DNA of 64,000 nt from Nocardia asteroides (lineage in GTDB: Bacteria; Actinomycetota; Actinomycetes; Mycobacteriales; Mycobacteriaceae), in contig CP082844.1 of the NCBI GenBank assembly GCA_019930625.1, positions 2,914,001-2,978,000 on the forward strand. Direction: 5' to 3'. A model generated the notes under the pieces. It was not told where the DNA came from. It saw nothing but the letters and a program-made list of their open reading frames with translations, and made no database searches. Shown in pieces: positions 1 to 64,000 of the stretch (the first letter of the stretch is position 1; each line of letters begins with the position of its first letter). The position numbers were made by a program, and so were the translations under genes.

Positions 1-305
1 GCATCGGTGGTGCGGATGAACCGATCGAAGGAGATGTCGAGCGTCTTGTCCAGCGCCTCGAACACATCGGAGTTGCGGGCCGCGAGCTCTTCCACCGGGA
101 TGCCCTCGGCGGCCGCGGCCTGCTGCATCTTCTGGCCGTGCTCGTCGGTGCCGGTCATGAAGAACACGTCGTAGCCGTCGAGGCGCTTGAAACGGGCGAT
201 GGCGTCGGCGGAGATGTACTCGTACGCATGCCCGATATGCGGCGCGCCGTTGGGATAGGCGATGGCCGTGGTGATGTAGAAGGCGGGGCGGTCAGCTTCG
301 CTCAT
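1..305 (-). CDS. metG: Methionyl-tRNA synthetase, N-terminal part (cut by window edge)
   Basis: Only the first ~101 codons are inside the window; the gene runs off the left edge. It starts at the ATG whose complement is 303-305. The translation begins [20 protein letters not shown] and then shows the class I aminoacyl-tRNA synthetase HIGH signature (PHIGHAYEY, about residues 22-30), followed by GTDEHGQKM, a conserved MetRS segment. The enzyme charges tRNA-Met in the cytoplasm. It is divergent from tatD, with about 98 bp between the two starts, as in mycobacteria, where metS lies opposite tatD and rpfB. The family assignment is secure; the KMSKS half of the protein is outside the window. Confidence 0.95.
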
Positions 306-403
306 GGTGTGTCTACTGTAATGCGCGTGCATTCTTCCGCTCGCGTGAATATGCCCGTCGCCGATTCGCGGGTCCTCGTGTCCGCGCCGCGCGGGGACCG
401 CTG

Positions 404-1231
404 ATGAGCGCCGGACGTCCCGCGCCGGAGTTGCCCGAGCCGCTGTCGCCGATCGTGGACGCGCACACCCACCTGGACGCCTGCGGCGCGACCGACGCGG
501 CCTCCACCGCGGCGATCGTGGACCGCGCCGCTTCGGTCGGGGTCGGCCGGGTGGTCACCGTTGCCGACGACTTGGCCGCCGCGCGGTGGGCGGTGCGGGC
601 CGCGCACTGGGACGAGCGCGTGTTCGCCGCCGTCGCGCTGCACCCGACCAGGGCGAACGCGCTCGACGACGACGCGAAGGCCGAACTCGAGCGCTTGGCC
701 GGGGACCCGAGGGTGGTCGCCGTCGGCGAGACCGGCCTCGATTACTACTGGCCGGGCAAGCTGGACGGCTGTGCCGACATCGAGACGCAGATCGAGGGTT
801 TCCGCTGGCACATCGACCTGGCCAAGCGGGTCCGCAAGCCGCTCATGATCCACAATCGCGAGGCCGACCACGACCTGCTGACCGTACTGCTGGACGAGGG
901 CGCGCCCGACAGCGTGATCTTCCACTGTTTCTCCTCGGACACGAACATGGCGCTGTCGTGCGTGGCCGAGGGGTACATCCTCAGTTTCTCCGGGACGGTG
1001 AGTTTCAAGAACGCGCACGAGTTGCGGGAAGCGGCCAAGGTCGTGCCCGACGATCAGATCCTGGTCGAGACGGATGCGCCGTATCTGACCCCGCACCCGT
1101 TCCGTGGAGCGCCGAACGAGCCGTACTGCCTGCCGTACACCGTGCGAGCGCTGGCCGAGTTGCGCGAGCAGGATCCACTGGAACTGGCGAAGATCACCAC
1201 CGCCAACGCCCGTCGCGTCTACCGCATCTGA
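404..1231 (+). CDS. tatD: TatD family metal-dependent DNase/hydrolase
   Basis: A 275-aa protein, the usual TatD length. TIM-barrel metal-site motifs are all present in order: DAHTHLD near the N-terminus (about residues 19-25), GETGLDYY (about 107-114), HNREA, HCFS and VETDAPYL near the C-terminus. TatD proteins are cytoplasmic metal-dependent 3'-5' nucleases linked to DNA repair and quality control. ATG 404 is the first start that does not run into the metG promoter. The order metG/tatD/rpfB/ksgA matches the M. tuberculosis Rv1007c-Rv1010 arrangement, which supports the assignment. Confidence 0.93.
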
Positions 1232-1293
1232 GCGAGGCGCGCGTATCCGCAAGGGCACTGTCGAATGCCCGCACGGGGGCTAGGTATGCGAAA

Positions 1294-1309
1294 TGTGTCC
1301 TAAGTCACT
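1294..1309. promoter_or_regulatory. CRP-family-like site upstream of rpfB
   Basis: TGTGTCCTAAGTCACT matches the CRP pattern TGTGA-N6-TCACA at 8 of 10 fixed positions and is flanked by A-rich and T-rich runs that extend the dyad. It lies in an AT-rich island (about 1285-1380) within otherwise GC-rich DNA, 114 bp before the rpfB GTG, so this is probably the rpfB promoter region. Binding by a CRP/GlxR-type regulator is an inference. Confidence 0.4.
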
Positions 1310-1365
1310 TTTGGTATGTCGTTTCGTGATTTACCTGCGCTGTCGATATTTGATCGTGATATTGA

Positions 1366-2556
<1,191 letters not shown>

Positions 2557-2825
2557 CGCGGGACCTGGGGGCCCCGGGGCATCGCGTGCGGAGCAGACCG
2601 GCGAGCGTGAATCGGCGCGCTGACCGGGTGCGGTACACGACCGGCTCGTCGTCGAAGCCGCCGACTCCGTCGCGCCGAACGTATCGATGAAACGGCTCCC
2701 GGCCTCCGGCGGCTGTGGTCGGTACCCATCGATTCTCGCCGGGCGCGGCGCTGCTCGGAGGTCGGCATGAGTCCGGTGTCCACCTGGCGGGGGAGACGTC
2801 GCGGCCCGGCCGATCCCGCGGTTGA

Positions 2826-2831
2826 TAGATT
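2826..2831 (+). promoter_or_regulatory. -10 element placing a leaderless start at ksgA
   Basis: TAGATT fits the actinobacterial -10 pattern TANNNT. Its last base is 7 nt before the ksgA GTG at 2838, and no Shine-Dalgarno sequence fits between them. Transcription would therefore begin at or next to the start codon, giving a leaderless mRNA. I saw no convincing -35. Confidence 0.4.
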
Positions 2832-2837
2832 CTCGAG

Positions 2838-3719
2838 GTGTCCGAACCTGAAATCTCCGCTCGTGGGAGCGCTGCGCTGCTCGGGCCCGCCGAGGTGCGG
2901 GTGCTGGCCGAACGGTTCGGGGTGCGGCCGACCAAGCAACTCGGACAGAATTTCGTGCACGACGCGAACACGGTGCGACGGATCGTCGCGGCCGCCGGAG
3001 TGGGGCGCGGTGATGTCGTGCTGGAGGTCGGGCCCGGTCTCGGGTCACTGACCCTCGCGCTGCTGGACGTGGTGGACTCGGTGGTCGCGGTCGAGATCGA
3101 TCCGGTACTGGCGCGGCACCTTCCGGTGACCGTCGCCGACCGCGCCCCCGAGTTGGCGCAGCGCCTGTCGGTGGTCGAGGCGGACGCGTTGCGCGTCGCC
3201 GCCGCGGATCTGCCCGCCGCCCCGACCGCGCTGGTGGCCAATCTCCCGTACAACGTGGCGGTGCCGGTGCTGCTGCATCTGCTCGGCGAGTTGCCCGGTA
3301 TCGCGGTCGCTCTGGTGATGGTGCAGGCCGAAGTGGCCGATCGCCTGGCCGCCGAACCCGGCAGCCGCACCTACGGTGTGCCTAGTGTGAAAGCGGGCTT
3401 CTATGGGACCGTCCGGCGCGCGGGTGCGGTCGGCACTCAGGTGTTCTGGCCGGTTCCGCGCGTCGAGTCGGGGCTGGTCCGGGTCGATCGCTTCGCGGAG
3501 TCGCCGTGGCCGATGGACGCCGAGCACCGCCGACGTGTCTTCGCGGTCGTCGACGCGGCGTTCGCGCAGCGCCGCAAGACCCTGCGCGCGGCCCTCGCCA
3601 CGTGGGCGGGCTCACCCGCCGAAGCCGAGCGCCGCCTGCTCGCGGCGGGCATCGCTCCCACCGCCCGCGGCGAGACCCTCGATACGGCCGCCTTCGTCCG
3701 CTTGGCCGCTCAGGCATAG
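2838..3719 (+). CDS. ksgA: 16S rRNA (adenine1518/1519-N6)-dimethyltransferase
   Basis: A 293-aa RsmA/KsgA. It dimethylates two adjacent adenines in helix 45 of 16S rRNA late in 30S assembly, using S-adenosylmethionine. The conserved LGQNFVHD appears at about residues 35-42, motif [11 protein letters not shown] just after residue 60, and the catalytic motif IV as NLPYN; the C-terminal helical domain contains [10 protein letters not shown]. The GTG at 2838 follows a TANNNT -10 box with no ribosome-binding site, suggesting a leaderless message. In M. tuberculosis ksgA is followed by ispE on the same strand; here ispE is more than 3 kb away on the opposite strand. Confidence 0.95.
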
Positions 3720-3789
3720 CCCTTCGCTTACGGCAGTGGCTCCACGCATGTTCATGTGCGGGGAGCCACGCGGGTGTGCGAAGACCGGG

Positions 3790-3996
3790 TCAGACGGCGA
3801 CTTCGTAGCCGGCCTCGTCGACGGCGGCGACGATGTCGGCGGCGGCGATCGGCGCGGTGCTGTCGACGCGGACCGCGCCGCTGGCGAGGTCGACGTCGAC
3901 GCTGGTCACGCCGTCGATCTTGCCGATCTCGGTCTTGACGGAGCTGACGCAGTGCCCGCAGGTCATCCCCGTGACGGTGTAAGTGGTGATGGGCAT
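3790..3996 (-). CDS. Heavy-metal-associated (CopZ-type) copper chaperone
   Basis: A 68-aa HMA-domain protein. It starts at MPITTYTV because GAAGGAG lies 7 bp upstream; a longer reading to 4044 would run into the operator. The metal-binding GMTCGHC loop is at about residues 9-15, followed by the rest of a beta-alpha-beta-beta-alpha-beta fold ending in DEAGYEVAV. Such chaperones bind Cu(I) in the cytoplasm and pass it to a CopA-type P-ATPase. No copA or csoR gene is in the window, so this is a lone chaperone gene. Two inverted repeats of CsoR type lie just upstream, pointing to copper-induced derepression. Confidence 0.9.
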   Translation of the reverse strand: MPITTYTVTGMTCGHCVSSVKTEIGKIDGVTSVDVDLASGAVRVDSTAPIAAADIVAAVDEAGYEVAV

Positions 3997-4030
3997 GTCC
4001 GACTCCTTCACATCCTGTTCAATACGGGCG

Positions 4031-4069
4031 GGGGGTATCTCCAATACGAAAGATACCCCCTAAGGGTAT
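4031..4069. promoter_or_regulatory. CsoR-type copper operator upstream of copZ
   Basis: ATACCCCCTAAGGGTAT (4053-4069) is a perfect ATACCC-N5-GGGTAT inverted repeat, the shape of known CsoR operators. It overlaps a second dyad, GGGGGTATC (4031-4039) with GATACCCCC (4052-4060). Both lie in the 88 bp between the copper chaperone start and the next gene's stop, which must hold the chaperone's promoter. Confidence 0.6.
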
Positions 4070-4084
4070 AGGGCGCAAGGCGGC

Positions 4085-5896
4085 TCACACGCCGTCGGCC
4101 AGCTCCAGCCAGCGCTCCTCGGCCGTTTCCTTCTCCGCGAGCACCTGCTTCAACTCCGCGCCCAGCGTAACCAGCTTGTCCGGATCGGTGGCCGCGTCGG
4201 CGAGCGCGGCGTGCAAACGCTGCTCGCGATCGGACAACTTGTCGATGGCGCGCTCCAGGCGGGTCAGCTCCTTACGGGCCGCGCGGTAGGTCGCGGAATC
4301 GGTGGCCGGAGCATCGGCGGGTTTGGCCTCCGGCGCGCCGGCGCGGGTCCGGTTTTCGGTGAGGGACGCGCGCCTGGTGAGATATTCCTCGATGCCGCCA
4401 GGCAGGTTCGTGAGTTTGCCGTCGCCGAACAGAGCCCACGTCGAGTCGCAGATCCGCTCGATGAGGTACCGGTCGTGGCTGATCACGACCAGTGTCCCCG
4501 CCCAGTTGTCGAGCAGGTCCTCCAGTTGCTGGAGGGTGTCGATGTCCAGGTCGTTGGTCGGCTCGTCGAGCAGCAGCACGTTCGGCTGGGACATGAGGAT
4601 GCGGGTGAGCTGCAGGCGCCTGCGCTCGCCACCGGACAGGTCGCCGACCGGCGTGCGCTGGCGGGCGGGCGTGAAGCCGAGCCGCTCGGCCAGCTGCCCC
4701 GCCGAGATCTCCTTGTCGCCCAGCATGATCCGCTGCGCCACCTGCTGCACCGCCTCCAGTACGCGCAGGTCGGTCGGCAGATCGTCGAGCTCCTGGCGTA
4801 GCCAGCCGATCTGGACGGTCTGGCCTTGGACGCGCTTGCCCGAGGCCAGTATCGAGCCGTTCGCGCCGGTGTCTCCGGCCAGGGCGCGCAGCAGCGTCGT
4901 CTTGCCCGAACCATTGACGCCCACCAAGCCGACACGCTCGCCCGGCGCCAGCCGCCAGGTCAGGTCCCGCACGAGTTCGCGGCCGTCCGGCGTGGTGAGC
5001 GTGGCGTCCTCGAGTTCGACGACGACGCGGCCGAGGCGCTTGCGGGCGAAGGCGGCCAGCGAGACGCTGTCGCGCGGCGGGGGCACGTCGGCGATCAAGG
5101 CTTCCGCGGCTTCGACCCGGTAGCGCGGCTTGGAGGTGCGCGCCTGAGGGCCACGCCGCAGCCAGGCCAGCTCCTTGCGGGCAAGATTGCGCCGCCGGGC
5201 CTCCGACGCGTCCGCCTGGCGGGCGCGCTCGGCGCGCGCGAAGATCCAGTCGCCGTAGCCGCCCTCGTAGCTTTCGACCTTGCCGCCGACCACTTCCCAG
5301 GTATTGGTGGCGACGGTGTCGAGGAACCAGCGGTCGTGGGTCACCACGACCAGCGCGCTGCGGCGGCTCAGCAGATGCGCGGCCAGCCACTGCACGCCCT
5401 CCACGTCGAGGTGGTTGGTGGGCTCGTCCAGCACCAGCAGGTCGAGTTCACGCACCAGCGCGGCGGCGAGCGCGACCCGGCGGCGTTCACCGCCGGAGAG
5501 ATTGTCCACCGACGAGTCCAAGCCGAGATCGGCGATGCCGATGCCCTCCATCACCGAGCGGATGCGCGAGTCGGCGGCCCATTCGTGTTCGGCGACCTCG
5601 TCGGTCATGGCGTCGTCGGCCAAGCCTGCCAGCACCACCGAACCGACCGTCGCGCCCGCGGGCAGCACGCCGCGCTGGGTCACCACGGCCATGCGCAGGC
5701 CGCCGAGCCTACTGACCCGGCCGCTGTCCGGTTCCTCGATGCCGGTGAGCACCTCGAGCAGGGTGGTCTTGCCGCCGCCGTTGAGGCCGACGACACCGAT
5801 CCGCTCGCCCGCGTGCACGCCGAGCGAAACGTTGTCCAGCAGCGGCTTGATCCCGAAGCTCTTGTGGACCTGTTCGAGATTGATCAGGTTGGACAT
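4085..5896 (-). CDS. ABC-F family ATPase (Uup-like, C-terminal coiled coil)
   Basis: A 603-aa cytoplasmic protein with two ABC domains and no membrane segments. Walker A motifs are GLNGGGKTT (N-domain) and GVNGSGKTT (C-domain), with signatures NLSGGERRR and DLSGGERRR and Walker B LLVLDEPTNHLD and LLLDEPTNDLD. A basic linker joins the domains, and the last ~70 residues form a charged coiled coil (from about YRAARKELTRLE) as in Uup-type ABC-F proteins. ABC-F proteins act on the ribosome or its assembly; the exact subclass is not certain. Start MSNLINLEQ was chosen over an upstream in-frame extension because GGAAGGATCC precedes it. It diverges from the oxidoreductase gene, sharing 269 bp. Confidence 0.9.
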   Translation of the reverse strand: MSNLINLEQVHKSFGIKPLLDNVSLGVHAGERIGVVGLNGGGKTTLLEVLTGIEEPDSGRVSRLGGLRMAVVTQRGVLPAGATVGSVVLAGLADDAMTDEVAEHEWAADSRIRSVMEGIGIADLGLDSSVDNLSGGERRRVALAAALVRELDLLVLDEPTNHLDVEGVQWLAAHLLSRRSALVVVTHDRWFLDTVATNTWEVVGGKVESYEGGYGDWIFARAERARQADASEARRRNLARKELAWLRRGPQARTSKPRYRVEAAEALIADVPPPRDSVSLAAFARKRLGRVVVELEDATLTTPDGRELVRDLTWRLAPGERVGLVGVNGSGKTTLLRALAGDTGANGSILASGKRVQGQTVQIGWLRQELDDLPTDLRVLEAVQQVAQRIMLGDKEISAGQLAERLGFTPARQRTPVGDLSGGERRRLQLTRILMSQPNVLLLDEPTNDLDIDTLQQLEDLLDNWAGTLVVISHDRYLIERICDSTWALFGDGKLTNLPGGIEEYLTRRASLTENRTRAGAPEAKPADAPATDSATYRAARKELTRLERAIDKLSDREQRLHAALADAATDPDKLVTLGAELKQVLAEKETAEERWLELADGV

Positions 5897-5995
5897 GGAT
5901 CCTTCCGTGTCTTGCGGGGGCAACCCGATGATCGCCCCGGGCCAGCGTACCGACCGCGTCCGACCGCTCGTACTCCCGCCGAGCAGCGGGGACGC

Positions 5996-6054
5996 TTGCA
6001 TGACGAACGGTGTTCGTTTAAGTTGATCTCCTGAACGAACATTGTTCGTTCAGG
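5996..6054 (+). promoter_or_regulatory. Promoter with two TetR-type operators
   Basis: Two palindromes share the core ACGAAC-N3-GTTCGT, at 6003-6017 (N3 = GGT) and 6035-6049 (N3 = ATT). The second extends to a perfect 25-bp dyad, 6030-6054. Their centres are 32 bp apart, about three helical turns. TTGCAT (5996-6001) and TAAGTT (6019-6024) are 17 bp apart and could be -35 and -10, which would put the first operator inside the spacer and the second just downstream. This is a classic repression layout for the oxidoreductase at 6166. The regulator is not obviously encoded next door. Confidence 0.6.
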
Positions 6055-6165
6055 ACACCGATCCGGCGCTCCCCAGAAGTACAGCCGCAGAGTGGGACGC
6101 CCGCCTCGCAGCGAGGTGTCGGCGGGCGGCACCGTTCCCATTCCGTTTGTTTTCTGGAGGATCCC

Positions 6166-7014
6166 ATGCACGTCGGTCTCGGCCTGCCCATCTCCGACCC
6201 CGCCGCCCTGCTCGACTGGGCCCGGCGCGCGGACGCGGGGCCGTTCCGCACGCTCGGCCTACTGGACCGGCTGGTCTACGACAATCCCGAACCGCTGATC
6301 GCGCTGGCCTCGATCGCCGGTGCGACCACCCGAGTCAAGATCCAGACCGAAGTGCTGCTCGCGCCGCTGCGCGACCCGGTGCTGCTGGCGAAACAGGTCG
6401 CCACGCTGGACCGCATGTCCGGCGGACGTCTGGTGCTCGGCCTCGGCGTCGGCGGCCGCGCCGACGACCACATCGCCTCGGGTACCGACCTGCGTACCCG
6501 CGGCCGCCGCCTCGATGAGCAACTCGCGCTCATGCGGCGCCTGTGGTCCGGGCAGCCTTTCAGCGCCGAGTGCGGGCCGATCGGCCCCGCGCCGCTGCGG
6601 CCGGAAGGACCCGAGATCCTGTTCGGTGGTTTCCAGCCCGCCGCACTCGAACGCGTCGGCCGGTGCGGCGGAGGCTTCCTCGCCGCCGCACCGCCTTCCT
6701 GGGCCGGCAAGCTTTTCGACAGCGTGCGCCGCTCCTGGACGAACAACGGCCGGCCGGGTGCGCCGAGAATCGTCGCCCAGGTCAATGTGGCCCTCGGCCC
6801 CGACGAGGTGATCGAAGACGCCCGCGCGTCGATGGGCGCCTACTACGAGTTCAGCGACTACACCGAAGGCATGCTCGCCGGCATGCTCACCACGCCCGCG
6901 CAGATCCGCACGACCGTCGCCGAATTCGGCGATCTCGGCGCGGACGAGGTGATGTTCTATTGCTACGGACGCGATGCCGATCAGATCGACCGGCTCGCCG
7001 ACGTGCTTTCCTGA
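6166..7014 (+). CDS. LLM-class (F420-dependent-type) flavin oxidoreductase
   Basis: A 282-aa protein of the bacterial luciferase-like monooxygenase fold. It begins MHVGLGLPISDP, with family features such as VLLAPLRDPVLLAKQVATLD, SGGRLVLGLGVGGR and FGGFQPAALERV. Actinobacterial members usually use F420 or FMN; the substrate cannot be read from the sequence. The ATG has a strong GGAGGATCC site. It stands alone behind two TetR-type operators, so it is probably induced by a small molecule. ispE follows convergently, with 128 bp between the stop codons. Confidence 0.8.
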   Translation: MHVGLGLPISDPAALLDWARRADAGPFRTLGLLDRLVYDNPEPLIALASIAGATTRVKIQTEVLLAPLRDPVLLAKQVATLDRMSGGRLVLGLGVGGRADDHIASGTDLRTRGRRLDEQLALMRRLWSGQPFSAECGPIGPAPLRPEGPEILFGGFQPAALERVGRCGGGFLAAAPPSWAGKLFDSVRRSWTNNGRPGAPRIVAQVNVALGPDEVIEDARASMGAYYEFSDYTEGMLAGMLTTPAQIRTTVAEFGDLGADEVMFYCYGRDADQIDRLADVLS

Positions 7015-7142
7015 CCATCCGCTGTCCACGCCGCGCGCGTCCTCCCTGGGTCCGAGCGTTGCGCGGAAGGACGCCGCGGGCGCCGACGAACCGCGCGCGG
7101 GTTCTCCCAGCGAGCCGTCGTGCCCGTCCGGACGTGCGACGG

Positions 7143-8078
7143 TCAGTGCTTCCCGGACGGCTCGCCGCTGAGAATGCGCGCACCCGGCACGGGGCCGCTG
7201 GCCGTCCGCACGCTGCGGCAGACGCCCGCGCCCGCGAGTTCGGCGGCCACCGAGATCGCCGATTCCTCGCTCTCGCAGAGGAAGGCGCAGGTGGGCCCGG
7301 AGCCGGAGACCAGTCCGGCCAGCGCGCCGGCGGTGACCCCCGCGCGCAAGGTGCGGCGCAGTTCCGGCCGCAGCGACAGCGCCGCCGCCTGCAGATCGTT
7401 GCCGAGCAGGGGTGCGAGCTGGTGCGCGTCGCCGGAGGCCAAGGCCTGCATCAGCTGCTGCGGCTCGCCGAGCCGAGGCGGTCGCCCGTGCTCGCGCAGC
7501 CGGTCGAGTTCGGCGAAGACGGCCGGTGTGGACAGGCCGCCCTTGGCGAAGGCGAGCACCCAGTGAAAGGTGTTGCGCGACAGCACCGGCAGCAGGCGTT
7601 CGCCGCGGCCGGTGCCCAGCGCGGTGCCGCCGTGCAGGGCGAACGGGACGTCGCTGCCGAGTTCGGCCGCCACCGCGCCGAGTTCCTCCCTGGACAGTCC
7701 CAGGTCCCACAGCTCGTTCAGCCCGACCAGCGCGGCGGCGGCGTCGGCGCTGCCGCCCGCCATGCCTCCGGCCACCGGGATGCCTTTGGCGATGGCGATT
7801 TCGACCAGGGGAGCGCGGCCGCCGAGATGTGCGAGGCGGACGGCCGCCTTCCACACCAGATTCGTCCGGTCGGTCGGCACGTCCGCGGCGCCCTCTCCGG
7901 TGACCCGCACGGCCAGTGAAGCCGACGGAGCGATCTCCAGATCGTCGCTCAGCGACAGCGCTTGGAACACCGTGGTCAGGTCGTGGTAGCCGTCGGCCCG
8001 CAGGTCGCCCACTCCGAGATGGAGGTTCACCTTCGACGGCGCCCGCACGGTGACGGGACTCGGCACTACTGACAGCAC
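7143..8078 (-). CDS. ispE: 4-diphosphocytidyl-2-C-methyl-D-erythritol kinase
   Basis: A 311-aa GHMP kinase that phosphorylates CDP-methylerythritol in the MEP isoprenoid pathway. It has the N-terminal [20 protein letters not shown] segment, the ATP-loop [17 protein letters not shown] and the C-terminal [12 protein letters not shown] motif. I chose the GTG at 8078 because longer readings overlap the SDR gene and because TAGGCT (complement of 8087-8092) is a TANNNT -10 box 8 nt upstream, consistent with a leaderless message; a GTG four codons downstream is also possible. In M. tuberculosis ispE directly follows ksgA; here it is inverted and separated by copZ, ABC-F and LLM genes. Confidence 0.92.
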
Positions 8079-8167
8079 GGTGCTCAAGCCTAATGGGAGT
8101 AGCCGGGCGATGCCGTCGGTGTGGCTCACGTCGGGGGAGCCGGCGAAGGCTGAGCGAACTCCGCGCG

Positions 8168-8920
8168 TTACAGCAGTCCGCCGCCGGTGGCATCGATCCA
8201 CTGCCCGGTCACCCACCGCGCGTCGTCGGAGGCGAGGAACCCCACGACGTCGGCCACGTCCGCGGGCTGCCCCACGCGCTGGAGCGGGGACATCGCCGCC
8301 ACCTCCGCCTGGGTTTCGGCATTGCGGAGCCAGTTCGCGTTCATGTCGGTGTCGATGATGCCCGGCGCCACCGCGTTCACGGTGATGCCGCGGGCGCCGA
8401 CCTCTTTGGCGAGCACGGTGGTGAAACTATCGATCGCGGCTTTGGTCATGGTGTAGGCGATCAATTGCGGCATGTACGCCCCGTGGGTCAGGCCGGTGGA
8501 GATGTTGACGATCCGGCCGCCGGCGCGCAGCCGGTCCAGGCCCAGGCGAGTGATGAAGAAGGGCGCTTTGGCGTTGACCGCGAAGACGCGGTCGAAGGCC
8601 GCCTCGTCGGTTCCGGCGATCGGCTCCCGGATGCCGTCGATGCCCGCGTTGTTCACCAGGATGTCCAGCCCGTCGGCGTGCGCGTCGAAGGCTGCCCACA
8701 GAGCCTGCGCGTCACCGGGCACGCCCAGTTCGGCCCGAATAGCGAAGGCCGCGCCGCCCGCCGCCTCGATCGCGGACACCGTCTCCTTCGCGGCCTGCTC
8801 ATCGTTGTTGTAGTGGACCGCCACCCGCGCGCCGTCGCTGCCCAGCCGTTCGGCTATCGCCCGGCCGATGCCCCGGCTGCTTCCGGTCACCAAGGCGGTC
8901 TTTCCAGTCAGTGCGCCCAT
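8168..8920 (-). CDS. Short-chain dehydrogenase/reductase
   Basis: A 250-aa classical SDR. Cofactor motif TGSSRGIG is at about residues 13-20, NNAG follows LDILV at about 90, and the active-site Y-x3-K reads YTMTK at about 157. The arginine and tyrosine context after the second strand (VHYNND) suits NADP(H). The substrate is not deducible. It diverges from a TetR gene (8998) across a 77-bp interval containing two matching palindromes, so it is the probable target of that repressor. Confidence 0.88.
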
Positions 8921-8934
8921 CGCGCACCCCTTTC

Positions 8935-8989
8935 TCTAGCGGTCGCTACAGAAAAACACGGTAGCACATTGTCTAGTGATCGCTATAGA
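8935..8989. promoter_or_regulatory. Twin operators between SDR and TetR genes
   Basis: Two 18-bp near-palindromes, TCTAGCGGTCGCTACAGA (8935-8952) and TCTAGTGATCGCTATAGA (8972-8989), share TCTAG-N4/5-CGCTA-N-AGA and are centred 37 bp apart. They fill the interval between the divergent genes. The second overlaps TAGAAT (8986-8991), a TANNNT -10 box 6 nt before the TetR ATG, so the regulator probably represses itself and the SDR and may have a leaderless mRNA. Confidence 0.6.
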
Positions 8990-8997
8990 ATGTCGAT

Positions 8998-9591
8998 ATG
9001 GGTACGACGACCCGGGGACGGCCGCGATCCTTCGATCGGGACGCGGCGCTGGAGAAAGCCATGCGGCTGTTCTGGGCGCGCGGGTACGAGGCCACCTCGA
9101 TCGGCGACCTGACCGCGGCCATGGGCATCGGCGCACCGAGCCTGTATGCCGCGTTCGGCGACAAGAAGACGCTGTTCGAGGAGGCGGTCGCGAATTTCGG
9201 GGGGCGTTACGGCGGATTCGTCACGCGGGCGCTCGCCGAGGAGGGCAGCGCCCGGGCAGCGGTCGGGCGCATCCTGCGGGAGGCGGCGACGGAGTACACC
9301 AGGCCGGACTGCCCGCACGGCTGTCTGGTGATCAGCGCGGGCGTCAACACCACCAGCGCCGAGATCGCCGATCTCCTGCGCGACATGCGCAATCGGAACA
9401 TCGACACCTTCGCCGCGCGGATCCAGGCCGACATCGACGCCGGCGTCCTGCCCGACCACCTGGACGCGCGGACTCTGGCCCGCTACGTCGGCACGGTGAT
9501 GCAGGGCATGTCCCAGGCGGCGCGGGACGGCGCGAGCCGCGACGAGTTACGAGGGGTGGCCGAGCTGGCGCTGCGCGGCTGGGGAGCCTAG
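8998..9591 (+). CDS. TetR/AcrR family transcriptional regulator
   Basis: A 197-aa repressor-type protein. The N-terminal helix-turn-helix is clear: RGRPRSFDRDAALEKAM then LTAAMGIGAPSLYAAFGDKKTLFEEAV (about residues 6-62). The ligand-binding half contains a CPHGCLV segment, a cysteine-bearing motif common in the TetR subgroup with a TetR_C-type domain next to oxidoreductases. It diverges from an SDR gene with operator pairs between, and I infer that it controls that SDR and itself. The ligand is unknown. Confidence 0.88.
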   Translation: MGTTTRGRPRSFDRDAALEKAMRLFWARGYEATSIGDLTAAMGIGAPSLYAAFGDKKTLFEEAVANFGGRYGGFVTRALAEEGSARAAVGRILREAATEYTRPDCPHGCLVISAGVNTTSAEIADLLRDMRNRNIDTFAARIQADIDAGVLPDHLDARTLARYVGTVMQGMSQAARDGASRDELRGVAELALRGWGA

Positions 9592-10481
9592 TGCCCCGAG
9601 GCGCGGCCGTCCTGCACCACCACGGGCAGGCAGGTACGCACGAAGTCAGCGCCGAAGTCGGTGAGCACCACGCTGCGATAGATCACCTTGGTGCCGAAAC
9701 CGGACCGCTTCAGGATCTCTCGCACCGGCGACTGCGCCTCCAGCAGCTGGTACCGGTTCGGATTGCCGACCGGCTCGCGCGCGTGCTCGACCAGGCCGAG
9801 CCTGCGCAAGTTGGTCAGGTACTGCTGGATCCGATTGGGGAAGCGCAAACCGGCGTGCTCGCCGATCAGCGTGAGCATCGAGCCCAGGCGTTCGGAGCCG
9901 AGCGCGCGGGGACGGCCGGTGCGGATGTCGATCGAGGGCTGCGGACCGTCCAGACGCAGGAAGCGCAGAATGCGCGCCTCGTCCGGGGTCAGCTCGGCGA
10001 GCATGCCCGCGAAGGCCGGGTGGTTGTCGTCCTCGCCGTGCGGGCTGGCCGACAACCGCAACAGCGCGGCGCCCTGCTCGCGCAGCGTGGGCACGGCTTC
10101 CTGCCCGGGCGGTTCCGCGGCGGATGGGAGGCCGAGCGCTTTGCGCATCGCGTCGCGGACCTCGGCCTCGGCCTCGGCCAACACTTCTCGCGGCGGCGCT
10201 CCCTCGATGCTGCGCCGCACCACGGTCGAGGTGACGCCGACCGCGGTGCCGACGCTCCAGGAGGTCACCTCGGTGACGGCGCTCCAGGCGACCCGGGCGA
10301 CGCCAGTCGCGGCACGCACGGTGGCCACGGGAACCGTTGCACGCCTCGGGGATCGGTCGGTGCGAGCGATGTCGGAAGCGGGCCGCCGAGCGATGTCGTG
10401 CGACGGCTCGGCGTTCGCTTCCGTCGCATCGCTGTGCTCGACGGCCTCGAGATCGCCGTCGTCCGGATCCGCTACAGCCAT
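9588..10481 (-). CDS. Abi-alpha (formerly DUF4393) domain protein, paralogue 1
   Basis: A 297-aa protein starting at MAVADPDD. Its ATG overlaps the last 10 bases of the upstream DUF445 gene, so the two are translationally coupled. The N-terminus is acidic and charged, followed by an Ala/Val-rich helix region (about residues 50-90) that could associate with membrane. The C-terminal ~170 residues match the Abi-alpha pattern: HPAFAGMLAELTPDEARILR, then DIRTGRP and a winged-helix-like end (NLRRLGLVEHA, LTDFGADFVRTC). The domain was named from an abortive-infection system, but the role of these actinobacterial members is not known to me. A clear paralogue lies at 11948-12865. Confidence 0.8.
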   Translation of the reverse strand: MAVADPDDGDLEAVEHSDATEANAEPSHDIARRPASDIARTDRSPRRATVPVATVRAATGVARVAWSAVTEVTSWSVGTAVGVTSTVVRRSIEGAPPREVLAEAEAEVRDAMRKALGLPSAAEPPGQEAVPTLREQGAALLRLSASPHGEDDNHPAFAGMLAELTPDEARILRFLRLDGPQPSIDIRTGRPRALGSERLGSMLTLIGEHAGLRFPNRIQQYLTNLRRLGLVEHAREPVGNPNRYQLLEAQSPVREILKRSGFGTKVIYRSVVLTDFGADFVRTCLPVVVQDGRASGH

Positions 10482-11794
10482 GATGTCGCCACTCCCGTTC
10501 CGAAGATCAGGATATGAGCGTATCCGGCGAACAGCCCCAGCACGCCGCCATGGACGAAAAGAAGCCACTCGTCTTGCTTGATGGCCGCGCGGAGCATGTC
10601 GACGAAATCCGGTGGCGACAGCATCGCCATCTGCCTGGCGATGTATTCGTTGATCTGCCTGCCCTGGCGGACGTTGAACTCCGGGTCGGCGAACGCGATC
10701 GGCGCGATGGCCATGGCTTCGCTGGTGAAGGTCGACTGCAAGGAGTCGTATTCGCGGCTGCCCAGCATGAACTTGACCGCGGGGCGCGCGGGGCCGAGCG
10801 CGCGGTCGGCGGCCGGTCGCAGCGTGTCCTCGAGCATCTGCATGGTGCGGTCCGAGCGCGGGCCGTTGAGCAACTCGTCGCCGATATTCGCCACGGTGAT
10901 CACCTGGCTGGAAACCAATTCCGCGTATCCGTCGGTGATTTCGGACTTGCGTTTGATCAGCAGGCCCTGCCGCCACGGCGCCCACCACTTCGGATAAGCG
11001 GGCGCGAAGATCATATTGATGCCGATCCAGTTGACCACCCATCCGATGATCACGCCGCCGATCGGCAGTACCACCAGGCTGGACCAGCCGGTCAGATGCA
11101 GGGCGGCGACCAGCAGCGCGCCCATCGGCGCGCCGAAGTAGAAACCGAAGTTCTGCATGAATCGCAGTTCTTTTGCCCCGAGCACCTGGAACAGGGTGTT
11201 GAGCAGATGCGGCCGAGCCTGGAAGTAGCGGATCACCATCTGCTTCACATCGAGCAGCTGATCGATATTCGCGCCCAATTCCTCGGTCAGCTCGCGCAGG
11301 ATCTCCGGCAACTGCTGGCGCACCCTGGCGTGCACCATGTCGCGCACCTGGGCGGGCAGGTTGTACCAGAGCTGGGGATGCTCCCGGCGCAGGATGTCCT
11401 CGACGATGTCCTTGATCTGCGCGTCGGCGATGCTGGCCAGATGCTCGGCCAGTTTGTCCGGCTCGAGTTCCCGGTAGAAGTCCGAGACGCTGCCGAGTTT
11501 GGCCAGACCCTTGTCGACCGCGATGCTGGCCATCTTGTCCGCGCGCGACGGGACGATGCCCTGCCAGCCGAACCGGCCGTCGTAGCTGAGCAGTGGAAGA
11601 ACTTGAATTCGTTTGGGAAGGAACGGATACAGTGCGCGCAGGCCGGGAACTCGGACACCGTGGAAGGCGACCGGCTTGAACAGCATGAGCACGCCGGTCC
11701 AGTTGGTGATGTAGCCGATGACCCCGGTGAAAAGGGGTATGGTCACGAGCTCGAGGAGGATCGTCGGGTGGATTCCGAATACGCTCTCTAACAC
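10472..11794 (-). CDS. DUF445 family membrane protein
   Basis: A 440-aa protein. It starts at the GTG at 11794 (VLESVFGIHPT), which has AGGAGG just upstream. Hydrophobic segments lie at the N-terminus (IPLFTGVIGYITNWTGVLML), in the middle (two helices around LLVAALHLTGWSSLVVLPIGGVII and the next WVVNWIGINMIF) and at the C-terminus (GVLGLFAGYAHILIFGTG). The repeated ITNWTGVLMLFKP / VNWIGINMIFAP elements are the DUF445 signature and suggest an internal duplication. The large soluble part between them is helical. DUF445 function is unknown. The stop codon overlaps the start of the Abi-alpha gene, so these two form one translational unit. Confidence 0.85.
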   Translation of the reverse strand: MLESVFGIHPTILLELVTIPLFTGVIGYITNWTGVLMLFKPVAFHGVRVPGLRALYPFLPKRIQVLPLLSYDGRFGWQGIVPSRADKMASIAVDKGLAKLGSVSDFYRELEPDKLAEHLASIADAQIKDIVEDILRREHPQLWYNLPAQVRDMVHARVRQQLPEILRELTEELGANIDQLLDVKQMVIRYFQARPHLLNTLFQVLGAKELRFMQNFGFYFGAPMGALLVAALHLTGWSSLVVLPIGGVIIGWVVNWIGINMIFAPAYPKWWAPWRQGLLIKRKSEITDGYAELVSSQVITVANIGDELLNGPRSDRTMQMLEDTLRPAADRALGPARPAVKFMLGSREYDSLQSTFTSEAMAIAPIAFADPEFNVRQGRQINEYIARQMAMLSPPDFVDMLRAAIKQDEWLLFVHGGVLGLFAGYAHILIFGTGVATSWL

Positions 11795-11947
11795 GACACC
11801 CTCCTGCCGATACACCGGTGATCGCCGCCTCACCGGCACCCAAAACTAGCACCCCCTCGACGAAGAAACGCTATTGCGCGCCGCGTGCCGGTCGCACTGT
11901 CCGAGTCAGGTGGTGCGAATGACCGGCGACACAAGGGGAAGTAATCT

Positions 11948-12865
11948 GTGGGACGGATTCGTTCACCCGGCGACATCGGAGAAAACGTGGCAGACGACAG
12001 AACCGGACAGGACGTGGCCCGTGCCGCTTCCCGCGCCGTCGAGCGCAGTTCGGATGTCGAACAGCGGCAGATCAGCAATGAGGCACGGCTGATCCGCGGC
12101 GTGTTCCGCGCGGCCGGACTGGCCGCGGGCACCGTGGCGCGTGGAAGCCAGTGGGCGGTCGGCACGACCTACGAGGTCACCAAGGAGATCACCCAGGCGG
12201 CGCTGGACGGGGAATCCTCGGCCGAGATCGCCGAGCGGACCGGAAAGGCGTTGCGTTCCATCGCCCGCAGCGCGCTGGGCGTCACCGAGGGCTCGGTCCG
12301 GGAAATCGTCAGCTACGTCCCGACCTCCAACGGTCCCGCCTCGCAGCAGGCGCTGGCCGTCGGCTCCTACTTCCGGTCGGCGAGCACCGAGGAACTGCGC
12401 CGCCGCGGTGACGCGCTGCTGGCCAGGTCGGCCGACGTCTACTTCACCGAGGACGTGCACCCGGCCTACGACCGCATCCTCGACCAGCTCGCTCCCGACG
12501 AGGCGCGCATCCTGCGCTTCATGGCGCTCAACGGCCCGCAGCCGTCGGTCGACGTGCGCACCAACCGTCCGCTCGGGATCGGCTCGGAACTGGTGCAAGG
12601 GGATCTCACCTCGGTCCCGGAGCAGGCGGGCGTGCGCTACCCGGACCGCGCGCGGTCCTACCTGATCAACCTCAACCGCCTCGGCCTGACGCTGACCTCG
12701 GACGATCCGGTGGTGCTGAGCCGGTACATGGTGCTCGAGGTGCAGCCGGTGGTGGAGGCGGCGCTGAAGAAGGCGGGCCGGGCGCCGAAGATCGTCCGCA
12801 AGAGTCTCCGGCTCACCGAGTTCGGCGAGGACTTCTGCCGCACCTGCTTCACCATCGGAAGCTGA
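11948..12865 (+). CDS. Abi-alpha (formerly DUF4393) domain protein, paralogue 2
   Basis: Up to 305 aa. GTG 11948 and GTG 11987 are both possible starts. The second has GGAG at 11978-11981, and TAATCT (11942-11947) would serve as its -10, giving 292 aa. The protein is homologous to 9588-10481 along its length: an Ala/Gly-rich helix region (AAGLAAGTVARGSQWAVG), then VHPAYDRILDQLAPDEARIL, NGPQPSVDVRTNRP, and the end LRLTEFGEDFCRTCF. The pair shares the ARILRF-x-x-L/N-GPQPS block. It diverges from the DUF445/Abi-alpha unit, with about 150 bp between the starts. No enzymatic motif is visible. Confidence 0.8.
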   Translation: MGRIRSPGDIGENVADDRTGQDVARAASRAVERSSDVEQRQISNEARLIRGVFRAAGLAAGTVARGSQWAVGTTYEVTKEITQAALDGESSAEIAERTGKALRSIARSALGVTEGSVREIVSYVPTSNGPASQQALAVGSYFRSASTEELRRRGDALLARSADVYFTEDVHPAYDRILDQLAPDEARILRFMALNGPQPSVDVRTNRPLGIGSELVQGDLTSVPEQAGVRYPDRARSYLINLNRLGLTLTSDDPVVLSRYMVLEVQPVVEAALKKAGRAPKIVRKSLRLTEFGEDFCRTCFTIGS

Positions 12866-12963
12866 CATCCCGAGTTGATCTTCGCCGGAATGTTTCCCCT
12901 TACCGTGATAGCAATCTGATACAAGTCTCCCAATCCGGCACTCGGGATGGGATTGTTGAGGGT

Positions 12964-13851
12964 ATGGATCAGCGAATCGGCGGGCAGGGGCGCGGCGACC
13001 CGGGTTTGGGCATCGCTGGGCAAGCGCGGAACGACCGGGGCACTGGCTCCGGTGGACAGCAGCGCGACGACCCGGGTTTGCACCCGGGCCGGCAGGAGCG
13101 CGGCGGGGTGGGAATCGATCCCGGTGGACCGGAGCCGGGCGAACAGGACATCGACCCGGGCGGGACGGGCCAGGGGCGCGGCCGGCGGGCGACGAGCACC
13201 GGTGAGCGCGATCCCGGCGACAGCGCCGATGGGCGGCTGCGCTTCGACGCGGGCCCGATCGACTTCGGACAGGTGCGCGACGATCCGCGGTCGGGTCGCG
13301 GCCGTGGCAACGAGGAGCGGGAGGTGGACGACGTATCGGCGATCTCCCGGCTGAAGTACCGGTACCTACGCACACTCGACACCAAGTCGTGGGACGATTT
13401 CGCGGACACCATGATTCCGGAGGCGACCGCGACCTACAGCGAATATCTCCAGTTCGAATCGCGTGAGGCGTTCATCGCGTTCATGCGCAACACGCTCGGG
13501 CCGCACGTGATCACCGAGCATCGCTGCGACCACCCCGAGATCGACGTCGAGGGCGACACCGCCAACGGTACGTGGTACCTCGCCGACACGGTCCTCATAC
13601 CGGGCCATAACATGCTGCTGCGCGGCGCGGCCTTCTACACCGACCGTTACGTCCGCTGCGACGACGGACGCTGGCGGATCTCGCACACCGGTTACGAACG
13701 CACCTATGAAGTGGTGCTGTCCCTCAGCGACCTGCCCAGCCTGCGCCTGACCTCCAGCCGCTGGGGCCTGATCGCGAAAGAGGACGGCATCTCCTCGGTC
13801 GAACGCGACCCCGGCGTGCCGCCGCTGCGGCCGGAGTCCGAGGCAGGCTGA
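12964..13851 (+). CDS. NTF2/SnoaL-like protein with Gly/Asp/Pro-rich N-terminal extension
   Basis: The C-terminal ~175 residues are a SnoaL-like/NTF2 domain (VDDVSAISRLKYRYLRTLD, TATYSEYLQFESREAFIAFM, HRCDHPEIDVEGDTANGTWY, RWRISHTGYERTYE). From ATG 12964 there is a 120-residue low-complexity lead built on repeated DPG units (GDPGLGI, DDPGLHPG, IDPGGPEPG, DIDPGG, RDPGD, DDPRSG), encoded by partly repeated DNA; CGACCCGGGTTTG occurs at 13006 and 13068. An internal GTG at 13324 has AGGAG exactly 6 nt upstream and would give the bare 175-aa domain, so the true start is open. SnoaL-like proteins bind small hydrophobic ligands or act as cyclases or dehydratases; the role here is unknown. Confidence 0.75.
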   Translation: MDQRIGGQGRGDPGLGIAGQARNDRGTGSGGQQRDDPGLHPGRQERGGVGIDPGGPEPGEQDIDPGGTGQGRGRRATSTGERDPGDSADGRLRFDAGPIDFGQVRDDPRSGRGRGNEEREVDDVSAISRLKYRYLRTLDTKSWDDFADTMIPEATATYSEYLQFESREAFIAFMRNTLGPHVITEHRCDHPEIDVEGDTANGTWYLADTVLIPGHNMLLRGAAFYTDRYVRCDDGRWRISHTGYERTYEVVLSLSDLPSLRLTSSRWGLIAKEDGISSVERDPGVPPLRPESEAG

Positions 13852-13852
13852 C

Positions 13853-15496
13853 TCAGTCGGCGGTGGCGACCAGGGGCTCCAAGGTGAGCGCCGGGTGCTC
13901 CTTCTCGATGTATTGCAGCCGCCACTTGTCGCTGAACAGCGCGAGCAGCGCGCCGTCTGAGCGGGTGAACACCTCCACCCCGCGCTGCCGCCCGAGTGCG
14001 TCCGCCGACGCGGCGTCGGTGCGCCGGGCCAGCGTGTAACCGAGGTGCTCCATCGTGGTCTCCACGTTGAACTCCGTGAGCATGCGCGCGGTCACCACTT
14101 CGAACTGCATCGGGCCGACGGCCGCCAGGACGGGGGAGGCGTCGCCGCGGATGTCGTTGCGCAGCACCTGCACGACGCCCTCGGAGTCGAGCTGGTCGAC
14201 GGCCTTGCGGAACTGTTTGTACTTGCCCGCGGAACGCGCCCGCAGCACGGCGAAGTGCTCCGGCGCGAACGACGGGATCGGCGGGAACTCCACCTTCTTG
14301 TCCACGAACAGCGTGTGGCCCGGAGCCAGCGCCGTCGCGTTGACCAAGCCGACGACATCACCCGGGTAGGCGGTGTCGACGGTGGCGCGCTCGCGGCCGA
14401 ATACGGTCAGCGCGTACTTCGTGGCGAACGGCCGGCCGGTCTGCGCGTGGGTGACCACCATGCCGCGTTCGAACTCGCCGGACACGATCCGCATGAAGGC
14501 GAGCCGGTCCCGGTGGGCGGCGTCCATTCCCGCCTGCACCTTGAACACCACCGCGCTGAACGGGTCACCGGGCTGCCGCGGATTGCCGTCGACGTCTGGC
14601 CGCGCGCCCGGGGCCGGTGCGAGCGCGACCAAGGTTTCCAGCAGCTGCCGCACGCCGAAGTTCAGCATCGCGGAGGCGTAGATGACCGGCGAGGTCTGCC
14701 CGGCGAGGAACAATTCCTGGTCGTGATCCTGTCCGGTGGCCGAGAGCAGCTCGCTCTCTTCCGCGGCGGTCGTCCACGGCTCGCCTTCGCGCGCTTCGGC
14801 GGCCTCGGGCGTGAGCGACTCCTCCGGCGCGATGGTCGCGCCGCCCGCGGTCCGGGTGAAGTGGATGTATTCGAGCGGGACGCCGTCCGGGCCGCGGCGC
14901 AGGAGGCCGCGGAAATCTCCCGCGATGCCGACCGGGAGGAACAGCGGGGTGGGGGTGAGGCCGATCCGCTCATCGATCTCGTCGAGCAGTTCCAGCGGAG
15001 CCCGCCCCGGCCGGTCCCACTTGTTGATCACGGTGATCACCGGGATGCCACGGTGGCGGCACACCTGGAACAGCTTCAGCGTCTGCGGCTCCAAGCCCTT
15101 GGCCGCGTCGATCAGCATCACCGCGGCGTCGACGGCGGTGAGCACCCGATAGGTGTCCTCGGAGAAGTCGGAGTGGCCGGGGGTGTCGACCAGGTTGATC
15201 ACGTTGTCGACGTCGGAGCCCTCGACGCGGTAGTTGAACTGCAGCGCGGTCGAGCTGACCGAGATGCCGCGCGCCTTCTCCATCTCCATCCAGTCCGAGA
15301 CGGTGGACTTGCGCCCGGCCTTGCCGTGGATCGCGCCCGCCTCGGAGATCATCCTGGCGTGCAGGGCGAGCGCCTCGGTGAGCGTGGACTTGCCGGCGTC
15401 GGGGTGGGAGATCACCGCGAACGTCCGCCGACGGGCGACCTCGGCGGGTAACCCGCGCGGTGCGGGCGCGACAACACCCTCGGGGGAGGCGCTCAA
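13853..15496 (-). CDS. prfC: Peptide chain release factor 3
   Basis: A 547-aa translational GTPase that removes RF1/RF2 from the ribosome. G-motifs are G1 HPDAGKST, G2 in GISVSSTALQF, G3 DTPGHSDF and G4 INKWDRP. It carries the RF3-type domain II and C-terminal part (FFxVVFKVQAGMD-like block, KYKQFRKAVDQLDSEGVVQVL and GPMQFEVVTARM). I place the start at TTG 15496, 9 nt after GAAAGG; a longer in-frame extension upstream is Arg-rich and unlike the family. The stop lies next to that of the SnoaL-like gene (convergent). I recall no clear prfC at this place in M. tuberculosis, so this is a lineage insertion in the backbone. Confidence 0.93.
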   Translation of the reverse strand: MSASPEGVVAPAPRGLPAEVARRRTFAVISHPDAGKSTLTEALALHARMISEAGAIHGKAGRKSTVSDWMEMEKARGISVSSTALQFNYRVEGSDVDNVINLVDTPGHSDFSEDTYRVLTAVDAAVMLIDAAKGLEPQTLKLFQVCRHRGIPVITVINKWDRPGRAPLELLDEIDERIGLTPTPLFLPVGIAGDFRGLLRRGPDGVPLEYIHFTRTAGGATIAPEESLTPEAAEAREGEPWTTAAEESELLSATGQDHDQELFLAGQTSPVIYASAMLNFGVRQLLETLVALAPAPGARPDVDGNPRQPGDPFSAVVFKVQAGMDAAHRDRLAFMRIVSGEFERGMVVTHAQTGRPFATKYALTVFGRERATVDTAYPGDVVGLVNATALAPGHTLFVDKKVEFPPIPSFAPEHFAVLRARSAGKYKQFRKAVDQLDSEGVVQVLRNDIRGDASPVLAAVGPMQFEVVTARMLTEFNVETTMEHLGYTLARRTDAASADALGRQRGVEVFTRSDGALLALFSDKWRLQYIEKEHPALTLEPLVATAD

Positions 15497-15799
15497 CGCA
15501 GACAACCTTTCGCAGACGACCGATCGGCAACCACGCCAGCGTACGCGACGCGCCCGAGCGCGAGCCGAACCGCGGGTGACCACCCGATTCAAAGAGCGCC
15601 CCTGCGCTGGGGTATGGTGTTCGGGTTGTCTCGGCGAGGGTGACCGCAGACCAGATTTGCGACACCGTGATCGACGCGGCTCGGCTTCCGGCCGTCCTCG
15701 TTCGGTCTTCGCCCCGACGAATAGACCACCCCGTCAGGTGTGCGGAACACCTCACGTGTAATTGACCAGCCCGGAAGAGCCGTAGGAGTAGATCCAGTC
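15497..15799 (+). promoter_or_regulatory. prfC-rplY intergenic region with long rplY leader
   Basis: About 300 bp without a gene. TATGGT at 15613-15618 fits a -10 box for rplY, which would leave an untranslated leader of about 175 nt. A small hairpin, AGGTGT-N5-ACACCT, lies near 15750 in that leader. I recognise no known riboswitch or ribosomal-protein leader here. Confidence 0.3.
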
Positions 15800-16396
15800 A
15801 TGTCCGACGTCAACCTTCTCGAAGCATCCGTACGTACCGAGTTCGGCAAGGGCGCCGCCCGCCGCACCCGTCGTGCGGGCAACGTCCCGGCCGTGCTGTA
15901 CGGCCACCAGTCCGACCCGCAGCACCTGTCGGTCAACGCCCAGGCCTTCGCCGCCATCCTGCGTGAGCACGGCACCAACGCGGTGCTGAACCTCGTCATC
16001 GACGGCCAGAAGCAGCTCGCGCTGACCAAGTCCGTCGTGGTGCACCCGATCCGTCGCTACATCGAGCACGCCGACCTGCTGATCATCAAGCGCGGCGAGA
16101 AGGTCACCGCCGACGTGAACATCGCCATCACCGGCGAAGCCGCTCCCGGCACCCTGGTCACCCAGGAAACCACCACCGTCTCCATCGAGGCCGACGCGAT
16201 GAAGCTGCCCGAGTCCATCGAGGTCTCCGTCGACGGCGTCGAGGCCGGCACCCAGATCACCGCGGGCGCGCTGGAGCTGCCCGCCGGTGTCAGCCTGGCC
16301 ACCGACGCGGAGATCCTGATCGTCAACGTCATCGCCGCCCCGGCCGCCGAGTCCACCGAGGGCGAGGCAGGGGCCGAGGGCGAGAGCGCTGAGTAA
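15800..16396 (+). CDS. rplY: 50S ribosomal protein L25 (general stress protein Ctc form)
   Basis: A 198-aa long-form bL25 that binds 5S rRNA. It starts at [12 protein letters not shown], with GGAG at 15785-15788. The N-terminal L25 domain ([24 protein letters not shown]) is followed by the TL5/Ctc beta domain ([29 protein letters not shown]) and an acidic Glu/Ala tail. The stop TAA overlaps the reading frame of pth, whose start codon begins 5 nt before it. The rplY-pth pair is conserved in mycobacteria. Confidence 0.95.
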
Positions 16397-16976
16397 CACC
16401 GAATCGTCCGCCGGGCCCGCGCTCGTCGTCGGACTGGGTAATCCCGGTCCCGAGTACGAGCGCACCCGGCACAATGTCGGTTTCCTGGTCGCCGACGTGC
16501 TCGCCGAGCGCGTCGGCGGCCGTTTCGGTGTGCACAAGAAATCCGGCGCCGACCTGCTGCAAGCCCGGCTGGACGGGCGCCAGGTGCTGATCGCCAAGCC
16601 GCGATCGTTCATGAACCTGTCCGGCAGGGCGGTGGCCGCGCTGGCGAGGTTCTTCTCCGTGCCGCCGACCGAGGTGATCGTCGTGCACGACGAACTCGAC
16701 CTCCCCTTCGGGGCGATCCGGCTCAAGCGCGGCGGCGGCGAAGGCGGGCACAATGGTCTTCGCTCCGTCTCCAGCGCCCTGACCACCAAGGACTACCTGC
16801 GTACCCGCATCGGCATCGGCCGCCCGCCGGGCAGGCAGGATCCGGCCGATTATGTGCTCAAGCCGTTCGCGGCGCCGGAGCGCAAAGAGGTGCCGGTGAT
16901 CATCGAGCAGGCCGCCGACGCGGTGGAACTGCTGCTGCGCGTCGGGTTGGAGACCGCGCAGAATCAATTGCACTGA
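16389..16976 (+). CDS. pth: Peptidyl-tRNA hydrolase with a CTG start
   Basis: A 195-aa enzyme that recycles peptidyl-tRNA released by stalled ribosomes. Family motifs: [20 protein letters not shown] (Asn and catalytic His), [22 protein letters not shown] and [12 protein letters not shown]. The start is forced. The frame opens after a TGA at 16317-16319, and no ATG, GTG or TTG occurs before the essential GLGNPG. The only plausible initiator is CTG at 16389, 8 nt after GAGGG (16376-16380), giving an N-terminus reading (M)SNTESSAG. This overlaps the rplY stop by 8 nt, so translation is probably coupled. A base error near the start is the alternative. Confidence 0.92.
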
Positions 16977-17006
16977 ACGCGACAGCGTTCGCGGCGACCG
17001 CGCCGA

Positions 17007-18659
17007 TCATCCGCGCGGCAGATGGATCGCGGTTGCCGCCCTTCGCAGTTTGCCGGAGGAGGTCTTCGGCAGCGCGCCGGGTCCGAGCACGGTGACGGTA
17101 CGCGGCCGCGCGCCGACCTCCGCGAAGACGGAGTGCACGATCTCGCGCTCGATGCGCCTGACCTCTTCGTGGTTCTGGTGGCTGTTGCTCTCCACCACCA
17201 CGGCGAAACTCTCCCGGTGCTGGCCCGCGTCCAAGCGAACCGCCACCGCGTTCCCGGGGCGCACGCCCGCCACCCTGGTGGCCGCGCGCTCGATATCGGT
17301 CGGATAGATGTTGCGCCCGCCCATGATGATCACGTCTTTCATCCGGCCGCACACCACGATCAGTCCCTCGTCGGTGAAGTAGCCGATGTCGCCGGTGTCC
17401 AGCCAGCCCTCGCTGTCCTGGGCCGACTGGAAACCATCCACCGTCACGTACCCGGAAGTGACGGCGGGACCGCGCAATTCGATCACGCCGACCGACCGGG
17501 TGGGCAGCGGCTGACGCTCGCTGTCGACGACCCGCCCCTCCAGCTGGTCGACCAGATAGCCGAGGGTGGGCAATCGGCGGATGTTGGCGGGATGCCCGTG
17601 CTCCTCCGGCACGGGCACCGCCTTGCCGAGCGCCTCGAGCAGGTCGGCGTCGACCACGTCGAGCACCTGCCCGTGACCGGGATCGGGGATCGACACGGCC
17701 AGCGTGGTCTCGGCCATGCCGTAGACGGGGGTGAGCGCCATCGGGTTGAGCCCGAAGCGTTTGCCTGCCTCGGCCAAGGCGTCCATGGTGTCCGGATCGA
17801 CCGGTTCGGCGCCGTTCCACATGTAGCGCACACTGCTGAGGTCGAACGCGCCGTCGTCGGCCTGCCGCAGCCGCCTGGCGAGCAGGGAATAGGCGAAATT
17901 CGGTGCGGCGGTGACGGTTCCGCGGTACTTGCTGATCAGATCGGCCCACAGCAGCGGCCTGGTGAGGAAGTCCATCGGCGTCACGCAGACCACTTCGGCG
18001 CCGAACTGCATCGGCACACTGAGGAATCCGACCATGCCCATGTCGTGGAACAGCGGCAGCCAGCTGACCATCACGTCGTCGCCGAGCTGGAATTTCACCC
18101 GGTCGAACATGGCGTGGGCGTTGACGAAGAAGTTCTCGTGCGTGATCCGCACCGCCTTGGGCGAGCCGGTCGACCCGGAGGTCAACTGCTGCAAGGCGAT
18201 ATCGCCCTCGGCGGTGGGCACCGGATCGATGTCGGGACCGTCGGGCAGCTGGTCGATGCGGACCACGGTGATGCCGCGCTCGCGCAGCAGCGGCTCGGCC
18301 GCCTCGAACGGCGCGCCGAGCACGACCGCGCGCGCCTCGATCATGGTCAGCACCGTCTCGGTGTCGCGCGCCCAGACCACCAGATCGGTACGCGGGGTCG
18401 GCTGGTGCAGCATGGTGATCGACGCCCCGCGCATCCAGACGGCCTGGCAGGCCGGGGCGATGTCGACCGGCATGCCTGCCAGCACGCCGACCGCGTCGCC
18501 GTGCCCGATGCCCGCTGCCGCCAGCCCGCCCGCCATACGCCGGGCGATCCGGTGGATTTCGGACCAGGTGCGCCGCAGCGGGGCGCCCGGCTCGCCGGTG
18601 ACCAGTCCGCGCTCGGAGGTTTGCGCCGTGGCATACATCTCGTCGGTGAACCTGCTCAA
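17007..18659 (-). CDS. Fatty acyl-AMP ligase / FadD-like (Pks16 orthologue)
   Basis: About 550 aa, adenylate-forming superfamily. The AMP-binding P-loop [12 protein letters not shown] is at about 165-176, followed by [15 protein letters not shown], the YGMAETTLA motif, [10 protein letters not shown] and a C-terminal lysine motif [21 protein letters not shown] and the long insertion before the GD motif are typical of fatty acyl-AMP ligases, which hand acyl-adenylates to carrier proteins. The M. tuberculosis counterpart in this place is pks16. I prefer TTG 18659, because GGAGGAG sits exactly 6 nt before it; an ATG five codons earlier would bury that site. No polyketide synthase is adjacent, so the acyl acceptor is unknown. 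Confidence 0.85.
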
Positions 18660-18785
18660 CGTCAACTCCTCCATCACCACCGTCGCCGGGAATCGGCCTC
18701 CCCCAACTATCCCGCCATCGCGGCGCGGCGTTAACCCCCTTTCTGGGGGCGCAGGTCGGACCGGGGTCGGGCGGTGCGGCGGGGT

Positions 18786-20006
18786 CTACAGCGAGGCCAC
18801 CGCGGCGACGAAGCGATCGAGTTCGTCGAAGCCGACGAAGCAGTGCGGCGAGGCGCGCACGACGGAGGCGAGGCCCCGGCCGTTCATGTCCAGCAGGGTC
18901 GAGCCGGCGTGGCTGACCGTGACCGTGATGTCCTGCGCCAGCAGCCGGTCGCGCACCTCGACGGGGTCGACGCCGTCGACGGTGAAGGACACGATGCCGC
19001 TGTGCCGGATGCCGAGGTCGCGCACAGTCACGCCGGGAATCTCCGGCAGCGCCTTGCGCAGGTGCTCGGCGCGGGCCGCGATCGCGGCGTAGACGTCTTC
19101 CGGGCCCAGCTCGAGCAGGTATCGCACCGCGGCGCCCAGGCCGAGGCGGCCGGCGACGTCGCATTCCCAGAACTCGAAGCGGCTGGCATCGGGTGCGAGC
19201 CGGTAGTCGCTCGGACCGGTCCATTCCGCGCCGTGCAGGTCGAGCCGTCCGGGCTCCATCGACCGCGCCAATTCCGGCCGCAGGTAAAGAAACCCGGTGC
19301 CACGCGGGCCGCGCAGCCACTTGCGACCGGTGGCCGACAACGCGTCGACACCGAGCTCGGCCACGTCCAAGGGCAGCTGCCCGGCGGACTGACAGGCATC
19401 CAGCAGCACCAGCGCGCCGACGGAGTGCGCGATCCGGGTCGCCTCGGCGGCGGGGTTCACCAGCCCGCCGTTGGTCGGCGCGTGCAGCACCGAGACCAGC
19501 TTGACCCGTTCGTCGACCAACGCCTCCAGTGCGTCGAGGTCGATCTGCCCACTGCCGTCGCTGGGGATCTTCTCCACCGTGGCGCCGGTGGCTCGGGCGC
19601 GTTGCAGGGCGGCGATGGCATTGCTGGCGTAGTCGGCCTCGGAGACCAGGACGCGGTCGCCCGCGGCGAGTGGTACCGAGTAGAAGAAGTCCGCCCAGGA
19701 GCGGGTGGCGCTGTCGCTGAGCGCGATGCTTTCCGGTTCGGCGTTGATCAGCGCGCCGATCGCGGTCTTGACCTCGGCGAGATCATCGAGCCGTTCGTTC
19801 GCGGCGCGATAGCCGCCGATCTCCGCCTCCCGCCGCAGGTGCGCGACAACGGTCTCGGTGACGACCCGGGGCGGCAGCGACGACCCGGCGCTGTCGAGGA
19901 AAACCGGGCCTGGTCCGGGCCCGGACACGCATCCGGGAGTGTCGGCTCGTACGCGATCGTCATCCAGCATGGAGCCGACCTTATCGGGTCGAATGTTCGG
20001 CTTCAT
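18786..20006 (-). CDS. egtE: Ergothioneine biosynthesis PLP-dependent C-S lyase EgtE
   Basis: A 406-aa fold-type I class V aminotransferase-like enzyme that releases ergothioneine from hercynylcysteine sulfoxide. The N-terminus FLDSAGSS and EIGGYRAANE are typical. The PLP site is Asp203 and Gln206 (LLDACQSAGQ) with the Schiff-base lysine 229 in SATGRKWLRGPRGTGFLY. It is cysteine-desulfurase-like in sequence but is named by context: it diverges from egtA and completes egtA-B-C-D-E. The ATG at 20004-20006 was chosen; only a weak ribosome-binding site is visible. The 140 bp to egtA must hold both promoters. Confidence 0.9.
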   Translation of the reverse strand: MKPNIRPDKVGSMLDDDRVRADTPGCVSGPGPGPVFLDSAGSSLPPRVVTETVVAHLRREAEIGGYRAANERLDDLAEVKTAIGALINAEPESIALSDSATRSWADFFYSVPLAAGDRVLVSEADYASNAIAALQRARATGATVEKIPSDGSGQIDLDALEALVDERVKLVSVLHAPTNGGLVNPAAEATRIAHSVGALVLLDACQSAGQLPLDVAELGVDALSATGRKWLRGPRGTGFLYLRPELARSMEPGRLDLHGAEWTGPSDYRLAPDASRFEFWECDVAGRLGLGAAVRYLLELGPEDVYAAIAARAEHLRKALPEIPGVTVRDLGIRHSGIVSFTVDGVDPVEVRDRLLAQDITVTVSHAGSTLLDMNGRGLASVVRASPHCFVGFDELDRFVAAVASL

Positions 20007-20146
20007 GTCAGTTTCTTGTCGGTCCGCGTGGCTACGCTGGATGGATCGCCACACGCGAATTTCGGCCCGCGAGAGGAATACGACGGCGCCGAATGGCGAT
20101 AATCGAAGAGCAGCGGACTACGTCCCGGAGCCCACTGGAGGTCGGC

Positions 20147-21484
20147 ATGGCGGTGACGCTCGAGCGTTCTGAGTCGGCTGGTTGTGCCACCGAGCAGGGA
20201 GAACTTTCCTCCCGGGCCGCGGCGGAGGCCTACATCGGGGGGGTGTGCTTCAAGCTCGGGCCACCGGCCCTCATCGGCGCCGAACTCGAGTGGCTCACGG
20301 TGCACGGTGAGTGTTCGGCGTCCGGCCCTTCGGCCGCTCCGCGCCCCCAGCTGTCGATGTTGGCGGACGCGCTCGGACCGTACGCACCACGGTCCATCGC
20401 CCCTGATTCGCCGGCGCTCGCGCTGCCGGGGGGCAGCCGGGTCACACTCGAACCCGGAGGTCAGATCGAACTCTCCAGCGCCCCTTACGGCGCTGCCGCG
20501 CAGCTGTGCGAGCGGCTGCGTGACGATGCCCGCCTGTTGCGGGAACTTCTCGCTTCCCGGTCCATTCGCACCGTTTCCGTCGCCGCCGACGCGGACCGCC
20601 GCCCCAAACGCTTGCTTCAGTTGCCGCGCTATCGCGCGATGGAGCGCTCCTTCGGCGGCATCGGTCCTTTCGGCAAGCTGATGATGTGCAACACCGCGGC
20701 GACCCAGGTCAGTGTCGACGCGGGTGCCGACCGTGCGGACGTCACCGCACGCTGGACCGCCCTGAACGCCGTCGGCCCGGCCCTGCTGGCCGCCTTCGCC
20801 TGCTCACCCTCCCTGCGCGGCGCACCGCCCGGCGCGTGGGCGTCCCAGCGCATGCGGGCATGGCTGCGGCTGGACAACATGCGCACCCGCCCGCCGGTGC
20901 TGGACTGGACCGATCCGGTGGCCGCGTACGGCAGATGGGCGCTGGACGTGCCGCTGCTGTGCGTGCGCGCGCCCGGCGGGACCACCGAACGCGGTGACGG
21001 TGACGAGGGATGGTCCGCACCGCCCGGAGCGACATTCGCCGACTGGCTGTCCGGCGCGCTGGACGACGAGGTCGGCCGCCGCCCGGACACCGGCGACCTC
21101 GACTATCACCTGACCACGCTGTTCCCTCCGGTGCGTGCCTCGGGCCACTTGGAAGTCCGCTACATCGACGCCCAGCCCGGTGACATGTGGACCGTTCCGG
21201 TACACGTCTTCGAGGGGCTCATGTCCAGCCCCGCGGTGGTCGCCGAGGCGAGCTCGATCGCCGCGCCGCTGGCCGGTCGCTGGGTCGACGCCGCTCGCTA
21301 CGGATTGGCCGATCCGGACATCCGTGCCGGTGCGGTCGCCCTGCTGCGGCTCGCGGCCGAGCACACCGCGACCGACGAGGCGGCCCGCGCCGTGCGAGTC
21401 GCCGCCGAACGATGTCACCGTGGTCGGACCCCGACCGACGACGACACCGGCAACGGCTCGGAGCCTCCGGGAGCGGCCCCGTGA
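20147..21484 (+). CDS. egtA: Glutamate-cysteine ligase EgtA
   Basis: A 445-aa member of the GCS2-type ligases that makes gamma-glutamylcysteine for EgtB. Typical segments: PALIGAELEWLTVHG, LEPGGQIELSSAP, RYRAMERSFGGIGPFGKLMMCNTAATQVSVD and a later HLEVRYIDAQP. The start ATG 20147 has GGAGG 5 nt upstream and is better than the in-frame ATG 54 bp earlier. It is the first gene of egtABCD. The TGA stop overlaps a GTG that opens a 45-codon frame running to the egtB start. Confidence 0.93.
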   Translation: MAVTLERSESAGCATEQGELSSRAAAEAYIGGVCFKLGPPALIGAELEWLTVHGECSASGPSAAPRPQLSMLADALGPYAPRSIAPDSPALALPGGSRVTLEPGGQIELSSAPYGAAAQLCERLRDDARLLRELLASRSIRTVSVAADADRRPKRLLQLPRYRAMERSFGGIGPFGKLMMCNTAATQVSVDAGADRADVTARWTALNAVGPALLAAFACSPSLRGAPPGAWASQRMRAWLRLDNMRTRPPVLDWTDPVAAYGRWALDVPLLCVRAPGGTTERGDGDEGWSAPPGATFADWLSGALDDEVGRRPDTGDLDYHLTTLFPPVRASGHLEVRYIDAQPGDMWTVPVHVFEGLMSSPAVVAEASSIAAPLAGRWVDAARYGLADPDIRAGAVALLRLAAEHTATDEAARAVRVAAERCHRGRTPTDDDTGNGSEPPGAAP

Positions 21485-21618
21485 CGACGATGCACCCGCT
21501 CTTTTCCGACGGCGCCCCGGCCGACCAGGCCGGCGTGAGCCGAAGCGCCCGCCGCGGCACCGACACCCGCGGCCGCGCGGCCGCCGATCAGCACGAACTC
21601 CGGAGACGTTTCCCGTGA
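21481..21618 (+). CDS. Possible 45-aa coupling ORF between egtA and egtB
   Basis: GTG 21481 overlaps the egtA stop (GTGA), and this frame ends with TGA at 21616-21618, overlapping the egtB GTG start (again GTGA). The product would begin with (M)TTMHPLFSDGAPAD and end with an Arg-rich tail. No domain is recognised and no separate ribosome-binding site is needed. It could be a translational bridge or simply an open frame in GC-rich DNA; the 130-bp egtA-egtB gap holds nothing else. Confidence 0.3.
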   Translation: MTTMHPLFSDGAPADQAGVSRSARRGTDTRGRAAADQHELRRRFP

Positions 21619-22961
21619 CCACTTCGCATTCCGCCCCGACCGACAACTCCGGCACCGAACAGCTCCGCGACCGGATCGCCGACGTCCTCACCCGCGCGCG
21701 ACAGCGCACCCTCACCCTCACCGACTGTGTCGACGAAGCCGAACTGGTGGCCCAGCATTCGCGGCTGATGAGCCCGCTGGTCTGGGACCTCGCACACATC
21801 GGCAACCAGGAAGAACTCTGGCTCGTGCGCGATGTCGGCGGCCGCGACCCGGTGCGCGCCGACATCGATGAACTCTACGACGCCTTCAAGCACGCCCGCG
21901 CGAACCGGCCCACGCTGCCGCTGCTGGACCCCACGCAAGCCCGCGGCTACGTCGGCGCCGTGCGCGACAAAGTGTTCGATGTGCTGGAGCGCAGCGACTT
22001 ACGAGGTCGTCCACTGATCGACGGCGGTTTCGCGTTCGGAATGATCGCTCAGCACGAGCAGCAGCACGACGAGACCATGCTGGCCACCCATCAGCTGCGC
22101 ACGGGAGCCGCCGTGCTCTCCGCGCCCGCGGCGCCGACTTCGGCGGCGCCGGTCACGGGGGAAGTCGTCATCCCGGCGGGTGAATTCACCATGGGCACTT
22201 CGACCGACGCGTGGGCGCTGGACAACGAGCGCCCCGCCCATCAGGTCCGGGTGCCCGGTTTCGCGATCGACGCCGCGCCGGTCACCAACGAGCAGTACCT
22301 GGCCTTCGTCGACGACGGCGGCTACGAGCGGCCCGAACTGTGGTCCGAGCGTGGCTGGGCGCACCGCGTCGAGGCGGGCCTGGTCGCGCCGCAGTTCTGG
22401 GAGCGCGATCCGTCCGGGCGCTGGTGGCGGCGGGTCTTCGGGGTGATGACCCCGCTGCGGCCTCGGCAGCCGGTAGTGCACGTGTGCTGGTTCGAGGCCG
22501 AGGCCTACGCGAACTGGGCAGGCAAGCGCCTGCCCACCGAAGCGGAGTGGGAGAAGGCGGCCAGGTTCGACCCGGCCACCGGCGTGTCGCGCCGATTCCC
22601 CTGGGGCGAGGCCGATCCCGATGCCGCCACCGCCAACCTCGGGCAGCGTCACCTGGAGCCCGCCGAGGTCGGCGCGTATCCGGCAGGCGCGTCCCCCGCG
22701 GGTGTGCACCAGCTGATCGGTGACGTGTGGGAATGGACCGCCTCCGGCTTCGAGGCGTACCCGGGATTCCGCGCGTTCCCGTACCGGGAGTACTCCGAGG
22801 TGTTTTTCGGCGGCGACTACCGGGTGCTGCGCGGCGGTTGTTTCGGTACCGATCCGGTGGCCTGCCGCGCCACCTTCCGCAACTGGGACCACCCCGTCCG
22901 CCGCCAGATCTTCGCCGGGTTCCGCTTGGCGCGAGACCTGCGGCCGGGAGAAGGCGAGTGA
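21615..22961 (+). CDS. egtB: Hercynine oxygenase (sulfoxide synthase) EgtB
   Basis: A 448-aa non-heme iron enzyme joining hercynine and gamma-glutamylcysteine through a sulfoxide. The N-terminal DinB-like four-helix part supplies the iron ligands: His61 in DLAHIGNQEE, and His147 and His151 in MIAQHEQQHDET (the HX3HXE motif). The C-terminal ~270 residues are a formylglycine-generating-enzyme-type domain (IPAGEFTMGTS, LPTEAEWEKAARF, GDVWEWTASGFE, GCFGTDPVACRATFRNW, FAGFRLARDL). The GTG at 21615 was chosen because GGAG precedes it; upstream sequence in this frame runs antiparallel to sense into egtA. Third position in the ergothioneine operon counting the mini-ORF. Confidence 0.95.
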   Translation: MTTSHSAPTDNSGTEQLRDRIADVLTRARQRTLTLTDCVDEAELVAQHSRLMSPLVWDLAHIGNQEELWLVRDVGGRDPVRADIDELYDAFKHARANRPTLPLLDPTQARGYVGAVRDKVFDVLERSDLRGRPLIDGGFAFGMIAQHEQQHDETMLATHQLRTGAAVLSAPAAPTSAAPVTGEVVIPAGEFTMGTSTDAWALDNERPAHQVRVPGFAIDAAPVTNEQYLAFVDDGGYERPELWSERGWAHRVEAGLVAPQFWERDPSGRWWRRVFGVMTPLRPRQPVVHVCWFEAEAYANWAGKRLPTEAEWEKAARFDPATGVSRRFPWGEADPDAATANLGQRHLEPAEVGAYPAGASPAGVHQLIGDVWEWTASGFEAYPGFRAFPYREYSEVFFGGDYRVLRGGCFGTDPVACRATFRNWDHPVRRQIFAGFRLARDLRPGEGE

Positions 22962-23059
22962 GCGACCGCGGACACGCCGCGTGCCGGCCGGAAGGCCGCA
23001 GCGACGCGGCAGGCGGCCCCTGCCCGGCCACGGTCGTCGCGGTGGATGCCGATGTGTAG
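22958..23059 (+). CDS. Possible 33-aa coupling ORF between egtB and egtC
   Basis: GTG 22958 overlaps the egtB stop (GTGA), and the frame ends at TAG 23057-23059, just inside the egtC start (ATGTGTAG). The product would begin (M)SDRGHAACRPEG. This repeats the arrangement seen between egtA and egtB. No domain is recognised; chance in GC-rich DNA is a real possibility. Confidence 0.25.
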   Translation: MSDRGHAACRPEGRSDAAGGPCPATVVAVDADV

Positions 23060-23861
23060 ACACCTCGGCTACGTCGGTCCGCCGGTGCGGGTGGGCGAGA
23101 TGTTGACCCTCGGTTCCCATTCACTGCGCACCCAGGCCTGGGCCCCGCGCGACATGCGCCACGGCGGCACCATCAACGCCGACGGCTTCGGCGTCGCCTG
23201 GTGGCGCGTCGCGGCGGACGAAACGGTCACCGCCAGCCGTTACCGCAACGCCGCGCCGATCTGGACCGACCCGGCGGTGGACGAGGTGCTGCCGCAGCTG
23301 GAGTCCGCCGCCGTGCTCGCGGCGGTGCGGTCGGCGACGGTCGGCATGCCGGTCGAGCGGTCCGCGTGCGCGCCGTTCACCCGCGACCGCTGGGCGTTCA
23401 GTCACAACGGCGTGGTTCCGGACTGGCGTCGCACCCTCACCGGCGTGGCCGGCGAGTTCGCGCTCATCGCGGCCGAACTGGGCGCCGAGGATCTGTTCAC
23501 CCCGGCGCGGCTGCTGGAGGCGGAATCGGCCACCGACGCCGCCACACTGTGGGTGCTGCTGTGCGATCTGCTGTCGACCAGTTCCCCGGACGGTGAGTGG
23601 TCGGCGGCTCCGGCGGCGCTGCGGCTGCTCGTGTCCGCGATCCTCGGCCGGGCGCCGGAGGCACGCCTGAATCTGCTGCTCTCCGATGGCGCGCAGCTGT
23701 GGGCGACCACCTGCTCCCACTCCCTGTCGGTGCTGGTGACCGACGATTTCGCACTCGTGTCCTCCGAACCGTTCGACGACGACCCACGCTGGCGATCGAT
23801 CCCGGACCGCAGCCTGGTCAGCGCCAAGCCCGGCACGCTGTCCGTCGACGCCCTCCTCTGA
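23052..23861 (+). CDS. egtC: Gamma-glutamyl-hercynylcysteine sulfoxide hydrolase EgtC
   Basis: A 269-aa class II glutamine amidotransferase-like (Ntn) hydrolase that removes the glutamyl group during ergothioneine synthesis. I place the start at the second ATG, 23052, because it puts Cys directly after Met (MCRHLGYVG), as the N-terminal nucleophile mechanism requires; the ATG at 23046 would add Met-Pro. Conserved features are NADGFGVAWW and RDRWAFSHNGVVPDW. It is followed 16 nt later by egtD. Confidence 0.94.
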   Translation: MCRHLGYVGPPVRVGEMLTLGSHSLRTQAWAPRDMRHGGTINADGFGVAWWRVAADETVTASRYRNAAPIWTDPAVDEVLPQLESAAVLAAVRSATVGMPVERSACAPFTRDRWAFSHNGVVPDWRRTLTGVAGEFALIAAELGAEDLFTPARLLEAESATDAATLWVLLCDLLSTSSPDGEWSAAPAALRLLVSAILGRAPEARLNLLLSDGAQLWATTCSHSLSVLVTDDFALVSSEPFDDDPRWRSIPDRSLVSAKPGTLSVDALL

Positions 23862-23877
23862 CCCGAAAGGCCCAGCC

Positions 23878-24849
23878 ATGACCGCAGCCACGCTGGACAT
23901 CCACCTCACCGAAGACGATCTGAACGCGGCGCTCCGCTCGGACGCCCGGCTCGGCCTGGAAGCCACCCCGAAATGGTTGCCGCCCAAATGGTTCTACGAC
24001 GGCAGGGGCAGCGAGCTGTTCGAGCGGATCACCGAGCTGCCCGAGTACTATCCGACCCGCACCGAGCGCGCGCTGCTGGATCGGGTGGTCGACGAGATCG
24101 CCGACGCCGCCCAGGCCGAGGTGCTCGTCGAGCTCGGCGCGGGATCGGCGGCGAAGACTCGCCTGCTGCTCACCGCGTCGATCGCCCGTGGGCCGTTGAA
24201 GACATATGTGCCGCAAGATGTTTCGTCGACGGCGCTGCGCGCCGCGGTGGACGAGGTCGCGACCGAGTTTCCCGGGTTGGCCGTGCACGGTGTGGTCAGC
24301 GATTTCACCGGCACCTTGGACACCCTGCCGCGCGGCGGACGCCGAATGATCGCCTTCCTGGGCGGCACCATCGGCAACCTGGTCCCCGAGGAGCGGTCCG
24401 CATTCCTCGCCAGGATCCACGACGTGCTCGAACCGGGTGAGCAACTGCTGCTCGGAGCCGGGCTGGTCACCGACCCGGCGGTGCTCGTCCCCGCCTACGA
24501 CGACGCGGCGGGTGTGACCGCCGAGTTCAACCGGAACGTGCTGCACGTGTTGAATGCCCGGTTGCGCGCCGACTTCGCGCCGGAGAAGTTCCGGCACGTC
24601 GCGGTCTGGGACGCGGAGCGGGAGTGGATAGAGATGCGGCTGGAGGCGAGCGAGGACATGACCGTCACGGTCGGCGACCTCGATCTGACCGCGCGCTTCG
24701 GCCGCGGCGAACAGATACGCACCGAGATCTCGGCGAAATTCCGGGTCGACGGCCTCGACGCCGAACTCGCCGCCGCGGGCTTCGACACCGGACACGTGTG
24801 GACCGATCCGGACGATCGCTTCGCGCTGGTCCTCGCCGGGCGGCGCTGA
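23878..24849 (+). CDS. egtD: L-histidine N(alpha)-methyltransferase EgtD
   Basis: A 323-aa SAM-dependent enzyme that trimethylates histidine to hercynine, the first ergothioneine intermediate. It has the family pattern PKWLPPKWFYDGRGSELFERI, LPEYYPTRTERALL, the SAM-binding VELGAGSAAKTRLLL, FLGGTIGNLVPEER, FNRNVLHVLN and the C-terminal EISAKFR. GAAAGG precedes the ATG. It is the last gene of the operon; the DUF2461 gene is convergent with it. Confidence 0.95.
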   Translation: MTAATLDIHLTEDDLNAALRSDARLGLEATPKWLPPKWFYDGRGSELFERITELPEYYPTRTERALLDRVVDEIADAAQAEVLVELGAGSAAKTRLLLTASIARGPLKTYVPQDVSSTALRAAVDEVATEFPGLAVHGVVSDFTGTLDTLPRGGRRMIAFLGGTIGNLVPEERSAFLARIHDVLEPGEQLLLGAGLVTDPAVLVPAYDDAAGVTAEFNRNVLHVLNARLRADFAPEKFRHVAVWDAEREWIEMRLEASEDMTVTVGDLDLTARFGRGEQIRTEISAKFRVDGLDAELAAAGFDTGHVWTDPDDRFALVLAGRR

Positions 24850-24873
24850 CGGCGCTCCCGTCGGCGGCGGTCA

Positions 24874-25518
24874 CTACGACGGCACGCCGCCGACCACCGC
24901 CGCGAGCCACTCGACCAGCGGCCGCATAGTCTCCCACGCGGAGCGGATTTCCTTCGCCGCCCGCGGGGTTTCCAGCCAGGCGGGCGCGCCGAATTCCTTG
25001 CCACAGGTGATGGACTTGTGGCGCAGCAGGTCGATGCGCGGATGGTCGGCGTCGTAGCCCTTGGGGCGGGTCTTCAGTTTCTCGCCGTCGATGGTGTAGC
25101 CCGCGTGGGCGAGTTCCGCGAGGATCGCCGCCAGTTCCGGTCCGCGCACCTCGTCATCGATGGTGGCGCGCAGCTGCGCGAGCTGGTCGGGCGAGCCCTG
25201 GTAGAAACCCCCGCCGACGAACAAGCCCGCGGCGTTGATCTGGACGTACCAGCCCACGCCCGGCGCGGCGCGCACCACAGCGCCCTGCGCGGTCTTGTAC
25301 GGCGACTTGTCCTTGGCGAATCGCACGTCCCGGTAGGGCCGGAAGATCTTTGCCGGTCCGAAGTCCGGTTCGAGATCGGTTACGAGCGCTTTCATCGGCG
25401 CGAGCACCGACTCGTCGTAGATCTTCTTGTGCGCGGTCCAGAACGCCTTGGAGTTGTCGGCTTCCAAGTCCTCGTAGAAGTCCGGCCCCGCCAGCGGAAA
25501 GCCTGTGAATCCGGTCAT
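24874..25518 (-). CDS. DUF2461 family protein
   Basis: A 214-aa cytoplasmic protein with the DUF2461 pattern: FYEDLEADNSKAFWTAHKKIY at the start, then KIFRPYRDVRFAKDKSPYKT, GWYVQINAAGLFVGGGFY and KTRPKGYDADHPRIDLLRHKS. The family has no established biochemical function that I know. It is encoded convergently to egtD and upstream of no obvious partner. Confidence 0.85.
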   Translation of the reverse strand: MTGFTGFPLAGPDFYEDLEADNSKAFWTAHKKIYDESVLAPMKALVTDLEPDFGPAKIFRPYRDVRFAKDKSPYKTAQGAVVRAAPGVGWYVQINAAGLFVGGGFYQGSPDQLAQLRATIDDEVRGPELAAILAELAHAGYTIDGEKLKTRPKGYDADHPRIDLLRHKSITCGKEFGAPAWLETPRAAKEIRSAWETMRPLVEWLAAVVGGVPS

Positions 25519-25568
25519 GCTCGCGCACCCGCCGAGCCGGTGTCACCGAAGAGACGCATACCGAGAAT

Positions 25569-26426
25569 CTACGTGGTGAGGTCTCCGCCGAACACGGCGA
25601 ACCCTACGACCAAGCCGATCACCATGCCGACGCCCGACGCGATCGCTGCCCATTTGCCGAGCGATTCACCCTTGTTGTGTCCGATGACGCCCAGGATTAT
25701 CCCGGCCGGGCCGAAGAGGATCGGGCAGAACAGCACCGCGGTGACCGCGCAGACGAACCCGATGATCGAGTACACCTGACTTCCCGGCTGCCTCGGTGGT
25801 GTGCCATAGGGTTCGTAGCCCTGCTGCGGGTAGGACGGGTAGCCGTACTGCGGCTGCTGCCCGGACGCCGGATAGTTGTACACCCCGCCCGCCGGGTACT
25901 GGGGTTGTCCGGTCGGCGGATACGGCTCCTGGGCGTCGGCGGGCTGCCCGGTGGGCGGATAAGGCGATTGCCCACCTGACCCGTATCGCGTGTGGTCGTC
26001 CGGCGTGAACCGCTGCGTCGACTCGTCGGGCGGGGGCTGCGGCGCGGAGCCGGACAAGGGGTTCTCCGGCGCGGCGGGTTCGGCGCCCCAGGACTGTTGA
26101 CCACTCGGGCCGTCGGCGCCCCATGGCTGGGGTTCGGCGGGCTGGCCGCTGGGTTCGGCTCCCCACTGGCCGCCCAGCCGGCCCGCGTGCTGCGTGCCGC
26201 CCGGCTGCCACCATTGGTCCGCGGCCCCCGGCTCGGTCTCCGGCGGCCGCGCGGCAGCGGGGTCGTGCTCGGTGGGTTGTCCGCCAGGTGTCTGGGCCGG
26301 AGCGGCGCCGGTCAGCGGCTGGGCAGGCTCGTCACCGGAGGAGTCCCCGGTCTGCTTCGGCGACGACGGCGACTCCGACGGCCGCGGCTCGTCGTTCGTG
26401 TGCTCCGGATCCTTCGGCGTGCTCAT
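25569..26426 (-). CDS. Proline-rich membrane protein with DUF4190-type tail
   Basis: A 285-aa protein. The first ~215 residues are disordered and rich in Pro, Gln, Gly and Ser, with tandem PYPPTGQP units and a tyrosine-rich end (YGYPSYPQQGYEPYGTPP). The last ~65 residues contain two hydrophobic helices (SIIGFVCAVTAVLFCPILFG and IASGVGMVIGLVVGFAVFGG) joined by GIILGVIGHNKGE, as in DUF4190 proteins. The start has AGGAGGGTGCG upstream. It is probably an inner-membrane protein with a cytoplasmic unstructured domain; function unknown. Confidence 0.8.
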   Translation of the reverse strand: MSTPKDPEHTNDEPRPSESPSSPKQTGDSSGDEPAQPLTGAAPAQTPGGQPTEHDPAAARPPETEPGAADQWWQPGGTQHAGRLGGQWGAEPSGQPAEPQPWGADGPSGQQSWGAEPAAPENPLSGSAPQPPPDESTQRFTPDDHTRYGSGGQSPYPPTGQPADAQEPYPPTGQPQYPAGGVYNYPASGQQPQYGYPSYPQQGYEPYGTPPRQPGSQVYSIIGFVCAVTAVLFCPILFGPAGIILGVIGHNKGESLGKWAAIASGVGMVIGLVVGFAVFGGDLTT

Positions 26427-26530
26427 CGCACCCTCCTCGTATCGTCCCGGTCACGCAACCTATGCCTACCACGGTGAACGCGGCGTCGTCCTCGATTGCG
26501 CCGGTGTGGCGCGTCGAGGCGGGCGGGGTC

Positions 26531-26791
26531 TCAGAGGTCCTCGTCGTCGACGATCTCGATGGCGGCCACCTCGGCGGACCGGTCGTCGGCCTCGTCGTCC
26601 TCGGCCCGGCCGTCGCCCGGTGTCCACTCCTGCTCCAGCTCGTCGCCGATGCCGAGCCTGCCGTCGTCCTCGTCCTCGTGGTAGCGGATGCGCAGGTCGT
26701 CGGGCGGATCCTCGATGTTGCGCTGATACTCGCGGATCTCGTCCTCCTGGTCGTCATCCCCCATCTCGGTTTCCAGCGGGTCACGGTCCAT
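26531..26791 (-). CDS. Small acidic hypothetical protein
   Basis: An 86-aa, strongly acidic protein (many Asp and Glu) with no Cys, no membrane segment and no recognised domain. The ATG has GAGGG just upstream and a GATACT sequence that could be a -10. Codon third positions are GC-rich as in neighbouring genes, and another frame over the same DNA gives an implausible Arg/Thr-rich product. It lies between the Pro-rich membrane protein and prsA. Confidence 0.6.
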   Translation of the reverse strand: MDRDPLETEMGDDDQEDEIREYQRNIEDPPDDLRIRYHEDEDDGRLGIGDELEQEWTPGDGRAEDDEADDRSAEVAAIEIVDDEDL

Positions 26792-26886
26792 ACCCTCAGT
26801 ATCCCCACCGATCGCCGCGGCTAACGCGCATACGACAACGGCGGCCCGGACCGAAGTCCGAGCCGCCGTTCTCGCGATGTGTTCCT

Positions 26887-27867
26887 TTATGCGTTGCCGT
26901 TGAAAAGGCCGGTGACCGAGCCGTTCTCGAAGACCTCGCGGATGGTTCGGGCCAGCAGCGGCGCGATGGACAGCACCGTCAGCTGCGGGAACTTCTTCTC
27001 CTCCGTCAGCGGCAGGGTGTTGGTCACCACGACCTCCTTGGCGCCGCAGCTCGCCAGGCGCTCGGCGGCGGGCGGGCTCAGCACGCCGTGGGTCGCGGCG
27101 ATGACCACGTCACCGGCGCCGGCCTCCTTGAGCACCTTGACCGCGCCCGCGATGGTGCCGCCGGTGTCGATCATGTCGTCGATCAGGATGCAGGTGCGGC
27201 CCTCGACCTCACCGACCACGCGGTTGGACTTCACCTGGTTGGGCACCAGCGGGTCGCGGGTCTTGTGGATGAAGGCCAGCGGCGAGCCGCCCAGCGAGTC
27301 GGCCCACTTCTCCGCGACGCGCACGCGGCCGGAGTCGGGGGACACGACGGTGATGTGCTCGAGGCTGTAGTTGGTGCGGATGTACTCCGCCAGCTGCAAC
27401 TGGGCGTGCATGTGGTCGACCGGGCCGTCGAAGAAGCCCTGGATCTGGTCGGTGTGCAGGTCGACGGTGATGATCCGGTCCGCACCCGCGGTCTTCAGCA
27501 GATCCGCCACCAGGCGGGCCGAGATGGGCTCGCGGCCGCGGTGCTTCTTGTCCTGGCGGGCGTACGGGTAGAACGGCAGCACCGCGGTGATCCGCTTGGC
27601 CGAGCCGCGCTTGAGCGCGTCGATCATGATGAGCTGTTCCATCAGCCACTGGTTCAGCGGTGCGGGGAAGCTCTGCAGAACGAAGGCGTCGGAACCGCGG
27701 ACCGACTCCTCGAACCGGACGAAGATCTCGCCGTTGGCGAAGTCCCGTGCGATCTGCGGGGTGACGTGGACGTCGAGTTCCTTGGCGACCTGCTCGGCCA
27801 GCTCAGGATGAGCGCGTCCCGAGAAGAGCATCAGGTTCTTCTGGTTATCGATCCATGACGCGGTCAC
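26887..27867 (-). CDS. prsA: Ribose-phosphate pyrophosphokinase
   Basis: A 326-aa cytosolic enzyme making PRPP from ribose 5-phosphate and ATP, the precursor for nucleotides, His, Trp and, in this group, cell-wall arabinan. Motifs: [31 protein letters not shown], the PRPP-loop [18 protein letters not shown], and [17 protein letters not shown]. The start GTG overlaps the glmU stop (GTGA), so it is translationally coupled to glmU, as in M. tuberculosis. Confidence 0.96.
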
Positions 27868-29354
27868 TGCTGATTGCCATCCTTTTGCTCTATTGCCTGA
27901 CCCGACATCTCCTTGGCCGCGATGGCTTCCGCCGCCGCGCGGGCCGCGTCCGTCCCTGGACGGTGTCGCTGCACCCAGCCGTCGATGTTCTTCTGCGGTC
28001 CACCGGACACCGCGAGAGCCCCTGGCGGAACGTTTCTGCGCAGTACAGTACCCGCCGCCGTATAGGCTCCGTCACCCACCGTCACCGGCGCGACGAACAT
28101 CGTGTCGCTTCCGGTGCGCACGTGCGAGCCGACGACGGTGTGGTGCTTGCTCACGCCGTCGTAGTTGACGAAGACGCTGGACGCACCGATGTTGCTGTGC
28201 TCGCCGATGGTGGCGTCGCCCACGTAGGTCAGATGCGGGACCTTCGAATGCGCCCCGATCGAGGCGTTCTTGGTCTCCACGAAAGCGCCCAGTTTGCCCT
28301 CGTCGCCCACGACAGTGCCGGGACGCAGGTAGCTGAACGGACCGATGGTCGCCTTCGGACCGATGGTCGCGCCTTCGCCGTGGGTGCGGATCACCCGGGC
28401 GCCGTCGCCGACGACGACGTCGGTGAGCGTGCTGTCCGGGCCGACCTCGGCGTCCTCGCCGATGACCGTATTGCCGAGCAGTTGGACACCGGGCCGCAGC
28501 ACCGCGTCCCTTCCGATGCGCACGCTGGCGTCCACCCACGTGGAGGCGGGATCCATGATCGTGACACCCGCGCGCATGTGGCGTTCGAGGATGTAGCGGT
28601 TGAGCGTGCGCGCCGCCGAGGCCAGCTGCACCCGGTCGTTGACGCCGGTGACCTTGGCCGCGTCGACCAGCCGCGCGCCGTGCACCGGGTGACCCGCCTC
28701 GCGGGCCAGGCGCAGCACGTCGGTCAGATACAGCTCGTGCTGGGCGTTGGCGGTGGACAGACGGCTGATCATGGTGCGCAGCACCGCGGCGTCGAACGCG
28801 TACACACCGGAGTTCACTTCGGTGATCGCGGTCTGTTCCGGGGTGGCGTCGGCGTGCTCGACGATCTCCGCCAGCTGGCCGTCCGCGTCGCGGACGATGC
28901 GGCCGTAGCCGTTCGGGTCCTCCGGCACGAAGGTCAGTACGGTGACCGCGGGGCGTTCGGCGTAGCTGCGGTGCTCGTCGAGCAGTGCGGCCAGCGTGTG
29001 ACCGTCCAACAGCGGGACGTCGGCGGAGGTGACCAGTACGTCGCCGGTGAAGCCGACCGGCAGGGCGGCCAGCGCGCACTGCACCGCGTGCCCGGTGCCG
29101 AGCTGCTGCTCCTGGATCGCGGGGGTGATCTCCCGGCCCAGGTCGTCGGCCACCGCGGTCACCGCCGCGCCGACTTGTTCGCGGTCGTGCCCCACCACGG
29201 TGATGAGGTACGCGGGGTCGATCTCGTTCGCCGCATGCAGCGCGTGCGCGAGCATGCTCCGACCGGCCAGCGAATGCAGCACCTTGGGGGTCTTCGACCG
29301 CATCCGCGTCCCGGCACCGGCTGCGAGAACGACGACGGCGGTCTGCTGTGGCAT
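27864..29354 (-). CDS. glmU: Bifunctional GlmU (GlcNAc-1-P uridyltransferase / GlcN-1-P acetyltransferase)
   Basis: A 496-aa enzyme making UDP-GlcNAc for peptidoglycan. The N-terminal pyrophosphorylase has [30 protein letters not shown] and [10 protein letters not shown]. The C-terminal left-handed beta-helix has hexapeptide repeats and the acetyltransferase [20 protein letters not shown] segment. The start ATG follows GGGAGATCC, and a longer in-frame lead lacks support. A tRNA-Gln gene lies about 90 bp upstream on the same strand, as in mycobacteria. Confidence 0.96.
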
Positions 29355-29443
29355 GGATCTCCCTCGGCTGCCTGTCATCGTGGGGGTCGTCGTCGTACTT
29401 GGTCAGCGATGTGCGGGCCAACGATAGTCATCGTGCTCTCGAG

Positions 29444-29514
29444 CTCCGCCGCCAGGACTCGAACCTGAACTCTCTGAACCAAAATCAGATGTGCTGCCAT
29501 TACACCACGGCGGA
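29444..29514 (-). tRNA. tRNA-Gln (anticodon TTG)
   Basis: On the minus strand the sequence folds as a tRNA. The acceptor stem TCCGCCG pairs with CGGCGGA, with discriminator G as usual for tRNA-Gln. The anticodon arm is CTGAT-TTTGGT-TCAG-like, giving anticodon TTG, and the T-arm contains GTTCGAGTC within a CAGG/CCTG stem. CCA is not encoded. It sits upstream of glmU on the same strand, the location of glnU in M. tuberculosis. Confidence 0.93.
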
Positions 29515-29911
29515 TTGCCACACCGGCGGTTGGCGAACCCCCGCCGCTGTGCCACGGCACGGGATGAATCCTCGCATACTCGCCCGCCTCCCCGCGAATT
29601 CTTGGTGTGTTCGGTCGTGAGCCGCTTGCGCGCGTCTTCCGGCCGTACCATTCGAAGTTCTCTCGTTTCACTCCGCGGCGTCATGGCGGGTCGGAGCGGA
29701 GGGTCGACGGGGTGTATCACCGAGCTGTCTGGAACAGTGGTATCCGAACGGCGGCGTCGTGCGTCGGAGCCCTGATGCGACGCCGGCGTCTACGCACATG
29801 GGTAACTCGCCGGGCACGCCCACGACTCGGCCGGGCATGCGACCGCGGCCCGGAGGCGAACCGTCGACGCACGCACGGCCGGCGAGAACGCGGAGAGGCG
29901 GAGAATTGTCA

Positions 29912-30565
29912 GTGTCTTCGGGTGAGTCGCATCGAGTGCCCCGGCCGCGTATGACCGGCACCCAGCGGCGTCAGCAGCTGATCGAGATCGGGCGCGCGCT
30001 GTTCGCCGAACGCGGCTACGACGCGACCTCGATCGAGGAGATCGCGCAACGCGCCCAAGTCTCCAAACCGGTGGTGTACGAACACTTCGGCGGCAAGGAG
30101 GGATTGTACGCGGTCGTCGTCGACCGCGAGATGTCGATGCTGCTGGACATGATCACCTCCTCGCTCACCCGCAACCGATCGCGGATCCGGCTGGAACAGG
30201 TCGCACTGGCCCTGCTGACCTACATCGAGGAACGAACCGACGGATTCCGAATCCTGGTGCGTGATCAGCCCGCCGCCGCCGCGGAGGGCAGGTACTCCAG
30301 TTTGCTCAACGAGGCGACCAACCAGGTGGCGCACATCCTGGCCGGAGATTTCGCGCGCCGCGGGTTCGACACCAGCCTGTCCACCCTCTACGCGCAGGCG
30401 CTCGTCGGCCAGGTCGCCACCGCCGCGACCTGGTGGCTCGACGAACGCCAACCGTCGAAAGAGGTTGTCGCGGCGCACTTGGTGAACCTGTGCTGGAACG
30501 GGCTGAGCCATCTCGAGGCCCATCCGCGACTGAGTTCGGAATGGCGTGCGGGCGCCGGTGAGTGA
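29912..30565 (+). CDS. TetR family regulator (Rv1019-like position)
   Basis: A 217-aa regulator with HTH RRQQLIEIGRALFAERGYDATSIEEIAQRAQVSKPVVYEHFGGKEGLYAVV (given as family pattern, residues about 18-68). The start GTG 29912 has GGAG 8 nt upstream; the frame stays open further upstream, but that part is a Pro/Arg-rich tail without homology. In M. tuberculosis a TetR gene lies between glmU and mfd, and this is the same place. The ligand-binding half has LVRDQPAAAAEGRYSSLLNE. The targets are unknown. Confidence 0.85.
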   Translation: MSSGESHRVPRPRMTGTQRRQQLIEIGRALFAERGYDATSIEEIAQRAQVSKPVVYEHFGGKEGLYAVVVDREMSMLLDMITSSLTRNRSRIRLEQVALALLTYIEERTDGFRILVRDQPAAAAEGRYSSLLNEATNQVAHILAGDFARRGFDTSLSTLYAQALVGQVATAATWWLDERQPSKEVVAAHLVNLCWNGLSHLEAHPRLSSEWRAGAGE

Positions 30566-30746
30566 CGCGGATTGTTAACTAGAAAATTGCGCGCCAGCTC
30601 TGGCCGAATGCTCGAATTGGCTGCTGGGCGCGCCTCTGGTGGTACGGTTCACCCATCCTTTGGGTGCTGTTCGGGCGGTAAGTCGGTCAACTTCGGGATG
30701 TCGGTCTACTTCAGGATGGCTGGTTTTAGGATGACAGGCGGATCTG
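30566..30746. other. TetR-to-disrupted-tetR intergenic region
   Basis: It holds an imperfect hairpin downstream of the TetR gene (GCGCGCCAGC at 30589-30598 with GCTGGGCGCGC at 30623-30633), likely a weak terminator without a T tract. After it come the 18-bp tandem repeats and TAGGAT (30727-30732), a TANNNT -10 box for the disrupted tetR. Confidence 0.4.
30682..30717. repeat. 18-bp tandem direct repeat upstream of the disrupted tetR
   Basis: Two abutting copies: GTCGGTCAACTTCGGGAT (30682-30699) and GTCGGTCTACTTCAGGAT (30700-30717), with two mismatches. A more degenerate third piece (GGCTGGTTTTAGGAT, 30718-30732) ends in the presumed -10. The position over the promoter suggests regulator binding sites, possibly for the disrupted regulator itself. 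Confidence 0.55.
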
Positions 30747-30753
30747 ATGGCTA

Positions 30754-30783
30754 GTGCCGCATCAGGCTACGTTTGCCCTGTTG
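30754..30783 (+). repeat. Left terminal inverted repeat of the IS630 element
   Basis: It begins GTGCCGC and ends TTTGCCCTGTTG, matching the reverse complement of 31954-31983. The transposase stop codon (complement of 30762-30764) lies inside it. Confidence 0.88.
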
Positions 30784-31895
30784 ACGATTTCGTGTAGCCG
30801 TTGGTCTTCGACGTGCTTGTTCCGCCAGATGATGTAGCGCCGGATCATGGACGCCTGTTCACGATGACTGCCGTGGTCGGTGCCGTCGAGCGCGAAGTAC
30901 CGCAACGCGGTGAACTGCGCCTCGATACGGTTCAACCATGAACTATTCGTCGGCGTGTACGCGATCTCGACGTTGTTCTCCTCGGCCCACTGGGCGACCC
31001 GTTGGCACTTCTTCGTCGTCAGATGCGGCGAGAAGTTGTCGCACACGATCGCCATGCGGACCTCGGCCGGATACAAGGTGCGCAGGTACCGGCAGAACTC
31101 GAGAAACTTCGTGCGGTTCTTCGTGGCCTTGACATGCCCATACAGCTTGTCCTTACCGAGGTCGTACGCGGCGAACAAATGCCGTACCCCGTGCGGGCGG
31201 GTATAGGTTGCCCGCCGACGGCGCCTGGGTTCGCGATCCGGATCCTTATGCTTGCCACCGCGTTCGGCCCACTGCCGGCCCGGATGCGGCTGCAAGTTCA
31301 AAGGCCCGAACTCGTCGAGACAGAAGATCACCTGTGGCTCATCGGAGTCGGGCACGACCTCACCGTCGGCGATGGCGTACAGGTGCTCGACTCGGGCCTT
31401 CTTGGCCTTGTAGTCCGGGTCTTTCGACCGCTTCCAGGTTTTCACTTTTTGAAACGAGACACCCTCCTCACGGAGCAGCACGCGCAGACCCTCGTGGCTG
31501 ATGTCGTCGACCACCCCCTCAGCGACCAGGAACTCGGCGAGTTTGGTCAGGCTCCAGGTCGAGAACGGCAGATCGTGTTCGGTCGGGGCAGATTTGGCGA
31601 GCTTCTTGATCTCGCGGCGTTCGGGCAGCGTGAACGTCTTCGGTCGGCCACCGGCGTATTTCGGGTACAGCGAATCGAATCCGTCGGCATTGAAGTTGTG
31701 GATCACATCGCGGACCCGGTCAGCACTGGTGAAGCTGACCTCGGCGATCTTGGGCACCGGCATGCCCTGAGCGGAGAGCAGGATCATCTGAGCGCGCCGC
31801 CAGGTCACCACCGATCCGGTACCGCGGCGAATGATCCGCACCAACCGTCTGCCTTCATCGTCGTCGAGCTCTCGCACCCGTACTCGTTCTGCCAC
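30762..31895 (-). CDS. IS630-family transposase
   Basis: About 377 aa from GTG 31895 (VAERVRVREL). The N-terminal HTH (RRAQMILLSAQGMPVPKIAEVSFTSADRV) is followed by a DDE-type catalytic domain: first Asp in FCLDEFGPLNL, second in IVCDNFSPHL, and Glu in NSSWLNRIEAQF, the usual IS630/Tc1-mariner spacing. The insert PHGVRHLFAAYDLGKDKLYGH is typical of the actinobacterial group of this family. The frame is intact, and the stop lies within the left terminal repeat. The start codon has no strong ribosome-binding site. Confidence 0.93.
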   Translation of the reverse strand: MAERVRVRELDDDEGRRLVRIIRRGTGSVVTWRRAQMILLSAQGMPVPKIAEVSFTSADRVRDVIHNFNADGFDSLYPKYAGGRPKTFTLPERREIKKLAKSAPTEHDLPFSTWSLTKLAEFLVAEGVVDDISHEGLRVLLREEGVSFQKVKTWKRSKDPDYKAKKARVEHLYAIADGEVVPDSDEPQVIFCLDEFGPLNLQPHPGRQWAERGGKHKDPDREPRRRRRATYTRPHGVRHLFAAYDLGKDKLYGHVKATKNRTKFLEFCRYLRTLYPAEVRMAIVCDNFSPHLTTKKCQRVAQWAEENNVEIAYTPTNSSWLNRIEAQFTALRYFALDGTDHGSHREQASMIRRYIIWRNKHVEDQRLHEIVNRANVA

Positions 31896-31953
31896 CCGAC
31901 CAGGCTGACCGATGCCCTGACCGGCACGCCGCAACCTGTCGGCGTGTCGGTTA

Positions 31954-31983
31954 CAACAGGGCAAAGGTTCCCGGGCGCGGCAC
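31954..31983 (-). repeat. Right terminal inverted repeat of the IS630 element
   Basis: Its reverse complement begins GTGCCGC and ends TTTGCCCTGTTG, like the left end. It directly abuts the TA duplicated in the tetR codon. Confidence 0.88.
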
Positions 31984-32768
31984 TAGGCAAGCGCGCGCGG
32001 AGATCACCCGCGATTCCGTCCTGGCAGGCGCTGCCGATGTCTTTCTGCGCTTGGGATATGCGAATGCGAGCCTGAGCGAGATCATCGCGCAGTCCAATGT
32101 CACCAAGGGCGCCTTGTACTTTCACTTCGGCTCGAAGGAAGAGCTGGCGCGCGCCGTGGTCGACCAGGGCAACGAGAGACTGACCAGTTCGTGTCAGGGG
32201 TTCTTCGATCCTCGGGTGCCCGCGCTGGAGGCGTGCATCGGCATCACCTACGTCGTCGCCGATCTATCGATGAACGATCCGATGGTCGGCGCCATGCTGA
32301 AGCTGACCCATCAGATCGGCGACTACCGTGGCGCGCAAGGCGACAACATCGCCAAGAACTGGGGCGACACCTACCGGCTGCTGGCCGAGCGGGCCATCGC
32401 CCAGGGCGACCTGATCGCCGACCTGGACGCGGAGGTCATCGGCCTGTTGTGGCAGGAGATGGCCGCGGGAGTGCACATCATCGCCGTCGGCACGGAATCC
32501 ATCGATGAGATGGCGGTCCGGATGGAGCGCGCCTGGTACTTCCTGCTCCCGGCCCTCGTGCCGCCCGAAAAGCTTTCGTACTTCAGGGAATTCGCGGCAA
32601 GGCGGTTGCGGCGCTACGTGCCGTGAGCGGTGTCCGGCCGCCACTTCGTCGCGGCGTGGCCTATGTGGTCGCTGCGGCACGGCCGTAGTACCGGTCGCGT
32701 GCGGACGTCGTGATCACGCGACGCTAGTGTGGCTCGCGTCGGATCCGCTCGTCTTGCTGGAGTCGTGT

Positions 32769-33062
32769 ATGTCCGCTTATGTCATTGTCGAGGCCGAGGT
32801 TTCGGACGAAGAAGTCGGATTGCAGTACTCGCGGTTGGCGCAGTCATCGATCCGGCAGTACGGCGGCCGTTATCTCGTCGCGAGCGTGCCCGAAGCGGTG
32901 GAAGGCGCCTGGCCCGCCGGTCGGCGCGCGGTGATCCTGGAGTTCCCCGATCCGGACCGGATCCGGGAGTGGTACGACTCGCCGGAGTATCTGAAGGCGC
33001 GCGAGGTGCGCAAGTCGGGGGTCGAGGTGCGGATGGTTTTCGCGGACGGACTCCCCGGGTAG
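32769..33062 (+). CDS. DUF1330 family protein
   Basis: A 97-aa dimeric alpha-beta barrel-type protein: [15 protein letters not shown], then [35 protein letters not shown] and a final V-E-V-R-M-V-F strand. Typical DUF1330 length and pattern; function unknown. The ATG has GGAG 6 nt upstream. It lies 142 bp after the disrupted tetR and may have been part of the region that regulator served. Confidence 0.82.
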
Positions 33063-33285
33063 GCCTCTGCGCGGTGGCTCGAGGTCGGTGCTCCTCGCCG
33101 GCGAGGCGGAGCGCGTCCCGACAGACCGCCGCATTCGCGACGGGACCGGCCCGATGCCTTCCCTCGGCCGCGGACCAGAGGCGCCTGCGAACGCGCAGCG
33201 GCGCGGGCGCCGCAAAAACGAGATGCTCGCTTCACTAGACTCGGTTGGCCGCTCGAAACGTGTCGCCTGCGCTCAGGAGTTCTTG

Positions 33286-36200
33286 ATGTCCACCCACCGC
33301 CCGCCGTTGGCGGGACTGGCCGCCGCGGCCGGTGCCGATTCCTCGCTTCGGACCGTCGCGGAGTTGATCGGCACCACGTCGGTCGAGTTGGTCGCGCCGT
33401 CGGCGGTGCGGCCGTTCGTCGCGGCGCGGGTGGCGGCTGAGCGTCCGTTGGTGGTGGTCACGGCGACCGGGCGTGAGGCCGACGATCTGACCGTGGAGCT
33501 GGAGGAGATGCTCGGCCCCACGGTCGCGCAGTTCCCGTCCTGGGAGACGCTGCCACACGAGCGGCTCTCGCCGGGCGCGGACACGGTGGGGCGCAGGCTG
33601 GAGGTGCTGCGCCGGATCGCGCATCCCGACGACTCGCATTTCCCCGCGCCGCTGCGAGTGGTGGTGACCACCGTGCGGTCGCTGATGCAGCCGATGGCGG
33701 GCGGGCTCGGCGACATCGAGCCGGTCGTGCTGCGGGTCGGCGCCGAGCTGGACTTCGACGAATTGCTGACGCGGCTGGTGGAATTCGCTTACACCCGCGT
33801 CGACATGGTGGGCAAGCGCGGCGAGTTCGCGGTGCGCGGCGGCATCCTGGACCTCTTCCCGCCCACCGCCGCCCACCCGGTGCGCGTGGAGTTCTGGGGC
33901 GACGAGGTCACCGAGCTGCGGCCGTTCGCCGTCGCCGACCAGCGCTCGCTGCCGGACGTCACGGTGGACGTGGTGGTCGCGCCGCCGTGCCGGGAGCTGC
34001 TGCTCACCCCCGAGGTGCGCGAGCGGTCCGCCGAGGTCGCCGCCGCAAACGCGGCCGACGCGGCGCTGGTGGAGATGCTGGAGAAACTGGCGCAGGGCAT
34101 CCCGGTAGACGGCATGGAAGCGCTGCTGCCCGTGCTGCAACCCGGCCGATTGCGCCTGCTCACCGAGGTGCTGCCGGAGGGCACGCACGTGCTGCTGTGC
34201 GACCCGGAGAAGATTCGCACCCGCGCGGCGGACCTGGTGCGCACCGGCGAGGAATTCCTGGAGGCCTCCTGGACCGCCGCCTCCTTCGGTGGCGCCGCGC
34301 CGCTCGGCGGGCACGGACTCGACCTGGCCGCCTCGGCCTACCGGCCGCTGCCGGAGATCCACGCCAGCGCCGACCGGCAGGGCCTGCCCTGGTGGACGCT
34401 GAGCCCGCTCGCCTCCGGCGATGCGTCCGAGGTCGCACTGCGGGTGCTGCCCGGTCCGGCCGCGCGCGGCTCCGACGAATTGGTGGCGACCTTGTTCGCC
34501 TCGCTGCGCGCCCACGTCACTACCGGGGGCAGGGCCGTCGTGGTAGTCGCGGGGCACGGCACGGCCCAGCGCATTCTGGAACGGCTGGCCGATGCCGACG
34601 TGCCCGCCGTGGCGCTGGAGCAGGGTAGCGAGCCGAACGACGGCGTGGTCGGCGTGCTGTGCGGCTCGCTGCACGACGGCCTGGTGTTCGAGGACGCCGG
34701 TCTGGTGATCGTCGCCGAGTCCGACCTCACCGGCAACCGGGTCACCGCGCCGACCGAGGGCAAGCGGATGCCGGCCAAGCGCCGCAACCAGGTCGACCCG
34801 CTCGCGTTGAGCGCGGGTGACATGGTGGTGCACGATCAGCACGGCATCGGCAAGTTCGTCGAGATGATCGAGCGCACCGTCGGCGGCGCCCGCCGGGAAT
34901 ACCTGGTGATCGAGTACGCACCGGGCAAGCGCGGCCAGCCCGGCGACCGGTTGTTCGTGCCGATGGAATCGCTCGACCAGCTCTCCCGCTACGTCGGCGG
35001 TGAGATGCCCAGCCTCTCCAAGCTCGGCGGCTCGGACTGGGCCAACACGAAACGCAAGGCGCGCAAGGCCGTTCGCGAGATCGCGGGCGAACTCGTGCAG
35101 CTGTACGCCGCCCGTCAGGCGGCGCCCGGCCACGCTTTCGGGCCGGATACGCCGTGGCAGCAGGAGATGGAGGACGCGTTCGCGTTCACCGAGACCGTGG
35201 ACCAGATGACCGCCATTGCCGAAGTGAAGGCGGACATGGAGAAGCCGGTCCCGATGGACCGCGTGGTCTGCGGCGACGTGGGCTACGGCAAGACCGAGAT
35301 CGCGGTGCGCGCGGCGTTCAAGGCGGTGCAGGACGGCAAGCAGGTCGTCGTGCTGGTGCCGACCACGCTGCTCGCGCAACAGCATCTGCAGACCTTCGCC
35401 GAGCGTGTCGCGGGCTTCCCGATCACCGTGAAGGGTCTTTCCCGCTTCACCGACCCGGCCGAGGCCCGCGCCGTGCTGGAGGGGATGGCCGACGGCAGCG
35501 TCGACATCGTGGTCGGCACGCACCGGCTGCTGCAGACCGGCGTCCGCTGGAAGGACCTCGGCCTCGTTGTGGTCGACGAGGAGCAGCGCTTCGGCGTCGA
35601 GCACAAGGAGCACATCAAGGCGCTGCGCACGCACGTCGACGTGCTCACCATGTCGGCGACCCCCATCCCGCGCACCCTGGAGATGAGCCTGGCCGGGATC
35701 CGCGAGATGTCGACCATCCTCACTCCGCCGGAGGAACGCCACCCGGTGCTCACCTATGTGGGCGCCTACAACGACAAGCAGGTGACCGCCGCGATCCGGC
35801 GCGAGCTGCTGCGCGACGGCCAGGTGTTCTATGTGCACAACCGCGTGTCATCGATCGACAAGGCCGCCAAGCGGATTCGCGATCTGGTCCCGGAGGCACG
35901 GGTGGCGGTCGCGCACGGTCAGATGAACGAGGACGCGCTCGAGTCCACCGTGCAGGGCTTCTGGCAGCGCGAATACGACGTGCTGGTGTGCACGACGATC
36001 ATCGAGACCGGTCTGGACATCTCCAACGCGAATACGCTGATCGTGGAACGCGCCGACGCACTGGGGCTTTCGCAGCTGCATCAGTTGCGCGGCCGGGTCG
36101 GGCGCAGCCGGGAACGCGGCTACGCCTACTTCCTGTACCCGCCGGAGAAGCCGCTCACCGAGACGGCCTACGACCGGTTGGCCACCATCTCGCAGAACTC

Positions 36201-36897
36201 CGATCTGGGCGCGGGCATGGCGGTCGCGATGAAGGATCTGGAGATCCGCGGCGCGGGCAACGTGCTGGGCGCCGAACAGTCCGGTCACGTCGCCGGCGTC
36301 GGCTTCGATCTCTACGTCCGGTTGGTCGGCGAGGCGGTCGAGGCCTACCGCGCCGCCGCCGACGGCAAGCCGATCACCACCGAGGAGGTCAAGGAGGTGC
36401 GCATCGACCTGCCCGTCGACGCGCACATCCCGCCCGACTACATCGCCAGCGACCGGCTGCGCCTGGAGGCGTATCGCAAACTGGCCGCCGCGCAGGACGA
36501 TCCGGCGCTGGCGCTGGTCGTGGACGAGCTCGTCGACCGCTACGGTCCGCTCCCGGTTGAGGTCGGGCGCTTGGTCTCGGTGGCAAAGTTGCGGCTGCTG
36601 GCCCGTGCGTACGCCATCACCGAAATAGCGGTCACCGGAACAACTTTGAAGATCTCGCCGCTGCATCTGCCCGATTCCAAGCAGATGCGCCTCAAGCGGC
36701 TCTACCCGAGCGCGGGGTACCGCGCCGCCTCCGGTGTGGTGCAGCTTCCGCTGCCGCGCGTGGAGGACAGCGTCGGCGCCGAGCGCGTGCGGGACGTCGT
36801 GCTGCTGCAGTTCGTCGCGGACTTGCTGCTGGCGTTGGACGGCAAGGCCCAAGGCGCGGTCGACCTCACCGTCGCCGCCGAGCTGGCGCCGCGATGA
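33286..36897 (+). CDS. mfd: Transcription-repair coupling factor
   Basis: A 1,203-aa superfamily 2 translocase that removes RNA polymerase stalled at lesions and recruits UvrA. N-terminal UvrB-like region ([38 protein letters not shown]); RNA polymerase-interacting CarD-like domain ([14 protein letters not shown]); helicase motifs GDVGYGKTE (Walker A, about residue 663), DEEQRFGV (about 763), [14 protein letters not shown] and [12 protein letters not shown]; and a C-terminal TRCF domain. The start ATG 33286 has AGGAG 6 nt before it. Downstream mazG overlaps it by ATGA. Confidence 0.96.
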
Positions 36898-37688
36898 GCT
36901 CGGCCGATCGCGACGAGTCCGTCTTGCGGGCCGCCCGGCATCGTGCCGCCGGAAACGCGCCGTCCGGGAGCGCGCCGAACGGCGACTCGCTGCCGCGCAC
37001 GGACACGGCGGTGGTCGCGGCGGGGCTGACCGGCGCCGTCGAGGTGATGGACCGCCTGTGGCACTTCGGCGGGTGGGAGGTCACCCAGACCCACGACTCC
37101 TTGCGCCCCTATCTGCTCGAGGAGACCTACGAGCTGCTCGACGCCATCCAGCACAGCGATACCGAGATGATCAAGGAAGAACTCGGCGACCTGCTGCTGC
37201 AGGTGCTCTTCCATTCCCGGATCGCCGAGGCCGCAGGGGAATTCACTGTCGACGACGTCGCCGCCGCGCTGGTCGCCAAGCTGGTCAACCGCAGCCCGCA
37301 CCTGGTCGACGCCCCGATCGATCCGTCCGCGTCGGTAGCCGAGAAGATCGCCGCCCAGGAACGCGCCTGGGAGGAACGCAAATCCGCCGAGAAGTCCCGC
37401 CGCTCCTGCCTGGACGGCATCGCCATGGCCCAGCCGGCCTTGGCGCTCGCCGAGAAGATCATCTCCCGCAGCACCAGAGCCGGCCTCCCGCCCGATCTCG
37501 TTCCCGAAGCGCTCCGGGTGGTGCGCCTCGGCGGTCCGGAAAGCGCCGAAGAACATCTCCGCAAAGCGACGCTGACGTTCGCCGCCGCTATCCGTGCGGC
37601 GGAGGACGCTGCGGAAAAGGAACGCGGCGAACGCCTCCCGCTCACCGCCGAGGATTGGCGCGCCTTCTGGCCGGAGGAGACCGAGTAG
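36894..37688 (+). CDS. mazG: MazG nucleoside triphosphate pyrophosphohydrolase
   Basis: A 264-aa house-cleaning enzyme hydrolysing (deoxy)nucleoside triphosphates. The central all-alpha MazG domain has [10 protein letters not shown] and [20 protein letters not shown] with the metal-binding Glu/Asp set (EExxE...ExxD), followed by a second helical part ([17 protein letters not shown]). It overlaps mfd by four bases (ATGA) and is probably co-transcribed with it. It looks shorter at the N-terminus than the M. tuberculosis protein, which carries an extra domain. Confidence 0.92.
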
Positions 37689-37753
37689 AGATCACCCGGC
37701 CGGCGAACCGTAGTGCAATCCGCGCGGCCGTCCGCATCAGGGACACTGAGACA

Positions 37754-38077
37754 ATGCCGTATCCCGAGCTGAACGCACGACCGCGATGGCAATCGACCGG
37801 GAACGGCAGGTTTCCCGTCGCCGCCCACGTCGACGGCCGCTGGTGGGTCTTGCGGATAAATGGTTTTCCCGACCACCCACTGTGGACACTGTTCATCGAC
37901 GGCGCACCGCGTTTCGACCTCGACGACACCCCGGCCACTTGGGGCCGGCCGAGCCCTCGATCTTCACCGCCGCTCGAACCCGGTACAGCCGAACAAATCT
38001 TAGCGCCTATCCGGGACTTCACGGCGTACGGCAGTGAAGTAGGAAAACCCTGCGACGACATAGTTTGCTGCGGATGA
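37754..38077 (+). CDS. Hypothetical tryptophan-rich small protein
   Basis: A 107-aa protein from ATG 37754: MPYPELNARPRWQSTGNGRF, then DGRWWVLRINGFPDHPLWTLF, IDGAPRFDLDD and a C-terminal CDDIVCCG. Six tryptophans, two Cys near the end, no signal peptide or membrane segment. I do not recognise a family. It lies between mazG and a decayed HTH-DUF5753/DUF397 pair in a stretch with lower GC at third positions than the backbone, so it is probably part of the same accessory patch. Confidence 0.55.
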   Translation: MPYPELNARPRWQSTGNGRFPVAAHVDGRWWVLRINGFPDHPLWTLFIDGAPRFDLDDTPATWGRPSPRSSPPLEPGTAEQILAPIRDFTAYGSEVGKPCDDIVCCG

Positions 38078-38158
38078 CAAACGTGCGCATGACATGCAAG
38101 CACACGCGATGTCTGTGATCAGCCAGTCCCGAGGAACGGAGGCGAGAGCGGCGGTGTC

Positions 38159-38884
38159 CTGCGTGAGCTGGACATCCGGGAGCTGTCCCGTATCTACGGT
38201 TTCGATGACGACAAGACGACTGCGATGGCCGGCTTGGCTCGGCAGACGGATGCGAAGTGCTGGTGGCACACATTCGACGATGTCATCCGGAGAAGCTTCA
38301 ACATGTAGGTCGGGCTCTAGTTCGCCGCGACGTTATTGACGATGTTCCGCCCGAATCTGGTTCCGGGAATCCTCCAGACTCCTGACTACGCCAAGGCCCT
38401 CGATCGCATCTTCTTCCCCGACGATACGGCTCAGGAACTAGACCGGCGAGTGCAGCTGCGAATCAAGCGGCAGGCCGTCATCACCCGACGTACACGGCCG
38501 GTGACGCTGAAAGTGGTGTTACAGGAGTCCGCCCTGAGGACTCTGGTGGGAAGCCGAAAGACGATGGCGGCGCAGCACCGGTACATCGCGGACATGAGTA
38601 CTCGCGACAATGTGGAGGTGCGCATACTTCCATTCGAAGCGGGATTTCCCGTGGGTCTGTATGTCGGGCCGTACGTGATTCTGGACTTCGGCTTCGACTC
38701 GAAAGGGGAGAAGGTCGCGCCGTCGGTTGTCTTCGTCGAAGGTTACACGGGCGACATGTACCTCGAACAAGCGCAGGATGAGCGGATCTACCGAAAAGCG
38801 TTCGTAGCCACCGAGCGCGCAGCGTTGGACCCGGTGCAAAGCAGGCACCTGCTCCGGCAGGTAGCGAGGGAGTTCGCGGTATGA
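38159..38884 (+). pseudogene. Remnant of an HTH-DUF5753 regulator
   Basis: The frame reads LRELDIRELSRIYGFDDDKT, AMAGLARQTDAKCWWHTFDDV, then FNM-stop-VGL-stop-FAATLLTMFRPNLVPGILQTPDY. The TAG codons at 38306-38308 and 38318-38320 replace what family members usually have as Tyr and Glu (YVGLE). The N-terminal xre-type HTH (about 55-60 residues) is missing. From TTG 38336 or ATG 38342 onward the DUF5753 effector part stays open for about 182 codons to 38884 (LDRIFFPDD, VEVRILPFEAGFPVG, EQAQDERIYRKAF). This truncated part might be expressed, but the DNA-binding half is lost. Confidence 0.85.
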
Positions 38885-39079
38885 AGATCGATCTATCCAC
38901 GGCTGAGTGGTTCAAGAGTATGCACAGCGCCGGTGGTTCAGAATGCGTCGAAGTCGCGTTCCTTGATGGCGGTGTCGGTATCCGCGACTCGTCCCGCAGG
39001 CCCCGCGCTGGTTTTCCCTCCGGCCGAATGGGAAGCGTTCACCGCTGGCGTTACCGGGGGCAAGTTCTCTCGGTCGTAG
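38881..39079 (+). pseudogene. DUF397 gene with a frameshift
   Basis: ATG 38881 overlaps the preceding stop (ATGA), the usual arrangement of HTH-DUF5753 and DUF397 partners. The frame reads WFKSMHSAGGSECVEVAFLD and GGVGIRDS as in DUF397. From about 38989 the homologous sequence continues only in the next frame ([20 protein letters not shown], ending at TAG 39077-39079). The net shift is +1, so the intact protein of about 65 aa is no longer made. Confidence 0.85.
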
Positions 39080-39213
39080 GCGCGATACCGGCAGGTGTCA
39101 CCCGCAGGGCCAGCGGCGTCGCCGGCGTTCGATCGGTCGTAATCCACCACATGCACAGGCGGTAGCGGTCGGCCTCAGGTCGGCCGGTGCTGAACCGGCG
39201 CCGCTCGGGTCTT

Positions 39214-39244
39214 CCGGAATTCGATGGTGTGCATCGCATTCCGG
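39214..39244. terminator. Hairpin between the DUF397 remnant and terD
   Basis: CCGGAATTCGATG (39214-39226) pairs with CATCGCATTCCGG (39232-39244), 12 of 13 pairs, with a 5-nt loop. It lies 27 bp after the terD stop (minus strand), also downstream of the DUF397 remnant, so it could end transcription from both sides. No T tract is present. Confidence 0.55.
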
Positions 39245-39270
39245 ATGACCCGCGGCGTTGGGGAATTCGA

Positions 39271-39846
39271 TCAGACGTTTACGCCGTAATCCCGGGCGAT
39301 GCCCCCCAGGCCGGAGGCGTAGCCCTGGCCGATGGCGCGGAACTTCCATTCGTTGTTATGGCGGTACAGCTCGCCGAAGATCATGGCCGTTTCAGTCGAC
39401 GCGTCCTCGGTGAGGTCGTAGCGAGCCAGTTCGACGCCGGTGCCCGCGTCGACGACGCGGATGAAGGCGTTGCGGATCTGGCCGAACGACTGGCCGCGAG
39501 CGTCGGCGTCGTGGATGGACACCGGGAAGAAGATGTTGGTGATCTCCGGCGGAGCCGCCGTGAGGTCGACGTTGATCACCTCGTCGTCGCCTTCACCCAT
39601 GCCGGTGAGATTGTCGCCGGTGTGTTCGATGGATCCGTCGGGCGAACGCAGGTTGTTGTAGAAGATGAAGTGCTGATCGGAGAGCACTTTCAGATTCGGT
39701 CCGCAGGCGAGCGCACTGGCGTCGAGGTCGTAGTCGGCGCCGGTGGTGGTGCGCACGTCCCAGCCGAGTCCCACCGACACCTTGGTGAGGTTCGCCGCCT
39801 GCTTCGACAGCGAGACGTTGCCGCCTTTGGCAAGAGTGACGCTCAT
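39271..39846 (-). CDS. TerD family stress/tellurium-resistance protein
   Basis: A 191-aa TerD-domain protein starting MSVTLAKGGNVSLSK, with GAAGGGG upstream. It has the Ca-binding-type motifs DLDASALACG (residues about 41-50) and NNLRSPDGSIEHTGDNLTG, and DDEVINVDL. The C-terminus reads RAIGQGYASGLGGIARDYGV. TerD proteins are cytoplasmic Ca2+-binding stress proteins. A single copy with no other ter genes beside it. Confidence 0.93.
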   Translation of the reverse strand: MSVTLAKGGNVSLSKQAANLTKVSVGLGWDVRTTTGADYDLDASALACGPNLKVLSDQHFIFYNNLRSPDGSIEHTGDNLTGMGEGDDEVINVDLTAAPPEITNIFFPVSIHDADARGQSFGQIRNAFIRVVDAGTGVELARYDLTEDASTETAMIFGELYRHNNEWKFRAIGQGYASGLGGIARDYGVNV

Positions 39847-39910
39847 GATCCCCTTCCGCGCGGCACGGCCGGTGCCGCCACTTCCGTTGCCCGCAGCTGC
39901 CGGGCTGATT

Positions 39911-40396
39911 TCAGTTCTGGTGGTCGGCCCAGGATCGCAGGGTGTCGACCCGGCTCTCGAGCGCGCGCAGTTCGCTCTCGTCGTCGAGCACCGTGCGCTG
40001 GATACCTTGCACGACAGCGAAGGCCGACTGGCGGTGGTCATCGATCACGTCGACGTCGATGCGGACGGCGACGTAGTCGTCGGCGTCGGGCATCCGCTCG
40101 GCGACCACGTGCGCGGTGCCACGGGCGCACATCGCCACGTTGCCGCCGCCGAGGATCAGCAGCGCCACCTCGGGATTCTCACGCAGCCGCGCCAGCGAAC
40201 CGCGATCGTATTTCAGGCTCAGCAGAATTCGCCGGTCACCGGCCCGCACCGGCCAGGACACCGGGATGGCGTGCGGCGCGGGATCCGTCGTCACCAGCAC
40301 GCCGATCGTCTCCAGGGGCCATTCCGGGAGCACGTCCAGCTCGGGATGATCTGTCGAGTTGTGCTGACGTTGGGCGGGGCTCGCTCCGGCTGCCAT
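39911..40396 (-). CDS. Pyridoxamine 5'-phosphate oxidase-like flavin-binding protein
   Basis: A 161-aa split-barrel protein. It starts at MAAGASPAQR, with GAGGTGACGAAG upstream; an in-frame lead is unsupported. Features: LETIGVLVTTDPAPHAIPVSW, RRILLSLKYDRGSLARLRENP and NVAMCARGTAHVV, typical of the general PNPOx/F420-binding superfamily. The cofactor and substrate are not clear. It is co-directional with terD downstream and flavodoxin upstream but separated from both. Confidence 0.78.
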   Translation of the reverse strand: MAAGASPAQRQHNSTDHPELDVLPEWPLETIGVLVTTDPAPHAIPVSWPVRAGDRRILLSLKYDRGSLARLRENPEVALLILGGGNVAMCARGTAHVVAERMPDADDYVAVRIDVDVIDDHRQSAFAVVQGIQRTVLDDESELRALESRVDTLRSWADHQN

Positions 40397-40536
40397 CTTC
40401 GTCACCTCATGGATCGTCGAGCGCGGCGGGCTGTGCCGCGCTTGATAGCAGTCTAAGGTGCTGTGCCACATGTGCGCTGGCGCTGTGCGCATTGTCCGGA
40501 CCGCTCAGGCGACCAACAGTCCGCGCATGCCGCCGA

Positions 40537-40998
40537 TCAGGCCGAGACGAGCGTGGAAATGTCGAGCGTGGCGGCCCATTCCCGAGCCATGTCCTCGACG
40601 CGGACCTCCGTCGACGCGTCGTGGCGCGCGTGCTCGCCGACCTGGGCGGCGCCGCAGGCGAGCAGTTTCTCGGCGATGAGCTCGCCGCCACGGTTGAACG
40701 TGTCGCCGTAGACGCTGTCACCGAGCCCGAAGACGGCGAACCGCAGGCCGCCCAGATACGGCGCGTGACGCTCCAGTGCGTCGTAGAAGGGTTCGGCGCC
40801 GGTCGGCAGGTCACCGTCGCCGTAGGTCGAGCACACCACGACGTGGAAGTCGCGCACGTCCAGATCCTCGATGTCGAAGTCCGTCAGGTCGGACACCGAG
40901 ACCTCGTGCGCCGCGCGCAACTCCTCGGCGATGCTGTCGGCCGCGGACTCCGCGGTGCCCATCTCGGTTCCGAAGAGGATGACGACACGCACCGGCAC
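40537..40998 (-). CDS. Flavodoxin (iron-box controlled)
   Basis: A 153-aa flavodoxin-like protein. The FMN phosphate loop is GTEMGTAES (residues 10-18), followed by CSTYGDGDLPTGA and FAVFGLGDSVYGDTFN, the two other FMN-contact loops. These proteins replace ferredoxin for electron transfer when iron is short. The GTG start has AAAGGG upstream, and an IdeR-type iron box begins 18 nt before it, which fits derepression in iron limitation. Confidence 0.9.
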   Translation of the reverse strand: MPVRVVILFGTEMGTAESAADSIAEELRAAHEVSVSDLTDFDIEDLDVRDFHVVVCSTYGDGDLPTGAEPFYDALERHAPYLGGLRFAVFGLGDSVYGDTFNRGGELIAEKLLACGAAQVGEHARHDASTEVRVEDMAREWAATLDISTLVSA

Positions 40999-41016
40999 AA
41001 CCCTTTCTCAAGTGAA

Positions 41017-41035
41017 TATGGTGAGCCTATCCTAA
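41017..41035 (-). promoter_or_regulatory. IdeR/DtxR iron box upstream of flavodoxin
   Basis: On the minus strand TTAGGATAGGCTCACCATA matches the DtxR/IdeR consensus TWAGGTWAGSCTWACCTWA at 16 of 19 positions. It lies 19-37 nt before the flavodoxin start, suited to blocking transcription when iron is plentiful. Confidence 0.7.
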
Positions 41036-41307
41036 TCGCATAGCCCGGGGTGTGCTACCGGCTCGGCGGAGGAGGGGAGTCGGTGGCAGCGGAAGGGCGC
41101 AGGCAGTTCAGCTGCAGCGATTGACGGAATCTCTGATGCGTTGCATCATTCGTAGAGGTGCCCGGTGTTTTCTGGGCACGATTGCCGCCGGCCGATGACT
41201 GTCCGGCTCTGCGGCTGCCGCCCGTGCTCTTCGATCGTCACCGCACGAGTGCAGCGCTTCCATCCATGACGCTTCGCGCGTCCGGCCGTGAGTGAGGTGA
41301 AAACGAA

Positions 41308-41379
41308 ATGGTCTACCAGTCGTCTGCATACCAGGTGATCAATTCGCACCTCCGCTTCGGCACCCTTCCCCATTTCTGA
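41308..41379 (+). CDS. Possible 23-aa peptide upstream of the Stealth gene
   Basis: ATG 41308 follows GAGGTGA (41294-41300) with 7 nt spacing, a seven-base match to the anti-Shine-Dalgarno sequence. The frame closes at TGA 41377. An in-frame TGA lies 12 nt before the ATG, so it is not an internal fragment. The peptide begins MVYQSSAYQVINSHLRF and ends GTLPHF. Most third positions are G or C, as in real genes here. It may be a leader peptide or a short independent product; it lies 120 bp upstream of the Stealth gene. The rest of the 41036-41499 gap shows nothing else. Confidence 0.4.
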   Translation: MVYQSSAYQVINSHLRFGTLPHF

Positions 41380-41499
41380 ATGTCACCGCGCCGGGCGCGG
41401 TCATCACTCGCCGATGTCGAGCATCGGCGGACTCATCGCTCGGCGCGGTGCCCCGAAACAGATCGGAAACCGGCGGATCGACGGATGTGGGAGGCAAGC

Positions 41500-42963
41500 A
41501 TGGTGGACAGGGGAGCACTGGGTACGGGGGCGGTAGAAATGGTGACGCGGCTCATGGCGAGCAATCTCGCCGTGTCCGCCGCGATGATCGAGGATCTCGG
41601 CTACTTGCGCGCGGAGCTGGCGACGGCGGAGGTGCCGTTCCTGCTCGTGCGCGACAGCGAGCACCGGCTGGTGCTCGCGGCCGACGCGGCGCACCGCACG
41701 ATGGTGCGCCGGGTGACCGCCGCGGCGATCGCGGCCGGGTTCGCCTGTAAAGAAATGCAGCACAACGTGTTCCGTCTCGGGCGCGACCATGATCCGGCGC
41801 ATCACGTCGAGCTGCAGCTGTGGGAGTACCACGGCGACACGGTGACCTGTCCGCGACCGAACGCGCTGACCCGCTCGGTGTTCGACCTCGCCGACGTCCA
41901 GCACACGCAGGTGCGGCTGTTCGACCGGAACTGGCCCACCCTCGTCGACATGTTCGCGCCCCAGACCAGCGATGTCGGTTTCGATATCGACCTGGTGTTC
42001 TCCTGGGTGGACGGCACCGATCCCGAGTTCCGCGCACGCCGCGCCGGGATGCTCGCCCAAGTCGTGGTCGGCGAAGGCGACGACGCGGACGCCAGGGTCC
42101 GCCAGATCGACGAGTTGAAGTACGCCCTGCGGTCGGTGCGCAAGAACGCGCCGTGGATCCGCAGGATCTTCATCGCGACCGACTCCACGCCCCCGGACTG
42201 GCTGACCGCGCATCCGAAGGTGACCGTGGTGCGCGCGGTCGACCACTTCCGCGACGTCAGCGGCTTGCCGGTGTTCAACTCACATGCCGTGGAAAGCCAG
42301 CTGCAGCACATCGCCGGGCTCAGTGAGCACTTCCTGTACTCCAACGACGACATGTTCTTCGCGCGGCCGGTGCGTCCGTCGATGTTCTTCACTCCGGGCG
42401 GGGTCAGCCGGTTCATCGAAGCGGACACCAGGATCGGGCCGGGGCGCAACAACGAGCGGCGCAGCGGTTACGAGAACGCCGCGCGGGTCAACCGTGCGCT
42501 GCTGGCCGAGCGCTTCGGCCATGTCATCACGCGGCATCTGGAGCACACGCCCGCGCCGCTGCGACGCAGCGTGCTCCTGGAGATGGAGGAGGAATTCGCG
42601 GCGGATTTCGCGCGCACCAGCGCGAGCCGGTTCCGGTCGGCCACCGACATCTCGGTCACCAATTCGCTGTACCACTACTACGCCTTGCTGACCGGGCGCG
42701 CGGTGCCGCAGGAGACGGCGAAGGTGCGCTACGTCGACACGACCAGCTACAGCGGATTGGCGCTGCTCGACGGGCTCGCACGCCATCGCGACGTCGATTT
42801 CTTCTGCCTCAACGACGGCAGTTTCCCCGAGGTCGCCGAGTTCGAGCGGGTGCGGATCGTCTCGGAGTTCCTGGCGGCGTACTACCCGGAACCGGCACCG
42901 TGGGAGCGGCTCAGTACACCGCCTCGTCATCCGCTTCGGGAGTCGACGCCTGGCGCCGCATGA
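41500..42963 (+). CDS. Stealth family sugar-phosphate transferase
   Basis: A 487-aa protein. The start ATG 41500 has GGGAGG 5 nt upstream. The Stealth conserved regions are visible: CR1 [16 protein letters not shown] (about residues 164-179), CR2 [28 protein letters not shown]3 with [26 protein letters not shown], and a C-terminal FFCLNDGS. Stealth proteins transfer hexose-1-phosphates to build phosphate-linked capsular or surface polysaccharides; mycobacterial CpsY-type proteins belong here. The donor and acceptor are unknown. Its 3' end overlaps the convergent phosphodiesterase gene by 53 bp. Confidence 0.88.
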
Positions 42964-43864
42964 CGTGGGGGATGCGCGCGGCGGGCGGGATCACGATGCC
43001 GTCCTCCGCCAGCCGTTGCCGCGCTTCCTCCGGCGTGGCGGGCGCGCCGACGGTGCGGCCGCGCTCGATCGGCACCACCGAGTGCACCACGGTGTCCGGG
43101 TAGACGTGCACGTAGTTGAAGGCCTGCGCGCTGTCCTGGCCGCGCAGGCCGCCTCGAGCCACGCCGAGATCCTGGCTGTAGCAGGTGGACGACGCCACCG
43201 AGACCGGTACGCCGGCGAATGTCGCGCTGGTGGAGAAGTGCAGGTGTCCGGCGAGGATGGCGCGCACGTCGCTGCCGTCCAGCACGTCGGCCAGCCTGCG
43301 CTGATCCCGCAGTTCCACGGTGACGGCGAGGTCGACCACGCATGGTACCGGCGGGTGGTGCATGGCCAGGATGGTCCCGAAGGGCGCGGGCTCGGCCAGT
43401 ACCGAGCGCAGCCACTCCAGCTGGTCGTCGGAGATCTCCCCGTGGTGGTATCCCGGCACCGAGGTGTCCAAGGCGATGACGCGCAGGCCGTCGATCATGT
43501 GCACCCGGTCCAGCGGGGAACTCGTGGGGTACTCGCCGAGCAGGCGCGCGCGGAGGGCGGCGCGGTCGTCATGGTTGCCGGTGACCCACACTAGGGGCGA
43601 CTGCAAACTCCTGGCGAATGGCTCGACGATCGACTTGAGCTTGGTGTACGCGGCGGGCTCGCCCCGATCGGTGAGGTCGCCGGTGAACACGATCGCGGTC
43701 GGACGGATCCCGCTTGCCGCGGCCTGCTCGAGCAGTTGCCGTAACCGCAGGTCGGCGTCGACATCGCCGTACAGCGGGTCGTCGCCTGCGATGAGATGTG
43801 TGTCGCTGAAGTGAAACAACACGTGATCCGGACGCGGGTACTCCGCGACTCTGGTGATGGACAC
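42911..43864 (-). CDS. CpdA/Rv0805-like metallophosphodiesterase
   Basis: A 317-aa calcineurin-like phosphoesterase. Metal-site motifs: HFSDTHL (about residues 17-23), [25 protein letters not shown] and LAGHLHFS. This set matches class III cyclic-nucleotide phosphodiesterases such as CpdA and Rv0805. The start GTG 43864 has AGGAGGG 10 nt upstream. Its tail overlaps the Stealth gene on the opposite strand. The substrate is inferred only from family. Confidence 0.85.
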
Positions 43865-44027
43865 CGGACCGAATCCCTCCTGGCGGTTTGCCCGCCATTG
43901 GCTTGGCTCCGTCGCCACGATAGCGGCGGTTACGGACAGGTTTCCCGACGGTTGATGAAGACACGCTTGCGGGAAGGTGAGATTTCGGTGTCGAACGCTG
44001 GGGAAACGCGGGCGCCTGTGGGATTGG

Positions 44028-45116
44028 TCACTGACCGAGGGCGTCGGCGGCGCGCAGGGCGTCGGCCACCATCGCGGCATCCACGGTGAAGGGTTCGTTG
44101 TGGATCGTTTCACCCGGGGCGGTCGCCCGCTGCGCGATGGCCGACAGCGTCTCGTCGTCGGCGTCGGACAGCCCGAGTGCGGCGAGCGTGGTCGGCAGGC
44201 CGACCTCCGCGCAGAAATCGAGCACCGTGCCGATCTCGGACGCGGGCGCGCCCTCGAGCACGAGTTGGGTGACGGTGCCGAAGGCGACCTTCTCACCGTG
44301 CAGGAACGGGTGGGTCTGCGCGGCGGCGGTGAGACCGTTGTGCACGGCGTGCGCGGCGGCCAACCCTGAGGACTCGAAACCGAGCCCGGACAGCAGCGTG
44401 TTGGCCTCGACGACGCGCTCGAGCGCGGGCGTGACGACGCGGTTGCGGACGGCGTTCAGCGCGTGGGCGCCGTCGGCGAGCAGGGTGCGGTAGCAGAGTT
44501 CGGCCAATGCGGTGGCGCTGCGCGTGGAAGCGCCGCCGCGCATGTTGCGCACCTGCGCGGCGCCGCACGTGCGCGCCTCGAACCAGGTGGCCAGGGCGTC
44601 ACCCATCCCCGCGATCAGCAAGCGGGCCGGAGCCTGGGCGACCACCGAGGTGTCCACCAGCACCAGCGCCGGATTCCGCCGGGCCAGCTGATACGCCTCG
44701 AACTCGCCCGCCTCGGTGTAGATCACCGACAGCGCGCTGCACGGCGCGTCGCTCGAGGCGGCGCTCGGGCAACTGATCATCGGCAGATCGAGGTCGTCGG
44801 CGACCGCGCGCGCCGCGTCGAGCACCTTGCCGCCGCCCGCGCCGAGGACGACAGTGCTGCCTGACTCCGCGACGGCGTGCGCGATCCGCGCGATCTCCGC
44901 CCTGCTGCATTCACCGCCGGACAACTGGACCGAATAGGCGATCCTCGCGTCCGTCAGCGAGCGCTCCCAGGTGTCGGCGAGCAGCCGGAAAGCGCTCGAC
45001 CCGGCCACGATCAGCACCGGACCGCCGATCCCGAGCCGGGTCATCTCCGCGCCGAGCGCGGCGGTGGCATCCCGGCCCTGCACGTAATGTCCCGGCGAGG
45101 AGAACACGCTCAGCAC
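44028..45116 (-). CDS. GldA-type iron/zinc alcohol (glycerol) dehydrogenase
   Basis: A 362-aa family III metal-dependent dehydrogenase. NAD-binding [18 protein letters not shown] is followed by [19 protein letters not shown] and the metal ligands in [23 protein letters not shown] and [10 protein letters not shown]. Glycerol dehydrogenase is the nearest named family; the true substrate may differ. The GTG has GGGAGGTG just upstream. It follows the MATE exporter by 160 bp and is the last gene of the minus-strand metallophore-like operon, so it may act on the pathway intermediate, or it may be unrelated. Confidence 0.82.
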
Positions 45117-45276
45117 CTGGCACCTCCCGATCCCGGGCCGCGAACGCGCGCTGTGACAGCCCGACCGAACGACCCTTCAACGCTACGCGAGGCGCGCCCT
45201 CGGGAAGTCGGCTTCGGCGATCGCCAGCGTCCTCCTACCCGACCAACGGTGGGGTTGGAGGACGCCGGCGACCGGA

Positions 45277-46680
45277 TCAGGTCGGTGTGGTGAGGGTTTC
45301 CGGGAGCAGCCGCGGCCGGTCGCGGTCCAGCTCGCCCAGCAATGCGAAGTAGCGGCGCAGCATGAGGATCGCGGTGGTGGCCAGACCCGCGGTGAGCCCC
45401 CACCAGACGCCCGCGGCGCCGAGGCCGGCCGGGTAGGCCAGCAGCAGGGCGACGGGCAGGCCGACGCCCCAGTAGCCGATCAACGAGAGCCGGAAGCCCG
45501 CGTTGGTCGCCTTGAGGCCGCGCAGCAGGCCGGTGCCGATGTTCTGGGCGGCGTCGAAGAATTGCAGCACGATGCCGATCAGCAGCAAGGTGTGCGCGAT
45601 CCGTACGGTGTCGGCGTCCGAGGAATCCAGGAAGGGGCGCAGCACCACATCGGGGGCCACCACGTACACCGCGCCGGTCACCGCCGCGATCACCGCGGCG
45701 TGTCGCAGGGCGAGCCAGGCCAGCGCGCGGGCGTGCGCGTGCTCGTCGCGGGCGACCGCGTGGCTGACCAGGATCGAGGCACCGTGCGACAGGCCGATCG
45801 CCACCTGGAAGACGATGTAGATGATCTGGTAGACGACGTTGTGCGCGGCCAGCGCTGCCGGTCCGATGCTGCCCATGACCAGGGCGAGCACCGAGAACAT
45901 GCCCGCCTCGGAGCCGTAGGTCAAGGCGATCGGCGTACCCAGCTTCAACTCGGCGCGCACCGTCGCCAGGCGCACCGGCAGCGGAGTCATCGGCAGCGTG
46001 CGGCCGAGTTCCTCGTCGCGCCAGACCATTGCCCAGAACACGCCGAAGGTGATCAGGAACACCAGCGAGGTCGCGACGCCGATGCCCGTGAGCCCGAGTT
46101 CGGGCAGCCCCGCCTTGCCGTGGATGAAGCCGAGCGCCAGCAGCAGGTTCAGCGCCACCGAGCCGAGCGTCACCAGCAACAGAGCCTGCGGACGCTGCAT
46201 GCCGACGGTGTACTGGCGCAGGACCTGGAACCACAGGCACGGCAGCAGGCCCGGCGCGAGGGCCACCATCAGCGGACGGGCGTCGGCGAGCACTCCGGGG
46301 TCCTGTCCGAGCCACGGCAGCACCCAGCCGAGTCCGATCAGCGCCGCGCCGCCGAGGAGGCCGGCGACCGTGGCGATCGCGAAACTCGACCGCAGCAGGT
46401 CACGGATCTCCGGATCCGGTGACGTGCCGCGCTTGCCCGCGGAGCTCACCGCGGTGGCGATCTGGTTGCCGCTGCCGGTGATCAACCCGACGCACATGGT
46501 GCGGATCTGGTTGAACAGCACGATCGCCAGCCCGCCCGCGGCCACCTGCCGGACACCGAGCGTGCCCATCAGCGCGATGTTGGTGGTGGACACCGCGATC
46601 TGCGCCAGCTGGGTGAGCGCGATCGGCGTGGCGAGCGCGGTGAGCCGCCCGCCGTCGCCACGGAAGCTCGAAATGATCAC
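45277..46680 (-). CDS. MATE family efflux transporter
   Basis: A 467-aa, about 12-helix membrane protein. The start GTG 46680 has AAGGAGG upstream. It has the MATE topology with PIALTQLAQIAVSTTNIALMG at the first helix, PGLLPCLWFQVLRQYTVGMQRP in the middle and a duplicated second half. MATE proteins export organic molecules by H+ or Na+ antiport. Between SbnA-like and GldA-like genes in a presumed metallophore operon, it is the likely exporter of the product. Confidence 0.87.
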   Translation of the reverse strand: MIISSFRGDGGRLTALATPIALTQLAQIAVSTTNIALMGTLGVRQVAAGGLAIVLFNQIRTMCVGLITGSGNQIATAVSSAGKRGTSPDPEIRDLLRSSFAIATVAGLLGGAALIGLGWVLPWLGQDPGVLADARPLMVALAPGLLPCLWFQVLRQYTVGMQRPQALLLVTLGSVALNLLLALGFIHGKAGLPELGLTGIGVATSLVFLITFGVFWAMVWRDEELGRTLPMTPLPVRLATVRAELKLGTPIALTYGSEAGMFSVLALVMGSIGPAALAAHNVVYQIIYIVFQVAIGLSHGASILVSHAVARDEHAHARALAWLALRHAAVIAAVTGAVYVVAPDVVLRPFLDSSDADTVRIAHTLLLIGIVLQFFDAAQNIGTGLLRGLKATNAGFRLSLIGYWGVGLPVALLLAYPAGLGAAGVWWGLTAGLATTAILMLRRYFALLGELDRDRPRLLPETLTTPT

Positions 46681-46750
46681 CGGTCCTCCTTCGCAACCGA
46701 CGGGAGCGTCCCGCGCGGGCGCGGCGTCGCGCCGTACGACCGATCGGAGT

Positions 46751-47782
46751 TCACCGCGCCTCCACCAGAGCCTGGCGCGCGGCGGGCGTGTATCGCCGCA
46801 GCATGTCCGCGACCGAGCGTTCGGCATCGGCGTCGAGCAGGTCGCGCTCGTTCATCCACTCGTCGTCGAACACCGTGTCCAGGTACTTCTCCCCGCCGTC
46901 GCACACGATGGTGACCACGGTGGAGCCGGGCGGGAACTCCTCGAGCCGGGTGAGCGCGGCGTGCACCGAGCCGCCCGCCGACCCGCCGATCATCAGGCCC
47001 AGTTCTGCCGCCACCGCGCGGGCGGTCGCGAACGCCGCCACGTCGGAGACCTTGACGCCCTCGTCGAGTAGTGAATAGTCGACGGCGGTGCCGATGGTCG
47101 CGCCCGGCGGGGTACCGGTGCCCGACTGCCAGTACGGGCCGCCCGGCCCGCCGAAGGCGATGGAACCGACCGGCTCGACGCCGATCACGTAGGGTGTGCA
47201 GCCCAGCTGGCGCAGCCGGGTCGCGGTGCCGAACAGCGAACCGCCGGTACCCACCGCCGACAGCAGGATGTCCACCCTCTCGACGTCTTCGAGCAACTCC
47301 TCGGCCACCGCGTAGTAGCCCACGGCGTTGGCGTCGTTGTTGTGCTGCTCGGTGAAGAACGCGTCATCACGCTCGGCCGCCATCGCCTCGGCAAGGTCCT
47401 CCCGTGCCGAGGTGGCCAGGTTGTCGTCGCCCTCGTCGGCGACATACACCAGTTCCGCACCCATTGCCCGCATCGCGCGCAGTTTGTCCTTACATGCGTG
47501 ATGGTCGACTACCGCGGTGAAGCGATACCCACGTTCGGCGGCAACTACCGCGAGGCCGAGCCCGGTGTTTCCGGACGTGGATTCGATGATATGTCCGCCA
47601 CTGCGCAGCAAACCGCGGCGCTCGGCGTCGAGCACCATCTCGCGCGCCATCCTGATCTTGGCCGCACCGGTCGGGTTGAACTGCTCGAGCTTGAGCAGTA
47701 AGCGGGTGCCCGTCGCGGTGGCCGCGAGCTCGAACAGCGGCGTGCGGCCGATCAGATCCGTCACGCGCGTGACGAGCGGCAT
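46751..47782 (-). CDS. SbnA-like PLP synthase (cysteine synthase family)
   Basis: A 343-aa fold-type II PLP enzyme. The PLP lysine is K42 in FNPTGAAKIRMA, the substrate loop is ESTSGNTG (67-74), the phosphate loop is VGTGGSLFG, and the C-terminus has VCDGGEKYLDTVFDDEWM. Close to SbnA and Y4xP-type enzymes, which join O-phosphoserine and glutamate to N-(2-amino-2-carboxyethyl)-glutamate, the precursor of L-2,3-diaminopropionate. The neighbouring SbnB-like gene supports this over plain cysteine synthesis. It starts at ATG 47782 with GGAGAG upstream. Confidence 0.85.
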   Translation of the reverse strand: MPLVTRVTDLIGRTPLFELAATATGTRLLLKLEQFNPTGAAKIRMAREMVLDAERRGLLRSGGHIIESTSGNTGLGLAVVAAERGYRFTAVVDHHACKDKLRAMRAMGAELVYVADEGDDNLATSAREDLAEAMAAERDDAFFTEQHNNDANAVGYYAVAEELLEDVERVDILLSAVGTGGSLFGTATRLRQLGCTPYVIGVEPVGSIAFGGPGGPYWQSGTGTPPGATIGTAVDYSLLDEGVKVSDVAAFATARAVAAELGLMIGGSAGGSVHAALTRLEEFPPGSTVVTIVCDGGEKYLDTVFDDEWMNERDLLDADAERSVADMLRRYTPAARQALVEAR

Positions 47783-47816
47783 TGATCTCTCCTGGTTCGT
47801 ATCGGGGGATGTCGAG

Positions 47817-49199
47817 TCAGCTACCGTCGCGGGTCCAGCGGAAACGCTCGCCAGGTGCGTCGTGCAGCACGACTTTCGGTGGGATGGGGAGTTCGTGAAA
47901 GGCGGATTCGTTCGAATCCATCTGGTAGCCGGCGGTATTCGGGTAGATCAGCAGATCGCCGATCTCGGCGGGGCGGGGTAGCGGCACCCGGCGCCAGCTG
48001 AGCATGTCGGAGTCCAGACAGGTGGCGGCGCCGACGCTGGTCGGCGTCACGGCGCCCGGCCGCGCGGGCCACAGCACCGGATCGGGCAGGTACTCGCTGT
48101 CGAACCACTGCTCCGAGAGACTGAGACTGGTGCCGTCGACGGTGAGCAGCCGGTAGGGCCGGCCGTGCGCGTGCCTGGTCTTGCTGCCCTGCACGCGGAA
48201 GACGGTGCAGCCCGCGTGCGCCAGCAGCGCGCGTCCCGGTTCGATCGCCAGGCGCACGGCGTTGTCGCGCAGCCGTCCGGCGAGATCTTCGTGCGCGAGG
48301 ATCTGCGCGAGCATGGCCGCGCCGGGTACCGGAAAGTGGTACGGGTAGTACGAGTCGAAGGACTTCCCGGAGTGGAACCACTGCCTGCCCACCCGTTCGG
48401 CGAACTCCAGCGCGGCCTCGGCCGGAACGTAGTCGACGCCGAAACCTCCGCCGATCGACACGGTGGTGGCCGGATGCCCGAGTGTGCGGGCGTGCAGGCA
48501 GCGGGCGATCAGCTCGCCCGCCAGTTCCGCGCGCGCCACCGCGTCGTAGCCGGACAGGTGGAAACTGAAGCCCTCCAGCCGGATCGAGTCGCGGCTGCCG
48601 CACACCGCCAGCGCGTCGTCGATTTCGCCGGATGTCATGCCGAACCGGCTGGCCGAGGCCGCGGGCAGCACTCGGATAAGCACGCGCGCGGGCGCCGCGG
48701 AGGAGGCCAGTGCGGCGAGCCGGTCGAGCTCGGCGGGATCGTCCACGGCGATCAGCGAACCGTGCCGGGCGGCCAGCCAGAGCAAATCGTCGGCCTTGGC
48801 CGGTCCGGTCACCATGAGCTCGTCACCGCGGACGCCCTGGGCCAGCGCGGCGGTCAGTTCGCCGACGCTGGCGACGTCCACGCCCACGCCGTGTTCCGCG
48901 CACGCCCGTGCGATGCACGCGGCCTTGTTCGCCTTCTTTCCGTAGTAGATCGCGCCGTGCACCCCGGCGTGCGTGAAAGCTGCATGGAACGCCTGGATGT
49001 TGTGTGCCACCCGCGCCGGATACATCACATGGAACGGGCCGCCCATCGCGAAAGCCAGGTCACCGAGCAGATCCGGATCGGTGAGCAGTCGGCGCTCCCA
49101 CGGATCGAGATGCGCGGGCATCGGCGCCGCGCTGATCGAATCGTGCGCGGCCGCATCCGATCCCGGTTCCACGACGGTACCCGTGTGTTCTAGGCCCAC
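47817..49199 (-). CDS. Y4yA/SbnH-like PLP-dependent decarboxylase (fold type III)
   Basis: A 460-aa alanine-racemase/DapDC-fold enzyme. The PLP lysine is in YYGKKANKAA (K89), the glycine loop is VSIGGGFGVDY, AIEPGRALLA follows, and the active-site Cys-x3-Asp is in TCLDSDML. It resembles Y4yA-family proteins and SbnH, which decarboxylates an intermediate in staphyloferrin B synthesis. The GTG start has GGAGGTG upstream. It is packed between SbnB-like (16 bp) and SbnA-like (34 bp) genes. Its substrate is unproven; diaminopropionate-derived or amino-acid carboxylates are likely. Confidence 0.83.
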   Translation of the reverse strand: MGLEHTGTVVEPGSDAAAHDSISAAPMPAHLDPWERRLLTDPDLLGDLAFAMGGPFHVMYPARVAHNIQAFHAAFTHAGVHGAIYYGKKANKAACIARACAEHGVGVDVASVGELTAALAQGVRGDELMVTGPAKADDLLWLAARHGSLIAVDDPAELDRLAALASSAAPARVLIRVLPAASASRFGMTSGEIDDALAVCGSRDSIRLEGFSFHLSGYDAVARAELAGELIARCLHARTLGHPATTVSIGGGFGVDYVPAEAALEFAERVGRQWFHSGKSFDSYYPYHFPVPGAAMLAQILAHEDLAGRLRDNAVRLAIEPGRALLAHAGCTVFRVQGSKTRHAHGRPYRLLTVDGTSLSLSEQWFDSEYLPDPVLWPARPGAVTPTSVGAATCLDSDMLSWRRVPLPRPAEIGDLLIYPNTAGYQMDSNESAFHELPIPPKVVLHDAPGERFRWTRDGS

Positions 49200-49215
49200 C
49201 GTGCACCTCCGTGCG

Positions 49216-50247
49216 CTAGTCCCACAGCGGCACCTCCGTGCCCCGGCCTTCCGCGATCGCCCGCTCGGCCAGCGCGTGGGCCACCGCGATGTCGGTCAGC
49301 ACCAGGCCGCTGTTGTAGACGAAGACTCGCTCGTCGTCCGAGCGCCGCGCGACCGCCCGACGACTCAGGATCTGCGGCAGTTCGGCGTCGACCGGACGCA
49401 GCGTGCCGTCGGGGCCCACCATGTCGGTGCCGGTCAGCGCCATCTGCTCGGCGCTGGTCGCGATCACCCGGTCGGCATCGCTCAGCGTGGACGGCGCGAG
49501 TCCGTAACCGACCAGCACGGCCACCGAACCCGGTGCCAGATCCTCGGATTCGAGCGCGACCTCGGTGGCGGGACCCGCGGTTGCCAGCACGACATCGGCG
49601 GTCGCCGCCGCCGCGCGGGGATCGGTCACGGTCTCGAGCAGCGCGTGCGGATGGTGCTCGGCGAGCCCGCGGTGCACGGCCGCCAGCCCCTCGGGGTGCG
49701 TCCCGTAGACCATCAGCTTGCGCAGCTGCGGATTCGCGGCGAGCAGATGCGGAAGGGCGTTGCGGCCCTGGGTTCCGGTGCCGATCAGCAGCACGCTCTC
49801 CGCGCCGCGCCGGATGGTCTCGCGCACCAGCAGGGCCGACACCGCGGGCGTGCGCAGCGCGCCGACACGCGCGCAGTCCATCATCGCGATCGGCGCGCCG
49901 GTGCTGTCGTCGTAGAGCGTGATGGTCGTGTAGTACCGCTTCGTGCTGCGATCGTGGCCGGGGTCGAACTTGTAGGAGGTCTTCATCGCGACCACGCGCC
50001 TGCGGCCGTCGCGGCCGAGCATGGCGTAGGCGACCGACCAGCCGTCCGGGTTCGCGACGCTGAGCTTGCGCGGGTTGTCCGAATCACCGGCGGCGAACGC
50101 CAGATACGCCTCTTCCACCGCGCGCACCACCGCGGCCGGCGTGATCGGCACGTCGGCGAGGTCGCTGCGGCTCAACACCCGCAGGGGTGTGCTTCGGTCA
50201 CGCGTGCTCAAAGGGTCCTCGATCATGTCGTACCGCATCCCGCTCAT
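49216..50247 (-). CDS. SbnB-like ornithine cyclodeaminase-family dehydrogenase
   Basis: Up to 343 aa; ATG 50226 (MIEDPLSTRD) is an equally plausible start. Ornithine cyclodeaminase/mu-crystallin fold: GDSDNPRKLSVANPDGW, TSYKFDPGHDRSTKRYYTTI, the NAD-binding LLIGTGTQGRNALPHLL and VNPYxxL-like end. The KFDPGHD and TKRYYT details resemble SbnB, which oxidatively splits the SbnA product to L-2,3-diaminopropionate and 2-oxoglutarate. It overlaps the end of the hydroxylase gene by 29-50 bp depending on start, indicating coupling. Confidence 0.83.
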   Translation of the reverse strand: MSGMRYDMIEDPLSTRDRSTPLRVLSRSDLADVPITPAAVVRAVEEAYLAFAAGDSDNPRKLSVANPDGWSVAYAMLGRDGRRRVVAMKTSYKFDPGHDRSTKRYYTTITLYDDSTGAPIAMMDCARVGALRTPAVSALLVRETIRRGAESVLLIGTGTQGRNALPHLLAANPQLRKLMVYGTHPEGLAAVHRGLAEHHPHALLETVTDPRAAAATADVVLATAGPATEVALESEDLAPGSVAVLVGYGLAPSTLSDADRVIATSAEQMALTGTDMVGPDGTLRPVDAELPQILSRRAVARRSDDERVFVYNSGLVLTDIAVAHALAERAIAEGRGTEVPLWD

Positions 50248-51355
50248 CAGTGCCGCTCTCGACCGGCGAAGTGAGCGCCGCTCGGAACGGGGCTACGATT
50301 TGTTGCCCGTAGCCATTCTCATCCGCTTCCCCGGTCCGCCGCCGTCGTTCCGGAAGCCGGATGTTCACTCGCTTGAGCCACCGGTCGGTGCCGTCGTACC
50401 GTGCGGTGAACGGCACCCGGCCGTGCACGGCCACGTCGTTGTCCACCAGCAACAGCTCGCCGGGCTCGAGCGCGGCGGTCACGCAGACGCGTTCGAGTTC
50501 CGCGGTGAGCTGCTCGTAGGCAGCGCGGAATTCGGGATCGGCTTCCGCGAGCGGGGTGTACGCGGGGTCGTAACGCAGCGTCTGCTGGTCGGGTCCGCCC
50601 GCGCTCCACAGCGTCGGAATCGGCGCTGCGCAATACATTTCGTGGCCGTCACCGTAGGAGACGTCCGGCAGGATCGGCAGCGTGGGCGTGCTGAGCACGG
50701 CACGCTGCTCGGTGGACAGTTCGATCCGGCGCACCGACGAGACGGTGGTGCCGACCAGGTCCGGATTGCGCAGGCAGCCGAGCATCAGCAGGTGCGCGCG
50801 CCGCGGATGGAAGGCGTCCTCGGTGTGCGGGCTCAGCAGTACTCTGCTGCTGGCGCCGGACTGTTCGTGCTCGTGACCGGCCGCGGGGACGATGTTGTTG
50901 ACCAACCGCCCGTCCTGCTGTCCCTGCCAGCCGAACGGCTCGCCCGCGCTGCGCGCGAGCAGCAGCATGACCAGGTCGAGTTCGAACGAGTGTGCGCGCA
51001 GCGCCGGATCACCGCTCCAGCGCGCCGCCTCGCGCCAGCTCGGCGGCGTCGGCCCGAATTCGTTGTCCGACAGCGGAAGACGGCCGACGATGGCGGCTCC
51101 CGCCGCTGTGGCGGGCGGCCGCACGGCGTGACGCAGCTCGGCCGGGAGCTGCGCGGCGCCGGCATCGATCCGTTCGATCAGCGCCGGGTCCGCGAGCGTG
51201 CGCGCGGCGGCGGCCGGATCGGTGAGGGCGAGGTCGAGTGTGGCGGAGATCTCTCTGGCGAGTTCGCGCACCGCCCGGCCCGCCTCAGCGGAAAACTCGC
51301 GTCGTTCGAGATCTTGTTGGTGAAGCGTCTTACGTTCGGAGAGAACGCTTTCCAC
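50198..51355 (-). CDS. Fe(II)/2-oxoglutarate amino-acid beta-hydroxylase (VioC/AsnO-like)
   Basis: A 385-aa clavaminate-synthase-like oxygenase. Iron ligands are His177 and Glu179 in SPHTEDAFHPRR (the H-x-E form of arginine/asparagine hydroxylases) and His311 in VDNDVAVHGRVPF; Arg325 or Arg329 in DRWLKRVNIR should bind 2-oxoglutarate. GCLRN after the first motif is also typical. These enzymes beta-hydroxylate free or carrier-bound amino acids, giving iron-binding hydroxy groups in several metallophores. It is the first gene of the minus-strand operon, 76 bp downstream of an IdeR-type box. The substrate is not certain. Confidence 0.85.
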   Translation of the reverse strand: MESVLSERKTLHQQDLERREFSAEAGRAVRELAREISATLDLALTDPAAAARTLADPALIERIDAGAAQLPAELRHAVRPPATAAGAAIVGRLPLSDNEFGPTPPSWREAARWSGDPALRAHSFELDLVMLLLARSAGEPFGWQGQQDGRLVNNIVPAAGHEHEQSGASSRVLLSPHTEDAFHPRRAHLLMLGCLRNPDLVGTTVSSVRRIELSTEQRAVLSTPTLPILPDVSYGDGHEMYCAAPIPTLWSAGGPDQQTLRYDPAYTPLAEADPEFRAAYEQLTAELERVCVTAALEPGELLLVDNDVAVHGRVPFTARYDGTDRWLKRVNIRLPERRRRTGEADENGYGQQIVAPFRAALTSPVESGTDERDAVRHDRGPFEHA

Positions 51356-51430
51356 CGGAGGTCCCTTCTTCGCATCGGTTCGAAAAGCAGGGTGAACGAT
51401 TAGTATGCGAAGGTAGCCCTTCCCATGGAG

Positions 51431-51449
51431 TGAAGCAAGGCTTACCTAA
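51431..51449 (-). promoter_or_regulatory. IdeR/DtxR iron box for the biosynthesis operon
   Basis: The minus strand reads TTAGGTAAGCCTTGCTTCA, 16 of 19 matches to TWAGGTWAGSCTWACCTWA. The first half-site (TTAGGTAAGCCT) is perfect. It lies 76 bp before the hydroxylase start. Confidence 0.7.
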
Positions 51450-51601
51450 GCGCGTCGGCGAAAAAATAGCCGAATCGCATAACTTGGGTTGCGACTCGGG
51501 TGGTCGTCTACGGGTGCGCCGGGGCTTGTTTCGATGAGTTTGCGGGCGGTACGCCCCAGTGCTGCCGTTTTGGTGCCGCTATCGGCGAGTCGCGCAACCC
51601 A

Positions 51602-51620
51602 TTAGGCTAGCCTGTCCTGA
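51602..51620 (+). promoter_or_regulatory. IdeR/DtxR iron box for the uptake operon
   Basis: TTAGGCTAGCCTGTCCTGA matches the consensus at 15 of 19 positions and contains the perfect palindrome AGGCTAGCCT. It lies 56 bp before the binding-protein ATG. Confidence 0.62.
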
Positions 51621-51676
51621 TCAATACACTGAGTGCGGGTACCGCCGTGGGTTCGGTTCAGGAAGAGGGCAGCGCA

Positions 51677-53194
51677 ATGGTTTTGAATCGACGGCAACTG
51701 CTGGGGTCTGGTCTCGGCGTCGGGGCGCTACTGCTGGTAGCCGCATGTTCCGACGGCACGAACCCCTCCGGGCCCGCGCGGCGCGGCGGCACGCTGCGCG
51801 TCGGCGCGCTCGGCACCGCGGCCCGCATCGAACGCGATCCGCACGCCAACCTCAGCAACGACAGCGACTTCCTGGTCACCTCGCTGGTCTACGACGCCCT
51901 CACCGTGCCGGGCGGAAACCCGAATATCGCTGCGCGCCTGGCCACGCGCTGGGAGCCGGACGCCGATCGGCGGCGGTGGAGCTTCACGCTGGCCGAGAAC
52001 GCGACATTCCACGACGGGTCTCCGGTGACGTCCGAGGACGTCGTGTGGTCGCTGCGCAGACTGCGCACGGTCGGCGGCGCCTCGAAGATGCCGGTGGCCG
52101 TGGAGGACATCACCGCAGACGGGCCGAACCGGGTGATCCTCACGGTGCCCGCGCCGAATACCCAACTGCCGCTACTGGTCCGGTTGATGACCTTCACGGT
52201 CAAGAAGGACACCACGGACTTCACCGAGGCGATCGGCAGCGGACCGTTCCGGTTGGAGTCCTACCACGGCGGCAACGCCCGGCTGGTGCGCAACGACCGG
52301 TGGCACGGCACACCGCCGCTGCTGGACGCGATCGAGGTCACCATGTTCGAAAGCGTCACCGCGCTGGGCAACGCGGTGCTCGGCGGGCAGATCGACTTCG
52401 CCTCCAACGTCGGCGCCATCGCCGGACGCACCGCCGAGGGACGCGGCGACCTGACGGTCGTTCGCCGCCCGAACGACACGATGCTCGGCGTGGCCATGCG
52501 AACCTCCGACGGTCCGTTCTCCGACGCGCGGGTACGCACCGCGCTGCGGCTGGGCGTCGACCGCAAAGCCCTGGTGAACCAGGTGCATTCGGGCTACGGG
52601 TCGGTGGCCAACGACATCCTCGGCACCGGCGACCCGCTCTACGACACCTCCATCGCCCAGCACACCCGCGACGTGGACCGCGCGAAGGCGCTGCTGCGCG
52701 AAGCGAATTTCGACACCGGCCGCAGCTATCCGCTCGTCACCAAGGCGGAGGCCCCCGGCGAGGTCGAGTCGGCGAAGGTCATCGCCACCCAGCTCGCCGA
52801 CATCGGCGTCCGGCTCGAGGTGGTCACCCAGGAGCCCAACGCCTTCTACGACCAGACCTGGCTGAAGGCGCCGCTGTACACGGTCTCCTGGGGCACCAAC
52901 GACTCCACGCTCTTCTTCGCCAGCAATCTGCTCTCCAGCGGCTCCAACCGCAACGAAACGGCCTTCAAGGACGCGGCTTTCGACGCCGCCACCGCCAAGG
53001 CTTCCGCCGCGCGCAGCGATTCGGAGTACCAGCAGGCCGCCCAGGAAGTGCAGCGCATCCAGTACGAGCGTGGCGGCTACCTGGTCTGGGGTATGGCCGA
53101 CGGCATCGATATCGCCTCCTCCCGGGTGCGCGAACTGCCCACCCTCGGCGGGTTCGCCCGGGTTCAGTTGGAAAGGGCTTGGCTGGCCGAGTGA
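51677..53194 (+). CDS. Opp/Nik-type substrate-binding lipoprotein
   Basis: A 505-aa SBP family 5 protein. The start ATG 51677 (MVLNRRQLLGSG) has GAGGG 7 nt upstream. It has a twin-arginine-like lead and lipobox VAAC, so it is exported and lipid-anchored at the outer face of the membrane. Family marks: RIERDPHANLSNDSDFLVTSLVYDAL, FHDGSPVTSEDVVWSLRRL and VRTALRLGVDRKALV. Family members bind peptides, nickel, or metal-opine complexes such as staphylopine. Its iron box and divergence from the biosynthesis genes suggest a metallophore ligand. Downstream permease genes overlap by 4 bp. Confidence 0.87.
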   Translation: MVLNRRQLLGSGLGVGALLLVAACSDGTNPSGPARRGGTLRVGALGTAARIERDPHANLSNDSDFLVTSLVYDALTVPGGNPNIAARLATRWEPDADRRRWSFTLAENATFHDGSPVTSEDVVWSLRRLRTVGGASKMPVAVEDITADGPNRVILTVPAPNTQLPLLVRLMTFTVKKDTTDFTEAIGSGPFRLESYHGGNARLVRNDRWHGTPPLLDAIEVTMFESVTALGNAVLGGQIDFASNVGAIAGRTAEGRGDLTVVRRPNDTMLGVAMRTSDGPFSDARVRTALRLGVDRKALVNQVHSGYGSVANDILGTGDPLYDTSIAQHTRDVDRAKALLREANFDTGRSYPLVTKAEAPGEVESAKVIATQLADIGVRLEVVTQEPNAFYDQTWLKAPLYTVSWGTNDSTLFFASNLLSSGSNRNETAFKDAAFDAATAKASAARSDSEYQQAAQEVQRIQYERGGYLVWGMADGIDIASSRVRELPTLGGFARVQLERAWLAE

Positions 53195-54120
53195 TCTCCT
53201 TCGCGCGACTCCTCTTGCGGCGCGTCATCCTGCTGGTGACGCTGCTGGCGTGCGTCTTCGTGGCGGTGGATCTGCTGCCGGGGAATACCGCCCGTGCCGT
53301 CCTCGGCCGGGAGGCCACGCCGGAGCAGATCGCGGCCAAAGAACACGAACTCGGCCTGGACCGCCCGCTGGCGATCCGGTTCCGGGACTGGATATCGGGT
53401 GTGGCGACCGGTGATTTCGGGCGTACCGCGCGCGGGCGGTCGGTCAACGACCTGCTCGTCGACAAGTTCCCGCCGACGCTGCTGCTCGGCGGACTCGCCC
53501 TGGCGCTGACCGTGCTCGCCTCCCTCGCGCTGGGCGCGTGGTGGGCGACCCGCCCGGGCAGTGCGGCGGCACGCGTATTGCAGCCGGCGACGACCACGGC
53601 GGTGGCGGTCCCGGAGTTCGTGATCTCGACGGTGCTGATCCTGATCTTCGCGCTGGCGCTCGGCTGGCTGCCCGCCGTCACCATCACCGACCGGTCCGGA
53701 TTCCCGGCCGGGCCGCAGATGCTGGTGCTGCCGGTGCTCGCGCTCGCGTTGCCGCAGATCGGGTGGAACACCAGGGTGGTGCGCGCCGCCCTTTCCGACG
53801 CGGCGCTCGCGCCGCACGTGGAAAGCGCGGTGCTGGACGGACTTTCGACGCGGGTCGTACTCACTCGGCACGTGCTGCCCTTCGCGTTGCCGACGATCGT
53901 CGCCAGCTTCGCCACCACGGTGGGGATGGTGCTCGGCGGCGCCCTGGTGGTGGAGACCATCTTCAACTACCCCGGTCTCGGTGCGGTCCTGGCCGGTTCG
54001 GTGGCCGACCGTGACACCTCGGTGGTCGCCGCGGTGGTCGCGCTGTCCGGAGTGGTGATCATGGTCATGCTGGCCGCCGCCGACGGCATCCGTACCTGGT
54101 CGTTGCGGGGGCGGCGATGA
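53191..54120 (+). CDS. ABC importer permease (DppB/OppB type)
   Basis: A 309-aa inner-membrane permease. GTG 53191 overlaps the binding-protein stop (GTGA). The N-terminus LLLRRVILLVTLLACVFVAVD, then LPGNTARAVLG, GDFGRTARGRSV and a six-helix core with the cytoplasmic coupling motif (AHxxSAVLDGLSTRVVLTRHVLP) identify the first subunit of a family 5 importer. It overlaps the next permease by ATGA. Confidence 0.88.
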   Translation: MISFARLLLRRVILLVTLLACVFVAVDLLPGNTARAVLGREATPEQIAAKEHELGLDRPLAIRFRDWISGVATGDFGRTARGRSVNDLLVDKFPPTLLLGGLALALTVLASLALGAWWATRPGSAAARVLQPATTTAVAVPEFVISTVLILIFALALGWLPAVTITDRSGFPAGPQMLVLPVLALALPQIGWNTRVVRAALSDAALAPHVESAVLDGLSTRVVLTRHVLPFALPTIVASFATTVGMVLGGALVVETIFNYPGLGAVLAGSVADRDTSVVAAVVALSGVVIMVMLAAADGIRTWSLRGRR

Positions 54121-54965
54121 CCGTTTCCAGGGCGGTGCGCAGAACAAGGGCGACAGGCGCAGAGCGTCGGCGGGCGAAGCGCGGGCTGGGCCTGCTGACC
54201 GTCGCGCCCGCGCTGGTGGTCACCATGCTGTCGGTGCTCGGGCCGACACTGGCACCACACGCCGCGCAGGAGGCGGTCGGCATACCGTTCGGTGATCCCG
54301 GCGACGGCGCGGTGCTCGGCACCGACCGGCTCGGCCGGGATGTGCTCAGCCAAGTGCTCTACGGCGGTTGGGGATTGCTGTTGCTGTCGGCTGTCATCGC
54401 GGTGGCGGTCACCGGTCTGTCGTGTGTGCTCGGCGCGGTCGCCGCCCTGCGTCCGCGCATCGGCGCGATGATCGAGCTGGGCACCGACTTGTTCATCCTG
54501 ATCCCGGCGGTGCTGGGCATCCTGCTGGTACTGACTTCCTGGCCGGACGCGGGCAGCGTCGGACTCATCGTGGTGGCGCTGCTGTTCGGCGTGCCGTACT
54601 GCGCACGGATCTTCGCGGCGGCGGCCGCGGGGGTCGCGGCGTCCGGGTTCGTGGAGAGCGCGCTGGCCGCGGGCGAGCCGCTGCGGCATCTGGTCTTCCG
54701 GGAGGTGATCCCGAACATGCGCGAAGTCCTGACCACCCAGCTCGGGCTGCGTTTCGTGGCCGCGGTCTACCTCGTGAGCACGGCGTCCTTCCTGCAACTG
54801 CCCACCACGCTCGGTGCGAGCAACTGGGCGGTCATGGTGCGCGAGAACGCCTCCGGCATGCTGCTCAATCCCTGGGCCGTGCTGGCCCCGAGTCTTGCGA
54901 TCGCGATCGTCGCGGTGAGTGTGAACCTGGCGGTGACGGCGTTCGGACGAGGGGTGCGGGAATGA
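54117..54965 (+). CDS. ABC importer permease (DppC/OppC type)
   Basis: A 282-aa inner-membrane permease with a basic N-terminal tail, six predicted helices, the family mark DRLGRDVLSQVLYGG near residue 65, and coupling motif SALAAGEPLRHLVFREVIPN. It pairs with the upstream permease to form the channel. Overlaps of 4 bp with both neighbours (ATGA) indicate one operon. Confidence 0.88.
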   Translation: MTVSRAVRRTRATGAERRRAKRGLGLLTVAPALVVTMLSVLGPTLAPHAAQEAVGIPFGDPGDGAVLGTDRLGRDVLSQVLYGGWGLLLLSAVIAVAVTGLSCVLGAVAALRPRIGAMIELGTDLFILIPAVLGILLVLTSWPDAGSVGLIVVALLFGVPYCARIFAAAAAGVAASGFVESALAAGEPLRHLVFREVIPNMREVLTTQLGLRFVAAVYLVSTASFLQLPTTLGASNWAVMVRENASGMLLNPWAVLAPSLAIAIVAVSVNLAVTAFGRGVRE

Positions 54966-56524
54966 ACGACGACATTCCGGTGCACGACCTCGTCGCGGTC
55001 GAGAACCTGACCGTGCTCGCCGCGGACGGGCGGGAGCTGGCCGGTCCGGCGACCTTCCGGATACCGGCGGGCACGGTCACCGCGCTCACCGGTCCGTCCG
55101 GGTCCGGCAAGACCACGGTGATGCGCGCCCTGCTCGGACAACTGCCCTCCGCCGCGGCGCGGACGACCGGTTCGGCGTCGGTCGCCGGGCACGACGTGTT
55201 CGCGCTGAATCGCGACGCGCTGCGTCGTTTCCGGCGCAGGCACATCGCCTACGTGGGACAGGATCCGGGATCGGCGTTGAACCCACTGCTGCGCGTGCGC
55301 GCCCTGTTGCGCGAAGTGGCTCCGGACGCGTCCAAGTCCACCCTCACCGATACGCTGGCGCTGGTCGGCCTGTCGCCGGACTACCTGCACCGCCGCCCCG
55401 GGGAACTCTCCGGCGGTCAGCAGCGCCGCGTCGCCCTCGCCAGGGCGCTGATCCGCCGGACCGGCGTGCTGGTGCTCGACGAGCCGCTCGCCGGGCTGCA
55501 CGGCGCCCTGCGCACCGACATCGCCGGACAACTCGCCGCACTGGCTCGGGAGCGGTCTACGGCGATCCTGCTGTCCGGGCACGACACCGCCCTCGTGCAC
55601 TCGATCGCCGACGACGTCGTCGAACTCGGGGACGGTCTCCCGGCGTCATCGCCGATCGGTCCGGGCTCGGCGTCACGAACCGCCGTCTCCGCAGCGGTTT
55701 CCGATGCCGAATCAGGGCCGCGTGCGTCCGCGGCGGTTCGCGACGAGCCGAACGGCCGCGAGCGTTCACCTGCTACCGCGACGGACGATCGAGATGTCCT
55801 GCGCGCACGGGGAATCACCGCGTCCATCGACGGCCATCAGGTGCTTGCCGATATCGACCTCGCGCTCGGCGCGGGTTCGGCGCTCGCGGTGGTGGGCGCG
55901 TCGGGCGCGGGCAAGACCACGCTGGCGCGCGTCATCGCGGGTCTGCACGATCGCGCGAGCGGGTCGCTCACCCTGCGGGGCGAGCCGGTCACGGTCGGGC
56001 GGGGACGGCGTATCCGCTACGGCGCGGGCGGCATTCAGCTGGTCACCCAGAACCCCAGATCCGCGCTCAACCCGCGCCGCACGGTCGCGCAAACGCTGGG
56101 CCGCCCGCTACGGCGAATCGGCCGCGTCCCGCGCCGCGATCTCGCGCGGCGGATCACCGAGCTCCTCGCCGCGGTGGAGCTGTCCGCCGACATGGCCGCC
56201 CGCTACCCGCACGAGCTGTCCGGCGGCCAACGCCAACGGGTGGCGCTGGCCCGAGCGTTGGCCGCCGACCCCGCCGTGCTCCTGTGCGACGAGATCACCT
56301 CGGCCCTCGATCACGCCACCGCGGCAGCGATCATGGCACTTCTGGACCGGATCCGGGCCGAGCACGACACCGCCCTGCTGATCATCACCCACGACATGGC
56401 GTTGGTCGCCGAATATTGCCCGAGGCTGCTCGTCCTCGATCACGGACGCATCGTCGAATCCGGCCACACCGGAACCGTTCTCGCCGCACCCGCGCACAAC
56501 GCGACCAGTGAGCTGCTGGTCTGA
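54962..56524 (+). CDS. Double ABC ATPase (DppD-DppF fusion type)
   Basis: A 520-aa protein with two nucleotide-binding domains in one chain. Walker A GPSGSGKTT (about residues 41-49) and GASGAGKTT (about 315); signatures ELSGGQQRR and ELSGGQRQR; Walker B VLVLDEPLAG and VLLCDEITSALD; switch His in SGHDTAL and ITHDMAL. A ~60-residue Ser/Ala/Arg-rich linker joins them. It powers the family 5 importer encoded just upstream. In many family 5 importers these are two separate genes. Last gene of the iron-box operon. Confidence 0.9.
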   Translation: MNDDIPVHDLVAVENLTVLAADGRELAGPATFRIPAGTVTALTGPSGSGKTTVMRALLGQLPSAAARTTGSASVAGHDVFALNRDALRRFRRRHIAYVGQDPGSALNPLLRVRALLREVAPDASKSTLTDTLALVGLSPDYLHRRPGELSGGQQRRVALARALIRRTGVLVLDEPLAGLHGALRTDIAGQLAALARERSTAILLSGHDTALVHSIADDVVELGDGLPASSPIGPGSASRTAVSAAVSDAESGPRASAAVRDEPNGRERSPATATDDRDVLRARGITASIDGHQVLADIDLALGAGSALAVVGASGAGKTTLARVIAGLHDRASGSLTLRGEPVTVGRGRRIRYGAGGIQLVTQNPRSALNPRRTVAQTLGRPLRRIGRVPRRDLARRITELLAAVELSADMAARYPHELSGGQRQRVALARALAADPAVLLCDEITSALDHATAAAIMALLDRIRAEHDTALLIITHDMALVAEYCPRLLVLDHGRIVESGHTGTVLAAPAHNATSELLV

Positions 56525-56620
56525 CCCGGGCCCCGCCGCCGCGGGGACAGTCATGCGCGCACCCGACACGCAGTGGACTCGATCACCGGCTTGCCGTGGG
56601 CACTCGCCGTCATCTGGATC

Positions 56621-57346
56621 ATGGAAGGGGTGTTGCGAAAGACCGGCGCCTGCGCCGCCGTCGTGGTGATCCTCGGGCTCGCCGGTTGCGGGATCGACCG
56701 CACCCCCATCCCGGAGGGCATTCCGCCCGGCCCGGGCACCCCGCTGCCCGTGATCGACCTGGACGCTCCCGGACGCACGGCCGTCCAATTGCGTGGTTGG
56801 TCCGACGAACAGGCCGATCGGCTGGGTATCCCGTCGATCGCGCTGGAGGCCTACGGCTACGCGGCCGCCGTGATGACCCGGGCCCGTCCCGGCTGCGGCA
56901 TCGCGTGGACCACGCTCGCGGGCATCGCGAGCGTGGAGAGCAAGCACGGCACCCATCGCGGTTCGGAGGTCGGCGACGACGGCTCGGTCCGCCCGCCGAT
57001 CATCGGCATCCCGCTGGACGGCGCACCGGGCGTCGCGCGGATCGCCGACAGCGACGGCGGCGCGCTCGACGGCGATCCGGTGCACGACCGCGCCGTCGGT
57101 CCGCTGCAATTCATCCCGGAGACCTGGAAGCGCTGGGGCGTGGACGCCAACGGAGACGGCGTCGCCGATCCGCAGAACATCGACGACGCCGCGCTCACCG
57201 CGGCCCGGTACCTGTGCGCGAGCGGCGGCGACCTCACCTCCGAGCACGGCTGGCAGCGGGCGTTGCTCACCTACAACCAGTCGCGCAGCTACCTGCTGAC
57301 CGTGCGTGACCGGGCCGCCAGCTACAGCGTCGGCCGCCGGGTGTGA
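56621..57346 (+). CDS. lpqU: LpqU-like lytic transglycosylase lipoprotein
   Basis: A 241-aa exported protein. The start ATG 56621 gives a 23-residue lipoprotein signal ending in the lipobox GLAGC. The mature part has a transglycosylase SLT-like fold with AGIASVESKHGTHRG (catalytic-type Glu), AVGPLQFIPETWKRWG, DPQNIDDAALTAARYLC and LTYNQSRSYL. It cuts peptidoglycan glycan strands at the outer membrane face. Position just before eno matches M. tuberculosis lpqU. Confidence 0.88.
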   Translation: MEGVLRKTGACAAVVVILGLAGCGIDRTPIPEGIPPGPGTPLPVIDLDAPGRTAVQLRGWSDEQADRLGIPSIALEAYGYAAAVMTRARPGCGIAWTTLAGIASVESKHGTHRGSEVGDDGSVRPPIIGIPLDGAPGVARIADSDGGALDGDPVHDRAVGPLQFIPETWKRWGVDANGDGVADPQNIDDAALTAARYLCASGGDLTSEHGWQRALLTYNQSRSYLLTVRDRAASYSVGRRV

Positions 57347-58747
<1,401 letters not shown>

Positions 58748-58781
58748 CCCACGGTGCGAGCGGCGTGCCCCGCGGAGGTAG

Positions 58782-58799
58782 CCTGCGTGACCACGCAGG
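58782..58799 (+). terminator. Short GC-rich hairpin after eno
   Basis: CCTGCGT (58782-58788) pairs perfectly with ACGCAGG (58793-58799) across a 4-nt loop, 35 bp after the eno stop. No T tract follows, so it may be a weak or attenuating terminator. TAGCCT overlapping its left edge could be a -10 for the ftsB-like gene. Confidence 0.4.
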
Positions 58800-58837
58800 G
58801 CGCCGGGAGCGCCGCGAAGTAGAGACCGAGGCGTGAG

Positions 58838-59449
58838 ATGACGGAGCGACGTGCGCGTGGGACCAGTCCGGCCGGACGCGGGGACCGCCGCACGTCGCGT
58901 GCCGCCAGATCACGTCCGGCCGACTCCGCGGCCAAGCGCGGCCGCAGGAGATCGGAGACCGCCCAGAAGCCGAAATGGCGCAGGAGCGCGTCGCGTTCGG
59001 CCGCCGAGCAGCACGACCACACTTTCCTCGGGCTCTCCACCGGCAAGGCGGTGATCCTCGCGATGGTGGTGTGCGGGCTCGCGCTCACCCTCGCCGTGCC
59101 GATGCGCACGTACTTCACCCAGCGCGCGGAGGCCGCGCAGCTGGCGCAGCAGCGCGAGGAACTGGAGGCGGATCTGGCCCGGTTGCGGGATCGCCGGGCC
59201 CAGCAACAGGATCCGGCCTACATCCGCACCGAGGCGCGGGACCGTCTTCGCTTGGTAATGCCCGGTGAGACCCCGTACATCGTGCAGGTGCCCGGCATCG
59301 AGGCGCCCGCCCCGCCGCCCGCGCCCACCAGAGCCAGGGAACCCGATCCCTGGTACACCGAATTGTGGCGCAGCATCTCCGAGCCGGGGCCTTCGCCTGC
59401 CGCCGCTCCGCCATCACAAGCACCGGAAGGACTGGAAGGACCCAGGTGA
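58838..59449 (+). CDS. FtsB/DivIC family cell-division protein
   Basis: A 203-aa bitopic membrane protein: a basic cytoplasmic tail of about 65 residues, one transmembrane helix (about 68-90, AVILAMVVCGLALTLAVPM), then a coiled coil (EAAQLAQQREELEADLARLRD) and the family's DPAYIRTEARDRLRLVMPGE segment, ending in a Pro-rich tail. FtsB/DivIC proteins form a complex with FtsL and FtsQ at the septum. Same position as M. tuberculosis Rv1024. Confidence 0.9.
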   Translation: MTERRARGTSPAGRGDRRTSRAARSRPADSAAKRGRRRSETAQKPKWRRSASRSAAEQHDHTFLGLSTGKAVILAMVVCGLALTLAVPMRTYFTQRAEAAQLAQQREELEADLARLRDRRAQQQDPAYIRTEARDRLRLVMPGETPYIVQVPGIEAPAPPPAPTRAREPDPWYTELWRSISEPGPSPAAAPPSQAPEGLEGPR

Positions 59450-59985
59450 GCGCACCGAACGACCAGGATCTCGCGATCATCGCCGAGCAGTTGGGCCGTG
59501 CGCCGCGTGGCGTGCTCGCCGTCGCTTACCGCACTCCGGACGGGATCCCGGCCGTTGTGAAGACCGCGCCCCGGCTGCCGGACGGCACTCCCTTCCCCAC
59601 CCTCTACTACCTGACCGATCCCCGGCTCACCGCGGAAGCGAGCAGGCAGGAATCCGCCGGTGTGATGCGTGAGATGACCGAGCGGCTCGGCGCCGACCCG
59701 GAGCTGGCCGCCGCCTATCGCGCGGCGCACCAGAGCTATCTGGCCGAACGGGACGAGATCGAATCGCTCGGCACGGATTTCACCGGCGGCGGGATGCCCG
59801 AGCGGGTCAAATGCCTGCATGTCCTGATCGCCCACGCACTGGCCAAGGGGCCAGGGGTGAACCCGCTCGGTGACGAGGCCGTGGCGCTGGCCGCCGAGCA
59901 CGGCCTGCGCGGCACCGCGATCCCCGCCGACTGGCCCGCGTACCCGCCGAACGGCCCCGAGAGACTGGAGCACAGCGATGAGTGA
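59446..59985 (+). CDS. DUF501 family protein
   Basis: A 179-aa protein starting at GTG 59446, which overlaps the FtsB-like stop (GTGA) and has GGAAGGA upstream. The pattern GRAPRGVLAVAYRTPDGIPAV, FPTLYYLTDPRL and PERVKCLHVLIAHALAKGPGVNPLGDEA is DUF501. The function is unknown, but it regularly lies between ftsB/divIC and ppx in actinobacteria, as here. Confidence 0.92.
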   Translation: MSAPNDQDLAIIAEQLGRAPRGVLAVAYRTPDGIPAVVKTAPRLPDGTPFPTLYYLTDPRLTAEASRQESAGVMREMTERLGADPELAAAYRAAHQSYLAERDEIESLGTDFTGGGMPERVKCLHVLIAHALAKGPGVNPLGDEAVALAAEHGLRGTAIPADWPAYPPNGPERLEHSDE

Positions 59986-60925
59986 CCGGGTTGCCGCCGT
60001 GGATTGCGGCACGAACTCCATCCGACTGCTGATCGCCGACGTGCTCGGCGACGGCCGCCTGACCGACGTGCATCGCGAGATGCGGATCGTCCGTCTCGGT
60101 CAGGGGGTCGACGCCACGGGCTCGCTCGCGCCGGAGGCGATCGAACGCACCCGCGCCGCGCTGGCCGACTACGCCGCGCTGATGCGCGAGGCGGGCGTCT
60201 CCAGGGTGCGGATGGTGGCCACGTCCGCCACCCGGGACGCCGCCAACCGGGAGGACTTCTTCGCCATGGCCCGCGCCGAACTCGGCGCCGTGGTCGCGGG
60301 CGCCGAAGCCGAGGTGATCACCGGTGACGAGGAGGCGCGGCTGTCGTTCGCCGGCGCGATCGGCGAACTGTCGGAAGCGGCGGGTCCCTTCGTCGTGGTG
60401 GACCTCGGCGGCGGATCGACCGAGCTGGTGTTCGGCGACAGCGCCGGTGTGCGCGCCGCGTTCTCCGCGGACATCGGCTGCGTCCGGATCACCGAGCGGT
60501 GCCTGGCGGGCAACCCGTCGACCGCCGATCAGATCGCGGCGGCGCGCGCCTTCGCGACCGAACGGTTGACCGAGGCGTTCACTCACGTCCCGGTGGAGGG
60601 GGCGCACACCTGGGTCGGCGTGGCGGGCACGATGACCACCCTGGCCGCGGTAGCGCTCGATCTCCCCGAGTACGACTCGGGGCGGGTGCATCTCACCCGG
60701 CTGACCATGGATCAGGTGCACGAGGTCTGCGACCGCCTGATCGCCATGGACCACGATCAGCGCGCCGCGCTCGGCCCGATGCATCCGGGCCGGGTCGACG
60801 TGATCGGCGGCGGTGCGGTCATCACCGAAGTGCTCGCCGAGGAACTGTCCCGGCGCGCGGGCATTTCCGAGCTGGTCGTCAGCGAGCACGACATCCTCGA
60901 CGGCATCGCCCTGTCCATCGCCTGA
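59978..60925 (+). CDS. ppx: Exopolyphosphatase / pppGpp phosphohydrolase
   Basis: A 315-aa Ppx/GppA family protein with the ASKHA phosphate-binding elements VAAVDCGTNSIRLLIAD, VRMVATSATRDAANREDF and VVVDLGGGSTELVF. It hydrolyses the terminal phosphate of polyphosphate, linked to phosphate and stringent stress. It overlaps DUF501 by 8 bp (the ATG lies before the DUF501 stop). Same place as M. tuberculosis Rv1026. Confidence 0.93.
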   Translation: MSDRVAAVDCGTNSIRLLIADVLGDGRLTDVHREMRIVRLGQGVDATGSLAPEAIERTRAALADYAALMREAGVSRVRMVATSATRDAANREDFFAMARAELGAVVAGAEAEVITGDEEARLSFAGAIGELSEAAGPFVVVDLGGGSTELVFGDSAGVRAAFSADIGCVRITERCLAGNPSTADQIAAARAFATERLTEAFTHVPVEGAHTWVGVAGTMTTLAAVALDLPEYDSGRVHLTRLTMDQVHEVCDRLIAMDHDQRAALGPMHPGRVDVIGGGAVITEVLAEELSRRAGISELVVSEHDILDGIALSIA

Positions 60926-60944
60926 CCGGCCGGGCCGCGTCCGG

Positions 60945-61469
60945 TCAGCTCCGCGGGGCGTTTCCGTCCAGCTTGATCTCGGCGTGCGTCTCGGCTCCGG
61001 CGCGAACCGCGGTGCCGGTGTGCGCCGCCCGGCGCGCCTTGCCGACCGCTATATCGGCGAGCCGGGAAAGCGACTCCTTGTTCCGTGGCACCAGAAGGAC
61101 CTCTTGCAGCACGTTGGGCACCAGCGTGCCCAATCCCCGTTTCGCGTGCTCGTACATCCGGATCTCGGTTTCACCGGGCACGGTCTCGACGAGTTCCAAG
61201 CGGATCCACGCCGAGCCGAGGGGCGAGAACTTGGCCTCGAGTTCGAGCATGTGCGGTGGGTCCACCGAGACGACCTGCGTGGTGTCCTCCGCGGTGAACG
61301 GCCAGACTCCCACGCTGTAGTGCAGCTCGGAACCGGCGGCGGGCCATTCGTCGTCGACGTCTCGGATGTGCGTGGCGCCGACCACCCAAGCACAGAACAG
61401 CCAGCCGTCGGCCAGGACGGCGAAAACCTGTTCCGGAGTCGTCGGCACGGTGATTTCCACGTGGACCAT
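60945..61469 (-). CDS. SRPBCC family protein
   Basis: A 174-aa START/Bet v1-fold protein: MVHVEITVPTTPEQVFAVL, then WLFCAWVVGATHIRDVDDEWP, GSELHYSVGVWPF and a C-terminal helix with ESLSRLADIA. These proteins bind hydrophobic small molecules. ATG 61469 begins right at the family N-terminus. It is convergent with ppx. Confidence 0.85.
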   Translation of the reverse strand: MVHVEITVPTTPEQVFAVLADGWLFCAWVVGATHIRDVDDEWPAAGSELHYSVGVWPFTAEDTTQVVSVDPPHMLELEAKFSPLGSAWIRLELVETVPGETEIRMYEHAKRGLGTLVPNVLQEVLLVPRNKESLSRLADIAVGKARRAAHTGTAVRAGAETHAEIKLDGNAPRS

Positions 61470-61501
61470 CAGCTCAGCGCTTTCTGGGTGCGGGCCGGGG
61501 C

Positions 61502-61550
61502 GGGTTTGCCTGTCGCTTGCGGGTTGCCCGATGGGGGGGTGGGCAAACCC
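61502..61550. repeat. Inverted repeat between SRPBCC and POT genes
   Basis: GGGTTTGCC (61502-61510) and GGCAAACCC (61542-61550) are perfect complements separated by 31 bp that includes a run of seven Gs. It sits in the divergent promoter region, so it may be an operator rather than a terminator. Confidence 0.4.
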
Positions 61551-61633
61551 TGTTGCGCGCGCGGGTTTCTCCTCTCGCCTGAACAGAACACACGAAATCT
61601 CCTCCGCACCGGCCGAGGTGCGATCTTCGTCGA

Positions 61634-63100
61634 ATGATCGAAGCGACGACCTCGCGAGAATCAGTGCGGACACCGACCGTGTTCGGCCACCCGATCGGGC
61701 TGGCCAACCTGTTCGGCGTCGAACTCTGGGAGCGGTTCTCGTTCTACGGGATGGTCACCATCCTCGGGTACTACCTGTACTACTCGGCCACCGACGGCGG
61801 TCTGGGCTTGGCCAAGGACACCGCCGTCGGCATCGTCGGCGCCTACGGCGGCCTGGTCTACCTGTCCACCGTGCTGGGCGGCTGGATCGCCGATCGGTTG
61901 CTCGGGATGGAACGCACCCTGTTCTACGGCGGCGTTGTCGTCATGGCCGGGCACATCGCCCTGGCCGTGCTGCCCGGCCTGTCCGGCGTCGGGGCGGGGC
62001 TGGCGCTGGTCGCGCTCGGCAGCGGCGGCTTGAAGGCCAACGCGTCCTCGCTGCTGGGCACCCTCTATCCGCAGGGTGACGCCCGAGCGGCCGGTGGATT
62101 CACGCTGTTCTACCTGGGCATCAATCTAGGCGCGTTCACCGGGCCATTGCTCACCGGCCTGCTGCAGACCCGCCTGGGTTTCCACTACGGCTTCGGTGCG
62201 GCCGCGATCGGCATGGCGTTCGGCCTCGCCCAGTACGCGATGTTCCGCCGCAATCTCGGCACGCACGGCCGCAGGGCGCCCCACCCGCTCGCGCCCGGAG
62301 CCGCCGTGCCGATCATCGCTGTATCGGCCGCGGCCGCGGTGCCGATCGCGGTGGTGTGGATGACCGGCGTCGTGACGCTGGACAATCTGCCCGAAGTGAC
62401 GACGGGCGTCTTGGTCGTCGCGTCGGCCGGGTACTTCACACTGCTGCTCACCAGCGCCGAGGTCACGCCGTCCGAGCGCGGCCGGGTGCGGGCGTTCCTC
62501 CCGCTGTTCCTGGCCAACGCGGTGTTCTGGTCGCTGTTCAAGCAGATCTTCACCGTGCTGGCGGTCTACTCCGACGAGCGGATGAACTGGACGATCCTGG
62601 GCTGGACCGCGCCTTCGAGCTGGATCGGATCGATCCAGCCGGTATGGGTGCTGCTGCTGTCGCCGTTGTTCGCGCTGCTGTGGACGAGACTGGGGCGGCG
62701 CGCCCCGAGCACTCCCCGGAAATTCGCGCTCGGCGTGATCGGTATGGGAGTGGCGTTCTGGCTGTTCGTTCCCATGTCCGGCACCACGGGACGCGCCGTG
62801 CCCGCCCTGCTCGTGCTGGCGATCATGGCGGTGTTCGCGATCTCCGAACTGCTGCTGTCGCCCATCGGGCTTGCGGTGACCACCCAACTCGCACCGGAAG
62901 CTTTCCGGGCTCAGATGATGGCACTGTACTTTTTCTCGGTTGGTATCGGAACGTCGATGTCGGGTAGCTTGGCCCGGTTCTATGACCAGGACCATGAGTT
63001 CGCCTACTTCGGCATCACCGGGACGGTCGTGGTGTGCGCGGGGCTGATCGTCGCCGCCATCGCACCATGGATCAGCAAGTTCATGGCCGGCGTGCATTGA
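61634..63100 (+). CDS. POT (PTR2) family peptide transporter
   Basis: A 488-aa inner-membrane proton-coupled oligopeptide transporter with about 14 helices. The POT signature is visible: GVELWERFSFYGM (the E-x-x-E/R-type start), GGWIADRLLGMERT, FTLFYLGINLGAF and a later FISEL-like AISELLLSPIGLAVTTQLAPE. It imports di- and tripeptides. A GTG start further upstream is not needed; ATG 61634 gives the family N-terminus. Confidence 0.9.
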   Translation: MIEATTSRESVRTPTVFGHPIGLANLFGVELWERFSFYGMVTILGYYLYYSATDGGLGLAKDTAVGIVGAYGGLVYLSTVLGGWIADRLLGMERTLFYGGVVVMAGHIALAVLPGLSGVGAGLALVALGSGGLKANASSLLGTLYPQGDARAAGGFTLFYLGINLGAFTGPLLTGLLQTRLGFHYGFGAAAIGMAFGLAQYAMFRRNLGTHGRRAPHPLAPGAAVPIIAVSAAAAVPIAVVWMTGVVTLDNLPEVTTGVLVVASAGYFTLLLTSAEVTPSERGRVRAFLPLFLANAVFWSLFKQIFTVLAVYSDERMNWTILGWTAPSSWIGSIQPVWVLLLSPLFALLWTRLGRRAPSTPRKFALGVIGMGVAFWLFVPMSGTTGRAVPALLVLAIMAVFAISELLLSPIGLAVTTQLAPEAFRAQMMALYFFSVGIGTSMSGSLARFYDQDHEFAYFGITGTVVVCAGLIVAAIAPWISKFMAGVH

Positions 63101-63153
63101 CCCGCCGGATGGGTACAGAACAAACGCACAGCAGCACGAATGAAGGAGTACGC

Positions 63154-64000
63154 GTGACGACCAACCCCGGGCCACAAGCCGAACCGGCGGGTGACGTCTC
63201 GCCTCGGTGGGGCGATCTTTTCCGCACCAAGTCCGTCGAACAGTCGATCCGCGACACCGACGAACCCGACTCGAAACTACGCAAGGACCTGACCGCCTGG
63301 GATCTCACCGTCTTCGGCGTCGCTGTCGTGGTCGGCGCGGGCATCTTCACCCTCACCGCACGCACCGCGGGCAACGTCGCGGGACCGTCGGTCTCGCTCG
63401 CCTTCGTGTTCGCCGCCATCGCCTGCGGGTTGACCGCGCTCTGCTACGCCGAGTTCGCCTCCACCGTGCCGGTCGCGGGTAGTGCCTACACCTACTCCTA
63501 CGCCACCTTCGGCGAACTCGTCGCCTGGATCATCGGCTGGGACTTGATCCTGGAGTTCGCGCTCGCCGCGGCGGTGGTGGCCAAGGGCTGGTCGCAGTAT
63601 CTCGGCGAGGTGCTCGGCACCACGTCCCCGATCGTGCACATCGGCTCGGTGAGTTTCGACTGGGGCGCGGTCCTGCTGATCACCGTGCTCGGTGTGCTGC
63701 TCGCGACCGGCACCAAAGTGTCCTCGCGGGTATCGGCCGTGGCGGTCGCCATCAAGCTGGGCGTGATCGCGTTGGTGCTGGTCGTCGGCCTCACCTACTT
63801 CAAGTCATCGAACCTCTCGCCGTACATCCCGCCGTCGCAGCCCGGTGAAGAAGGCGAGGGCTTGCGGCAGTCGCTGTTCTCCTATCTGACCGGCGCCGGG
63901 CACACCGACTTCGGCTGGTACGGCCTGCTCGCCGCGGCCAGCCTGGTGTTCTTCGCGTTCATCGGCTTCGACGTGGTCGCCACGACGGCCGAGGAGACCC
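63154..64000 (+). CDS. APC-family cationic amino acid permease (cut by window edge)
   Basis: It starts at GTG 63154 with AAGGAG upstream and runs off the right edge after about 282 codons. A cytoplasmic N-terminal tail (LFRTKSVEQSIRDTDEPDSKL, DLTAWDLTVFG) is followed by helices with the APC motifs VVVGAGIFTLTARTAGN and AGSAYTYSYATFGEL, then FFAFIGFDVVATTAEET. This order is typical of the CAT-type branch. Confidence 0.9.
   Translation, partial: MTTNPGPQAEPAGDVSPRWGDLFRTKSVEQSIRDTDEPDSKLRKDLTAWDLTVFGVAVVVGAGIFTLTARTAGNVAGPSVSLAFVFAAIACGLTALCYAEFASTVPVAGSAYTYSYATFGELVAWIIGWDLILEFALAAAVVAKGWSQYLGEVLGTTSPIVHIGSVSFDWGAVLLITVLGVLLATGTKVSSRVSAVAVAIKLGVIALVLVVGLTYFKSSNLSPYIPPSQPGEEGEGLRQSLFSYLTGAGHTDFGWYGLLAAASLVFFAFIGFDVVATTAEET

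Follow-up and report, generated by a model that had tools for sequence, protein, structure and literature searches.

In the Nocardia asteroides locus described here we recognise, with high confidence, the Nocardia version of an aminopolycarboxylic-acid siderophore cluster of the EDHA type, the product of which is predicted. Clusters of this kind are already known and published; the first-pass annotation of this DNA saw the genes correctly and missed the recognition. Five minus-strand genes (45277–51355) diverge from a four-gene plus-strand ABC importer (51647–56524), and the nine genes together occupy 11.2 kb (45277–56524) of the window, by which we mean the whole 64,000-nucleotide stretch analysed (G000:C1:2914001-2978000, from a genome of 7.4 Mb in two contigs, the proteins of which closely resemble those of Nocardia). 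Assembly of such a siderophore would require neither NIS nor NRPS enzymes and would most likely proceed through C–N bond formation by a PLP enzyme and a dehydrogenase, a route that is already in print.

Gene content of the locus

All genes named below are open frames that match the stated families, using the ORF list together with Pfam and NCBIfam profiles. The minus-strand core begins with an Fe(II)/2-oxoglutarate hydroxylase of the GntD/VioC/OrfP-like type (50198–51355), which has a TauD match in Pfam and matches to GntD and VioC below cut-off. It is followed by an SbnB-like dehydrogenase of the ornithine cyclodeaminase (OCD/mu-crystallin) family (49216–50247; PF02423), a PLP decarboxylase with the DAP/ornithine decarboxylase fold (47817–49199; PF02784), an SbnA-like PLP synthase with the cysteine synthase fold (46751–47782; PF00291, PALP) and a predicted MATE-family exporter (PF01554, MatE). 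The exporter is given here as its listed ORF, 45277–46827; its NCBIfam matches start at residue 60 or beyond, and the true start probably lies further inside this frame.

The family 5 importer that had been proposed on the plus strand, facing the minus-strand operon, was confirmed in all its parts. It comprises an Opp/Nik-like substrate-binding lipoprotein (SBP; 51647–53194; NikA-like matches below cut-off), two permeases and a fused double ATPase. The first permease (53191–54120, start approximate) is the C-terminal part of ORF 51559–54120, has matches to PF00528 and PF19300, and has orthologues in relatives; the second (54117–54965) matches PF00528. The ATPase (54971–56524, start approximate) contains two ABC_tran stretches within ORF 54368–56524. 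On the other flank, also on the minus strand, lies a neighbour gene for a GldA-like glycerol dehydrogenase (44028–45116), with an Fe-ADH/glycerol dehydrogenase match.

Correspondence with published clusters

EDHA denotes ethylenediaminesuccinic acid hydroxyarginine, a name that reaches us from the title of Spohn et al. (2018, Metallomics 10:722) via the papers that cite it. In its available portions, PMC10702961 describes an EDHA aminopolycarboxylic-acid cluster with four genes, AesA-D, found using antiSMASH 7, the output of which has an 'aminopolycarboxylic-acid' class; citing Spohn 2018, the same portions place EDHA in Streptomyces scabies, S. avermitilis, Corynebacterium pseudotuberculosis and another Corynebacterium, and N. 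brasiliensis. Extracts of PMC8914351 give the S. scabiei EDHA cluster as 11 kb, running from scab_5231 to scab_5311 and missed by antiSMASH; this would be nine genes if the locus tags step by ten. A preprint (PMC11888242, in excerpt) equates the family with MIBiG BGC0002567 and counts 1,450 windows across 24 genera, Nocardia contributing 328, and the accessible text of PMC10920908 describes in N. mangyaensis NH1 an aminopolycarboxylic-acid metallophore cluster that has a MATE gene and is controlled by the iron regulator DmdR1. The terms EDDS, aminopolycarboxylic and ethylenediamine do not occur in PMC7413640, on Nocardia metabolites, and EDHA appears in PMC6256639 in the reference list alone.

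The gene combination, which had been reported as unrecognised, matches the EDHA clusters published for N. brasiliensis, Streptomyces and Corynebacterium, as far as the available portions of PMC10702961 describe them. The SbnA-like, SbnB-like, PLP decarboxylase and MATE genes occur together; the Fe/2OG oxygenase appears, by similarity, to be of the arginine hydroxylase type; and the iron boxes point to iron-responsive control. Orthology to a published carrier species is provided by N. brasiliensis NBRC 14402 (L017), a strain that may differ from the published one. Here the nine genes have the identical order, with 65–92% identity: 76% for the hydroxylase, 91% for the SbnB-like enzyme, 81% for the decarboxylase, 92% for the SbnA-like enzyme and 85% for the MATE protein, with 83% for the SBP, 70 and 78% for the permeases and 65% for the ATPase of the importer. 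We found no difference between L017 and the nine genes of the window except in the placement of GldA. With BGC0002567 the locus shares cluster type, MATE gene, iron control and a size of ~11 kb, the comparison with S. scabiei being by published size only.

The hydroxylase and its substrate

The best NCBIfam match of the hydroxylase was GntD, an enduracididine hydroxylase model (243.6 bits), ahead of VioC (205.8 bits), with both scores below cut-off. It is the hydroxylase that distinguishes EDHA from EDDS. At an E-value of 0.001 the enzyme matched 16 solved sequences, 11 of which reached 1e-34. These 11 comprised eight named L-arginine hydroxylases, two CmnC and, as the best match, 6daw, named 'non-heme iron hydroxylase'. 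We take the eight to be the OrfP and VioC entries, CmnC to be an arginine hydroxylase and 6daw to be the arginine desaturase NapI. The five weaker matches were an asparagine oxygenase, two clavaminate synthases and two lysine hydroxylases. The sub-cut-off scores led by GntD, together with these five matches named for other substrates, weigh against the EDHA assignment. That eight of the 11 nearest solved relatives are L-arginine hydroxylases is as EDHA predicts.

Across the hydroxylase homologues (the best 120 of 918), the catalytic motif H-[TS]-E-D was found in 121/121 sequences, with HSED replacing HTED in 15 of the 120 listed homologues; HGR was found in all 120 and R-x-D-P-A-[YF] in 119. 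The latter motif aligns with the guanidine-binding loop of VioC. The reaction predicted for the enzyme is beta-hydroxylation of arginine or of a conjugate of it. One segment of the protein is shorter than in OrfP and CmnC, and hence the exact substrate may differ, e.g. by being a conjugate.

The same shortened segment might allow hydroxylation after condensation. A Nocardia variant of EDHA that is modified in this way, or that carries another amino acid arm, is unlikely on our reading; if it were true, the genus would hide a small family of aminopolycarboxylate siderophores. We give still less credence to a product of the same family in which the hydroxylase acts on aspartate or EDDS to yield a hydroxylated EDDS-type chelator. 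While the shortening relative to OrfP and CmnC and the scores under the VioC and GntD cut-offs would both suit such a product, the closest solved proteins for which a substrate is named are hydroxylases of arginine, R-x-D-P-A-[YF] is kept in all but one of the 120 listed homologues, and EDHA is reported for N. brasiliensis in the available portions of PMC10702961.

The [S,S]-EDDS cluster (aes) of Amycolatopsis japonicum shares with the window an aminopolycarboxylate logic that dispenses with NIS and NRPS enzymes. EDDS is Zur controlled, and no hydroxylase is known from the aes cluster. In contrast, the window has a hydroxylase and iron boxes, and a scan with a Zur consensus gave no Zur-like sites within it; what characterises an EDDS cluster was not found.

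Conservation and extent of the cluster

We compared the loci around the best 80 of 342 decarboxylase relatives, all 80 of which are titled Nocardia, counting a gene as present where its match exceeded 200 bits. All five core genes were present in 75 of the 80 loci, and in 75/75 they had one order and strand (hydroxylase-SbnB-decarboxylase-SbnA-MATE); the remaining five loci had three or four of the core genes. Two loci lacked a hydroxylase match and three a MATE match at this threshold, L067 among the latter with a partial match near a contig end. The SBP gene was adjacent and divergent in 39/80 loci and absent in 32 with at least 5 kb of upstream sequence; seven had shorter upstream sequence. 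From these gene-order counts, the conserved unit is therefore the five biosynthesis and export genes plus, often, an adjacent importer, and the gene set is widespread in Nocardia.

A non-adjacent importer distinguishes part of the Nocardia loci from EDHA clusters and speaks against the EDHA assignment. Since the biosynthesis operon stands without an adjacent importer in 32 of the 80 loci, the uptake genes may lie elsewhere. In two of these 32, a Pfam scan revealed no replacement importer nearby, the neighbourhood consisting of FHA/ABC-2 genes in L037 and of enolase and Ppx/GppA genes in L069. Six of the 32 (L033, L034, L049, L052, L054 and L075) have a weak match (31–32%) to the importer ATPase, located at least 4.5 kb upstream of the hydroxylase.

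The minus-strand genes had been described as a six-gene operon ending in GldA. The five-gene core of that operon stands; its sixth member does not, since GldA follows MATE in only 11 of the 77 loci with a MATE match. In those 11 it comes after MATE on the same strand, and all 11 are among the closest relatives (L001–L013). In 13 of the 80 loci it is ~5–6 kb off on the opposite strand, beside a phosphoesterase gene, and it was unmatched in 48 loci with at least 6 kb of downstream sequence and in five with less. Because its placement varies across the 80 loci, we regard GldA as a neighbour outside the conserved operon, and we rejected it as a pathway enzyme on its same-strand position after MATE in 11/80 loci only. 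A clade-special step added by this dehydrogenase in a six-gene pathway would be compatible with the EDHA assignment, and the confinement of the same-strand arrangement to L001–L013 would agree with it; the displaced copies in 13 loci, the 48 loci without a match and the good match of the protein to ordinary glycerol dehydrogenases nevertheless make it highly improbable. In practice, GldA should be left out of the cluster and the importer expected to be frequently non-adjacent.

The nine-gene set was also found beyond these 80 loci. Two genomes of the same class (L100 and L102) have the identical divergent set, and the gap between the two arms again contains iron boxes. All nine genes also occur on a plasmid of Rhodococcus opacus PD630, where the importer lies upstream on the same strand. 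This plasmid came from a search with the hydroxylase, which matched 102 plasmid records; 20 were listed and two regions examined. In the second region, from a Streptomyces anthocyanicus plasmid, the hydroxylase lies amid other genes and the cluster is absent. Among 396 sampled genomes of the phylum, seven contain a decarboxylase relative at E ≤1e-30. The hydroxylase is beside the decarboxylase in five of these, namely three genomes of the same genus (source included) and two of another family. In the sister-genus genome there was no hydroxylase within 20 kb of the decarboxylase, and in the distant relative the decarboxylase is alone in 4.4 kb of sequence.

Iron boxes in the divergent gap

The description of the locus as an iron-boxed island was borne out. 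Two predicted IdeR/DmdR-type iron boxes lie in the gap between the divergent operons, one at 51431–51449 (14/19 consensus bases), ~80 bp ahead of the start of the hydroxylase gene, and one at 51602–51620 (15/19), just upstream of the importer. Scanning the window gave eight rows at five places, counting both strands, whereas 100 shuffles averaged 1.09 rows. Near the hydroxylase start, the best box reached at least 13/19 in all 75 scorable loci of the 80 from Nocardia; as a control, the same score was reached in 55 of 1500 random windows of the same size from the same loci, with the true sites left in. This pattern fits control of the cluster by an iron-responsive IdeR/DmdR-type regulator. A third iron-box-like site is found at 41017–41035 of the window (15/19), 345 bp upstream of a Stealth-family gene (41380–42963).

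Condensing enzymes and the proposed pathway

The first-pass annotation had reported neither an NIS synthetase nor an NRPS gene, and both observations hold. There were no IucA/IucC matches in the whole genome, the same search giving matches in E. coli and Haloferax volcanii as a positive control, and none of the 70 condensation-domain matches in the genome falls within the window. No NIS synthetase is to be expected because the layout is that of the published aminopolycarboxylic-acid siderophore clusters. The earlier suggestion of a small non-NIS metallophore fits an EDHA-type cluster well, while the accompanying idea that a condensing enzyme is absent or encoded elsewhere falls away, since the published EDHA-type clusters need no separate one. 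The earlier reading was to fall if close relatives had a condensing enzyme matching a known siderophore: a known siderophore cluster was indeed matched, but of a kind that has no need of a separate condensing enzyme.

The best NCBIfam matches of the SbnA-like and SbnB-like enzymes were TIGR03945 SbnA (236 bits against a cut-off of 349.95) and TIGR03944 SbnB (96.7 bits against 326.9), and the decarboxylase is remote from solved decarboxylases (best E 3.7e-15). Scores below the equivalog cut-offs are in line with a role changed from diaminopropionate synthesis. The pair had been viewed as suppliers of free diaminopropionate; following the EDHA scheme, we prefer direct joining, in which the two enzymes most likely form the C–N bonds themselves with no diaminopropionate handed to a synthetase. 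The staphyloferrin B (sbn) cluster has SbnA, SbnB and a decarboxylase, all with counterparts in the window, but the genome has no NIS synthetase and the SbnA/SbnB-like scores fall short, and a staphyloferrin-B-like pathway was rejected on the missing NIS gene. Diaminopropionate supply to an NRPS was likewise rejected on the absence of condensation-domain matches in the window; production of free L-2,3-diaminopropionate to feed an NRPS encoded at another genomic site could appeal to SbnA and SbnB as the best matches and to the 70 condensation-domain matches, yet is made exceedingly improbable by the sub-cut-off scores of both enzymes, by a window free of such domains and by the fixed order and strand of the five genes in 75/75 complete loci, together with an exporter and, in many cases, an importer.

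Gene content and order, conserved synteny, conserved iron boxes, the catalytic motif and the lack of an NIS gene are observations; the chemical steps, their order and the product we infer from the enzyme families and the product name. Under low iron, an IdeR/DmdR-type repressor would leave the divergent promoters. The SbnA-like enzyme would then form the first C–N bond, adding an amino acid nitrogen onto a serine-derived acrylate, and the SbnB-like dehydrogenase would form the second, joining the other nitrogen reductively to a 2-oxo acid. The decarboxylase would remove the serine carboxylate to give the ethylenediamine bridge, and the hydroxylase would beta-hydroxylate the arginine part. Export of the chelator would be through the MATE protein and re-uptake of the ferric complex through the family-5 ABC importer. 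The proposed reductive C–N bond formation and the family-5 Nik/Cnt-like importer are reminiscent of staphylopine/Cnt; however, the importer of the window scores far below the Cnt cut-offs.

Related gene sets

In a sister genus of the same family (L101:7086-12194), SbnA-like, SbnB-like, decarboxylase and MATE genes occur without a hydroxylase match, and a gene for a multicopper oxidase lies upstream of them on the opposite strand. This set looks like an EDDS-type cluster; it has no convincing Zur box (best 11/15). A second, distant decarboxylase and SbnA-like pair, both 29% identical, is present in the source genome at G000:C1:6204456-6206911 (L103:8460-10912). It is preceded by an aminotransferase class V gene and an HMA-domain gene, and an ORF with half a condensation domain lies there on the opposite strand. 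Pairs similar to that of L103 were found in two more genomes of the genus Nocardia (L096, L097, L099).
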